Assembly (NCBI GenBank): GCA_028288485.1 | Contig: JAQBNO010000213.1 | Coordinates: forward strand, 1-45,091 | Length of the DNA stretch: 45,091 nt | Direction of reading: 5' to 3' | DNA from: Segetibacter sp. | GTDB taxonomy: Bacteria > Bacteroidota > Bacteroidia > Chitinophagales > Chitinophagaceae | Notes under the pieces: model-generated | What the model was told of the DNA's origin: nothing | What the model saw: the letters and a program-made list of their open reading frames with translations, nothing else | Database searches by the model: none | In this document: piece after piece, positions 1 through 45,091 of the stretch | Layout: every line of letters begins with the position of its first letter | Numbering within the stretch: position 1 is the first letter of the stretch | Translations under genes and position numbers: made by a program

Positions 1-27
1 GTGTTTATTTTTAGTGAAAGCAATTAT

Positions 28-1386
28 ATGAATACAGAGGAAATTGTTAAATACGTAAAAGATCATCCGGCAGGGAAAGTAAAAATTGCTTTTACCGACA
101 TTGACGGAGTGTTACGGGGAAAATATATTTCAACAGAAAAGTTTCTTTCTGTTATCGATGACACTAGCAGCATTTGTGATGTGATCTTCGGATGGGATGC
201 CGCCGATATTGCTTATGATAATACATCATTTACCGGCTGGCAAACCGGTTACCCGGATGCTCCCGCAAAATTAGACCTGGCAACGTTTCGGAAAATTCCG
301 TGGGAAAACGACGTTCCTTTCTTCCTGGGCGACATGATAAATAAAGACGGTAGTCCATCTTATGTTTGCCCGAGGCAATTATTAAAAAAGGTTTTAAACG
401 ATGCACGGCAGGAAGGCTACCTGCCCTTTTTCTCACAGGAATTTGAATGGTACAACTTTGCAGAAACGCCTCAAAGCATACACGATAAACAATTTAAAAA
501 CCTTACGCCGCTAACTCCCGGAATGTTCGGGTACTCCATTCTTAGAAGCACCTTACAGAACCCGTTTTTCACCGATCTTTTCGAGTTATTGAAAAAATTT
601 GACGTTCCACTCGAAGGCCTGCATACCGAAACCGGCCCTGGAACTTTTGAAGCAGCAATTGTCTACGGCGAAATGATAGTTGCGGCAGACCGTGCTGTAT
701 TATTTAAAACGGCCGTAAAGGAAATTGCTTACAAACATGGCGTGATGGCTACATTCATGGCAAAGGTTAATGAAGATCTTCCTGGTTGTGGTGGTCATGT
801 TCACCAAAGCCTGTGGGATAAAGAAGGAAAAAACAATCTTTTTTATGACGAAAAAGATCAACTGAAAATGAGCGGGGTCATGAAGAATTATATTGCCGGC
901 CAATTGCATTGCCTGCCGTTTATTCTTCCCATGTTTGCACCAACCATAAACAGCTATAAACGTTTGGTGGAAGGAGCGTGGGCGCCAACTACGCTCACCT
1001 GGGGAGTTGATAACCGAACGGTTGCTTTACGGGTATTGTCGACCAGTAGTAAATCATGCAGGCTTGAAACAAGAGTGCCCGGTGCAGATGTAAATCCTTA
1101 CCTCGTAATGGCAGCGGCACTTGCCGCAGGATTATATGGAATTAAAAATAAGCTGGAATTAAAACAGCCGGCCACATCGGGAAACGGATACAAAGATTAT
1201 TCGAACGGAACGCTTCCAAAAACGTTGGATGAAGCTACACAAATGATGAAGCGATCAGGACTGGCAAAAGAAATATTAGGCGATAAATTTGTTGAACACT
1301 TCACACAAACTCGTGAATGGGAATGGAGACAACATCTAAAAGCAGTGACCGACTGGGAGATAAAAAGATATTTTGAAATCATATAA
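28..1386 (+). CDS. Glutamine synthetase-like gamma-glutamylamine ligase
   Basis: A ligase of the glutamine synthetase fold, expected to couple glutamate and ATP to an amine in the cytosol. The N-terminal beta-grasp segment contains FTDIDGVLRGK, typical of gamma-glutamyl-amine ligases (PuuA, IpuC, GlnA4-like) rather than housekeeping GlnA. HTETGPGTFEA (about residues 198-208), the ATP/glutamate loop ending GCGGHVHQSL (about 255-263) and RLETRVPGADVNPYL (about 345) are the catalytic signatures and look intact. I chose ATG 28 because the protein there begins MNTEEIVKYV. The frame is open from the window edge (GTG at 1), so an upstream start cannot be excluded. Three catabolic genes follow on the same strand, after gaps of 106, 69 and 64 bp. 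The context suggests an amine or amino-alcohol substrate; the exact one is not readable from sequence. Confidence 0.85.
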   Translation: MNTEEIVKYVKDHPAGKVKIAFTDIDGVLRGKYISTEKFLSVIDDTSSICDVIFGWDAADIAYDNTSFTGWQTGYPDAPAKLDLATFRKIPWENDVPFFLGDMINKDGSPSYVCPRQLLKKVLNDARQEGYLPFFSQEFEWYNFAETPQSIHDKQFKNLTPLTPGMFGYSILRSTLQNPFFTDLFELLKKFDVPLEGLHTETGPGTFEAAIVYGEMIVAADRAVLFKTAVKEIAYKHGVMATFMAKVNEDLPGCGGHVHQSLWDKEGKNNLFYDEKDQLKMSGVMKNYIAGQLHCLPFILPMFAPTINSYKRLVEGAWAPTTLTWGVDNRTVALRVLSTSSKSCRLETRVPGADVNPYLVMAAALAAGLYGIKNKLELKQPATSGNGYKDYSNGTLPKTLDEATQMMKRSGLAKEILGDKFVEHFTQTREWEWRQHLKAVTDWEIKRYFEII

Positions 1387-1492
1387 GACGGTAGAAGGTG
1401 AAGGGTGAAAGCTATAGGGCGAAAAAAATGCGTCCCTTCTACCCTCTCCCTGCACGCTACACCTTACACCATAAACCTTAAGCCTTTCATTT

Positions 1493-2641
1493 ATGACCTT
1501 CAATTCTATCTATCAATATAATTTTCCTACTACCATTCGCTTCGGTGCAGGCTCAAGTAAAGAACTGGGTGATTATTTATTAAAAAATAATTTATCGAAG
1601 CCGCTGTTGGTGACAGACAAAACTGTAGCACAGCTCCATTTTTTTAAAGAGATTGTAGTTGAGCTGCAAAAGAAAAATATTTCAGCAGAAGTATTTAGCG
1701 ACATTCACAAGAACCCGGTAAAATCCGATGTGTATAAAGGAACCGATGTGTATGATGCTACTAATCGCGACGCCATTATAGGGCTTGGTGGCGGGGCAGC
1801 GATTGACGTGGCAAGAGCGATTGTATTAAGAGTAAACCACCGCGAAGATCTGTTCAAATACGACGACCTTATTGGCGGCGATGTATTTGTCACCAACGAT
1901 GTTCCGCATTTTATTACTATTCCGACTACATCAGGTACTGGCAGCGAAGTCGGACGAAGCGCTATCATTGCCGATGATGAAACGCACCAGAAAAAAATTC
2001 TTTTTTCTCCAAAGTTGCTGGCGAAAATCGTGTTTGCCGACCCATTATTAACCATGGAATTGCCTCCTTTTATTACCGCAGCAACAGGAATGGATGCCCT
2101 AACCCACAACATCGAAGCTTACCTTGCAAAAATGCCCCATCCTTTCTGTGAAGGAATTGCATTGGAAGGAATTTCGTTAATCAGCCAGTCGTTAGAAAAT
2201 GCAGTAAACCAGCCCGACTTGGAATCAAGAAGTAAAATGCTCGTTGCATCTATGATGGGTGCAGTTGCTTTTCAAAAAGGACTTGGCGTAGTACATTCCC
2301 TTGCGCACCCGCTTTCGTCGTTGCTCGATACTCATCATGGTCTCGCAAACGCTATAAACCTTCCCTACGGAATGGAGTTTAATATAGCCGGCTTCGAGCA
2401 CAAGTTTAAGAAGATAGCCAGGACATTAGAACTAAAAGAAGAAACCGGGCAAGCGGTAGTAAAATATTTATTTGAAATAAACTCTAAAATAAACATCCCA
2501 CATAAATTACGTGACATTGGAGTGTTACCTGAACATATTGAAACATTGTCGCAGTTGGCTGTTGCTGACTTTGCTTACCCCAATAATCCCAAACCTGTTA
2601 CACAGGAAGATTTCAGGCACCTGTATAGTAAGGCGCTATAA
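1493..2641 (+). CDS. Iron-containing alcohol dehydrogenase
   Basis: A group III, iron-dependent alcohol dehydrogenase of 382 residues, the usual family length, oxidising an alcohol to an aldehyde with NAD(P). The nucleotide-binding segment GGGAAIDVAR lies near residues 99-108 and TSGTGSEV near 148. The metal ligands are visible as D201, H205, H268 and H282, and the 4-63-14 spacing matches FucO-type enzymes. The substrate cannot be told from sequence. Placed between a gamma-glutamylamine ligase and a gamma-glutamyl hydrolase and aldehyde dehydrogenase, it probably acts on a gamma-glutamylated amino alcohol. Classical Puu pathways use the FAD oxidase PuuB at this step, and no such gene is present here. 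Confidence 0.9.
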   Translation: MTFNSIYQYNFPTTIRFGAGSSKELGDYLLKNNLSKPLLVTDKTVAQLHFFKEIVVELQKKNISAEVFSDIHKNPVKSDVYKGTDVYDATNRDAIIGLGGGAAIDVARAIVLRVNHREDLFKYDDLIGGDVFVTNDVPHFITIPTTSGTGSEVGRSAIIADDETHQKKILFSPKLLAKIVFADPLLTMELPPFITAATGMDALTHNIEAYLAKMPHPFCEGIALEGISLISQSLENAVNQPDLESRSKMLVASMMGAVAFQKGLGVVHSLAHPLSSLLDTHHGLANAINLPYGMEFNIAGFEHKFKKIARTLELKEETGQAVVKYLFEINSKINIPHKLRDIGVLPEHIETLSQLAVADFAYPNNPKPVTQEDFRHLYSKAL

Positions 2642-2710
2642 GTGATATGAAAAGTTATAAGGTAGGTGATCAAAGGTGTAACCAGCTCGGGAGGAGCAAA
2701 TAAAACCTGT

Positions 2711-3421
2711 ATGAAAAAAAGAATAGGTATAACCTTCACAACAACTAATTCAAAATACTACTGGTCGTGGTTTACAGCCGCCGATTTACAAAACATAGAG
2801 CTACTAGAACTATCATTTCAAAAACACAATGAAGAAGATTTTTCGCTTTGCCATGGATTTATATTAACTGGCGGTGTTGATATTCACCCGTCATTTTACG
2901 GGGGCCCTACTGAGTATGATAATAACCCTGTAGAATTTCAAAAAGACCGGGATAAATTCGAAGAAAAAATATTTCGCTATTCGCAGGCCAATAAAAAACC
3001 GCTGTTAGGATTGTGCCGGGGTTTGCAACTGGTAAATGTTTTACAGGGAGGCAAATTGGTGCAGGATTTAGGAGTAACAGCTAATAAAAAACATCGCAGC
3101 CACAACAACGTCGACCAACAACACGAGATAAGAATTGCAAAAGATTCATTGTTGTTTGAAATAACAGGCTCAGACGTGGGAACAGTTAACAGCGCGCATC
3201 ACCAGGTTGTAGACCCCGATGCTATTGGAGAAAATTTGAAAGTAAATGCCTGGGCAGCTACCGAAGTAAACATAATAGAGGGCCTTGAATTTAAAGACAA
3301 AACAGACCGGGCTTTCATGCTGTGCGTTCAATGGCACCCGGAAAGAATGAAGGACCAACAAAACCCATTCTCGAAAAACATAAAAAACAGCTTTTTAGAA
3401 TCAGTAAAATCATTGCCGTAA
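2711..3421 (+). CDS. Gamma-glutamyl hydrolase, class I glutamine amidotransferase-like (peptidase C26, PuuD type)
   Basis: A cysteine hydrolase expected to split a gamma-glutamyl amide, releasing glutamate and the processed amine compound (the PuuD step in putrescine use). FILTGGVDIHPSFYGG is the typical C26 oxyanion segment. The nucleophile is C102 in GLCRGLQLVNV, and the His-Glu pair is H209/E211 in QWHPER, so the triad is complete. The frame is open back to 2666, but the protein MKKRIGITF starting at ATG 2711 fits the family, and the extra 15 residues look like translated leader. At 236 residues it is of normal length. It lies between the alcohol and aldehyde dehydrogenases, which supports a single pathway. 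Confidence 0.87.
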   Translation: MKKRIGITFTTTNSKYYWSWFTAADLQNIELLELSFQKHNEEDFSLCHGFILTGGVDIHPSFYGGPTEYDNNPVEFQKDRDKFEEKIFRYSQANKKPLLGLCRGLQLVNVLQGGKLVQDLGVTANKKHRSHNNVDQQHEIRIAKDSLLFEITGSDVGTVNSAHHQVVDPDAIGENLKVNAWAATEVNIIEGLEFKDKTDRAFMLCVQWHPERMKDQQNPFSKNIKNSFLESVKSLP

Positions 3422-3485
3422 CTGAAGCTATAAAAAATCTTATTTCTATCTCCCTCCTCCCTTTGGGCCGGGCAAAATAATACTT

Positions 3486-4850
3486 ATGCAAATCATTAAT
3501 CCGGCAACGGAAGAAGTCATAAAGGATGTAACAGAAGACACGCAGGAAAGTGTAACAAGAAAGTTCGAACTGTTACAAACAAACCAACCTGTGTGGCAAA
3601 AAGTTTCACTTGGCGAAAGAGTCAATGTAATAAGAACATTTTCAGATTTACTCGGAAAGAACGTGGAACACCTTGCTTCAATCTTAACTGCGGAGGTAGG
3701 TAAACCATTACGACAATCACGTAATGAAATAAATGGGGGCATTGCAAGGATTAAATGGCTGACAGATAATGCAGAAAAATATTTAGCGGATGAAACAATG
3801 ACTTTACAGGAAGGGCTGGAAGAAAAAATAGTTTATGAGCCTCTTGGCATTATCTCGAATATCTCGGCCTGGAACTATCCTTACCTCGTAGGCATTAATG
3901 TGTTTGTACCGGCATTATTAGCCGGCAATGCTGTCATGTATAAGCCCTCTGAATATGCAACATTAACGGGCATGGAAATTCAAAAATTACTGGTAGAAGC
4001 CGGGATACCCGAAAACGTATTCCAGGTTTCAGTTGGTAAAGCAAGTGTGGGTGAATGTTTGCTTGATCTCCCGTTTGATGGCTATTTCTTTACTGGCTCC
4101 TACAAAACCGGCAAATACATTTACGAAAGAGTAGCGCCTAAAATGGTACCCTGCCAATGCGAGTTAGGTGGTAAAGATCCGCTGTATGTAGCAGAAGATG
4201 TACGCGATATTAAAGCCGTTGCCGCAGGTACTGCTGATGGCGCTTTTTATAATAACGGGCAGAGCTGCTGTGCTGTAGAACGGATTTATGTGCATGAAAA
4301 AGTGTATGATGATTACATCAACGAATTTGCCAAAGAAGTTCAATCATGGAAAGTTGGCCCGCCAACAGAAGAAGGAACGTATATCGGCCCGCTAAGCCGA
4401 AAGGACCAGCTGGACCTCCTCCAACAACAGGTTAAGGAAGCGTTACAAAAAGGGGCAACCCTTGTAACTGGTGGAACGAGGTTGAACCAGCAAGGCTACT
4501 TTTTTGAGCCCACAGTTCTTACAAATGTAAACCACCAGATGACAGTAATGAAAGAGGAATCTTTCGGGCCGGTTATCGGGATTATGAAAGTAAGGAATGA
4601 TGAAGAAGCAATTCAATTAATGCAGGACAGCGAATACGGTCTTACAGCTTCTGTATACAGCTCCGACAAAGCAAGAGCAGAAAAGATTTTGCAACAACTG
4701 AATACCGGCAGCGGTTATTGGAACTGCTGCGATAGGGTAAGCCCTGCCCTGCCGTGGAGCGGCAGAAAACATTCCGGGTTTGGAGCTACGCTTTCGCACG
4801 CAGGTTTGCGTGCTTTTGTGAAGCCAAAAGCATTTCATTTAAGAGGATAA
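3486..4850 (+). CDS. NAD(P)-dependent aldehyde dehydrogenase
   Basis: An aldehyde dehydrogenase superfamily member of 454 residues, slightly shorter than the common 480-500 but with all core elements. These are the cofactor segment ISAWNYPY ... AGNAVMYKPSE, FTGS, the general base E226 in CELGGKDP, and the nucleophile C261 in NNGQSCCA, followed by EESFGP. It would oxidise the aldehyde made by the upstream alcohol dehydrogenase to a carboxylate, playing the PuuC role. It is the last gene of the four-gene run. The next gene is convergent, on the other strand, and I see no clear terminator hairpin in the 80 bp between. The physiological aldehyde is inferred from context only. Confidence 0.9.
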   Translation: MQIINPATEEVIKDVTEDTQESVTRKFELLQTNQPVWQKVSLGERVNVIRTFSDLLGKNVEHLASILTAEVGKPLRQSRNEINGGIARIKWLTDNAEKYLADETMTLQEGLEEKIVYEPLGIISNISAWNYPYLVGINVFVPALLAGNAVMYKPSEYATLTGMEIQKLLVEAGIPENVFQVSVGKASVGECLLDLPFDGYFFTGSYKTGKYIYERVAPKMVPCQCELGGKDPLYVAEDVRDIKAVAAGTADGAFYNNGQSCCAVERIYVHEKVYDDYINEFAKEVQSWKVGPPTEEGTYIGPLSRKDQLDLLQQQVKEALQKGATLVTGGTRLNQQGYFFEPTVLTNVNHQMTVMKEESFGPVIGIMKVRNDEEAIQLMQDSEYGLTASVYSSDKARAEKILQQLNTGSGYWNCCDRVSPALPWSGRKHSGFGATLSHAGLRAFVKPKAFHLRG

Positions 4851-4930
4851 TGTCAATAGCAGTTGCAGCAATCATTGCAATTGTCCATTTACTTTCTTAG
4901 ACAACAACCAACAAAGGCATTTCATCTATC

Positions 4931-5179
4931 CTACTTTTTTTCAATACTCTTATCCATACTCCTGCCAACAAAATAACCTATAATCGCTCCTGATGCTGCG
5001 CCAATAACAAGCGAATAAACATCATCACCCCGGGTAAAATAGGTGACCGCCAAACCAAGTATAGCCGTGATAACAGCTACTACAAAAGCAGCACTTCGCT
5101 TCACTTTTGTCCTGGTATGATGGGGAGAGACAGGTTGATGATGATGGTGGTGCTTGTGCCTGTTTCTGCTTTCTGGCAT
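4931..5179 (-). CDS. Small two-helix membrane protein, unknown function
   Basis: I do not recognise this 82-residue protein. The N-terminal 28 residues are basic and histidine-rich, with a run of five histidines. Two hydrophobic helices follow (about residues 29-47 and 54-70), separated by YFTRGDDVYS. The second contains glycine-rich GAASGAIIGYFVGR, the glycine-zipper pattern of small membrane proteins, and the tail is charged (MDKSIEKK). ATG 5179 is preceded by AT-rich sequence with TAACTTTC (5195-5202 on the minus strand), one base from a Bacteroidetes -7 box. It is convergent with the aldehyde dehydrogenase gene. The His tract could bind metal, but that is speculation. Confidence 0.6.
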   Translation of the reverse strand: MPESRNRHKHHHHHQPVSPHHTRTKVKRSAAFVVAVITAILGLAVTYFTRGDDVYSLVIGAASGAIIGYFVGRSMDKSIEKK

Positions 5180-5552
5180 AAATCGTTTTAATAAGAAAGT
5201 TAACTAAAGGGAATGAATATACATAATCAATGTACGAAGCGAGGGCCTTGTTAAAACCGGGAAGGACGCGTTACCCGTCTTTCAAATCAGTAAATGCCGG
5301 TAGGAGGTTATGTCGTTAAACATCTTTATTACCCACACATGTGCCAGAAATTCGCGGTTTAGATAGATCGCCTTTAGGTTTTTGAGAAACCTATATAACA
5401 GAAAACCGGAAATGCTACTATAAATGATCCATAGAGCAACGGGGAAAGTGAATGGTTAAAGGGTCAACACTTTCACCCGGAAATCGTTTCCGGCAAACTG
5501 TTATAAGTATATTCAATTGTTTCTGTAATTGTTTTTATTTCGTGGCCGGCTT
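5180..5552. other. Intergenic stretch without a recognisable gene
   Basis: No intact reading frame stands out. Minus-strand reading after the repressor remnant continues for 26 codons as an open stretch that includes EAGHEIKTITETIEY and ends at a stop at 5473-5475. It is followed by further short fragments broken by stops. These may be the eroded 3' end of the repressor gene or of a former neighbour such as a BlaR1-like gene, but I cannot identify them. Confidence 0.4.
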
Positions 5553-5880
5553 CTAATGCCACAAAGGAATTAACATCGATAATGTAAAAAATGATGCAAA
5601 CTGAAGAGCAGAATTACCGAATAATTTTTGATCATTCCCTTCACATGTTTCGAAAAATAGTCGTTCTTTTTTACGAGCGGGTAATATTCTATTGATCTGC
5701 CAAACCGTTTATATCCTACAAAACCTTTGTCGGTGCTTTCTCCTAAACGAGTTACAATGGCAGTGTAGCCGGTTTTGGTTCAGGACGGGCTTCAATAAGA
5801 TCGTTAAGAAATAGTTTATCATTCTTCCATATCAGCGCCATTAACTGCTCTTCCACCTTCAGCGTTTCATTTTCTACATT
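5553..5880 (-). pseudogene. Decayed BlaI/MecI/CopY-family transcriptional repressor
   Basis: Read on the minus strand, three frames joined by two frameshifts rebuild a BlaI/MecI-type winged-helix repressor. The first frame (5880 to about 5768) gives KVEEQLMALIWKNDKLFL and IEARPEPKPA, the first helices. The second (about 5768 to 5620) gives YTAIVTRLGE, DKGFVGYKRFGRSIEYYPL and KHVKGMIKNY, the recognition helix and wing. The third gives FGNSALQFASFF, the dimerisation segment, and ends at a stop at 5553-5555. No start codon is in frame with the first part. Members of this family normally repress an adjacent BlaR1-like M56 peptidase gene, which I cannot find here. The gene is dead as read. Sequencing error is unlikely to explain two shifts plus a lost start. 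Confidence 0.78.
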
Positions 5881-6144
5881 TTTATTATACGGTACACACG
5901 GGGAATACTTTTGGTGAAACATATAGTATGGATAAAATATTTTAACCCGGCATCCTGTTATCTGTTATTTATCCGTAAAAACTGGCCTTTCTCTCTCAGA
6001 CACGCGTTCCAGGTTGAGGCGCAGGATTTGCATATTCCAGAAGTAAATACTTTAATAAAAATGAAACAGGGTAAAATCAACCTGTTACTTCCAAACTCTT
6101 ACAGAACCAAACCATTTTAAAATATAATTATTAAATTATTTTCA

Positions 6145-6783
6145 ATGAGAAGATTACCAGTTTATTTACTATTAGACACCTCTGGTTCAATGACCGGGGA
6201 ACCAATTGAAGCCGTTAAAAATGGTGTGCAGGTAATGATTAGCTCTTTGCGGCAAAATCCGCAGGCAATTGAAACTGCTTTCATCAGCATTATTAGCTTT
6301 GATAGTACAGCAAAACAATTGGTGCCCCTTACCGACCTGGCTTCTTTCCAGATGGTTGACATTAAGGCATCTGGCACAACGAACCTCGGTGAGGCCTTAA
6401 AGCTGGTGGCTACCTGCATCGATACTGAAGTAGCAAAAACTACTCCCGAGCAAAAAGGCGACTGGAAGCCCCTGGTCTTTATAATGACAGATGGCATACC
6501 AACAGATGACTGGCAGATCGGGCTGGAGGAATTCAAAAAACGTAAAACAGCTTTTACGGTAGCATGTGCTGCAGGTGCAAGCGCCGATACAAACGTATTG
6601 AAGCAGATAACTGAGAACGTAGTAAGTCTTGATACTGCCGATAGTCAAAGCATTGCCAAATTCTTTACCTGGGTCACCGCTTCCATCGGAGTTACCTCTA
6701 CTAAAGTGGAAGATGCAGGCAAAGAAATTACCGGCTTGAGCGAATTGCCTCCTCCACCGTCGGAGTTAAATATTGTGGTGTAA
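6145..6783 (+). CDS. TerY-like von Willebrand factor A domain protein
   Basis: A 212-residue protein that is almost entirely one vWA domain. The MIDAS motif is DTSGSMTGEP near residues 11-20, SGTTNLGEAL supplies the threonine ligand, and IMTDGIPTDDW the distal acidic ligand, so metal-dependent protein binding should be intact. There is no signal peptide, so it should be cytoplasmic. A short proline tail (LPPPPSELN) ends it. It is the first gene of a TerY-P-type set (vWA, PP2C phosphatase, kinase) known from tellurite-resistance-associated systems and similar to E. coli YegL-PphC-YegI. A 259-bp gap holding a repeat separates it from the phosphatase gene. It probably scaffolds or senses for the kinase/phosphatase pair; no target is known from sequence. 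Confidence 0.88.
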   Translation: MRRLPVYLLLDTSGSMTGEPIEAVKNGVQVMISSLRQNPQAIETAFISIISFDSTAKQLVPLTDLASFQMVDIKASGTTNLGEALKLVATCIDTEVAKTTPEQKGDWKPLVFIMTDGIPTDDWQIGLEEFKKRKTAFTVACAAGASADTNVLKQITENVVSLDTADSQSIAKFFTWVTASIGVTSTKVEDAGKEITGLSELPPPPSELNIVV

Positions 6784-6882
6784 AAGTGGGATGTGTAGCA
6801 GGAATGATACTTTTCGTTTATAGCAGCCAGATGAACATGGATGTTTTTTTGGGGGCCGGCAATTGAATAACAAGGATGCATT

Positions 6883-6967
6883 GTTGCCACGCTCGGTTCA
6901 CGGGTAGTTTTTCATAGCAGCGTGGCAGCTTATCCGGGCCTGTCGAAGGGTCGCACTCTTGTACCGA
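6883..6967 (-). repeat. Dispersed intergenic repeat, copy with 8-bp hairpin (minus orientation)
   Basis: A copy of the repeat family found elsewhere in the window. GCCACGCT (6886-6893) pairs perfectly with AGCGTGGC (6919-6926). CTGTCGAAGGGTCGCACT and TTGTACCGA follow at 6940-6967, nearly identical to 19986-20013. The spacing and flanks match the longer copy at 26976-27143, whose stem is GCTACGCT/AGCGTAGC. It lies about 100 bp after the vWA gene. Confidence 0.75.
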
Positions 6968-7042
6968 AATACAACCTGGCAGCAGCTTTAACCTATATAG
7001 ATCACCTCTCCTGTGATGGATTGGGAGTAACAAATAGTAAGA

Positions 7043-8449
7043 ATGGACGACGATCAGCAAATCCTCCGGAACCTTTTTGCCGGTAATAATATCTCTGTAC
7101 CAAAAAACCGGGCGGCTTTGTTGGAGGAATTTTTAAAAGAAGAGCAAAATATTAAGGCAATAAATGCGGTGGTCGAAAATCAAAACCTGCTCATTAACAA
7201 TTGGAAAATGGATAACAGGATCACTGATATCATTCAGCAGCCGGTGCGCATTTTAAATGCAACGGTGGGTAAGCCTTATGAAACGAAGTTTGATTTTGAC
7301 AAATTCAAATGGAAGGATATTGCAGCATTTCAATTTGAAGGTCTGGACGAGGTTGGGTTACACCACGATGAGAAAACAAAACAGCTTACAGGTGTTCCCA
7401 CACAAAGCGGCGATTTTAAAATTGTATTTAAATTCAAATTAGCGGGCGAGCCTGAAGATGCAGCCTTCCATGAAAAATTGATTCCGCTTATCATTAATCC
7501 TGATCCCAAGTCTTTATGGAAAAACCTTGAAAGCGATAAAAACGATCCCTATTGGAAAGAAGATAATGTAACACAATTTGCTCCTTTAGGCGACAGGCAT
7601 ATCCTTGTGTCAAGTAAAAGAGGCCGTGCTCATGCTAATGTTGGTTCGTTCAGGGAAGATGATTTTGCATATAGGGATTTGGACGACGGGTGGAGCCTGG
7701 TAGTTGTGGCGGACGGGGCAGGCAGTGCTAAAATTTCAAGAAAAGGTTCGGCCCTCGCATGTAATTCGGTCGTTCAGTATTTTACTGAAAATTCATCGAA
7801 AGAGAGTTTGGCCGAGTTTGATGTATTGCTGCAGCAACATAAAAACAACAGTGGTGATGATACCCAGAAGAAGCTGAATAACTATGTATACAATAAACTA
7901 GGGAAAGCAGCACTTTACGTTCACAAGCAATTAGCAGAGTTTGCTACAAAAGCTGAGGTTCCTTTGAAGGATTTGAATTCAACATTGATTTTTACTCTAT
8001 TCAAAAAATACGACATCGGGTACGCGTTTCTTTCGTTTGGCGTAGGCGATTGCCCGATAGCGATTTTAAACAAAGGAGTTACTGAAGTTACTTTAATGAA
8101 CTGGATAGATGTAGGCGAATTTGGCGGAGGCACCAGGTTTATTACAATGCCGGAGATATTTCAAAACGAAAAATTTGCTACCCGTTTTGGTTTCAAACTG
8201 ATAGATGATTTTTCTTACTTAATCATGATGTCTGACGGTATTTACGATCCTAAGTTTGTTGTGGAAGCAAACCTGCCAAACATAAAAAAATGGAAAGAAT
8301 TTTTAGCAGACCTGGGCGGGAAAAATGAAGATGGAGTAAAAGTAGAATTGCACCCCGAGAACAAGGACATAGTAAACCAGTTTTCAACATGGATGGATTT
8401 CTGGAGCCCCGGAAACCACGACGATAGAACGCTGGCGATTGTGTTGTAG
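7043..8449 (+). CDS. PP2C-family protein phosphatase with N-terminal Ig-like domain (TerY-P module)
   Basis: A 468-residue serine/threonine phosphatase. About residues 70-145 resemble a He_PIG-type Ig domain (ATVGKPYETKFD, then KQLTGVPTQSGDF). The PP2C domain occupies about 180-468. Metal-binding and catalytic motifs are GSFREDDFAYR, VVVADGAGSAK (the usual DGHGG position), FGVGDCPIAIL, IMMSDGIYDP and HDDRTLAIVL, so the acidic metal ligands are present. There is no signal peptide or membrane segment. It is the second member of the vWA-phosphatase-kinase triad and the counterpart of E. coli PphC. The likely role is to reverse phosphorylation by the adjacent kinase-like protein; the substrate is unknown. 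The N-terminal Ig-like part may bind a partner (inference). Confidence 0.87.
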   Translation: MDDDQQILRNLFAGNNISVPKNRAALLEEFLKEEQNIKAINAVVENQNLLINNWKMDNRITDIIQQPVRILNATVGKPYETKFDFDKFKWKDIAAFQFEGLDEVGLHHDEKTKQLTGVPTQSGDFKIVFKFKLAGEPEDAAFHEKLIPLIINPDPKSLWKNLESDKNDPYWKEDNVTQFAPLGDRHILVSSKRGRAHANVGSFREDDFAYRDLDDGWSLVVVADGAGSAKISRKGSALACNSVVQYFTENSSKESLAEFDVLLQQHKNNSGDDTQKKLNNYVYNKLGKAALYVHKQLAEFATKAEVPLKDLNSTLIFTLFKKYDIGYAFLSFGVGDCPIAILNKGVTEVTLMNWIDVGEFGGGTRFITMPEIFQNEKFATRFGFKLIDDFSYLIMMSDGIYDPKFVVEANLPNIKKWKEFLADLGGKNEDGVKVELHPENKDIVNQFSTWMDFWSPGNHDDRTLAIVL

Positions 8450-8692
8450 GCCGCTAACACCTAAAGAGGATGACAGGTGATTTCGAAGCAATTAAATATT
8501 CAATACACAACGTTCAATACTCAATGTTCAATTAAAAAAATCAGGTTGTTGCTTCATTGAATATTGAACAGTAAAAATTGATTGTTCATTTCTTCAATCA
8601 AAAACCAACAGTACAAGTGAGTGACACAACGATGTTGAACAAGGTTATGCAGCTTGTAAACAAAAAAATAATCGAATAAAAATCATTAGTGT
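8450..8692. other. Intergenic stretch with inverted repeats between phosphatase and kinase genes
   Basis: This 243-bp gap holds no gene. It contains TTCAATACTCAATG (8513-8526), which pairs at 13 of 14 positions with CATTGAATATTGAA (8555-8568), plus a third half-copy, TATTCAATAC, at 8497-8506. A copy of the dispersed repeat follows at 8615-8668. The hairpin has a 28-base AT-rich loop and no clean U-tract, so a terminator or processing role is uncertain. Confidence 0.6.
8615..8668 (+). repeat. 54-bp repeat element upstream of the TerY-P kinase gene, shared with rpoC leader
   Basis: A 25-base block at 8615-8639 beginning AAGTGAGTGACACAACGATG is followed by 11 unmatched bases and then AGCTTGTAAACAAAAAAA (8651-8668). 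Both blocks and the 11-base spacing are repeated exactly on the minus strand at 34737-34790, just upstream of rpoC. The element ends 24 bases before the GTG of the kinase gene. It may act in the leader or carry a promoter, or may simply be a repeat that tends to land between genes. Confidence 0.8.
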
Positions 8693-10258
8693 GTGAGTTA
8701 CCTGGACAACTTTTCAAATAAAACGGGAATGAGTACAAAATCAGTAGAATCAATTATTACCCCAGGTAAAATCTACCCATATGTAGATAATGGAGAGCCT
8801 ATGCGTGGGGGAATGAAAGATGTCTATTTTGCTCCGGACAAATCGTATGTGGTGGCCTTTTACCGTGACGAACAGGATTATAATACAAAGGAACGCTTAA
8901 GGAAAATTGTTACGCAGTACTATGATAATTTTTTCAACAGGGAACATGGAGATTATTACAAAGAACTGTATTGTTGGCCAACAGACATGGTAGAAGCGAA
9001 TAAAAAAGTAGGTTTGATAGTGCCCGCTTACAATAAGAATTTTTTCTTCAAAAAGGGATATGCCACCAGTGAAGGGATAAAGGGCAAAGAAAAGCAAGGC
9101 TTGTGGTTTGCCTCGTCGAAATTCAGGAACAAGCAGTTTCCGTTAAGGCTTGACGAAAGCGAATTAGGAACATGGTTAAGCTTCTTCCAGGTAAATGTAA
9201 AGATTGCAAGGGGTGTAAAACGATTGCATGCGGCCGGGTTGGCACATTCTGACCTGTCTTACAAAAATGTTTTGGTTGACCCGGTGAGCAGAGCGGCCAC
9301 CATTATTGATATTGACGGGTTGGTGGTTCCCGGATTGTTTCCGCCCGATGTAATTGGTACTGCAGACTTTATCGCACCGGAAGTACTGGCGACGAAGCAT
9401 CTCGACCTGCACGATGTGAACCGTAAACATGCCAACCGTACAACTGACTTGCACGCACTGGCTGTAATGATTTACATGTATTTGCTATACAGGCACCCAT
9501 TAAAAGGTGGAAAAGTGAACGACCTTGATACCGAGAAAGACGACCTGTTGAGCATGGGTGAAAAAGCTTTGTTTATAGAACATCCGACCGACTTATCAAA
9601 CAGGCCCAAGGCCGGCCAGCTCTCTAAGTCCGCGTTGCCCTGGGCTGATGTTGACAAAATTCCCTACACGGTAACAGGACCGTACCTGAAAAAGCTTTTC
9701 GACGAGGCATTTATCACAGGGTTGCATCATCCTAACCTTCGTCCGAACGCCGATACGTGGGAGCAGGCTTTATTAAAAACCACGGATTTGATGCAACCAT
9801 GCAGCAATAAACAATGCGATCAAAAATGGTTTGTGTTTGATAATACTGCTGCTCCCAAATGCCCGTTTTGCGGAACTCCTGTTAAAGGCACAGTACCGGT
9901 CCTGGATTTATACTATCAATTCAGGCCAACAGTTTGGCAACCCGAGAACCACCGTTTGATGGTGTACAACAACCAGTATTTATTTCAATGGCATGTAAAC
10001 AGGCATGTCATAAGAAATGAAAGGCTTACAGCGGAGCAAAAAGTACCTGTAGGTTATTTTACTTTTCACAATGGAAAGTGGGTGCTGGTAAATCAAAAGC
10101 TTACTTCGTTAAAAGACGTAACGGAGAATAAAGAAATACCTGTAGGTACTATGGTTGACATAACGGATGGTAAGAAATTGTTGTTGTCGAATGAAGAGGG
10201 CGGAAGGGTGGTGATGGTTACCATGGCGAATAATCCCCAAACCCCTAAACAGGCTTAA
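8693..10258 (+). CDS. Protein kinase-like protein with zinc ribbon and C-terminal beta domain (TerY-P kinase, YegI-like)
   Basis: A 521-residue eukaryotic-type kinase fold. The catalytic loop is HSDLSYKNVL (D187) and the metal site IIDIDG (D206/D208, in place of DFG). TADFIAPEV is the APE-like segment. The beginning reads GGMKDVYFAPDKSYVVAFYRD; I do not see a clear VAIK lysine, so catalysis needs testing. A zinc ribbon follows (C370, C375, C390, C393). After it comes a beta-rich region of about 110 residues (FQWHVNRHV, VPVGYFTFHNGKW) like that in YegI-type proteins. GTG 8693 opens the frame; ATG 8729 (MSTKSVES) is an alternative. Third member of the vWA-PP2C-kinase triad; no membrane helix is evident. 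Confidence 0.85.
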   Translation: MSYLDNFSNKTGMSTKSVESIITPGKIYPYVDNGEPMRGGMKDVYFAPDKSYVVAFYRDEQDYNTKERLRKIVTQYYDNFFNREHGDYYKELYCWPTDMVEANKKVGLIVPAYNKNFFFKKGYATSEGIKGKEKQGLWFASSKFRNKQFPLRLDESELGTWLSFFQVNVKIARGVKRLHAAGLAHSDLSYKNVLVDPVSRAATIIDIDGLVVPGLFPPDVIGTADFIAPEVLATKHLDLHDVNRKHANRTTDLHALAVMIYMYLLYRHPLKGGKVNDLDTEKDDLLSMGEKALFIEHPTDLSNRPKAGQLSKSALPWADVDKIPYTVTGPYLKKLFDEAFITGLHHPNLRPNADTWEQALLKTTDLMQPCSNKQCDQKWFVFDNTAAPKCPFCGTPVKGTVPVLDLYYQFRPTVWQPENHRLMVYNNQYLFQWHVNRHVIRNERLTAEQKVPVGYFTFHNGKWVLVNQKLTSLKDVTENKEIPVGTMVDITDGKKLLLSNEEGGRVVMVTMANNPQTPKQA

Positions 10259-10356
10259 AGACCAATAACGAACATTTTGTTCTTGCGAAATAATATTAAT
10301 ATGGAGATTAATTTTATTAGGAATTCTTGTAGGCTTATCAATAAAATGTTCCAATT

Positions 10357-11073
10357 ATGAGTTTACTCAAACAAATATTAAGTCCCTTTGTGGAATTTGA
10401 GGAGGAGAAGAAAAAGGATTGGGTAAAAGAAAACAAGCCTCCTGTTGCCTCAAATTATAGTGAACCGCCAATAGAAGAAAATGTAGAACATCCGCTGATT
10501 ACTGGAACTACTGTTGCTGACTCCACACCTACTCAAACCCACCCTGCTACAACGCGTGGCTTCCTCTCGGAGCCGTTGCCGGAACACAGGCAATATTTTG
10601 AAAAATTAATCGATGACGCCAATGCTAACAACCCGATGTTCCATGGCTCAGACTTCAAGGAATTTAGAGACAGCAAACTTGACATTGATAATATAACGGA
10701 CGAAGAGACAAGGTATAAAACTGCATTCAACATATTAAAGAGAACAGGGCTTACTAAAGAAAAGCTGGTATCGACGGCCCATGAATATCATAACATTGTT
10801 GGTCGCGACATGAATGCATTTCAAGGTGCCCATTCCCAAAAGTACCAGAAAGAAGTTAGGCAAAGGGAACAGCTTATACAAAAAAAAGCAGAGGAACTGC
10901 AGGCTTTATCTGAAAGGATCAATGCTTTAAAAAAGGAGATTAGCCAGCTGGCGCAAGAGATGACAGAAACAAAAGACAAATTGGATCTAACCAAAACTTC
11001 ATTCCTTTTAGCAGGTGAAAATATGCAACAGGAAATCGCGACTGAGTTGCAAAAGATAGATAAGTATTTTTAA
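10357..11073 (+). CDS. Coiled-coil protein of the TerY-P cluster, unknown function
   Basis: I do not recognise a named family in these 238 residues. Residues 1-75 are charged, proline-rich and probably disordered, starting MSLLKQILSPFVEFEEEKKK. The middle, about 75-160, looks helical (LPEHRQYFEKLIDDANANN, ETRYKTAFNILKRTGL). A long coiled coil runs from about 160 to 235 with regular heptads (LQALSERINALKKEIS). It has no signal peptide or membrane helix. It starts 98 bp after the kinase gene on the same strand and ends the cluster, so it is likely a cytosolic partner or substrate of the kinase/phosphatase pair. The low-complexity N-terminus rich in S and T could be a phosphorylation target (inference only). 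Confidence 0.72.
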   Translation: MSLLKQILSPFVEFEEEKKKDWVKENKPPVASNYSEPPIEENVEHPLITGTTVADSTPTQTHPATTRGFLSEPLPEHRQYFEKLIDDANANNPMFHGSDFKEFRDSKLDIDNITDEETRYKTAFNILKRTGLTKEKLVSTAHEYHNIVGRDMNAFQGAHSQKYQKEVRQREQLIQKKAEELQALSERINALKKEISQLAQEMTETKDKLDLTKTSFLLAGENMQQEIATELQKIDKYF

Positions 11074-11288
11074 AAATTGGAGGTGCTTTCAGGAGCATGG
11101 AACCCGGAAAAAATGTACGGGCAAAATCATGTTCTACTTCCCCCTCAACCTATTCACAACCTGTTCCTCCGGCAAACATCTCCTTTCTTTTTGCACCGGC
11201 TGTTCCAATATTTAAGAATGTTTTGTTAACTCGGTTAGGTTTTTTCGTAAGTACTATTAATATGCGGGAAAACTGTAATTTTAGTGCA

Positions 11289-12077
11289 ATGAACAAAAAG
11301 CTTTTTCTAGCATATTTTATTTGCGTTAGCCCACTTCTTGTTACGGGGCAAAATATGACAGGATTTTGGAAGGGAAGCTTCGATATGTTTGGAGGTTGTT
11401 TCGCTCAAAATAATATCGAGTTACAAATCACAATAAAAGGAGACAGCGTTTATGGCAACTCTTATCATTACCTGGACGTGAATAATTACGTTAAGAAGAA
11501 ATTCTGGGGTACCTATAATGCAACATCAAAAAAGATAATTTTACAGGAAAGGGTGGTAACGACTTTCAAGATCCCACAGGAATGCAGGATTTGTATAAAA
11601 CAATACGAACTGGACTATAGCAGTAGTGGTAACACGGAATTTTTAAAGGGCGGGTGGAGCAGCGTGCTGGTAGCAAACTATATTAACTGCGAGAACGGGC
11701 CGATAACACTTTCAAGGGTGAGGGAATCAGCTTTTAAAGAAATACCGGAAATCATTGTCGACAGTGGAGAAATTCGACTCGAATTTTATGATAACGGCGA
11801 AATAGATGATGACTCTATAACTGTACGCATAAACGACAGAATAGTGCTGACACACCAAAAACTTGGTGCAAAACCAATAACCACTACAATCAGGATGGAT
11901 TTGAAGCATACTTTCCAGGAAGTTGAGATGATCGCCGAAAATCTCGGCTCCATCCCTCCCAATACAGCGCTTCTTATTATTACTGCGAATAAAAAACGGT
12001 ATGAGCTTTTTTTAACCTCCTCTACTCAGAAATCGGCAAAGGTTCGCTTTTTATACGAAAAAGGAAACGGAGACTAA
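11289..12077 (+). CDS. Exported protein of unknown function
   Basis: A 262-residue protein with a clear signal peptide (MNKKLFLAYFICVSPLLVTG) and cleavage expected near residue 20. The mature part is beta-rich. The first half, starting MTGFWKGSFDMFGGC, resembles small lipocalin-like domains of Bacteroidetes exported proteins (IELQITIKGDSVYGNSYHY). The second half, about 160-262, has EIRLEFYDNGEIDDDSITVRI, a pattern seen in secreted Bacteroidetes beta-sandwich domains. The frame is open back to 11097, but those residues look like translated leader, and ATG 11289 gives the signal peptide. TAATTTTA (11276-11283), one base off a Bacteroidetes -7 box, sits just upstream and would give almost no leader. 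I cannot assign a role. Confidence 0.68.
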   Translation: MNKKLFLAYFICVSPLLVTGQNMTGFWKGSFDMFGGCFAQNNIELQITIKGDSVYGNSYHYLDVNNYVKKKFWGTYNATSKKIILQERVVTTFKIPQECRICIKQYELDYSSSGNTEFLKGGWSSVLVANYINCENGPITLSRVRESAFKEIPEIIVDSGEIRLEFYDNGEIDDDSITVRINDRIVLTHQKLGAKPITTTIRMDLKHTFQEVEMIAENLGSIPPNTALLIITANKKRYELFLTSSTQKSAKVRFLYEKGNGD

Positions 12078-12146
12078 GGACAAGCTTAACAACATCTCTT
12101 GTTCGCTAATATCTTCTTTATCACGGCGGAAAAAACCACAACCCTA

Positions 12147-12222
12147 AAAGTGAGTGACATCATAAAAGGGATCCCATTGAGACAACGATGGGGGATAGTA
12201 GCACAAAAGCCGGTGCCATAAA
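12147..12222 (+). repeat. Dispersed intergenic repeat, interrupted copy with hairpin
   Basis: It begins AAGTGAGTGACA like the copies at 8615 and 34790 but carries about 23 extra bases, including GGGATCCC, before CAACGATG (12183-12190). Its 3' part, GCAC (12201-12204) and GTGC (12213-12216) then CATAAAA, matches the copies near 21085 and 26976, where the stem is GTAC/GTAC: a compensated base pair. It sits in the 250-bp gap before the beta-barrel gene. Confidence 0.6.
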
Positions 12223-12327
12223 ACCTTTCCCTGTTATCACATACGGAAATTAATAATCAAACTACACTCCGTGTCAGCCGCGATCTGTAAAAATTGGTGA
12301 AGCAACGCCTATATTCGCATTTTGTAA

Positions 12328-13086
12328 ATGTGTATGAGGAAGAGATGGTGTGTGACGCTGGTTATTTACCTGATAGGTAAAGTAGTAATTGCTCAAGGTG
12401 CTATTGAGAACTATGAAATGGGAATACACGCAGGGGTGGTTTTATACCAGGGCGATCTTACTCCGTCAGCGTTTGGCTCTTATAAAACAATTCGTTTTGT
12501 TGCAGGGCTTCACGGTAATATCGTGCTGTCTGGTGCGTTTTCTCTTCGTCCAAATCTTGATTTCGGACATCTCGAAGGTGATGACAGTAAATATAATGAC
12601 CGGGTGTGGAGGCAGCAAAGGAACTTTAAATTCGAAAGGTCGTTCAATGAAATTTCGGCTTTATTAGTGTGGGACATTTTTGGCAAAAACCGGGAGTACT
12701 TTAGGGAAGGTTTTTCACCTTACTTAGTCGCGGGTATAGGGTACACCATTTTTAAAGGAAATCGCGATTACAGTAATTTTCACTGGTCATATTTCAGTAA
12801 TCAACCAGAAGTAACTGCCGGACTGAATTCAGATATTGCCCGACCTGAATTAAAAGGTACGCCTGTGTTACCTTTCGGTTTTGGAGTGCGTTATTCACTC
12901 TCTCCCAGGATATCTGTCAATGCTGAAACTTCTTATCGCTTAACAACTACTGATTACATTGACGGGTTCAGCCTGTCGGCAGATACAAAGCAAATGGATC
13001 GATATTATACCTATACCTTCGGCCTCATTTTCTCTCCCTGGAAGAAGAGCAGCGAGGGGATTAAATGTCCTGCTATTAACAATTAG
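12328..13086 (+). CDS. Outer membrane beta-barrel protein (DUF6089-like)
   Basis: A 252-residue protein with a signal peptide ending near AQGAIENYEMG, followed by alternating beta strands: GIHAGVVLYQGDLTP, FSLRPNLDFGHLEGDD, PYLVAGIGYTIFKGN, VLPFGFGVRYSLSP. Aromatic residues end many strands (YTYTFGLIFSPWK), as in small outer-membrane barrels. The ATYQGDL-like opening and the length fit the DUF6089/PorG-like group of Bacteroidetes, some of which belong to type IX secretion, but I cannot separate these by eye. Start ATG 12328; a second ATG two codons later (12334) is equally possible. Its transcript converges on the bactofilin gene. The function is unproven. Confidence 0.7.
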   Translation: MCMRKRWCVTLVIYLIGKVVIAQGAIENYEMGIHAGVVLYQGDLTPSAFGSYKTIRFVAGLHGNIVLSGAFSLRPNLDFGHLEGDDSKYNDRVWRQQRNFKFERSFNEISALLVWDIFGKNREYFREGFSPYLVAGIGYTIFKGNRDYSNFHWSYFSNQPEVTAGLNSDIARPELKGTPVLPFGFGVRYSLSPRISVNAETSYRLTTTDYIDGFSLSADTKQMDRYYTYTFGLIFSPWKKSSEGIKCPAINN

Positions 13087-13160
13087 ACATGTTGTAGTTA
13101 ACTACGATTCAGCTCATCGGATTATTTCTTCACCCACCCGATCTTTAGTGTATTAAAGGC

Positions 13161-13589
13161 CTACTTAGCCACGGTACTCTTGAGTTCTGAGTTCTTATCC
13201 TTGCTCATTTCGGTTATATTAACTACCTGGCTTCCATTCATAGTACATCTACCATTGAACGCTACTGTAGGCTCAACCTGCAGCTTTGTCGCATAAATAT
13301 CGCCCACTAAAACTGCTTTTCCGCGTAAGTTCAAGAGCTCCTTCGTCTTAATATTGCCTTTAATTCTTCCCATAACGTCGGCCTGCTTACAGTCTACATC
13401 ACCCTCAACAATACCCTCTGCTCCTATTAAAACCCGTGCAGTGCAAATAATGTTGCCTTTAATCGTACCGTCGATTCTTATGTCGGCTGTACCGGAAATA
13501 TCACCGGTAAGTGTTACGCCGCTACCTATAATTGTAGTGCTTCCGCCGGCCGTTTCAATCGTTTCTTTTGATTTTGTTGAAAATATCAT
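13161..13589 (-). CDS. Bactofilin (polymer-forming cytoskeletal protein)
   Basis: A 142-residue bactofilin that polymerises without nucleotide into filaments under the membrane. The core from about residue 18 to 120 is a right-handed beta-helix with regular hydrophobic/glycine periodicity: GSGVTLTGDISGTADIRIDG, TIKGNIICTARVLIGAEGIV, GDVDCKQADVMGRIKGNI. Short polar tails flank the core, as usual in the family. The gene lies 41 bp after a membrane/coil protein gene on the same strand, probably in one operon. Bactofilins elsewhere recruit LytM peptidases for cell shape; here the partner gene encodes only the membrane/coil part. Confidence 0.93.
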   Translation of the reverse strand: MIFSTKSKETIETAGGSTTIIGSGVTLTGDISGTADIRIDGTIKGNIICTARVLIGAEGIVEGDVDCKQADVMGRIKGNIKTKELLNLRGKAVLVGDIYATKLQVEPTVAFNGRCTMNGSQVVNITEMSKDKNSELKSTVAK

Positions 13590-13630
13590 ATGTTGAATTA
13601 TTGAAGAAAAGGCCGGTCATTATTCTGCTC

Positions 13631-14008
13631 CTATTTAGAAACGTTTAAAACAGTAGTATCGTATTGAACCGTTACATCTCCTGTAAGCACTTTCTTCAGG
13701 TTAAGCAGGTATTGGTCCTTAAATCTCATCGCTTGTTCCAACGAGTCTGTCTTCAGTTTCAAAAACTGCAATTCTTTATGACTACCCTGGCTTCCGTAAC
13801 CTGGTAAATACTGCTTTAACGGAGTAAAAACGATGAGTGCAACGGTGAGACCTACTAAAATAACAAAAATGCTGCTAAGAACAATGTATACACTAAGACG
13901 TGATAATTTGAATGTAACCACTTCTTCATACGTATCGTCGTTCATGATAACAAGACGGTAACGGTTACGGAGATGTTGGAGCGTTGTATTGGCTTCAAGT
14001 TTAGCCAT
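13631..14008 (-). CDS. Membrane-anchored coiled-coil protein resembling the N-terminus of M23 peptidases
   Basis: A 125-residue protein: a cytoplasmic segment with RYRLVIMNDDTYEEVVTFKL, one transmembrane helix (about residues 45-67, VYIVLSSIFVILVGLTVALI), then TPLKQYLPGYG and a periplasmic coiled coil (LKLKTDSLEQAMRFKDQYL). This closely resembles the N-terminal part of Bacteroidetes M23/LytM peptidases, but the protein stops before any peptidase domain. ATG 14008 is chosen because the frame's upstream extension to 14107 looks non-coding and the conserved part begins there. TACCTTTA on the minus strand (14017-14024) is a near-consensus -7 box. It is followed by the bactofilin gene, so it is plausibly the membrane anchor of the filament. 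Confidence 0.7.
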   Translation of the reverse strand: MAKLEANTTLQHLRNRYRLVIMNDDTYEEVVTFKLSRLSVYIVLSSIFVILVGLTVALIVFTPLKQYLPGYGSQGSHKELQFLKLKTDSLEQAMRFKDQYLLNLKKVLTGDVTVQYDTTVLNVSK

Positions 14009-14251
14009 AATGTTTGTAAAGGTAGTATTTGGGGTGGAAGTATGCCCCTGAAAAAGAAAATAACTGTACTTTAGGGAATTAAATAGTAGTATCGTCTTAG
14101 TAGACATTAGTTTTACCTGTCGGCGAAATCAGGATAAAAATTGAGCGAATTGGAAAAAAAACAGTATGAAAAAATACAAAAAGCTGCATCTTAAAACTCA
14201 AACTCGTGCTCTATCGAAATTGCTTTATTAAATATTATCAGGCATTTATTC

Positions 14252-17248
14252 ATGAATAAGACAAGTTTTGTATTTACAATCCTCTTTTTTCTGCTGGGCT
14301 ATTCGGCAGTTCATGCTCAGCCCGGTGCGGAAATTGAGGTTAAAAAACCGGCGAAATACGAGAACCGCAGGCTGGCATCAGAGAAAACCGGAGAGAAAAA
14401 ATTTACTATTCCCAGGAAATTATACCAGAATACCGTCACCCATTACAACTATTATTTCAATGCTAATAACAGGCTTAACGAGGTCGTGAGCCAGGCAAAA
14501 ACAGTGTTTCGCGACGACTACTCACAATTACTTCCTTTTTATAATTATACACTCGAAGTAACCGCTCAAAACAAGGTAGAACTAGACTCGATTATTTATA
14601 AATGCACGGCCGGGATTCTTTTGCACGATCTCAGGAACAGTTGGATAGATAACATGTACCTGATTTTAGCTAAAGCATATTTCTTTAGAAATGATCTTGA
14701 CTCTGCCGGCCTCACGTTGCAATACCTCAACTTTTCATACGCTCCCAAAGAAGAAGGTGGCTACGATATCCCTATAGGCAGTAATTCGAGCAATGAAAAA
14801 GGAGAATTTAGTATTGCAACGAAGGAAAAGAACAGCATCTGGACGAAACTTACCAGCCGTCCGCCCAGCCGTAACGAAAGTTTTATCTGGCAGATAAGGA
14901 ATCACATCGAAAAAAACGAATTGCCCGAAGCTGCAGGTGTTATTGAAATCCTTCGCAACGATCCAAATTTTCCAAAACGCCTCCACACCGACTTGCATGA
15001 AGTATTAGCTTATTGGTTTTATAAACAGCAGGCATATGACAGCGCCGCTAATTACTTAAGTAAGTCATTAAATGAAGCGACTAATATCCAGGAAAAAGCA
15101 CGCTGGGAATATTTAATTGCGCAGATGTACCAGTTGGCTAACAAAAATGAAAATGCTGTAGAGTTCTATAACCGAAGCATTGCTCATACTACCGATCCTG
15201 TAATGGATGTTTACGCCCGGTTAAACTCTATCAGGATAAAACGAACCGATAAAAAAGACTACCTGCAGGAAAATATTGATGCATTGCTAAAGATGGCCAG
15301 GCGCGATAAATATGAAGCCTATCGCGATATTATCTATTATGCTGCAGCTAACATTGAACTGGAGAGAAACAACTTTACAAATGCGCAGGATGATTTGTTG
15401 AAGAGCGTGAAGTATACAACCAATAATCCTGCACAGAGAAGCCAGTCGTTTCTGCTGCTGGCGGATCTGAATTATAACAGGAAGTCATTCGTGGAGGCGT
15501 CTAATTTTTATGATAGTCTCGATGTTAATGTTCTCGGAAGACAGGAAGATAAAGACCGGGTGACTTTTAGAAAGCCGCCATTAAAAATCGTTGCAGAGAA
15601 TTCCCTTACAATTATAGTGCAGGACAGCCTGCAGGCACTTGCTAAACTACCCGCCGAACAAAGAGATGCAATAATTAAAAAACAGGAAAAACTGTTTCGA
15701 AAAGCGCAGGGTCTAAAAGAAGAAGACCAACAGGGAAGTGTAAATACTGCAGTAAAACAGGTTCCTGATCTCTTTGCAGACAACTCAGGTAGCAAAAGCA
15801 ACGAATTTTACTTTTACAATGCTTCCTTAAAAGCCCGTGGCTTCAGCGAGTTTAAAGCAAGGTGGGGAGAGCGCCCGAATACGGATAACTGGAGAAGAAA
15901 ATCGGCCTTGGACAAACAGGCGCAAAGTATTGCAGATGTTGATGACGTTTCTGCAACACCCACTGGTTCTACCGAACAAAAGCCATTAGACAATTCTTAT
16001 GAAGGTCTGCAGGCAAATATTCCTTTAACCGGGGAGAAGCTAGACGCAAGTAACAAAAGTATAATGGACGCTTTATTTACCCTCGGGCAAACTTTTAGTG
16101 GTAAACTCGAGGAGTATCCCTCGGCGATACAGGCCTACGAAGAATTATTAAGGCGATTTCCAAACAGTCAATACAAAAGTGAAGCCCTTTTTAACCTGGT
16201 TTACGGGTATCAGAAAACCGGAGATAAAGCAAAATCCGACCAGTTAAAGAACATGTTGTTAACTGATACTGCTAATAACAGATGGACAAATCTTATCAAA
16301 AATCCAAACATTGGGAAGAACGATGTTAAGGCAACCGGTGCTACCAAGCAATATGAAAATATTTATAACCTGTTTATCGAAGGTAATTTTGAAAAAGCAA
16401 AAAGTGAAAAGAGAGTCGCAGATAGCCTTTACGGCAATTCATTTTGGACTCCACAATTGCTGTTTATAGAATCGATTTATTATATAAAGCAGAAGGAAGA
16501 CAGTACTGCTATAAAAGTCCTTACCGACCTTAGTACTTTACACGCCGGGAACCCGATGGCAGAAAGAGCTAAAACAATGATTGATGTACTAAGGCGGAGG
16601 AAAGATATAGAGGAGTATCTTACCAGGTTAAATATTACCCGTAACCAAACAAAGCCAACGGAAGGTTTTCAAAGAACTGCAGCGCCCATAACAAAGCCTG
16701 TAGACAAACCTGTTAACCCCACAGATTTAACTGTTTCAAATGCTCCCGATAGCACGGTTGTGACTAAAACTCCTGGCCCGGTTGCCGCAGACTCTACCAT
16801 CGTCGCTAACGATCCCGATACAGTTGCAGATACAACTGTTATTACCGCGCCAGTTGTAGTAAATAATTTTAGCTTTGTTGCTTCTGACTCCCAATATGTT
16901 GTCATACTCCTTGACAAAGTTGATCCTGTTTATGCAAGTGAAGCTCGAAATGCCTTTAACCGCTTCAACAAGGAAAAATATTACAATCAACAGATAGATA
17001 TTACTTCGCTTCAACTAGACGAACGATTCAACCTTGTTATGGAAGGGCCGTTTACCAATGCTGCTACTGCCCTGGATTATATTGAAAACGTGAGACCGGT
17101 CGCAAAAAGCCGGATCCTGCCCTGGCTATCGATCGATAGGTATTCCTTTATCGTTATCAGTAATGCAAATCTCAACGTTTTAAAAACAAACAAAGACATG
17201 GAAGCCTACAAACAGCTTTTGCAAAAAGCGTTTCCGGGCAAATTTTAA
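14252..17248 (+). CDS. porW: Tetratricopeptide repeat protein of the PorW/SprE type
   Basis: A 998-residue exported TPR protein. The signal peptide ends at AVHAQPG. The conserved opening includes YENRRLASEKTGEKKFTIPR and TVTHYNYYFNANNRLNEV, which I associate with PorW/SprE, an essential periplasmic component of type IX secretion and gliding. TPR-like helices fill about 120-420 and again 600-780 (IQAYEELLRRFPNSQYKSEA). A threonine/proline/valine-rich linker (about 800-870) precedes a C-terminal domain (SDSQYVVILLDKVDP to LQKAFPGKF), also typical. Unlike characterised family members it has no lipobox cysteine at the end of the signal. The class A penicillin-binding protein gene follows by 93 bp. 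The family call is by memory of motifs. Confidence 0.7.
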   Translation: MNKTSFVFTILFFLLGYSAVHAQPGAEIEVKKPAKYENRRLASEKTGEKKFTIPRKLYQNTVTHYNYYFNANNRLNEVVSQAKTVFRDDYSQLLPFYNYTLEVTAQNKVELDSIIYKCTAGILLHDLRNSWIDNMYLILAKAYFFRNDLDSAGLTLQYLNFSYAPKEEGGYDIPIGSNSSNEKGEFSIATKEKNSIWTKLTSRPPSRNESFIWQIRNHIEKNELPEAAGVIEILRNDPNFPKRLHTDLHEVLAYWFYKQQAYDSAANYLSKSLNEATNIQEKARWEYLIAQMYQLANKNENAVEFYNRSIAHTTDPVMDVYARLNSIRIKRTDKKDYLQENIDALLKMARRDKYEAYRDIIYYAAANIELERNNFTNAQDDLLKSVKYTTNNPAQRSQSFLLLADLNYNRKSFVEASNFYDSLDVNVLGRQEDKDRVTFRKPPLKIVAENSLTIIVQDSLQALAKLPAEQRDAIIKKQEKLFRKAQGLKEEDQQGSVNTAVKQVPDLFADNSGSKSNEFYFYNASLKARGFSEFKARWGERPNTDNWRRKSALDKQAQSIADVDDVSATPTGSTEQKPLDNSYEGLQANIPLTGEKLDASNKSIMDALFTLGQTFSGKLEEYPSAIQAYEELLRRFPNSQYKSEALFNLVYGYQKTGDKAKSDQLKNMLLTDTANNRWTNLIKNPNIGKNDVKATGATKQYENIYNLFIEGNFEKAKSEKRVADSLYGNSFWTPQLLFIESIYYIKQKEDSTAIKVLTDLSTLHAGNPMAERAKTMIDVLRRRKDIEEYLTRLNITRNQTKPTEGFQRTAAPITKPVDKPVNPTDLTVSNAPDSTVVTKTPGPVAADSTIVANDPDTVADTTVITAPVVVNNFSFVASDSQYVVILLDKVDPVYASEARNAFNRFNKEKYYNQQIDITSLQLDERFNLVMEGPFTNAATALDYIENVRPVAKSRILPWLSIDRYSFIVISNANLNVLKTNKDMEAYKQLLQKAFPGKF

Positions 17249-17268
17249 TGAAAGTGTGAGTTGTTTTA

Positions 17269-17276
17269 TAGCTTTG
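17269..17276 (+). promoter_or_regulatory. Candidate Bacteroidetes -7 promoter box for the class A PBP gene
   Basis: TAGCTTTG matches the Bacteroidetes primary-sigma -7 consensus TAnnTTTG exactly. It lies 20 bp after the PorW-like stop and would start transcription about 60 bases before ATG 17342. The -33 element is weak, so this is a candidate only. Confidence 0.45.
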
Positions 17277-17341
17277 CACTGTTTTTAATCGCACAGAACC
17301 TAACCATAGGTTTTTTGCCTTATCATTTTCAAAAAATTATT

Positions 17342-19864
17342 ATGGCTACCAAATCTGGAAAAACCCGTCAACCTGCCAAAATGCGCCAATCAGTTAAAAT
17401 TTTCTGGCGTGTTGTATTCATAGGTTTCGGATCATTCGTGCTTCTATTATTAATGGCTAACTGGGGAGTTTTTGGTAAAATGCCTTCTATCGAAGACCTC
17501 GAAAATCCCAGTGCTTCGCTGGCAAGTGAAGTAGTTGCCGACGATGGAACGGTGATGGGTAAATATTACCTGGAAGACAGGTCGAATGTTGATTTTAAGG
17601 ATATTAGCAAGCATATTGTTCACGCTTTGGTAGCCACGGAAGATGAACGCTTTTATAGTCATAGTGGCGTTGACGGAAGGTCGCTAGCCCGGGCAATTGT
17701 TAATCTTGGAAAAGAAGGCGGCGGAAGTACTATTTCGCAGCAGCTTGCATTTAACCTGTTTAATGGAAACCGTGCCCGTAATCCTTTTTCGAGGGCAGTG
17801 CAAAAAGTAAAAGAATGGATAATCGCCATTAAACTCGAAAGAAATTTCACCAAAGACGAAATTCTCGCTTTATACCTTAACACCGTTCCTTTCGGAGACA
17901 ATGTATTTGGCGTACGAAATGCATCACGCACTTTTTTCCAGAAAGACCCTGATGTGATAAATATTGAGGAAGCAGCTGTTTTAGTGGGAATGCTGAAAGG
18001 TTCTACATTATACAACCCGCGTGTAAATCCAAAAATGGCTCTTGACCGCCGTAATACTGTTTTGGATCAAATGGTTCGTAATAACGTTCTTTCAGCAAGC
18101 GAAGCAACGAGGCTGAAAATAAAACCTATCGCGCTAAATTACAAAAAGATGGATGAGACTGCCGGCCTGGCTCCATATTTCCGTATGGTTTTAGGGCAGG
18201 AAATGAAGAAATGGTGCAAGGAACATACAAAACAAAACGGCGACAACTACGATCTGTACCGCGATGGATTAAAGATCTACACTACTATTAATCCCAGGAT
18301 GCAATTGTACGCAGAAGAGGCAGTTGGTAAGCATATCAGCTATATGCAAAAGATCTTAAACTCGCAGAGCAATATTAAAAAAGGAACTGTTTGGAAAGGA
18401 CGTGAAGATATTTTGCAGACCGCTATTAAGAACAGTGACCGGTGGAAGAACCTGAAAAGAGACGGCGTTGAAGAAGCAGATATTAAAAAGACCTTCTATA
18501 AGAAGGTTCCGATGAAAATATTTGCGTGGAACACAAAAAGGGAAACAGATACTACAATGACTCCTTACGATTCCATCAAATATCACCGCCAGATGCTTCA
18601 GGCAGGATTTATGGCAATGGATCCCATCAGCGGAGAAATTAAGGCTTGGGTTGGCGGAATTGACTTCAAAACCTTTAAGTACGACCACGTTAATGTAAAT
18701 ACAAAGCGCCAGGTAGGCAGTACTATTAAGCCTTTGCTGTATAGCCTTGCCATAGAAGAAGCAGGCTTTACCCCAAATACAATTGTACAGGACGTACAAC
18801 AGGACTTTGGTAGCCTTGGCCTTGTTCCTAACACCGGCGCTACCTGTACCGGTCGTTCTGTGCCAATGGCGAACGCGCTCGCCTGGTCGAGAAACTGCGC
18901 TTCTGCTTACATATTGAAGCAACTGGGCAATAACGGAAACGACGCTGCTAACCGTTTTGCTGAATTTTTGAAAAAATGCAATTTTACCACCAAGATCGAT
19001 CCTTTTCCTTCAATTGCCCTCGGTGCCTGCGAGTTGAGCTTGTACGAAATGATGCAGGGGTACAGCATGTTTCCCGGTCGCGGTTTCACTGCCAAGCCTT
19101 TGATGATAGCAAGGATTGAAGATAAAAACGGAAACGTTCTCGAAAACTTTTTACCAGCCCAGCGTAAAGAAGTAATCAACGAAGTAACCGCTTATTCTGT
19201 CGCTTTAATGATGGAAGGCGTAATAAAGAACGGAACAGGTCAGAGCATGGGCGACCAATTTGGTTTAACCAGCGAAATTGCCGGTAAAACCGGTACTACA
19301 AATGATAATAGTGATGCCTGGTTCATGGGATATACGCCACAGCTGCTTGCAGGTACCTGGGTAGGTTGCGATGACCGCTTTATTCGCTTTAACGGTGATG
19401 TAGGCGAGGGGTCTGCAGCAGCACTACCTATCTGGGCTTACTTCTTTAACAAAGCGCTTGCTGACAAAACCCTTGGTTTAGATAGGCAGGCAAAATTCTC
19501 AAAACCCGATGTATTGAGCAACGATGTAATTTTCGATTATATGAATACCATAAATGCCCGTTCAGCTGCACCTGCAGAAGGAGAAAATATGGGTAATGGT
19601 ACTTCTGAAGATTATATAATTCCTGATGCACCGCCTGAAGAGATTGGAGCTGAAAGCGATATCTCTATCGAGAAAGCAAAGCCGGGTGTACCAACTGAGC
19701 CGGTAGAGACTCCTAAAGAACCAGAAGCAAAACCAGAAGTACAGGAAGATAAAAAAGGTGGCTTTTTACGTGGCATTTTCGGAAAAAAGAAAAAGAAGGA
19801 AGAAAATACCGAAAAACCAAAAGCAGTAATGCCGGCTAATAAAGACGAAAAACAGAAGAAATAA
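17342..19864 (+). CDS. Class A penicillin-binding protein 1A (glycosyltransferase and transpeptidase)
   Basis: A bifunctional peptidoglycan synthase of 840 residues. One N-terminal membrane helix (about 18-38) is followed by the GT51 domain with TEDERFYSHSGVD (catalytic E100), GGSTISQQLAFNLF and EILALYLNTVPFG. The transpeptidase domain has S460-T-I-K463 in GSTIKP, SRNCAS (SxN motif) and K649-T-G in GKTGTTNDNSDAW, all intact. The last 90 residues are a charged, lysine-rich tail ending KNKDEKQKK-like, unusual but common as disordered tails. The frame opens at 17261, but ATG 17342 gives the expected short cytoplasmic tail before the helix. It lies downstream of a PorW/SprE-like gene and probably has its own promoter at 17269. 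Confidence 0.93.
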   Translation: MATKSGKTRQPAKMRQSVKIFWRVVFIGFGSFVLLLLMANWGVFGKMPSIEDLENPSASLASEVVADDGTVMGKYYLEDRSNVDFKDISKHIVHALVATEDERFYSHSGVDGRSLARAIVNLGKEGGGSTISQQLAFNLFNGNRARNPFSRAVQKVKEWIIAIKLERNFTKDEILALYLNTVPFGDNVFGVRNASRTFFQKDPDVINIEEAAVLVGMLKGSTLYNPRVNPKMALDRRNTVLDQMVRNNVLSASEATRLKIKPIALNYKKMDETAGLAPYFRMVLGQEMKKWCKEHTKQNGDNYDLYRDGLKIYTTINPRMQLYAEEAVGKHISYMQKILNSQSNIKKGTVWKGREDILQTAIKNSDRWKNLKRDGVEEADIKKTFYKKVPMKIFAWNTKRETDTTMTPYDSIKYHRQMLQAGFMAMDPISGEIKAWVGGIDFKTFKYDHVNVNTKRQVGSTIKPLLYSLAIEEAGFTPNTIVQDVQQDFGSLGLVPNTGATCTGRSVPMANALAWSRNCASAYILKQLGNNGNDAANRFAEFLKKCNFTTKIDPFPSIALGACELSLYEMMQGYSMFPGRGFTAKPLMIARIEDKNGNVLENFLPAQRKEVINEVTAYSVALMMEGVIKNGTGQSMGDQFGLTSEIAGKTGTTNDNSDAWFMGYTPQLLAGTWVGCDDRFIRFNGDVGEGSAAALPIWAYFFNKALADKTLGLDRQAKFSKPDVLSNDVIFDYMNTINARSAAPAEGENMGNGTSEDYIIPDAPPEEIGAESDISIEKAKPGVPTEPVETPKEPEAKPEVQEDKKGGFLRGIFGKKKKKEENTEKPKAVMPANKDEKQKK

Positions 19865-19926
19865 GGTTGTAAAACAGCGGGGTTGTTTTTTTTTGGTAGT
19901 CGCCATTTAATCTCTTTTCAACAGCC

Positions 19927-20013
19927 GTTGCCACGCTCGCTTGTACTGTAACGCCTTATTCAACCTGCCAGTTATTACCTTGAACCTGCCGAAGGGTAGC
20001 ACTGTTGTACCGA
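19927..20013 (-). repeat. Dispersed intergenic repeat, partly eroded copy (minus orientation)
   Basis: It shares GTTGCCACGCTCG (19927-19939) and CCTGCCGAAGGGTAGCACT with TTGTACCGA (19985-20013) with the copy at 6883-6967, at nearly the same spacing (45 against 43 bases). The right hairpin arm (AGCGTGGC in the other copy) is lost here. Confidence 0.65.
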
Positions 20014-20089
20014 CGATACTTTATTCGCCAACCAGCGAATCGATATTAAGCAATTTTTAATATCCCATCGCTTCGTTTAAGAAGGTCCG

Positions 20090-20132
20090 GAAAAAGCAAA
20101 TGAGCGAAAACCTCGTTTGCTTTTTCTTTTTT
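20090..20132 (+). terminator. Rho-independent terminator-like hairpin
   Basis: GAAAAAGCAAA (20090-20100) pairs perfectly with TTTGCTTTTTC (20116-20126). An inner GAG/CTC pair closes the loop CGAAAAC, and TTTTTT follows. It is 225 bp after the PBP stop and 60 bp before the DUF72 gene, so it may end the former transcript or attenuate the latter. Confidence 0.65.
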
Positions 20133-20193
20133 GCCACCTCCCACACAACTTCTGATGGTTTTATAATTGCATCACTGTCATAACATTCAAATT

Positions 20194-20934
20194 ATGGCTA
20201 AATGGTGGATTGGCTGTTCAGGCTTTCATTACAAACATTGGAAAGGAAGTTTTTACCCAGAGGGTTTAGCACAAAGCAAATGGTTTGACTATTATAATAA
20301 CCGCTTTAAAACGCTGGAATTGAATGTTACTTTTTATCGCTTTCCACGATTGTCGGTTTTAGAGCCGTGGTATAAAAACAGCCCCGAAGTATTTAGTTTT
20401 TCAGTTAAAGCACCGCGGGCAATAACACATTACAAGAAGTTTGTAGATACGCAACGAATGTTGTCGGATTTTTACGGAACTATACAGGAAGGATTAAAAG
20501 ACAAGCTTGGTCCTGTTTTATTCCAACTGCCGCCTAACCTGGGTTATAAAGAAGCAAAACTGGCGCAGATCTTAGAAAGCCTTGACCCCACCTTTACCAA
20601 TGTTTTAGAGTTTCGACATGAGAGCTGGTGGAACGCTTCCGTTTATAATAAACTTTCTGAACATAATGTTACTTTTTGCGGAATGAGCCATCCCTCATTA
20701 CCTGACGAGGTAATTCAAAACACTAAAACTGTTTATTTTCGATTTCATGGTGTTCCGGATTTATACCGGTCGAAGTATGATACAGGCACCCTGCACAAAA
20801 TTTCAAATGAGATAGAAAGTAATGTGCGAACTAAGGAAGTTTTTATTTATTTCAACAATGATATCGATGCTTCTGCCATAACCAATGCTTTTGAGATGCA
20901 ATCATACGTATCACAGTTTCAAAACAGTAAATAG
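20194..20934 (+). CDS. DUF72 (YecE-like) domain protein
   Basis: A 246-residue DUF72 protein with a TIM-barrel-like fold whose role is not established. Characteristic segments are WIGCSGFHYKHWKGSFYPEG near the N-terminus, ELNVTFYRFP, FSFSVKAPRAITHYKK, PVLFQLPPN, VLEFRHESWW, VYFRFHGVPDLYRSKYD and the C-terminal YIYFNND-like strand. ATG 20194 is chosen since MAKWWIGCSGF matches the family start; the nine upstream codons from 20167 look non-coding. It stands alone between a terminator-like hairpin and a dispersed repeat. There is no signal peptide. Confidence 0.9.
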   Translation: MAKWWIGCSGFHYKHWKGSFYPEGLAQSKWFDYYNNRFKTLELNVTFYRFPRLSVLEPWYKNSPEVFSFSVKAPRAITHYKKFVDTQRMLSDFYGTIQEGLKDKLGPVLFQLPPNLGYKEAKLAQILESLDPTFTNVLEFRHESWWNASVYNKLSEHNVTFCGMSHPSLPDEVIQNTKTVYFRFHGVPDLYRSKYDTGTLHKISNEIESNVRTKEVFIYFNNDIDASAITNAFEMQSYVSQFQNSK

Positions 20935-20974
20935 TTCTTGATTATTAAAGGAAACTTAGAAATGAAGACTGCAG

Positions 20975-21122
20975 ATGCTAATTGATTTGCAGATAAAGTG
21001 ATTGCAACCATTCGGCAAGCCCCGGGGTAAAAACTGCTACCCTGCGTTCTATTAAGAATTAAAAGTTGAACTGAGCGTAGCAACGATGATGCCTGCCTGT
21101 ACTGAAGCTGGTACCATAAAAA
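20975..21122 (+). repeat. Dispersed intergenic repeat, long copy (plus orientation)
   Basis: About 148 bp, clearly related along its length to the inverted copy at 26976-27143. Shared blocks are GATTTGCAGAT (20984-20994), TAAAAACTGCTAC, GTTCTATTAA, GTTGAACTGAGCGTAGCAAC with GATGATG (21065-21091), and a 3' hairpin GTAC(8)GTAC followed by CATAAAA. The left arm of the central stem has diverged (GCTACCCTGCG). Confidence 0.75.
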
Positions 21123-21212
21123 ATACCTTTTGTACGTTCCGGCCGGCTGTGAAAGACCTGGCCGGCATCTGAAAATATTAACCTTTATAAGATCGAAAGA
21201 CGATATACTTCG

Positions 21213-21923
21213 CTACTTCCTTTTACTTTTCCCCGACAAAATATTACCCGCCTTAGTTTGCGGGCATCCTGCATTCTTTGCTTTGCCGGCGATGTCTATG
21301 CACTTATCATCGTCATCATTCACTCCGTCCTTATCCCTGTCGCCAGGAAGACAGCCGTCATAACGGGCAACTCCCGGCTGGTCGGGGCACTTATCTTCAT
21401 CATCAGCAATTTTATCACCGTCTTTATCGGGAGGAGGGCAGCCTTTATATTTAGCCAATCCGCGAACTGCAGGGCATTGGTCAACATCGTCAGCTACACC
21501 ATCATTATCGGAGTCAGGCATAGGGCAGCCATCATACTCAATCACTCCCTTTTCATCGGGGCATTTATCCAGGGAATCAACAATTCCGTCTTTGTCCCTG
21601 TCGTTTGAACCTTTTCGGATTGTATCTTTTATAAGACTGTAATCTTTAAAGGAAAGAATAGAAGTAACTGAAAATAAACGTGGCGTTATTTTTCCAGAGA
21701 TAATGTGATTATGATTGATACTATTGCTGGTAATGACGCAAGTGGAATTAGTATAAAGTGAGAAACCGTCAGTTTTCGCTTGAAAAGAAGTTTGTGAAAA
21801 AAGACCAGTCGTGATAAGAACAGCCGTGATAAAAAAAGCTGCACTAATAACGACGTTTTTACATTTGACCAAAATAAGGATGCGAAAGATTTCTGAATTA
21901 TTAATCAATCTTAAGGCCGTCAA
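21213..21923 (-). CDS. Exported protein with four thrombospondin type 3 repeats
   Basis: A 236-residue protein. A hydrophobic segment, VVISAAFFITAVLITTGLFSQ, at about 24-44 probably serves as a signal or anchor. After a nondescript region come four calcium-binding type 3 repeats of the form DxDxDGxxDxxDxCP: DRDKDGIVDSLDKCPDEKG, DSDNDGVADDVDQCPAVRG, DKDGDKIADDEDKCPDQPG, DRDKDGVNDDDDKCIDIAG. Such repeats usually connect a barrel to an OmpA-like domain in Bacteroidetes, but here the protein stops soon after the last one (KSKRK). The start overlaps the end of the RlpA-like gene by 23 bp, so co-transcription is likely; a later start is possible. Confidence 0.7.
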   Translation of the reverse strand: MTALRLINNSEIFRILILVKCKNVVISAAFFITAVLITTGLFSQTSFQAKTDGFSLYTNSTCVITSNSINHNHIISGKITPRLFSVTSILSFKDYSLIKDTIRKGSNDRDKDGIVDSLDKCPDEKGVIEYDGCPMPDSDNDGVADDVDQCPAVRGLAKYKGCPPPDKDGDKIADDEDKCPDQPGVARYDGCLPGDRDKDGVNDDDDKCIDIAGKAKNAGCPQTKAGNILSGKSKRK

Positions 21924-22284
21924 GTACTTCCACTTTTACAGCTAAAAGACCATCAAAATTTCCTAAAAGTTTAGCAGCAGCCTGCGTGAGGTCGATAATG
22001 CGACCCATTTTTGCCATGCGGGGATGCATGCGATCATTAATACGTACAATAACAGATTTCATGTTACGTAAATTCGTAACCTTTACCCAACTATTAATTT
22101 TAAAATTATTACTCGCTGCAGTTAAATTACTATGTTTAAAGACTTCTCCGGTTGCAGTACGCAAACCGTTAAACCGGGATGCATAAATAGTTGCAGTACC
22201 TTTAAGTTGTTTTCCGTTGTCTTTAGAACTTTGTGCCATTCCGAATACTGGAAGAAGCAAGAACAAAAAAATGAATTTCTTCAT
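21901..22284 (-). CDS. RlpA-like double-psi beta-barrel protein
   Basis: A 127-residue exported protein. The signal peptide is MKKFIFLFLLLPVFGMAQSS, followed directly by a double-psi beta-barrel: GTATIYASRFNGLRTATGEV, LTAASNNFKINSWVKVTNL, VIVRINDRMHPRMAKMGRII and DLTQAAAKLLG. The aspartate of RINDR, catalytic in RlpA lytic transglycosylases, is present, and RMHP replaces the usual G-P turn. There is no SPOR domain and no lipobox, so it is a minimal soluble form. Divergent from the dipeptidase gene, with a shared 48-bp intergenic region carrying imperfect -7-like boxes in both directions. The TSP3 protein gene overlaps its 3' end. Confidence 0.82.
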   Translation of the reverse strand: MKKFIFLFLLLPVFGMAQSSKDNGKQLKGTATIYASRFNGLRTATGEVFKHSNLTAASNNFKINSWVKVTNLRNMKSVIVRINDRMHPRMAKMGRIIDLTQAAAKLLGNFDGLLAVKVEVLDGLKID

Positions 22285-22332
22285 AATTTGGCAGATTTAG
22301 TAGTTTTCGAAAATAAAATACCTCTGACACCA

Positions 22333-23070
22333 ATGCGGCACGAAAATAGGGGAAAAATCCTCCTCCACACTTTTTTAACTGTTATAAGTTTTTCACATTT
22401 TGCTTATTCACAGGATTTTAAGGCCTTTAAACAGCAAAATTTACCACCTGTCATTAATAACGTTGTAAACTACCAAAAAAGTATTTCGGGTGACTCCACA
22501 AAACGGCTTATTTCACTCCAACAGTTTATCCCTGAACTAGTTATAGACTTTAAATATGCTACAAAAAATAATTTTACCGGCTGCGTTCTGTATAAAAAAC
22601 CGGCGTCATTTCTACGGTTACCGGCCGCGGTAGCCTTAAAAAAAATTAATGCAGAACTGGCTCAACAAGGGCTCGGTTTAAAGGTATTTGACGCCTATAG
22701 GCCCTATCATATTACAATAAAAATGTGGAATCTTGTACACGATGAACGTTATGTTGCCAGCCCGGCTAAAGGAAGCGGCCATAATCGCGGTGCCGCCGTT
22801 GATGTAACTTTAGTTAATATATCCACAAATGAAGAATTACCGATGCCGACTCCATTTGACGATTTTACAGAAAAAGCACATCACAATTACATGCAACTTT
22901 CAAAAGAGATATTAAACAACCGGGCTTTATTAAAAGGCACCATGGAAAAATATGGATTTCTGTCCCTTTCAACAGAGTGGTGGCATTATTCTCTTCCCAA
23001 TGCTGCATCCCGCTTTGAATTGCTCAACCTCGACTTTAAAGAATTGAAAAAACTTACAAATGATCAATAA
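22333..23070 (+). CDS. D-alanyl-D-alanine dipeptidase (VanX/DdpX type, peptidase M15D)
   Basis: A zinc dipeptidase of 245 residues with an N-terminal signal (ILLHTFLTVISFSHFAYSQ), so periplasmic or exported. Zinc ligands and catalytic residues are visible: SGHNRGAAVDV supplies the SxHxxGxAxD motif, and STEWWHYSL the ExxH motif. FDAYRPYHITIKMW contains the conserved arginine, and VIDFKYATKNNFTGCVLY is the family opening. The frame extends back to 22132 through the RlpA-like gene's opposite strand; ATG 22333 is chosen because it gives the signal peptide. In bacteria without vancomycin resistance these enzymes recycle D-Ala-D-Ala, and no VanH/VanA genes are nearby. The EcsC-family gene follows after 18 bp. 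Confidence 0.88.
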   Translation: MRHENRGKILLHTFLTVISFSHFAYSQDFKAFKQQNLPPVINNVVNYQKSISGDSTKRLISLQQFIPELVIDFKYATKNNFTGCVLYKKPASFLRLPAAVALKKINAELAQQGLGLKVFDAYRPYHITIKMWNLVHDERYVASPAKGSGHNRGAAVDVTLVNISTNEELPMPTPFDDFTEKAHHNYMQLSKEILNNRALLKGTMEKYGFLSLSTEWWHYSLPNAASRFELLNLDFKELKKLTNDQ

Positions 23071-23088
23071 CTCGTTTAAACAGTTACA

Positions 23089-23820
23089 ATGAATGACTAT
23101 AACGTTAAAGTTTTGAGGGAAGTAACGCTTTGGCAGCGCCAGATGATTCAAAAACCTTCATATTTTAATAGGCTGTCAAAAAGATGGCAGGACAAGATCA
23201 ACTCTTACATACCTGAAAAGGTTCACCAGGCGATTACCAGCGCCATTAAACAAATGTTCAGGGTAGTTCTTTTCGGGTCGAAAATAACGACTGCAGATCC
23301 ACGCACAGAAGGTGACCTTGAATTACGTGAAGCAGTTGTAATGGAGAAGATAAAATTCTATAAACATACCGCCGCTGCCGAAGGAGGAATAACAGGTGCA
23401 GGCGGAATACTGTTGGGACTTGCAGATTTTCCATTGTTAATGGGAATCAAAATCAAATTACTTTTTGAAATTGCATCGGTGTACGGTTTCAATACAGATG
23501 ATTACAAAGAAAGATTGTACCTGCTGTACATATTTCAACTTACCTTTTCGAGTCATGAGAAGAGAACAGAAGTTTTCCTGAAGCTGGAAGACTGGGCAAA
23601 TTACAGCAGCCAGCTACCCGACGACATCCACCAATTTGACTGGAGAAGTTTCCAGCAGGAATACCGGGATTATATAGACCTGGCAAAAATGGCCCAGTTA
23701 ATTCCTGTAATAGGGGCACCTGTAGGGGCCGTCGTAAATTACCGTCTTATTACCAGGTTAGGGAAAACTGCTATGAATGCTTACCGCATACGGTGGCATA
23801 AATTACACCAGATAAAATAA
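23089..23820 (+). CDS. EcsC family protein
   Basis: A 243-residue member of the EcsC family, named for the third gene of the Bacillus ecs transporter operon; the molecular function is not established. The central segment GGITGAGGILLGLADFPLLMGIKIKLLFEIASVYGF is the characteristic glycine-rich hydrophobic stretch, read here in two overlapping pieces around residues 100-135. IPVIGAPVGAVVNYRLITRLG near the C-terminus is the second conserved region. No signal peptide; it may associate with the membrane through the hydrophobic segments. It begins 18 bp after the dipeptidase gene, so the two are probably co-transcribed. The next gene has its own promoter-like box at 23852. Confidence 0.83.
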   Translation: MNDYNVKVLREVTLWQRQMIQKPSYFNRLSKRWQDKINSYIPEKVHQAITSAIKQMFRVVLFGSKITTADPRTEGDLELREAVVMEKIKFYKHTAAAEGGITGAGGILLGLADFPLLMGIKIKLLFEIASVYGFNTDDYKERLYLLYIFQLTFSSHEKRTEVFLKLEDWANYSSQLPDDIHQFDWRSFQQEYRDYIDLAKMAQLIPVIGAPVGAVVNYRLITRLGKTAMNAYRIRWHKLHQIK

Positions 23821-23851
23821 CTCCTAAGAATATTGCCGCTCTCTACTCCCC

Positions 23852-23859
23852 TATCTTTG
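23852..23859 (+). promoter_or_regulatory. Candidate -7 promoter box for the acyl-CoA carboxylase gene
   Basis: TATCTTTG is an exact TAnnTTTG match, with a TTG 17 bases upstream (23833-23835). It predicts a leader of about 13 bases to ATG 23878. Confidence 0.55.
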
Positions 23860-23877
23860 TTTATATCGTTTAAAAAT

Positions 23878-25506
23878 ATGAACCCGGATTTCAATAAGAA
23901 TGAAGATGCAATGAAGATGGCGGTGAGCCAAATGAACCGGCTTTTCGAAAACATTAAATTAGGCGGCGGTAAAAAAGCCATTGAAAAACAAAGAGAAAAA
24001 AACAAGCTTACTGCAAGGGAACGAATAGAATATCTTATTGACAAGGAAACGCCGTTTATAGAAATAGGTTCTTTTGCCGGCTTCGAAATGTATGAAGCAG
24101 AAGGTGGATGCCCTGCCGGCGGTACCGTAGCCGGCTTAGGCTATGTAAGCGGAAGGCAGTGCGTAATACTTGCAAACGACCAGACAGTTAAAGCTGGCGC
24201 ATGGTTTCCGATAACAGGGAAGAAAAACCTGCGTATGCAGGAAATCGCTATGGAGAATAACCTGCCGGTTATCTATTTGGTAGACAGCGCCGGGGTATAC
24301 CTGCCTTTGCAGGACGAGATTTTCCCCGACAAAGAACACTTTGGAAGGGTCTTCAGAAACAATGCGCGAATGAGTGCAATGGGGATAACACAAATTGCAG
24401 CAGTATTGGGCGCCTGTGTTGCCGGCGGTGCCTACTTGCCGATTATGAGCGATGAAACATTAATGGTTGAAGGAAATGGAAGTATTTATCTCGCGGGTCC
24501 ATACCTGGTTAAAGCGGCAATAGGTGAAGTGGTGGATGCAGAAACACTTGGCGGAGCATCAATGCATAACGAGATCAGTGGTATCGCCGACTATAAATTT
24601 GCAACCGAACAGGATTGCCTAAACCAGGTAAAAAAGATCATAAGCAAAATTGCCGAGCCTGCATCTGCAGGCTTTAATCGTGCGAAGCCAATTGCACCGC
24701 AAAAAAAACCCGGGGAAATATATGGAATGCTACCCCCCGGAAACGTGAAGCCCTACGACATGCTGGAAATAATTGAAAGGATCGTCGATAACAGCGAATT
24801 TGATCAGTTCAAGGAGCATTACGGTAAAACCATTCTATGCGGCTATGCCCGTGTTGACGGATGGGCAGTTGGCATTGTGGCAAACCAGCGTTTGGTAATG
24901 AAGAATAAAAAAGGTGAATTACAAATGGGGGGAGTGATTTATAACGATAGTGCTGATAAAGCGGCCCGTTTTATAATGAACTGCAATCAAAAGAAAATAC
25001 CGCTTGTTTTTTTGCACGATGTTACCGGTTTTATGGTTGGCAGCAGAAGCGAACAGTCAGGAATTATTAAAGACGGGGCGAAGATGGTTAATGCGGTCGC
25101 TAATTCTGTAGTTCCTAAAATTTCCATTGTTATTGGTAACAGTTACGGAGCAGGCAATTACGCCATGTGTGGCAAGGCTTACGACCCCAGGTTTATTTAT
25201 GCATGGCCAAGTGCTAAAATTGCCGTAATGGGTGGTGAACAAGCTGCAAAAACAATGTTACAAATCCAGGTATCAGGGTTGAAAGCAAAAGGTGAGAAAA
25301 TTACGCCGGAAGATGAACAAGCATTATTAGATGAAATTAAAGGAAAATACGAAAAGCAAACGTCTCCATATTATGCCGCAGCGCGCCTTTGGGTAGACGA
25401 AATAATAGATCCTTTGGATACACGGAAAGTAATTTCAGAGGGAATTGCTGCTGCAAATAACCAGCCGCTGATGGCCGAATTTAAGCTCGGTGTATTCCAG
25501 GTTTAA
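23878..25506 (+). CDS. Acyl-CoA carboxylase carboxyltransferase (beta) subunit, methylcrotonoyl-CoA type
   Basis: A 542-residue biotin-dependent carboxyltransferase that moves CO2 from carboxybiotin to an acyl-CoA. LTARERIEYLIDKETPFIEIG opens the N-terminal crotonase-like half. VYLPLQDEIFPDKEHFGRVF and GNGSIYLAGPYLVKAAIGE resemble methylcrotonoyl-CoA carboxylase (leucine breakdown) more than propionyl-CoA carboxylase. The second half has LHDVTGFMVGSRSEQSGI, NSYGAGNYAMCGKAYDPRF and GGEQAAKTM. The frame is open from 23833, but ATG 23878 fits both the promoter box at 23852 and the protein start MNPDFNKNED. The biotin carboxylase/carrier subunit is not in the window. Substrate choice is inferred from motif resemblance. 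Confidence 0.85.
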   Translation: MNPDFNKNEDAMKMAVSQMNRLFENIKLGGGKKAIEKQREKNKLTARERIEYLIDKETPFIEIGSFAGFEMYEAEGGCPAGGTVAGLGYVSGRQCVILANDQTVKAGAWFPITGKKNLRMQEIAMENNLPVIYLVDSAGVYLPLQDEIFPDKEHFGRVFRNNARMSAMGITQIAAVLGACVAGGAYLPIMSDETLMVEGNGSIYLAGPYLVKAAIGEVVDAETLGGASMHNEISGIADYKFATEQDCLNQVKKIISKIAEPASAGFNRAKPIAPQKKPGEIYGMLPPGNVKPYDMLEIIERIVDNSEFDQFKEHYGKTILCGYARVDGWAVGIVANQRLVMKNKKGELQMGGVIYNDSADKAARFIMNCNQKKIPLVFLHDVTGFMVGSRSEQSGIIKDGAKMVNAVANSVVPKISIVIGNSYGAGNYAMCGKAYDPRFIYAWPSAKIAVMGGEQAAKTMLQIQVSGLKAKGEKITPEDEQALLDEIKGKYEKQTSPYYAAARLWVDEIIDPLDTRKVISEGIAAANNQPLMAEFKLGVFQV

Positions 25507-25620
25507 TTTTTCCCGCCTTTTAAACCTCTTTTTAGCCTGTCTTAATTGTGTTTTACAAAGTCTTGATTTTTCGGTTCTTTTGCCAGTCATTTCAGCCGTA
25601 CTATTTAAAAATATCTTTTT

Positions 25621-26406
25621 ATGCCTCCACCCTATACAATTTACAAGGTTGACGCTTTTACCTCTTTCCTTTTTGGCGGCAACCCGGCAGCAGTTTGCCC
25701 TTTGGAAACATGGTTGCCGGATGAATTAATGCAAAAACTGGCAGCAGAGAACAACCTGAGTGAAACCGCCTTTTTTGTGAAGGAAGGTGACAATTACCAC
25801 TTGCGGTGGTTTACCCCTGAGTTTGAAATTGACCTTTGCGGTCACGCAACGCTTGCTACCGCTTTTATTCTGTTCACGCAACTTAACTATACTGCTGATG
25901 TTATCAGTTTCCAAACCAAAAGCGGGCAACTTGAAGTAAGAAGAAAGGAAGATTTATTCGAACTTAATTTTCCAAGCCGTGTACCTCAGTCCTGCGAACC
26001 TCCGGAAGCATTACTAAAGGGTTTCAATTTTCCTCCTTCGAAAGTATTGAAATCAAGGGACTATTTTTTAGTGTACGACGATGAAAGAACAATTAGGGAA
26101 CTTGTTCCCGACTTTCAATATTTAAATACCCTTAACGCTGTTGGCATTATTGTAACTGCTGCCGGTAAAGAGGCTGACTTTGTTTCACGGTTTTTTGTAC
26201 CAAATTCTGTTATCGGCGAAGATCCTGTTACCGGCTCGGCTCATTGCAACCTCATACCTTACTGGGCTAAAGAACTTAATAAAAGTACGCTCACTGCAAA
26301 ACAATTATCAAAAAGAGAAGGCGAATTATTTTGCGAACACAAAGGTGATCGCGTAACAATGGCCGGAAAAGCGGTCTTATACTTAAAAGGAGAATTTTAC
26401 CTATAG
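25621..26406 (+). CDS. PhzF family isomerase/epimerase
   Basis: A 261-residue PhzF-fold protein. Conserved segments are YKVDAFTSFLFGGNPAAVC, NLSETAFFVKEG (with the catalytic glutamate), LRWFTPEFEIDLCGHATLA, and the C-terminal half motif EDPVTGSAHCNLIPYWA. The fold has two similar diaminopimelate-epimerase-like halves. Most housekeeping members have no known substrate, and phenazine genes are absent here, so a phenazine role is not suggested. TATCTTTT just before ATG 25621 is one base off a -7 box but too close to act for this start. The rnhA gene begins one base after its stop codon, so the two are almost certainly co-transcribed. Confidence 0.88.
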   Translation: MPPPYTIYKVDAFTSFLFGGNPAAVCPLETWLPDELMQKLAAENNLSETAFFVKEGDNYHLRWFTPEFEIDLCGHATLATAFILFTQLNYTADVISFQTKSGQLEVRRKEDLFELNFPSRVPQSCEPPEALLKGFNFPPSKVLKSRDYFLVYDDERTIRELVPDFQYLNTLNAVGIIVTAAGKEADFVSRFFVPNSVIGEDPVTGSAHCNLIPYWAKELNKSTLTAKQLSKREGELFCEHKGDRVTMAGKAVLYLKGEFYL

Positions 26407-26407
26407 C

Positions 26408-26890
26408 ATGTCAACAAACGAACACCAACTGATTGTTTATACCGACGGATCAAGTCGCGGAAATCCTGGCCCCGGTGGTTATGGAGCAATTTTAATGTGG
26501 GGCGATAAACGAAAAGAACTGTCAGCAGGTTACCGGAAAACAACCAACAACCGAATGGAATTAATGGGAGTAATCGCTGCATTGGAAAGCCTTACCAAAA
26601 AGAATATTCCATTAACCATTTATACCGACAGCCAATACATTGTAAAATCGGTACAACTGAAATGGCTTGATAAATGGATAAAAACAAACTTTGCAGGCGG
26701 CAAAAAGAACAAAGACCTGTGGATGCGTTTTCACAACCTTGCAAAAGATTACCGGATAACTTTTAAATGGGTTAAAGGTCACGCAGATAATCCTTTAAAC
26801 AATCGCTGCGACGTATTGGCCACAACCGCTGCCGACGGAAATAATTTATTAATTGATGAAGGTTATGAAAGGGAGATGGTGAATTTGTAA
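26408..26890 (+). CDS. rnhA: Ribonuclease HI
   Basis: A 160-residue RNase HI that cuts the RNA strand of RNA-DNA hybrids. The four catalytic acids are in YTDGSSRGNPGPGGYG (D), NRMELMGVIAAL (E), IYTDSQYIVKSV (D) and NRCDVLATTAA (D). The basic handle loop (WLDKWIKTNFAGGKKNKDLW) and the histidine loop WVKGHADNPLNN are present, so this is the E. coli-like, full-activity form. It starts one base after the phzF stop. A second, divergent RNase H gene lies 346 bp downstream. Confidence 0.94.
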   Translation: MSTNEHQLIVYTDGSSRGNPGPGGYGAILMWGDKRKELSAGYRKTTNNRMELMGVIAALESLTKKNIPLTIYTDSQYIVKSVQLKWLDKWIKTNFAGGKKNKDLWMRFHNLAKDYRITFKWVKGHADNPLNNRCDVLATTAADGNNLLIDEGYEREMVNL

Positions 26891-27203
26891 TTACCAGGAA
26901 ATTAACCCCGTCTATTCTTGCGAAGTGTAAGCAAACCAAACTTTAATCGGCCCGCCGATACGTTCAATATTTTGTTTTATGGTACCAACTTAAGTACCCG
27001 TAATCATCATCGTTGCTACGCTCAGTTCAACATTTAATTATTAATAGAACTTAGCGTAGCAGTTTTTATCCGGGTTTACGGAAGGGTACCCTGAGGTAAG
27101 TCCAAGGGGTCTCAATCCGTTCATCTGCAAATCGTATAGCATCTTTATTCGTATTTCACCGGGCGCAAATAAACTACCAGGAAAAGCCTAGAAACCCTGT
27201 AAG
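26891..27203. other. Intergenic stretch occupied mainly by a dispersed repeat
   Basis: No gene is seen. The middle (26976-27143) is a long copy of the dispersed repeat; the flanks show no hairpin terminator for the phzF-rnhA transcript. A -7-like box for the second RNase H gene starts directly after it. Confidence 0.55.
26976..27143 (-). repeat. Dispersed intergenic repeat, best-preserved long copy (minus orientation)
   Basis: About 168 bp, inverted relative to the copy at 20975. The central stem GCTACGCT (27015-27022) pairs perfectly with AGCGTAGC (27053-27060) and continues with AGTTC/GAACT inside. The 6883 copy has the same stem with a C-G pair in place of this T-A pair. A second hairpin, GGTAC(8)GTACC, lies at 26981-26998, next to the TTTTATGG flank. 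Confidence 0.75.
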
Positions 27204-27211
27204 TACATTTG
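27204..27211 (+). promoter_or_regulatory. Candidate -7 promoter box for the second RNase H gene
   Basis: TACATTTG is an exact TAnnTTTG match. Transcription would begin near 27216, giving about 20 bases of leader before ATG 27237, or a leaderless message if ATG 27216 is used. Confidence 0.5.
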
Positions 27212-27236
27212 CTGAATGTCCTTCATCAACAAAACA

Positions 27237-27719
27237 ATGGTAGAAATTTATACCGACGGAAGTTGTGATACCAATTATAAGATAGGAGCCTGGGTCGCCA
27301 TTTTACTGGTAGAGACCGGGACTATTGTATTGAGCGGTACGTTAACTGATACAACGCATAACAGGATGGAACTAATAGCGGTGATTGAAGCTCTTGAACA
27401 CTTGCAAGCTCATCATCCATCAATTTCGACTATCCGCATTTATTCCGACAGCCAATATGTAATTAATTTAACGGGAAGGAAAGAGAAATTAGAGACTGCA
27501 GGATTTTTATCAAAAAAAGGAACTAATCTTAAAAACGAGGATTTGTTGAAACATGCGCTTAACCTTTTTAAAACCTTTACAATTGAATTTATAAAAGTAA
27601 CGGCCCATAAAAAAAGAACGGAAACAATAAACTTTAATATTGAAGCTGATAAATTATCAAGAAAGATAGTAAGGGAAGCAGTGAAAGCGAAAGGGTTGCC
27701 ATTTACTCAAGTGCTGTAA
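27237..27719 (+). CDS. Second, divergent ribonuclease H-like protein
   Basis: A 160-residue RNase H-fold protein unlike its neighbour rnhA in sequence. The four acids are kept: IYTDGSCDTNYKIGAW (D), NRMELIAVIEAL (E), IYSDSQYVINL (D) and NIEADKLSRKI (D). The basic handle region is replaced by a short lysine-rich segment (LTGRKEKLETAGFLSKKGTN), and VTAHKKRTETINFN replaces the canonical His loop. It is probably catalytic, but substrate preference could differ from RNase HI. ATG 27237 (MVEIYTDG) matches the family start; ATG 27216 adds seven residues. It ends before a strong bidirectional terminator and faces the helicase gene. Confidence 0.85.
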   Translation: MVEIYTDGSCDTNYKIGAWVAILLVETGTIVLSGTLTDTTHNRMELIAVIEALEHLQAHHPSISTIRIYSDSQYVINLTGRKEKLETAGFLSKKGTNLKNEDLLKHALNLFKTFTIEFIKVTAHKKRTETINFNIEADKLSRKIVREAVKAKGLPFTQVL

Positions 27720-27814
27720 TGTTATCTTCCTGCAAGGTTTACTCCTTTAAGTACAACCGGTTTACGTTGTCCTTGAGATGAAAGGGAAGATCAAAATGTT
27801 TTCTTCTTTAAAGT

Positions 27815-27852
27815 AAAACGGCTCAATAAGATTTAATTATTGAGCCGTTTTT
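27815..27852. terminator. Bidirectional rho-independent terminator between convergent genes
   Basis: AAAACGGCTCAATAA (27815-27829) pairs perfectly over 15 bp with 27837-27851, loop GATTTAA, with A-tract on one side and T-tract on the other. It separates the second RNase H gene (+) from the helicase gene (-). Confidence 0.93.
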
Positions 27853-27867
27853 ATATTATGCAACAAT

Positions 27868-29187
27868 CTATTTTGCCACATCAATCTTCACCTTTTTATT
27901 TTTTATTTTTTCATTTTTGATCATTTCCAGGGTATTGCCCACTTTTACTTTTCTCACCCCAACAAACGAAAAGAAGTCTTTTACTTCAATTAAACCTATA
28001 TCTTCTTTTTTCAATTGCCCTTTGTGGGTTAAGAAACCAACAATGTCGACTTTGTTAACCTTGTCTTTTTTACCGGCAGCAATAAACAAGGTGGACCACT
28101 TCGGTTTTTCCGGTAAAGTAACTGTTCCAGGTAGTTCTATTGCTTCGGCCTCTGTGATGTAAGAAGGTACATTCTCTTCAGGCGACAAAATAAGAATAGC
28201 GGTTCCGCTTGCATCCATCCTGGCGGTTCTACCGTTACGATGCGTAAATGTTTCTTCGTTTGGGGGCAAATGGTAATGAATAATGTACCGGATATTAGGA
28301 ATATCCAGTCCTCTTGAAGCAAGGTCAGTAGTTACCAAAACGTTTGAGGTGCCGTTTCTAAATTTGCATAGTGCAGCATCACGCTCTGGTTGTTCAAGCG
28401 CACCATGATAAAAGACATTTACGATGCCTCTGTCAGATAAGAAAGCACCTGTTCGTTCAACTGCCTCCCGGTGATTACAGAAAATAATGGTCGACCTGTT
28501 TCCCAGGTAGCAAATGAGGTTAAATAAAGTTTCTAACTTGTCTTTTCCATCACTCTTCAAAATTTGGATAGCCAGCGCAGCGGGTTCTTCACCTGTTAAA
28601 AAATTAAGCGTTACCGGCTCTTGTAATCCAATGAATGCCGGAATTTCAGCAGCCCCGGTGGCCGAAGTTAGAATTCGTTTTTTCAGGTTCTTTATTGATT
28701 CTATAATAAACACCATCTCTTCCTGGAAACCAAGTTCGATCGACTTATCGAACTCATCCAACACCAGCGTTTCAATATTATCGGTTTGAATATTACCTCT
28801 GCGAAGATGATCGGCCAACCGGCCGGCGGTTCCTATAATTAATGCAGGTGCCTGTAATAAATTGTTTTCCTCGGTTTCCCTCAAGTGACCACCATAACAA
28901 CAGGTCACTTTAAAACCTGTTGACATTGTTTTAAAAACCTGCTCAATTTGCAGAGCCAGTTCCCTTGAAGGTACTACCACCAAAGCCTGGGTTTTATTAT
29001 TAGACGGATCGAGCAATTCGAGTATCGGTAATAAAAAAGCCAGCGTTTTCCCCGATCCTGTTGCGGACAGCAGGATAACGTCATTATGCTTTTTATTCGC
29101 TTCTAAAGAAGCCAATTGCATTTCATTTAATTTTTCAATCTTGAAATTGGAAAGTATCTTCCCGATTGAATATGTATTTTCAGCCAT
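27868..29187 (-). CDS. DEAD-box RNA helicase, DbpA-like, with DEFD motif II
   Basis: A 439-residue ATP-dependent RNA helicase. The Q motif region ends KLNEMQ, motif I is ATGSGKT, Ia PSRELALQ, Ib GTAGRL, motif III SAT, motif IV IIFCN, V TTDLASRGLD and VI HRNGRTARMD. Motif II reads VLDEFD where DEAD is expected. The C-terminal 75 residues (KVDIVGFLTHKGQLKKEDIG, then FFSFVGVRKVKV) look like the DbpA RNA-binding domain that targets 23S rRNA hairpin 92, so a role in large-subunit assembly is likely. A perfect -7 box (29193-29200) lies so close to ATG 29187 that the message would be leaderless. The start cannot be later because the Q motif is near the N-terminus. Confidence 0.9.
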   Translation of the reverse strand: MAENTYSIGKILSNFKIEKLNEMQLASLEANKKHNDVILLSATGSGKTLAFLLPILELLDPSNNKTQALVVVPSRELALQIEQVFKTMSTGFKVTCCYGGHLRETEENNLLQAPALIIGTAGRLADHLRRGNIQTDNIETLVLDEFDKSIELGFQEEMVFIIESIKNLKKRILTSATGAAEIPAFIGLQEPVTLNFLTGEEPAALAIQILKSDGKDKLETLFNLICYLGNRSTIIFCNHREAVERTGAFLSDRGIVNVFYHGALEQPERDAALCKFRNGTSNVLVTTDLASRGLDIPNIRYIIHYHLPPNEETFTHRNGRTARMDASGTAILILSPEENVPSYITEAEAIELPGTVTLPEKPKWSTLFIAAGKKDKVNKVDIVGFLTHKGQLKKEDIGLIEVKDFFSFVGVRKVKVGNTLEMIKNEKIKNKKVKIDVAK

Positions 29188-29192
29188 AAACG

Positions 29193-29200
29193 CAAAAGTA
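29193..29200 (-). promoter_or_regulatory. Candidate -7 promoter box giving a leaderless helicase message
   Basis: On the minus strand this reads TACTTTTG, an exact TAnnTTTG match. With normal spacing transcription starts at about 29187-29188, which is the ATG itself. Confidence 0.55.
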
Positions 29201-29271
29201 CGAAAGTTGAAGCCGGTATGATGTTAACAAGGATTAAATGCTAAACGTAGGGGTGATGGTAAAGGCTTTTA

Positions 29272-30180
29272 TCACTGGTTTTTCGAATCTAATATTAAGG
29301 GCGTTCTGCTATTCCCCATAACAATCACTTTCGCATTCTGTGATATTGCAATTTCTTTCATCGCTTTTATCTGTTCGTACTGTAACTGGTTGCTGGTAAG
29401 GCCGGTATTAATAATGCGCTGGTAGTCTGCTATACCTTGTGCTTCTACCCGTTTACGTTCAGCTTCCTGCTTTTCTTTTTGCAACACGAAAAACATTTTC
29501 TGTGCTTCCTGTTCAGCATTTATTTTTTCTTCGATAGCTGCTTTTACCCTGTTCGGCAGTGTAATATTTCTTATCAGCAACTGCTCCAGTTCCAGGCCGC
29601 GCAACCTGAAATTGCCTTCTATGGTTTTATAGATCCTCGCTTGAAATTCGTCACGTTTTATACTGTACAGGTCGATAGCAGTGTAATAAACAGAGTTATC
29701 GCGAATCTTGGTTCGGGTAATTGGACGCACAATTTTATCTTTATAATCAAGCCCAGTTTCTCTTACAAGCTTTGGTGCCTGGTTGGCCTGCACCCTGTAT
29801 AAGACCGTGAGGTCTATCACAACTTCCAATCCGTCAGAAGTCAAAACCCTTATTGCATCATCTCCCGACTGGGCGCCCTCATCATGTACTCCACTCATCG
29901 TATAGTTCTGGGTGCGTACATCTATTTCTTTTACATTAACCATGGGATTTATAAAATGTAGACCACTGTATAAAACGTCATTCTGTATTTTGCCAAACAG
30001 CGATTTTACACCAATCGTTCCTGCGTCTACTTGTATTACACACGAAGTAAGGATTCCAACAACGACCAAAATAGATCCGACAATGCGAATTATACTAGAG
30101 TAACGAGGGAGCGGAGACTGCATTTTGTGGAGGGAGGAAGCCGCAAGAAACACAGTGACCCCAAGAATAATGAGGAGCAT
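29272..30180 (-). CDS. Prohibitin/SPFH-domain membrane protein
   Basis: A 302-residue SPFH (band 7) protein. Two N-terminal hydrophobic segments (residues 1-17 and about 30-50, IVGSILVVVGILTSCVIQV) anchor it. The SPFH domain follows from about 52 (DAGTIGVKSLFGKIQNDVLYSGLHFINP) through VLYRVQANQAP and VYYTAIDLYSIKRDEFQARI. A charged coiled coil (AEQEAQKMFFVLQKEKQEAE, RKRVEAQGIADYQRI) completes the prohibitin pattern, and these proteins form large membrane rings that influence FtsH-like proteases. TACCTTTA (30198-30205, minus) is a near-consensus -7 box just upstream. No NfeD or protease gene is adjacent. It lies downstream of rpoC, separated by a strong terminator. Confidence 0.88.
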   Translation of the reverse strand: MLLIILGVTVFLAASSLHKMQSPLPRYSSIIRIVGSILVVVGILTSCVIQVDAGTIGVKSLFGKIQNDVLYSGLHFINPMVNVKEIDVRTQNYTMSGVHDEGAQSGDDAIRVLTSDGLEVVIDLTVLYRVQANQAPKLVRETGLDYKDKIVRPITRTKIRDNSVYYTAIDLYSIKRDEFQARIYKTIEGNFRLRGLELEQLLIRNITLPNRVKAAIEEKINAEQEAQKMFFVLQKEKQEAERKRVEAQGIADYQRIINTGLTSNQLQYEQIKAMKEIAISQNAKVIVMGNSRTPLILDSKNQ

Positions 30181-30197
30181 TTTAAAGGGTTTATACG

Positions 30198-30205
30198 TAA
30201 AGGTA
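30198..30205 (-). promoter_or_regulatory. Near-consensus -7 box for the SPFH gene
   Basis: On the minus strand it reads TACCTTTA, one base from TAnnTTTG, 17 bases before the start codon. Since the rpoC terminator lies upstream, a separate promoter is expected here. Confidence 0.35.
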
Positions 30206-30264
30206 AAGCATTAGTAATTTATGTAAATATTGTAATTGCACAGTAAGGTCAACAAGGGTTTGCG

Positions 30265-30290
30265 GTACAAGTGAGTGACACAACGATGTT
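30265..30290 (+). repeat. Short copy of the dispersed repeat, 3' of rpoC
   Basis: GTACAAGTGAGTGACACAAC followed by GATGTT; positions 30269-30290 are identical over 22 bases to the copies at 8615 and 34790. It is oriented towards rpoC, so rpoC is flanked by inverted copies. Confidence 0.75.
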
Positions 30291-30364
30291 TAATAGCCTT
30301 GCAAATGGCGGAAACATAAATAAAATCATACTGGACAACAGCTCTTGAATGGAGCCGTTATAAA

Positions 30365-30400
30365 CGAAAAAAGCAGGAAGTAAACCTCCTGCTTTTTTCG
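30365..30400 (-). terminator. rpoC terminator
   Basis: CGAAAAAAGCAGGA (30365-30378) pairs perfectly over 14 bp with TCCTGCTTTTTTCG (30387-30400), loop AGTAAACC. It begins 20 bp after the rpoC stop and has a T-run when read on the minus strand. Confidence 0.93.
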
Positions 30401-30419
30401 TCTATTCTACACTCAATGA

Positions 30420-33400
30420 TCATTCCTCATCATCAAAGTTCATTGCTTCACGGGCTGTAGCCAGTAATTCATATTCTTCTTTGCTACCAACAACCATGTT
30501 TTCAAACTCTCTCAATCCTGTACCCGCTGGTATAGCATGACCGGTAATAACGTTTTCTTTCAATCCGAGCATATCATCGGTTTTACCCATAATAGCTGCA
30601 GAGCTTAATACTTTTGTTGTTTCCTGGAACGATGCAGCAGAGATCCAGCTTTGTACACCCAGTGATGCTTTGGTGATACCAAGCAATAATGGAGATGAAG
30701 TAGCAGATTCGGCATCCCTGAATTCCACCAGTTTCCTGTCGCTTCTGCGAAGGATAGAATTTTCTTCTCTCACTTCTCTTAAGCTTACAATTTGCCCCGC
30801 TTTCAACTTCGTGCTTTCACCCGAGTCAACCACCACCTTCTTATCGAAGATGTAATCGTTTTCTTCGTTGAATTCAATACGGTCAACAGTATCACCTTCA
30901 AGGAATCTTGTATCGCCCGGATCCTGGATTTCAACTTTCTTCATCATCTGGCGAACGATTACTTCGATGTGTTTATCGTTGATACGCACACCTTGTAAAC
31001 GGTAAACCTCCTGGATTTCATTTACCACATATTCCTGAACTGCGAAAGGACCTTTGATTGCAAGAATATCGGCAGGAGCGGTAGAACCGTCGGATAAAGC
31101 TGTACCAGCTTTAACGAAGTCGCCATCCTGTGCAAGGATCTGGCGTGTCAATGGTACTAAGTACTTTTTAACAACACCATCTCTTGCTTCAACAATGATT
31201 TCACGGTTACCACGCTTGATGTTACCAAAGCTCACCACACCGTCAATTTCAGAAACAACTGCAGGATTACTTGGGTTTCTTGCCTCAAATAACTCGGTTA
31301 CTCGTGGAAGACCCCCGGTGATATCTCTTAGTTTACCTAATACCCTTGGAATTTTCACCAATACCTGTCCCTGCTTCACTTCTTCGCCTTCCTCTAACAC
31401 AATGTGACTTCCTACAGGAAGGTTGTACATTTTTGTTTCCTTCGCACCTTCTACAATCAAACCCGGTATTTTTGTCTTATCCTTGGTTTCAATTACTACT
31501 TTCTCACGGTGACCTGTTTGTTCATCAGCCTCTTCACGATAAGTAACACTATCGATAATGTTTTCAAACTTAATAGCACCTGAAATTTCAGAAACAACGA
31601 CATTGTTGAACGGATCCCACGAACAGATACTTTGTCCTTTGGTCACAGTTTGTCCATCTTTTACCAGTAGAGAAGCTCCATAAGGAACGTTACTGGTTAT
31701 TAATAAACGGTCGTTCTTCACATCCATAATCCTTACTTCACCTGTACGACCTATAACAACTTTTACTTTATCGCCGTCATTGTTTACTGTATCTACAGTA
31801 CGTAAACCGTCAAATTGAACCGTACCATCAAACTTAGCATTCAATGTACTTTCTACAGATGCTGAACCAGCCACACCACCCACGTGGAATGTACGAAGTG
31901 TTAACTGAGTTCCTGGTTCACCGATTGATTGTGCTGCAATAATACCTACAGCATCACCACGTTGTGCAGTATAACCTGTTGCAAGGTTTTTACCATAACA
32001 ACGTACACAAACGCCACGTTTAGCTTCACAAGTCAACACAGAACGGATTTCAACTGTTTCAATTCCAGCTTCCTCGATTGCTTTTGCGATGTCCTCATCT
32101 ATCTGGTGTCCTGCTTCTACAAGCAATTCATCGTTAACAGGGTTAAGTACATTGTGCAATGAAGTGCGTCCCAAAATCCTATCGAACAATGGTTCAACTA
32201 CATCCTCGTTATCTTTCAAAGCGCTCGTAGCTATACCACGAAGTGTACCACAATCTTCTTCAGTAATAACAACGTCTTGCGCAACGTCAACCAAACGACG
32301 GGTTAAGTAACCGGCATCTGCAGTTTTCAATGCTGTATCCGCCAAACCCTTACGGGCACCGTGTGTTGAGATGAAGTAATCCAATACGTTCAGTCCGCCC
32401 TTAAAGTTGGAAAGGATTGGGTTTTCGATGATCTCGTTGCCTGAGCTACCACTCTTACGAGGTTTAGCCATCAGTCCCCTGATACCAGCCAACTGTTTAA
32501 CCTGTTGCTTACTACCACGGGCACCTGAGTCAAGCATCATATATACAGAGTTGAAGCCCTGCTTGTCTGTTGCCATTTCACGAATCAATGTTTCGGTTAT
32601 ACGAGTATCTACTCTCGACCAAATGTCAATGATACCATTATATCGTTCGTTATTGGTAATAAGACCCATGTTGTAGTTATCCCACACTTCCTCGACTTCG
32701 GCTTTCGCATTATCAAGTAACTGGTTCTTAATTTCGGGTATGATCAGGTCATTGATGTTGAATGACAAGCCACCTTTAAACGCCATACGGAAACCAAGAG
32801 TCTTGATGTCATCAAGGAACTTAGCTGTTTTAGGAACATCAGTGATTTTTATAATGTCACCAATAATCTCCCTAAGACTTTTCTTGGTAAGAAGCGCATT
32901 TATATAACCAACTTCTTTAGGAACAAACTGGTTAAACAATACACGGCCGGTAGTTGTTTCGATTAATTTCTGGTACAACTCACCTTTACTAGTTCTTACT
33001 AAAGTTTTCACCCTAATATGAGCGTGCAGGTCGACTTGCTTTTCATTATAAGCAATAATTACTTCCTCCATTGAGTAGAAAGCCCTGCCTTCACCTTGTA
33101 CTTTATCTTCCTCTGTGCTCTTTCTGCCCTTGGTAATGTAATACAGACCCAATACCATGTCCTGCGAAGGAAGGGTGATGGGCGTACCATTCTGTGGGTT
33201 AAGAATGTTGTGAGAAGAAAGCATCAACAACTGGGCTTCAAGGATTGCAGCGTGGCTTAGTGGTACGTGTACCGCCATCTGGTCACCATCAAAGTCAGCG
33301 TTAAATGAAGTGGTAACCAACGGGTGAAGCTGGATAGCCTTTCCTTCAATTAATTTCGGTTGGAAAGCCTGGATAGATAAACGGTGCAATGTTGGGGCAC

Positions 33401-34715
33401 GGTTTAGCATGATCGGATGGCCTTTCAATATATTTTCAAGTATATCCCAAATAACTGCTTCTTTTTTATCAACTAATTTCTTCGCAGACTTTACAGTTTT
33501 TACGATACCTCTTTCAATCAGCTTACGAATAATAAATGGTTTGAATAGCTCGGCAGCCATGTCTTTTGGAAGACCGCACTCGTGCATTTTCATTTCAGGT
33601 CCTACCACGATAACCGAACGACCAGAATAGTCAACACGTTTACCAAGTAAGTTCTGGCGGAAACGACCTTGCTTACCTTTCAATACGTCGGAAAGAGATT
33701 TCAAAGCACGTCCACCTTCAGCTTTAACAGCGTTTGATTTTCTTGAGTTATCAAACAAACTGTCGATAGCCTCCTGCAGCATCCTTTTTTCGTTACGTAA
33801 GATTACCTCAGGTGCTTTAATCTCTAACAAACGCTTTAAACGGTTGTTACGGATGATGACACGACGGTATAGGTCATTCAAGTCAGAAGACGCGAAACGA
33901 CCGCCATCAAGAGGTACTAACGGGCGAAGTTCAGGAGGAATAACAGGAATATACTGCATTACCATCCACTCCGGGCGGTTGGTAATACGGGTATTTGCAT
34001 CACGGAAACTTTCCACAACACTCAAACGTTTCAAAGCATCAGCCTTACGTTGTTGTGAAGTTTCATGTGCCGCAGCATTTCTTAAGTCGAATGATAACTG
34101 ATCCAGGTCAATTCTTTGCAACAGGTCGTGAACCGCTTCAGCACCCATTTTTGCAATGAACTTGTTTGGATCTTCATCAGGAAGATATTGGTTGTCTTTT
34201 GGTAAAGCGTCCAAAATGTCAAGGTATTCTTCTTCAGTAAGCAAATCACCAAAGTTTTGACCTTTATCTGCACGAATACCGGATTGAATAACTACGAAGC
34301 GCTCATAGTACACAATCGTCTCTAATTTCTTAGAGCTCATTCCTAACAGGTATCCAATTTTGTTCGGCAACGATTTAAAGTACCAGATGTGAACAACAGG
34401 AACAACCAGTTTGATGTGTCCCATTCTTTCGCGACGTACTTTCTTTTCAGTAACCTCAACGCCGCAACGGTCGCACACGATACCCTTATAACGGATACGT
34501 TTGTATTTACCGCAGGCACATTCATAATCCTTCACCGGACCAAAGATCCTTTCGCAGAACAAACCGTCTCTTTCGGGTTTGTACGTACGATAGTTGATGG
34601 TTTCAGGCTTTAAAACCTCACCGAAGCTCTTTTCAAGGATACTGTCGGGAGATGCCAGGCCAATCGTTATCTTAGAAAACGTAGGCCTTGGACGGTTATC
34701 TTTTTTAATTGCCAT
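30420..34715 (-). CDS. rpoC: DNA-directed RNA polymerase subunit beta'
   Basis: A full-length beta' subunit of 1431 residues, the usual Bacteroidetes size. The N-terminal zinc site [13 protein letters not shown]...CDRCGVE is intact, as are [20 protein letters not shown], the active-site [14 protein letters not shown] with three catalytic aspartates, the bridge-helix/trigger-loop segments ([36 protein letters not shown]) and the second zinc site [13 protein letters not shown]. No frameshift is seen. It normally follows rpoB within a few dozen bases, but here rpoB ends 991 bp upstream, beyond hairpins and a dead ORF6N gene, so rpoC probably needs its own promoter. A 54-bp repeat element lies 21 bases before its ATG. 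Its 3' end has a strong terminator. Confidence 0.99.
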
Positions 34716-34736
34716 ATTTCGTAACTCCGATTTTAC

Positions 34737-34790
34737 TTTTTTTGTTTACAAGCTTTAGTGGTTGCTTCAACATCGTTGTGTCACTCACTT
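34737..34790 (-). repeat. 54-bp repeat element directly upstream of rpoC
   Basis: On the minus strand, 34790-34766 is the same 25-base block as at 8615-8639. An 11-base unrelated spacer follows, then AGCTTGTAAACAAAAAAA (34754-34737), identical to 8651-8668. It ends 21 bases before the rpoC ATG, as its twin ends 24 bases before the kinase GTG. It may hold the rpoC promoter or act in the leader; no TAnnTTTG match is present. Confidence 0.82.
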
Positions 34791-34809
34791 CAGCTTTTAG
34801 AATGTTTAA

Positions 34810-35339
34810 TCACCATTCTTTTTTAAATCCAATTCTTTCAGCTCTTTCTTTCGGTTGTTCAACCAGTCTTTTAATGTAGCTAAAGATCAATTCTATTTGT
34901 TCATTATGTTTGTCTGTCTTCTTCTCCGGTTGCTCCGGTTTCACTAAAATATCCTTATGCATTATCAGCAATTCCTTCATCTTCGAGTAAACCCTCATAA
35001 TCTGGAAGTTTACCTGGATCGCCTGTTCGCTCCGCAAAACACTCGTCAACATTAGTACTCCATGCCCGGTAAAGGCGTAAGGAAGATATCGACTACCACC
35101 CCTGTTAGTTTTGTTTGAGGTCACAATTTGTCACCTCAAAGTTTCAAATTCATAATCATCCAATTCGAACATGAAGTCATTGGGAAATCTTTCGATGTTC
35201 CTTCTAACTGCTTGCTTTAAGGCTTTCGTGCAACTCCATACATTTCTGCCAAGTCAGAATCAAGCATCACCTTTTGTCCTCCAATCAGGTATATTTTACT
35301 CTCAATTAAAGTTTCAGTGATTTGAACTGATTGACTCAT
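34810..35339 (-). pseudogene. Broken ORF6N-domain (phage antirepressor-like) gene between rpoB and rpoC
   Basis: From ATG 35339 the minus strand encodes MSQSVQITETLIESKIYLIG and VMLDSDLAEMYGVARKP, the ORF6N domain start. One base is then missing (about 35221), shifting to LKQAVRRNIERFPNDFMFEL. An in-frame TGA (35131-35133) interrupts FETLR-stop-QIVTSN. The rest, GGSRYLPYAFTGHGVLMLTS, VLRSEQAIQVNFQIMRVYSK and a lysine-rich tail, is open from 35124 to 34810 (104 residues). Repaired, it would be about 176 residues, normal for ORF6N proteins, which are DNA-binding proteins common in phage and mobile regions. The 104-residue remainder lacks the DNA-binding half and is unlikely to work. Its position inside the rpoBC unit is exceptional. 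Confidence 0.85.
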
Positions 35340-35549
35340 AAAATTGTACAGTTGAGTTGTTCAAGGTCGCAATTGTGAGCTTGAAATTGCAAAACACGCA
35401 GTGTACTGTCTATATGGCTGCTTGTTGTTGAAAGCGTATAAGTGTGCGACGCAACAATGACTCCAGACGTGTTGTTGCTCGGACCAAAAAAATGATCTTG
35501 ACAATTAGCATTACATCTAAAACGTAAACAAAACCTGAAAGAACTTAAG

Positions 35550-35586
35550 AAAAACTTGACGACGCTTTTTGCGTCCTCAAGTTTTT
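35550..35586. terminator. Strong hairpin downstream of rpoB, probable terminator
   Basis: AAAAACTTGA (35550-35559) pairs with TCAAGTTTTT (35577-35586), then a C/C mismatch, then GACGC with GCGTC around loop TTTTT. Read on the minus strand it ends in a T-run 121-157 bases after the rpoB stop, so it could end rpoB transcripts before rpoC. Confidence 0.75.
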
Positions 35587-35597
35587 GTATTTATGAG

Positions 35598-35628
35598 AAT
35601 TGGAGGTCACAAAATGCGACCTCCAATT
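35598..35628. repeat. Perfect 11-bp inverted repeat after rpoB
   Basis: AATTGGAGGTC (35598-35608) and GACCTCCAATT (35618-35628) flank ACAAAATGC. The core GAGGTCACAA also occurs in the near-palindrome at 35114-35140 inside the ORF6N remnant, and a variant, AAGGTCGCAA, at 35363-35372. It may be a terminator arm, a protein site, or a leftover of ORF6N coding sequence. Confidence 0.65.
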
Positions 35629-35706
35629 CCATTTCATTTCCCATTTTTCAGCATTCCCTCATTTGCACAAAATCGATCTCTAAAAATCCTGAAAATCATG
35701 GTTCTG

Positions 35707-38700
35707 CTATTCAAATTTCAAATCCAATCCTAAACCTCTCAACTCATGTACAAGTACATTGAACGATTCTGGTATACCTGCTCTTGGAACGTTTTCACCT
35801 TTCACAATCGCCTCATAAGTCTTCGCACGACCAATGATATCATCAGATTTCAACGTCAACAATTCCTGTAAGATGTTAGATGCACCGTATGCTTCAAGTG
35901 CCCAAACCTCCATCTCACCAAAACGTTGTCCACCAAACTGGGCCTTACCACCAAGAGGCTGTTGAGTGATCAAACTGTACGGTCCGATTGAACGGGCGTG
36001 CATCTTGTCATCAACCATGTGGTGCAACTTGATGATATAGATAATACCAACAGTTGTCTTTTGTTCAAAGCGCTCACCGGTTTCTCCATCGTATAAGTAG
36101 GTATGACCAAATAAAGGCAAACCTGCTTTTTCAACGTTCTCTGCAATTTCTTCAACGGTAGCACCGTCGAAGATTGGAGTTGCAAAGCGAACACCTAGTT
36201 TCTCCCCCGCCCAGCCAAGTACAGTTTCATAGATCTGACCAAGGTTCATACGACTTGGTACACCAAGTGGGTTAAGAACGATGTCAACAGGAGTACCGTC
36301 CTCCAGGAAAGGCATGTCTTCAGCACGAACGATTTTAGCTACGATACCTTTATTTCCGTGACGACCCGCCATCTTATCACCCACTTTCAGTTTACGCTTT
36401 ACAGCCATGTAAACTTTTGCAAGTTTCAGTACACCGGCAGGTAATTCATCTCCAATCGAGATATTGAACTTTTCTCTCTTATAACGACCTAATTCTTCGT
36501 TGTACTTGATGTTGAAGTTGTGTAACAAGGTGTTGATCTGGTCGTCAGTTTTTGCATCACCCGTCCATCCCAAAGGATTTACGTTCTGGTAATCTATCTG
36601 AGACAGGTTCTTCTGGTTAAACTTCGAACCTTTACCGATCAGGACTTCACCGAAGTTGTTGCTAACACTTGCAGATGGTTTGTCTTTCAACAAAGTCTGT
36701 AATTTTTCGAGCAAAACTTCCATGATATCTTCTACATTCTTCTCGTGCACTTTCTCAATTTTCTCAAGAATTGCTTTCTCACGAACTTTAGTGTTCTTAT
36801 CTTTCTTAGCCCTCTGGAATAATTTCTTGTCAATTACAACACCTTCAGTTCCGCTTGGTGCTTTTAATGAAGCATCTTTTGCATCACCGGCTTTATCACC
36901 GAAGATGGCGCGTAACAACTTCTCTTCAGGAGTTGGATCGCTTTCACCTTTTGGAGTGATCTTACCAATAATGATATCACCTTCTTTAATCTGAGCACCA
37001 ATACGAATGATACCGTTCTCATCAAGATCTTTGGTAGCTTCTTCACTAACGTTAGGAATATCGGGAGTGAGTTCCTCTTCACCTAATTTAGTATCACGTA
37101 CTTCCAGTTCAAATTCTTCAATGTGAACTGAAGTAAACCAGTCTTCACGAACTACTTTTTCGTTGATAACGATAGCATCCTCGAAGTTGTAACCTTTCCA
37201 CGGCATGAAAGCCACTTTCAGGTTTCTACCTAAAGCAAGCTCTCCGTCGCGTGTTGCGTAACCTTCAGTTAAGAAATCGCCTTCTTTTACCACTTGTCCT
37301 TTGTAAACAGAAGGACGAAGGTTGATACAGGTGGCCTGGTTTGTCTTGATGAACTTGGTTAATTTGTAGATAATCAAATCCTCTTCAAAACTTACAAGCT
37401 TTTGTTCTGCATTTCTTGTATAACGAACGTGTATTTCTTTCGCGTCAACAAACTCTACCACACCATCACCTTCTGCATGAATTTGAATTCTTGCGTCACG
37501 TGCTGCTTTACCTTCCAAACCTGTACCTACGATAGGAACTTCAGGACGGATTAACGGAACAGCCTGGCGTTGCATGTTCGATCCCATCAGTGCACGGTTT
37601 GCGTCATCGTGCTCAAGGAACGGAATTAGGGAAGCACTCAAACCAACAATCTGGTTAGGAGCAACGTCCATGTACTCCACTTCTCCTTTATCTAATATCG
37701 GGAAGTCTCCGGTCTGACGGCTTACAACCCTGTCTTCTGCAAATTCGCTGTTTCCGTTTAATGGAGAACTTGCCTGGGCAATTTTCTTAAGATCTTCCTC
37801 TTCAGCACTTAAAAAGGTCAATGTCTTCATGTCCACTTTACCGTCATTCACTTTATGATAAGGAGTTTCGATAAAGCCCATCTCGTTAATCTTTGCGTGA
37901 ACGCAAAGCGTAGAAATCAAACCGATGTTCGGCCCTTCAGGTGTTTCAATAGTACATAAACGGCCGTAGTGGCTATAGTGCACATCACGAACTTCAAAAC
38001 CAGCTCTCTCACGACTTAAACCTCCGGGTCCAAGTGCTGAAATACGACGTTTGTGCGTAATTTCAGAAAGCGGATTAGTTTGGTCAAGGAACTGTGATAA
38101 CTGGGAAGTACCAAAGAACGAGTTAATAACGGAAGAAAGCGTTCTTGCATTGATCAGGTCAACGGGGGTAAATACCTCGTTGTCACGTACATTCATTCTT
38201 TCACGGATGGTACGGGCCATACGGGCAAGACCAACTCCAAACTGTGCATATAACTGCTCACCCACCGTACGAACACGACGGTTACTTAAGTGATCAATAT
38301 CATCAATCTCAGCCTTACTGTTAGTTAAGCGAACAAGATATTTGATGATCTCAATAATGTCTTCCTTCGTTAATACTTTCTTCTCGATCGGGAAGGTTAA
38401 ACCAAGTTTACGGTTGATCTTGTAACGACCAACTTCACCGAGGTCATAACGCTTGTCGCTGAAGAATAACTTGTCGATGATACCACGTGCAGTTTCGTTA
38501 TCAGGAGCATCAGCACCGCGCAGTTGGCGGTAAATGTGCTGAACCGCTTCTAACTCACTGTTTGAAGTATCTTTATTTAAAGTGTTATAGATGATAGAGT
38601 AGTCACCGCTCACTTCTTCTTTCTGAATAAATACGCTTTTAACATCCATTTCAGAAATGGTTTCAATTGCGCTTTCATCCAGAACTGTATCTCTTTCCAT

Positions 38701-39510
38701 CACCACTTCGTTTCTTTCGATAGAAACTACCTCACCGGTATCTTCATCAACGAAGTCTTCTACCCATGTACGAAGTACACGTGCAGCTAATTTTTTACCT
38801 AAAAAGTTATCAAGAGATTTTTTCTCAGCCTTAACTTCATCAGCCATGCCGAAGAGCTCAAGAATGTCCTTATCAGTTTCGAAACCAATAGAACGTAACA
38901 AAGTTGTTACAGGGAATTTTTTCTTACGGTCGATGTAAGCATACATTACATTATTAATGTCTGTAGCAAATTCCATCCACGCACCTTTGAAAGGAATTAC
39001 CCTGGCAGAGTAAATCTTAGTTCCATTGGGGTGAACAGACTGACCGAAGAATACACCAGGTGAACGATGTAGCTGGCTAACGACAACTCTTTCAGCGCCG
39101 TTAACTACGAAAGTACCGCGAGGTGTCATGTAAGGAATATTTCCAAGAAACACATCCTGAACGATGGTCTGGAAATCGATATGCTCTTCATCGTTACAGC
39201 TAAGGCGAAGCTTGGCTTTAAGAGGAACCGCATAAGTTAAACCGCGCTCCATACACTCTTCAATAGAGTAACGTGGCGGGTCGATGAAATAATCCAGGAA
39301 TTCCAGTACGAAAATGTTACGAGTGTCTGTAATAGGAAAGTTCTCCTTAAACACGCGGAACAGGCCTTCTACGTTACGTTTATCAGGCGTCGTCTCTAAC
39401 TGAAAAAAGTCCTGGAAAGATTGTAACTGAATGTCGAGTAGGTCAGGTGTTTCTGATAGATTTTTGATCTTCCCGAAACTGACCCTGTTCTGAACTTTAG
39501 TTGAAGACAT
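35707..39510 (-). CDS. rpoB: DNA-directed RNA polymerase subunit beta
   Basis: A complete beta subunit of 1267 residues. The frame opens at 39552, but ATG 39510 ([15 protein letters not shown]) is the expected start. The rifampicin region reads [20 protein letters not shown] then [20 protein letters not shown]; residues equivalent to E. coli D516, H526 and S531 are the sensitive type, while the N518 equivalent is [35 protein letters not shown] and the C-terminal [20 protein letters not shown] are all intact. Unusually, no rplL or other ribosomal gene lies within 1.3 kb upstream, and rpoC is 991 bp downstream. A consensus -7 box at 39647 suggests its own promoter with a leader of about 130 bases. 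Confidence 0.99.
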
Positions 39511-40816
39511 ATATATTATTAACCGGTTTTGTTCAAAAAAATTCAGGCGCAAGCACTGAAAAACAGGATACTGAATTCAGGCACCTTCGGATTAATGGCC
39601 ATATCCGTAGATGCAGTTGCTAACTTGCCTAAAATTAAAAGGAACGCAAAGGTAAGGAATGAAAATAATATGGGAAAAACAATTTTTATACCAAAAATGT
39701 TAATGTGAAAAAACAAAATGTTTCTATTTTACATTAATATTTCTTATTGATAGCACCATTTCCGGGGAGGAAATATCCAAGTGGTAAAAGTACAGGTTAT
39801 TTAAGTCTTAAAAGTTCCGGGCGGAGGAATTTTTTTTGAGACAGACTTTGAGTTCCCTGGTTTTGCTTTTGTTGCGTCGCATTTCGTTCATCAGTTATAC
39901 GGCTATTTAGCTATGACTGCAAAAGGTTTTTCAAATCACTTCCACTAAATGCCGGTATTAGGATAATTGTACCCGCTGTTAGTTCAACGGTTTGTTCCAC
40001 ATAGGTTTGCCCTTCAAGAGAGTATTACAACAATGATGAATTAGGGAACGAAAGTTTGCCCCATAAGTAAAACAGTATTTGTTCGTTAATTTTTGTTCGT
40101 TCCCGGTTCCGTCATTTTAATTGCCGCGGGTAGAACGTCTTTTAACTTTTACTTTATAGATGCTGTTTCATCTGGGTGCATTTTCTAAAATGCATTCACG
40201 GGTTATTTTTTGGATTGTGCTCGGGTCCACAAGTCGGGGGGCTTCCATCAAGGGAGGCAGATACATTCCAAACTGCCCGTGAACGCCTTTTTTCAAGCCA
40301 TACCATCCGCACGAACGTCGGTTTGGCGCTATGGGCCAGGCTGCGACAGTTCCTTCTTTTGCAGTTTCTGTTAGTCTGTATTGCCAACTTCTAACCAGTC
40401 GCTATGTACTAAATCATTCATTAGAGGTCTTCGATACCCCTATTTATAATGAAGGGAAGTGCCGCCCACTTCGCAATAAAATTGAAGAATTTACAGGGTC
40501 AGCCCTATACATCGCATACCGCCCTCTGGCGGAAGGTGTTTTTAATTCCCACAGACTTTCATTGGCACTGGCGCCTTTTACCTTCTCGATGTTACTCTTC
40601 GCTGTAAAAGATAGGCAAAAAAATGTGTGGCACTTTAAACATTCCAGGCCGGTCTTGTGGGCTCGACCCCTTGTACTGCTGCGATTACGATGGCACCGGA
40701 TTTCATGCAAAACCTTCTCCCCATGCAAGTAACAAATTCTGTTGTTGCGTTATATTACCCACCTTCCCTTCTCACACCAAATAATATTTAGTTAACTTAC
40801 CCAACAAAGTTTTTTA
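39511..40816. other. 1.3-kb stretch upstream of rpoB without a convincing gene
   Basis: It holds the rpoB leader and promoter (39647-39654) and an inverted repeat GGGAACGAA/TTCGTTCCC (40044-40052 and 40096-40104). From about 40190 to 40735 there is a visibly more GC-rich block, beginning with TTCACGGG/CCCGTGAA (40195-40202 and 40276-40283). In that block both strands stay open for 60-130 codons in overlapping frames, with no family match, no plausible start and odd composition. It may be a repeat, a structured RNA or a remnant; I do not call a gene. The divergent neighbours (rpoB on -, 40817 on +) leave room for regulatory sequence. Confidence 0.5.
39647..39654 (-). promoter_or_regulatory. 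Candidate -7 promoter box for rpoB
   Basis: The minus strand reads TACCTTTG, an exact TAnnTTTG match, 137 bases before the rpoB ATG. With no upstream gene on this strand in the window, this is the best candidate for the rpoB start site. Confidence 0.55.
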
Positions 40817-41290
40817 ATGAGGATATTATTAGTCCCTATAATTCTATTTTCTTTTGCTGAACAAGCCCAAAATACTGGTTCTTCATTTATAAGAAGAATC
40901 GCGCATAAAATGGTTGTTAATGGTAAAGGGTATGAAAACCTGGGTCATTCAACAAACCAAATTGAAGGTTGCCTCGACCCTTCACTTCAAATGGTGAAAG
41001 CAGAGAAATGGCGACTTGCACGACTGAAGCAACCACGTGCTAATACTGCTTATCTACAGGAATGCGTGCTCCCTCGTTGGATAATGGGAGGAGACGATAA
41101 AGCGAATGTGGCAAGTGTGGATGATAACAGACAAAAAACAGCATTAGATGTACTCCCTTTAGGCAATCGGCTTGCAACTGGTATAGATAGTGTTACGACC
41201 AAAGTGATTGCATTCTCCTACTTCCATGATCTTGAAAAACGAAAGGATGAAGTAAGTTTTGGTATTCTTACTAAAACAATCGTGCTATAA
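40817..41290 (+). CDS. Possible small exported protein, unknown function
   Basis: A 157-residue frame with a signal-peptide-like start (MRILLVPIILFSFAEQAQ) and no recognisable domain. Composition is ordinary and the second half has a reasonable hydrophobic pattern (ALDVLPLGNRLATGIDSVTT, KVIAFSYFHDLEK). It ends one base before the ATG of the sensor kinase gene, which favours a real, translationally linked gene. Against it, I see no family resemblance, and the mature part lacks clear secondary-structure pattern, so it could be a remnant or chance frame. If real, a periplasmic partner for the sensor kinase would be a reasonable guess. Confidence 0.4.
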   Translation: MRILLVPIILFSFAEQAQNTGSSFIRRIAHKMVVNGKGYENLGHSTNQIEGCLDPSLQMVKAEKWRLARLKQPRANTAYLQECVLPRWIMGGDDKANVASVDDNRQKTALDVLPLGNRLATGIDSVTTKVIAFSYFHDLEKRKDEVSFGILTKTIVL

Positions 41291-41291
41291 A

Positions 41292-44200
41292 ATGAAAAGG
41301 ACTGCAATCGTCGAAGTTCTGTTATTCTGCTTTGTTGCCGCTTTCGCTCAACAAATTCCTGCGAAACAACCTGAAAAAAACAGCTCTGTTTTATCCCGGG
41401 AAAAAGTAAAGGCGGCAGTGACTTCTATCAATTTTTATCGCCTTACCAATCGCGAAGGATTATCGCAGGCTTCTGCAAATGTAATTTTCAAAGATAGCGA
41501 TGGGTTTTTATGGATAGGCACAGATGATGGTTTAAACCGCTACGATGGAAAAGAAGTGAAGCGTTATTACTACAGCTTTAATAATAATGCTACTATTGCT
41601 GCTAATGAAGTTTATGGTATTTGCGAAGATAAAACCGGCAAAATATGGGCGGCCCATTTCAACAGCGGAATTAGTATACTCGATAAAGCAACCGAAAAAT
41701 TTCAAAGGCTTTCAGCAAAAGACAATAAAGCAAACAGGCTTTCGAGCAATGGTATTTACGGTATTTACTGCGATGCTGAAGGAATGATATGGGCAAGATC
41801 TGTAAAGGGCATTTCATCTATAAACCCCATAACATTGGAGGTGAAAAACTTTGATGCTCCTTTGCTTGCCGATGCCCTGACTGCTAATACAGATATTGCT
41901 GAAACAGCAGATCATATTTGGTTCGGCGGCAAACTAACAGGGTTAGTACGCATAACAAAAACAGGACAGGTTTCATTATTAAAAACATGGAATCGCACGC
42001 AGCATGGTAAATCTGTTTTTGGAATTTATAAAGATACGGGGAACCAAATCCTGGTAACATCAGAAAAAGGTTTGTTCAGGGTATTTAAAACAAGCAATGA
42101 TTATGGGGTGGAAGAAATCATCCGCGATACAGTCTTCTTTCACAGGGCATCTAAATTATTCCGGTTCATCAATAGCTCGCTGGTTTGGATAGCTACCGAT
42201 GTAAATGGGATATTAATTGTCGACATTGCCGAACGAAAAATTGTTAGAAATATTAAGTCGCAGTTTATAAAAGACAACCTTTTAAGCAACACTGTTTTCG
42301 ATTTATTACAGGATGAAGAGAAGAACGTATTTGCTGCTACAGGCCGCGGTGTAAATGTATACTCACCTTACAGCAGAATGTTTAATAACTATGAAAATTT
42401 GTTTAGAAACATCCCGGATTTCGGCCACCCGGTTTATGCAATTCACGAGCTTGCCAACGGACATTTATTATTGGGAACCAAGCATTCAGGTGCATTTTAT
42501 TTTAATACCGAAACACAGCAGGTAACACCTATTCAGTTGAGCGGGTTAGATGGTAAGCCGGCAGTTTATCACTTCACACCTTTTGGAAGCGGGCAGTTTT
42601 TAGCTGCTACAAGCCAGGGGATTCAACTTATAAAAGTAAAAAATAGCAGCGGCACCGCAGTGCCTAACCCGTGGAAAGAGCTTAACAGGCTTGACACTTT
42701 TTCTATAACCGACCTGGTGATCAGTAATGATTCCATCATTTACATATCAGCTCTTACTGAAGGGTTTTTTAAATGGGACTATAAAAAACATACCTTAAAG
42801 TCGTACAAAAAAAGTGACGACCTTACAGCAATTGGCCCAGTGGACAACCGGATTTTAGATTTATCGTTTACACACGAAAAGGATATTGCCATTTGCACCA
42901 AAAATGGCTTCGCTATATTTTACCCGGGCACAGATAGTTTTATGAATTTGGTGCCCGGCAAAAATTATCCTCACGAATTGCCGGCCAGTAATATTAAAAG
43001 CGCTTATGATGATGGAAACTTTATATGGATAAGCACCTACGGATCGGGTGTGCAACGATACGATAAAAAGAGAAAAATTTTTAAAGCCTATACTTCGCAA
43101 AACGGCTTGCCCAACGATGCCGTCTACGCCGTGGTGCCCGATAATATGGGAAGGTTATGGATATCTACAAACAATGGCCTCGCGTCCCTTAACCCCACAA
43201 CTGAAACCTTACAGGTTTATACCACCCAGGATGGATTGCCCGATAATGAGTTTAATGCCTATGCCGCTTTTCGCAACAGCAGTGGTGTTATTTTTTATTC
43301 TACATTAAATGGTATCGTAAGCATCAACCCCGGGTTGACAGCTATAAACCCTTACGATGCAAAAATTGTTTTAACCTACCTGGCAGCCAATAACGGCAAG
43401 CTCGACACTTCTTTAAATACCTACAGAAAAACCTCTTTTACACTGCCTGCAGGGTACAATTCTGTAATATTAAAATTTGCAGCGCTAACCTTTGCAGCGC
43501 CTGACAAAAACAATTACAAAGTAAAATTAGAAGGCTTCGATAAAGATTGGTTGCCCCTGAAAAACGAAAATGAAATACGCTATCAAATGCTGCCACCCGG
43601 TAATTATACTTTATTCGTTCAGGCTTCTAACAACAGTGGCAAATGGAGTAATCAAACTTTATCAGTACCCTTAACGGTGTTGCCTTTTTGGTATCAAAAA
43701 TGGTGGTTTACATTTTTAATTATCCTGGTGGTAATGGGACTGATCTATGTATTTTACCACGACCGTATTTCTCAAATTCTAAAGGTTGAAAAGATGCGCC
43801 GAAAAATTTCAACCGACCTGCATGATGATATAGGCGCAACACTAAGCAGCATTAATATTTACTCCGAACTTGCGAAAAATGAGAAAGATAATAAGCACTA
43901 CCTCAGTGCTATTCAACAATATACCCTAAGCACCATTAATAACCTTGATGATCTCGTGTGGAGCATCAACCAAAAAAATGATACGGTTGAAATGCTGGTT
44001 GAACGAATGCGATCACTTGCTGAATCTTTCCTCAAGTCTAAAAATATTGTTTGCGAGTTCAACAATGAATATGAAAAAAGTACAGCAGAGATTTCGTTAG
44101 AGCAAAGAAGTAGCTTGTACTTCGCCTTTAAAGAAATGATCAACAATATTGTTAAGCATTCTAATGCCACGCACTGCACAATTAAAATTATTCAAAAACG

Positions 44201-44381
44201 AAAAAGCTTTTGCATGGAAGTAAAAGACAATGGACGGGGCTTTGACATAGGCAAAATAAACCACCACCGACATGGGCTAATTAATCTAAAGGAAAGGGCA
44301 AAAGAAATCAATGGTCATCTTGAAATCGTTACTTCACCCGGGCAGGGCGCTACTTTTACATTTAAAGCAAATTTTAAATAG
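41292..44381 (+). CDS. Sensor histidine kinase with Reg_prop beta-propeller and Y_Y_Y domains
   Basis: A 1029-residue membrane sensor. The signal peptide (MKRTAIVEVLLFCFVAAFAQ) is followed by a periplasmic region of repeated Reg_prop blades such as DGFLWIGTDDGLNRYDG, TGKIWAAHFNSGISI and MGRLWISTNNGLASL, two propellers' worth to about residue 690. A Y_Y_Y domain (YKVKLEGFDKDWLPL ... LPPGNYTLFVQASN) leads to one membrane helix (WWFTFLIILVVMGLIYVFYH, about 810-830). The kinase part is HisKA_3 type, with H844 in STDLHDDIGATLSSI, N box NNIVKHS and G boxes DNGRGFD and GQGATF. There is no fused receiver; the response regulator is the next gene, 50 bp on. ATG 41292 gives the signal peptide; the frame is open from 41259. 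The ligand is unknown. Confidence 0.92.
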   Translation: MKRTAIVEVLLFCFVAAFAQQIPAKQPEKNSSVLSREKVKAAVTSINFYRLTNREGLSQASANVIFKDSDGFLWIGTDDGLNRYDGKEVKRYYYSFNNNATIAANEVYGICEDKTGKIWAAHFNSGISILDKATEKFQRLSAKDNKANRLSSNGIYGIYCDAEGMIWARSVKGISSINPITLEVKNFDAPLLADALTANTDIAETADHIWFGGKLTGLVRITKTGQVSLLKTWNRTQHGKSVFGIYKDTGNQILVTSEKGLFRVFKTSNDYGVEEIIRDTVFFHRASKLFRFINSSLVWIATDVNGILIVDIAERKIVRNIKSQFIKDNLLSNTVFDLLQDEEKNVFAATGRGVNVYSPYSRMFNNYENLFRNIPDFGHPVYAIHELANGHLLLGTKHSGAFYFNTETQQVTPIQLSGLDGKPAVYHFTPFGSGQFLAATSQGIQLIKVKNSSGTAVPNPWKELNRLDTFSITDLVISNDSIIYISALTEGFFKWDYKKHTLKSYKKSDDLTAIGPVDNRILDLSFTHEKDIAICTKNGFAIFYPGTDSFMNLVPGKNYPHELPASNIKSAYDDGNFIWISTYGSGVQRYDKKRKIFKAYTSQNGLPNDAVYAVVPDNMGRLWISTNNGLASLNPTTETLQVYTTQDGLPDNEFNAYAAFRNSSGVIFYSTLNGIVSINPGLTAINPYDAKIVLTYLAANNGKLDTSLNTYRKTSFTLPAGYNSVILKFAALTFAAPDKNNYKVKLEGFDKDWLPLKNENEIRYQMLPPGNYTLFVQASNNSGKWSNQTLSVPLTVLPFWYQKWWFTFLIILVVMGLIYVFYHDRISQILKVEKMRRKISTDLHDDIGATLSSINIYSELAKNEKDNKHYLSAIQQYTLSTINNLDDLVWSINQKNDTVEMLVERMRSLAESFLKSKNIVCEFNNEYEKSTAEISLEQRSSLYFAFKEMINNIVKHSNATHCTIKIIQKRKSFCMEVKDNGRGFDIGKINHHRHGLINLKERAKEINGHLEIVTSPGQGATFTFKANFK

Positions 44382-44431
44382 CATAAATATGTTATTGCAA
44401 AACAAGATGATATTGTTTTTCTTTACACCTT

Positions 44432-45055
44432 ATGATTCGAGTAGCCATTATTGAAGATAATGTTGCATATCGCAAAGCGCTGGAGGCATTGATAAGCAAA
44501 ACAGACGACCTTGAGATTGTTTACACGGCATCTGATTGCTATACCGTTGAACAAGCCATAACAACGATTAAGCCCGATGTATTAATTATGGATATTAAAA
44601 TGCCCGGCTTATCTGGCATAGAAGGAGTGAAGCTGGTGAAGGAAAGCTCACCCGACACAAATATTTTCATGCTCACCGTTTTTGAAGATGATCAAAATAT
44701 TTTTGAATCAATTAAAGCTGGTGCTTTGGGTTACCTGTTAAAAAAAGATCCGCCCGAAGAAATTTTAGGAGCTGTTAGAAAAGTTCACCAGGGCGAAGCG
44801 ATTATGAATGGCAAAGTAGCGCGTAAGGTATTAGAATACTATTCTCAAAAGCCTGCACCCAAAGAATCTTCCGAAGAGTATAATCTTACAACAAGGGAGA
44901 AAGAAATTCTCCAGCACTTAATAAAGGGGTTATCTTATAAAGAGATAGCTGCACACTGTTTTATTAGTATTGATACGGTTTTTTCGCACATACGAAAAAT
45001 TTATACGAAATTGAACGTGCATTCCCGTTCTGAAATTTCTGCCAGGTTCCGGTAG
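44432..45055 (+). CDS. NarL/FixJ-family response regulator
   Basis: A 207-residue two-domain regulator. The receiver domain (residues 1-120) has the acidic pair in IIEDN, phosphoacceptor D54 in LIMDIKMPG, the switch threonine in MLTVFED and the lysine in GYLLKKDPP. The LuxR-type DNA-binding domain (about 150-205) has LTTREKEILQHLIKGLSYKE then IAAHCFISIDTVFSHIRKIY, with KLNVHSRSEISARF at its end. It is the partner of the adjacent HisKA_3 kinase, transcribed together with it. Its target genes are not evident in the window, which ends 36 bp after its stop. Confidence 0.95.
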   Translation: MIRVAIIEDNVAYRKALEALISKTDDLEIVYTASDCYTVEQAITTIKPDVLIMDIKMPGLSGIEGVKLVKESSPDTNIFMLTVFEDDQNIFESIKAGALGYLLKKDPPEEILGAVRKVHQGEAIMNGKVARKVLEYYSQKPAPKESSEEYNLTTREKEILQHLIKGLSYKEIAAHCFISIDTVFSHIRKIYTKLNVHSRSEISARFR

Positions 45056-45091
45056 TTAAATCTTTTTTTGTTATCGGCAATTGTTTCCAAC

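Follow-up and report, generated by a model that had tools for sequence, protein, structure and literature searches.

A broken ORF6N gene and ORF6N-type palindromes between rpoB and rpoC of Segetibacter, in a family where the two genes are often apart

Results

Organization of the rpoB–rpoC locus

rpoB and rpoC are commonly taught as inseparable, with a shared transcript that balances the beta and beta′ subunits of RNA polymerase. In the 45,091-nt stretch of Segetibacter DNA analysed here (the window), rpoC (beta′ subunit) occupies positions 30420–34715 and rpoB (beta subunit) positions 35707–39552, both on the reverse strand and both covered along their length by matches to RNA polymerase Pfam domains; the probable ATG start of rpoB is near 39510. 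The gene ends bracket exactly 34716–35706, confirming the 991-bp separation described in the initial annotation. From rpoB towards rpoC, the spacer contains hairpins H1 and H2, one copy of a dispersed repeat (35441–35457, forward strand), an ORF6N pseudogene in two frames, a second repeat copy (34789–34773), and then rpoC.

The order and direction of rpoB and rpoC are those of the rplKAJL-rpoBC operon, but Segetibacter differs from that operon in that rplL is elsewhere, rpoB has a promoter box of its own and rpoC lies 991 bp off. rplL was found on another contig, near the contig end, and rplA, rplJ and rplL are still grouped away from rpoBC. That position, in a draft genome (G000) of 220 contigs, could point to an assembly error or chimera as the source of the arrangement. 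However, a single contig carries rpoB, the spacer and rpoC internally, a genome of another genus that was assembled separately (G016) has the same arrangement, and the contamination estimate is 1.28; an artefact of this kind appears highly improbable. No Rfam family reached its gathering score anywhere in the window, and the sole match in the spacer region was sub-threshold (rli40, 18.7 bits at E 0.062, where the gathering score is 100).

The repeat copy at 35441–35457 has the variant sequence AGTGTGCGACGCAACAA, and the copy at 34773–34789 (reverse strand), about 60–75 nt ahead of the rpoC start, has the variant AGTGAGTGACACAACGA. Further copies with the two-variant core lie at 8616–8632 and 30270–30286 of the window, on the forward strand. 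The repeat is about 60 bp long. Its AGTGAGTGACACAACRA-type core is present at 277 exact places in the 6.4-Mb genome and the variant AGTGYGCGACGCAACRA at 298 places within one mismatch, and the two sets may overlap a little; a reversed-pattern control gave 0. None of 33 sampled copies was inside an open reading frame, and the gene at the A-run side pointed to the copy in 22 of 32 cases. Copy number ranged from 0 to 604 across 60 genomes of the family. Ten linked genomes, from several genera, have a copy at a similar distance ahead of rpoC (G016, G025, G038, G049, G068, G098, G100, G103, G129 and Segetibacter). The repeat sequence was not found in the open-licence literature.

The spacer contains a broken ORF6N gene

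Two pieces of the pseudogene, both on the reverse strand, matched the ORF6N family PF10543 above its curated cut-off of 27.8 bits. The N-terminal piece, in the first frame, lies at 35181–35300 (30.5 bits); the main and C-terminal piece, in the second frame, lies at 34810–35229, where the match (73.3 bits over 35038–35229) is interrupted by one TGA. The open part of this second piece (34810–35124) scored 20.2 bits by itself, below the cut-off. The frame is thus not intact, and the single frameshift and single stop of the initial annotation are borne out by the PF10543 matches in different frames and the TGA inside the second.

The open C-terminal piece and an intact ORF6N copy of Segetibacter both match PHROG anti-repressors (PHROG 4792). 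Relatives of an intact Segetibacter ORF6N protein were present in 5 of 50,697 phage records. The spacer copy is broken, whereas the intact ORF6N genes compared with it are short stand-alone chromosomal genes that carry a palindrome within the gene.

Stand-alone ORF6N genes carry a palindrome at a fixed place

In the pseudogene this palindrome is at 35114–35140 (z −4.6), its centre 54 nt before the FTE motif. To compare genes, windows were anchored on the FTE motif, and the best score of 12-pair arms, counting Watson–Crick pairs, was compared with that of other windows of the same genes; loci without the anchor motif were dropped (10 of 33 in the family and 7 of 29 in the phylum set, 17 of 62 together). 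At the fixed place the mean was 10.7 of 12 pairs in family genes (n = 23), against 6.9 in other windows, and 10.4 in phylum-set genes (n = 22), against 6.8. At least 10 of 12 pairs were found there in 19 of 23 and 17 of 22 genes respectively (36 of 45), and in only 2 of 374 windows elsewhere in the genes. The pseudogene follows the same pattern; the three long phylum-set ORF6N genes in the list (351–488 aa) scored 6–7. When position was left free, a near-perfect palindrome was present in 29 of 32 ORF6N genes, a few of them off the fixed place, against 58 of 935 chunks of rpoC. An arm-shuffle comparison gave 0.940 against 0.619, a result biased by the choice of loci for having palindromes, for which the FTE-anchored test is fairer. 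The palindromes were listed from 35 locus records, some of which are the same place, and searches with a looser motif gave locus counts unlike those of the anchored test.

From gene to gene the two palindrome arms covary, and conservation of the protein is therefore not a sufficient explanation for them. Template switching during replication is another source of in-gene palindromes, but by itself it would not account for a single fixed place. Dispersal of the palindrome as a genome-wide repeat was rejected, since the whole Segetibacter genome contains just the two spacer copies and two places with three mismatches.

Similar palindromes were also found around ORF6N genes, 16 in total, spread over 11 of the 50 loci; 40 control loci gave 0.08 over an equal length. 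These flanking palindromes are not specific to their own gene: the mean Hamming distance was 10.2 to its palindrome and 11.0 to those of others, with no clear difference. Two ORF6N loci (L351 and L353) have three to five tandem palindromes with a spacing of about 120–128 bp. As a single gene with palindromes in and around it, ORF6N resembles REP sequences and their associated transposases. It differs from them in having no transposase domain, as no such Pfam match was obtained at E 0.001 in the intact ORF6N copy or the open pseudogene piece (the Pfam matches of ORF6N are ORF6N itself and a weak Rha match), and in that its flanking palindromes are no closer to their own gene's palindrome than to those of other genes. 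No account of the in-gene palindrome was found in the open-licence literature, nor in passages of PMC6591296.

Two strong hairpins follow rpoB

Hairpin H1 (35597–35629) lies directly after rpoB and is followed by H2 (35550–35586). Folding of 35590–35636 gave −26.4 kcal/mol for H1 (z −8.4) and folding of 35540–35596 gave −21 kcal/mol for H2 (z −7.3); in neither case did any of 200 shuffles equal the native sequence. A third palindrome, near 35340–35400, was discarded as its z of −0.09 is no better than that of shuffles. Compared with 34 in-gene palindromes from ORF6N genes, H1 and H2 are 1 and 4 mismatches respectively from the nearest one, over 27 positions. Random palindromes made from the shuffled H2 arm came to 4 mismatches in 1 of 5000 trials.

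The initial annotation had called these hairpins terminators. Their strength is real, far beyond shuffles, but the label was not confirmed: a scan of 34400–35900 for consensus terminators gave no match, H1 has no following U-tract, and the five U of H2 sit inside the stem. Both hairpins are nevertheless strong, and H2 could terminate transcription. Strong hairpins are also frequent in linked rpoB–rpoC spacers elsewhere. They were present in 42 of 76 such spacers of the family, counting that of Segetibacter and otherwise covering spacers of 40 to 600 bp, and in 24 of 37 from other Bacteroidota, a hand-picked set of loci not titled Chitinophagaceae (some titled just Bacteroidetes) in which three of fitting length were overlooked. 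Hairpins as a sign that rpoC stands alone were rejected on this frequency in linked spacers, which mostly lack the promoter box described below. Among genomes with separated genes, 42 of 47 have strong hairpins within 130 nt after rpoB. This rate, higher than that in linked spacers, fits a terminating role in some genomes and is evidence against pure read-through.

We think it reasonably probable, as part of the explanation developed below, that H1 and H2 are palindromes of the ORF6N kind rather than structures that evolved as rpoB terminators; as such they need not be terminators.

Promoters upstream of rpoB and rpoC

The −7 box of the primary sigma factor of Bacteroidota is given as TAnnTTTG in PMC7366714. 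An exact predicted box, TACCTTTG, lies about 140 nt upstream of rpoB at 39647–39654 on the reverse strand, with a matrix score of 28.3 compared with a median of 29.9 for the rpoC promoters of separated genomes; our rpoB promoter survey assumes a single rpoB length for all genomes. The matrix was built from 38 sites upstream of rpoC with widely spread scores (10th percentile 8.8, minimum −28.1).

Exact TANNTTTG was found upstream of rpoC in 40 of 48 genomes in which the genes are not adjacent, compared with 5 on the opposite strand and a Markov expectation of 13.6, mostly 150–215 nt from the start codon; the remaining eight also lack an exact box there. These 48, taken from 51 non-adjacent genomes, leave aside two with in-operon insertions (G125 and G140) and one on a short contig (G135), and keep G041, whose 4.2-kb spacer holds one gene. 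Linked spacers had an exact box in only 3 of 84 cases (opposite strand 3, expected 5.1), and none of 73 reached a matrix score of 8.8. In the 991 bp of the Segetibacter spacer the rpoC strand lacks an exact TANNTTTG, while the other strand has one; the top matrix site of the spacer scores 1.0, which puts it just above its shuffles, 17 of 200 of which attain that value.

The initial annotation inferred from the hairpins that rpoC probably depends on its own promoter. Such a promoter is unlikely in the Segetibacter spacer; 42 of the 76 linked spacers have strong hairpins, and the box that most non-adjacent genomes (40 of 48) show ahead of rpoC is missing from this one. A fuller form of that proposal, in which rpoB transcription ends at the hairpins and a non-canonical promoter within the spacer drives rpoC, draws on the strength of the two hairpins, on the wholly separated relatives, which run rpoC with its own box and so indicate that this type of cell tolerates separate control, and on the slight excess of the best matrix site over shuffles. 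Neither scan would pick up a weak promoter or one for an alternative sigma factor. Set against this are the 991 bp of rpoC strand without an exact −7 box, a score of 1.0 where the 10th percentile of real sites is 8.8, and the strong hairpins common in linked spacers that have no promoter. We regard this proposal as possible but somewhat unlikely. Our best guess from these comparisons is that transcription starting at the rpoB promoter would read through into rpoC.

Age and origin of the insertion

When the 147 genomes of the family sample were searched with the open C-terminal ORF6N piece, the closest foreign match was in G016, a member of another genus (63% identity, 134.6 bits; the next match scored 105.5). 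The G016 gene also sits between rpoB and rpoC, which are 536 bp apart, and the two spacers align with 71% identity over 351 nt. In G098, which belongs to the same genus as our genome and has an RpoC 97% identical to its own, the spacer is 185 bp long and has no ORF6N; rplL is about 450 bp from rpoB in that genome. The insertion is probably old, and its description as an old, accommodated one is supported by the best ORF6N match at the same site in another genus. Comparison with relatives, in which uniformly empty short spacers were to indicate a strain-recent event, gave a mixed answer: most are empty, that of G098 included, but that of G016 is not. Together, G016 and G098 imply either an insertion before both genera with subsequent loss in G098, or two insertions at the same site.

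Independent entry of ORF6N into the G000 and G016 spacers would make this spacer a place that attracts such insertions. Besides the absence of the gene from G098, another single-gene insertion at the site, a 23S-rRNA-IVP gene in G089 and G097, speaks for this, as do ORF6N genes located, by coordinates, between rplL and rpoB in G126 (contig C21) and, in G108 (contig C10), some 2.7 kb ahead of rpoC. The G000 and G016 copies are, however, mutual best matches by a wide margin among 147 genomes and can be aligned at the nucleotide level, and none of 137 genomes besides these two has ORF6N within 1.6 kb (more for long spacers) upstream of rpoC. Independent insertion therefore seems to us unlikely, a degree more so than a non-canonical rpoC promoter.

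Other genes were also seen between rpoB and rpoC. The 23S-rRNA-IVP genes (PF05635) of G089 and G097 lie in spacers of 493 and 454 bp respectively. The spacers of G125, G140, G111, G056 and G041 have long open frames in the same direction, by eye glycosyltransferase-like or membrane-protein-like, with one long secreted-protein-like frame. ORF6N insertion as a general first step in separating rpoB from rpoC was rejected: the gene was absent from the 1.6 kb (more in a few genomes) upstream of rpoC in 135 of 137 genomes and, in 48 genomes with separated genes, from the stretch of up to 1.5 kb that follows rpoB.

rpoB, rpoC and rplL are taken apart repeatedly in the family

Both genes were obtained from 136 of the 147 family genomes; the nearest named loci come from Chitinophagaceae such as Paraflavitalea and Niabella, and the sample was taken to represent that family. 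They are linked, in order and no more than 2.5 kb apart, in 85, with a median gap of 111 bp; only two linked gaps (1004 and 2067 bp) exceed the 991 bp of Segetibacter. In the other 51 they are not adjacent, being 2.8–4.5 kb apart in 3, at least 26 kb apart on one contig in 18, and on different contigs in 30, so that the two genes are wholly apart in 48 of 136 genomes. In all 30 different-contig genomes at least 1 kb of contig extends beyond one of the genes without its partner, and separation was also found in five single-contig genomes (G018, G055, G114, G116 and G141). The statement in the initial annotation that rpoB and rpoC are adjacent in nearly all bacteria thus fails in this family. 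In six genomes of several genera (G061, G072, G143, G008, G114 and G035) rpoB and rpoC point the same way with 37–44 kb between them, a layout that would suit a single intervening block.

On a tree of RpoC (5 of 137 sequences omitted for length, 3 outgroup rows added) the linkage label requires 11 changes, 9 of them forced by starred branches, compared with a mean of 39.5 after shuffling. The 11 include G125 and G140, in which same-direction genes were inserted within the operon; about nine are needed without them. The changes are few compared with shuffled labels, yet there are several, which indicates that separation is clustered on the tree and at the same time recurrent.

Beyond the family but within its class, rpoB and rpoC are linked in 64 of 67 classifiable genomes among the matches listed, with a median gap of 60 bp; that sample, among the matches listed, comprised 106 genomes, of which 24 had one row only and 15 had no match or no row. 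Among 80 named loci, rpoB is directly upstream of rpoC in 76 and not within 8 kb in 2, and 2 could not be judged. The distance between rplL and rpoB within the family, calculated for 132 genomes with a single rpoB length assumed for all, is at most 2 kb in 41, 2–30 kb in 21, and rplL is elsewhere in 70. We found no account in the open-licence literature of repeated taking-apart of rplL, rpoB and rpoC within a family.

Discussion

The sequence shows a broken ORF6N gene, palindromes of its type, a second genus with the same site occupied, a spacer without a −7 box on the rpoC strand and a box ahead of rpoB. The explanation that we favour, with fair though far from complete confidence, is that the spacer is what is left of an old insertion of a single ORF6N gene with palindromes of its own kind. 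A phage-antirepressor-like ORF6N gene would have inserted, together with such palindromes, between rpoB and rpoC, and would then have decayed. rpoC would have gained no recognizable promoter and would still receive transcription that starts ahead of rpoB and passes hairpins like those also found in linked relatives. These hairpins may trim the level of rpoC by attenuation. Read-through, attenuation and the age of the insertion are the parts that we infer. The explanation has a cost, in that the same-genus genome G098 lacks ORF6N, which requires either that the gene was lost in G098 or that it inserted twice independently.

A wider proposal would treat the stand-alone ORF6N genes of Bacteroidota as self-recognising palindrome elements, the protein being predicted to bind its own in-gene palindrome and nearby copies, that drop into operon spacers; at rpoB–rpoC the two left-over hairpins would act as a built-in beta/beta′ attenuator, an intermediate toward full separation. 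We consider this whole scheme decidedly unlikely. The covarying palindrome at a fixed codon position in a widespread family of DNA-binding genes is nonetheless a candidate operator that would be easy to test.

The repeated taking-apart of rplL, rpoB and rpoC across the family outweighs the single spacer of Segetibacter. With the genes separated in 48 of 136 genomes, mostly with a canonical rpoC promoter, the balance of beta and beta′ becomes testable by comparison of linked and separated relatives, and Segetibacter, with its long spacer, strong hairpins and no visible promoter, is a useful borderline case.
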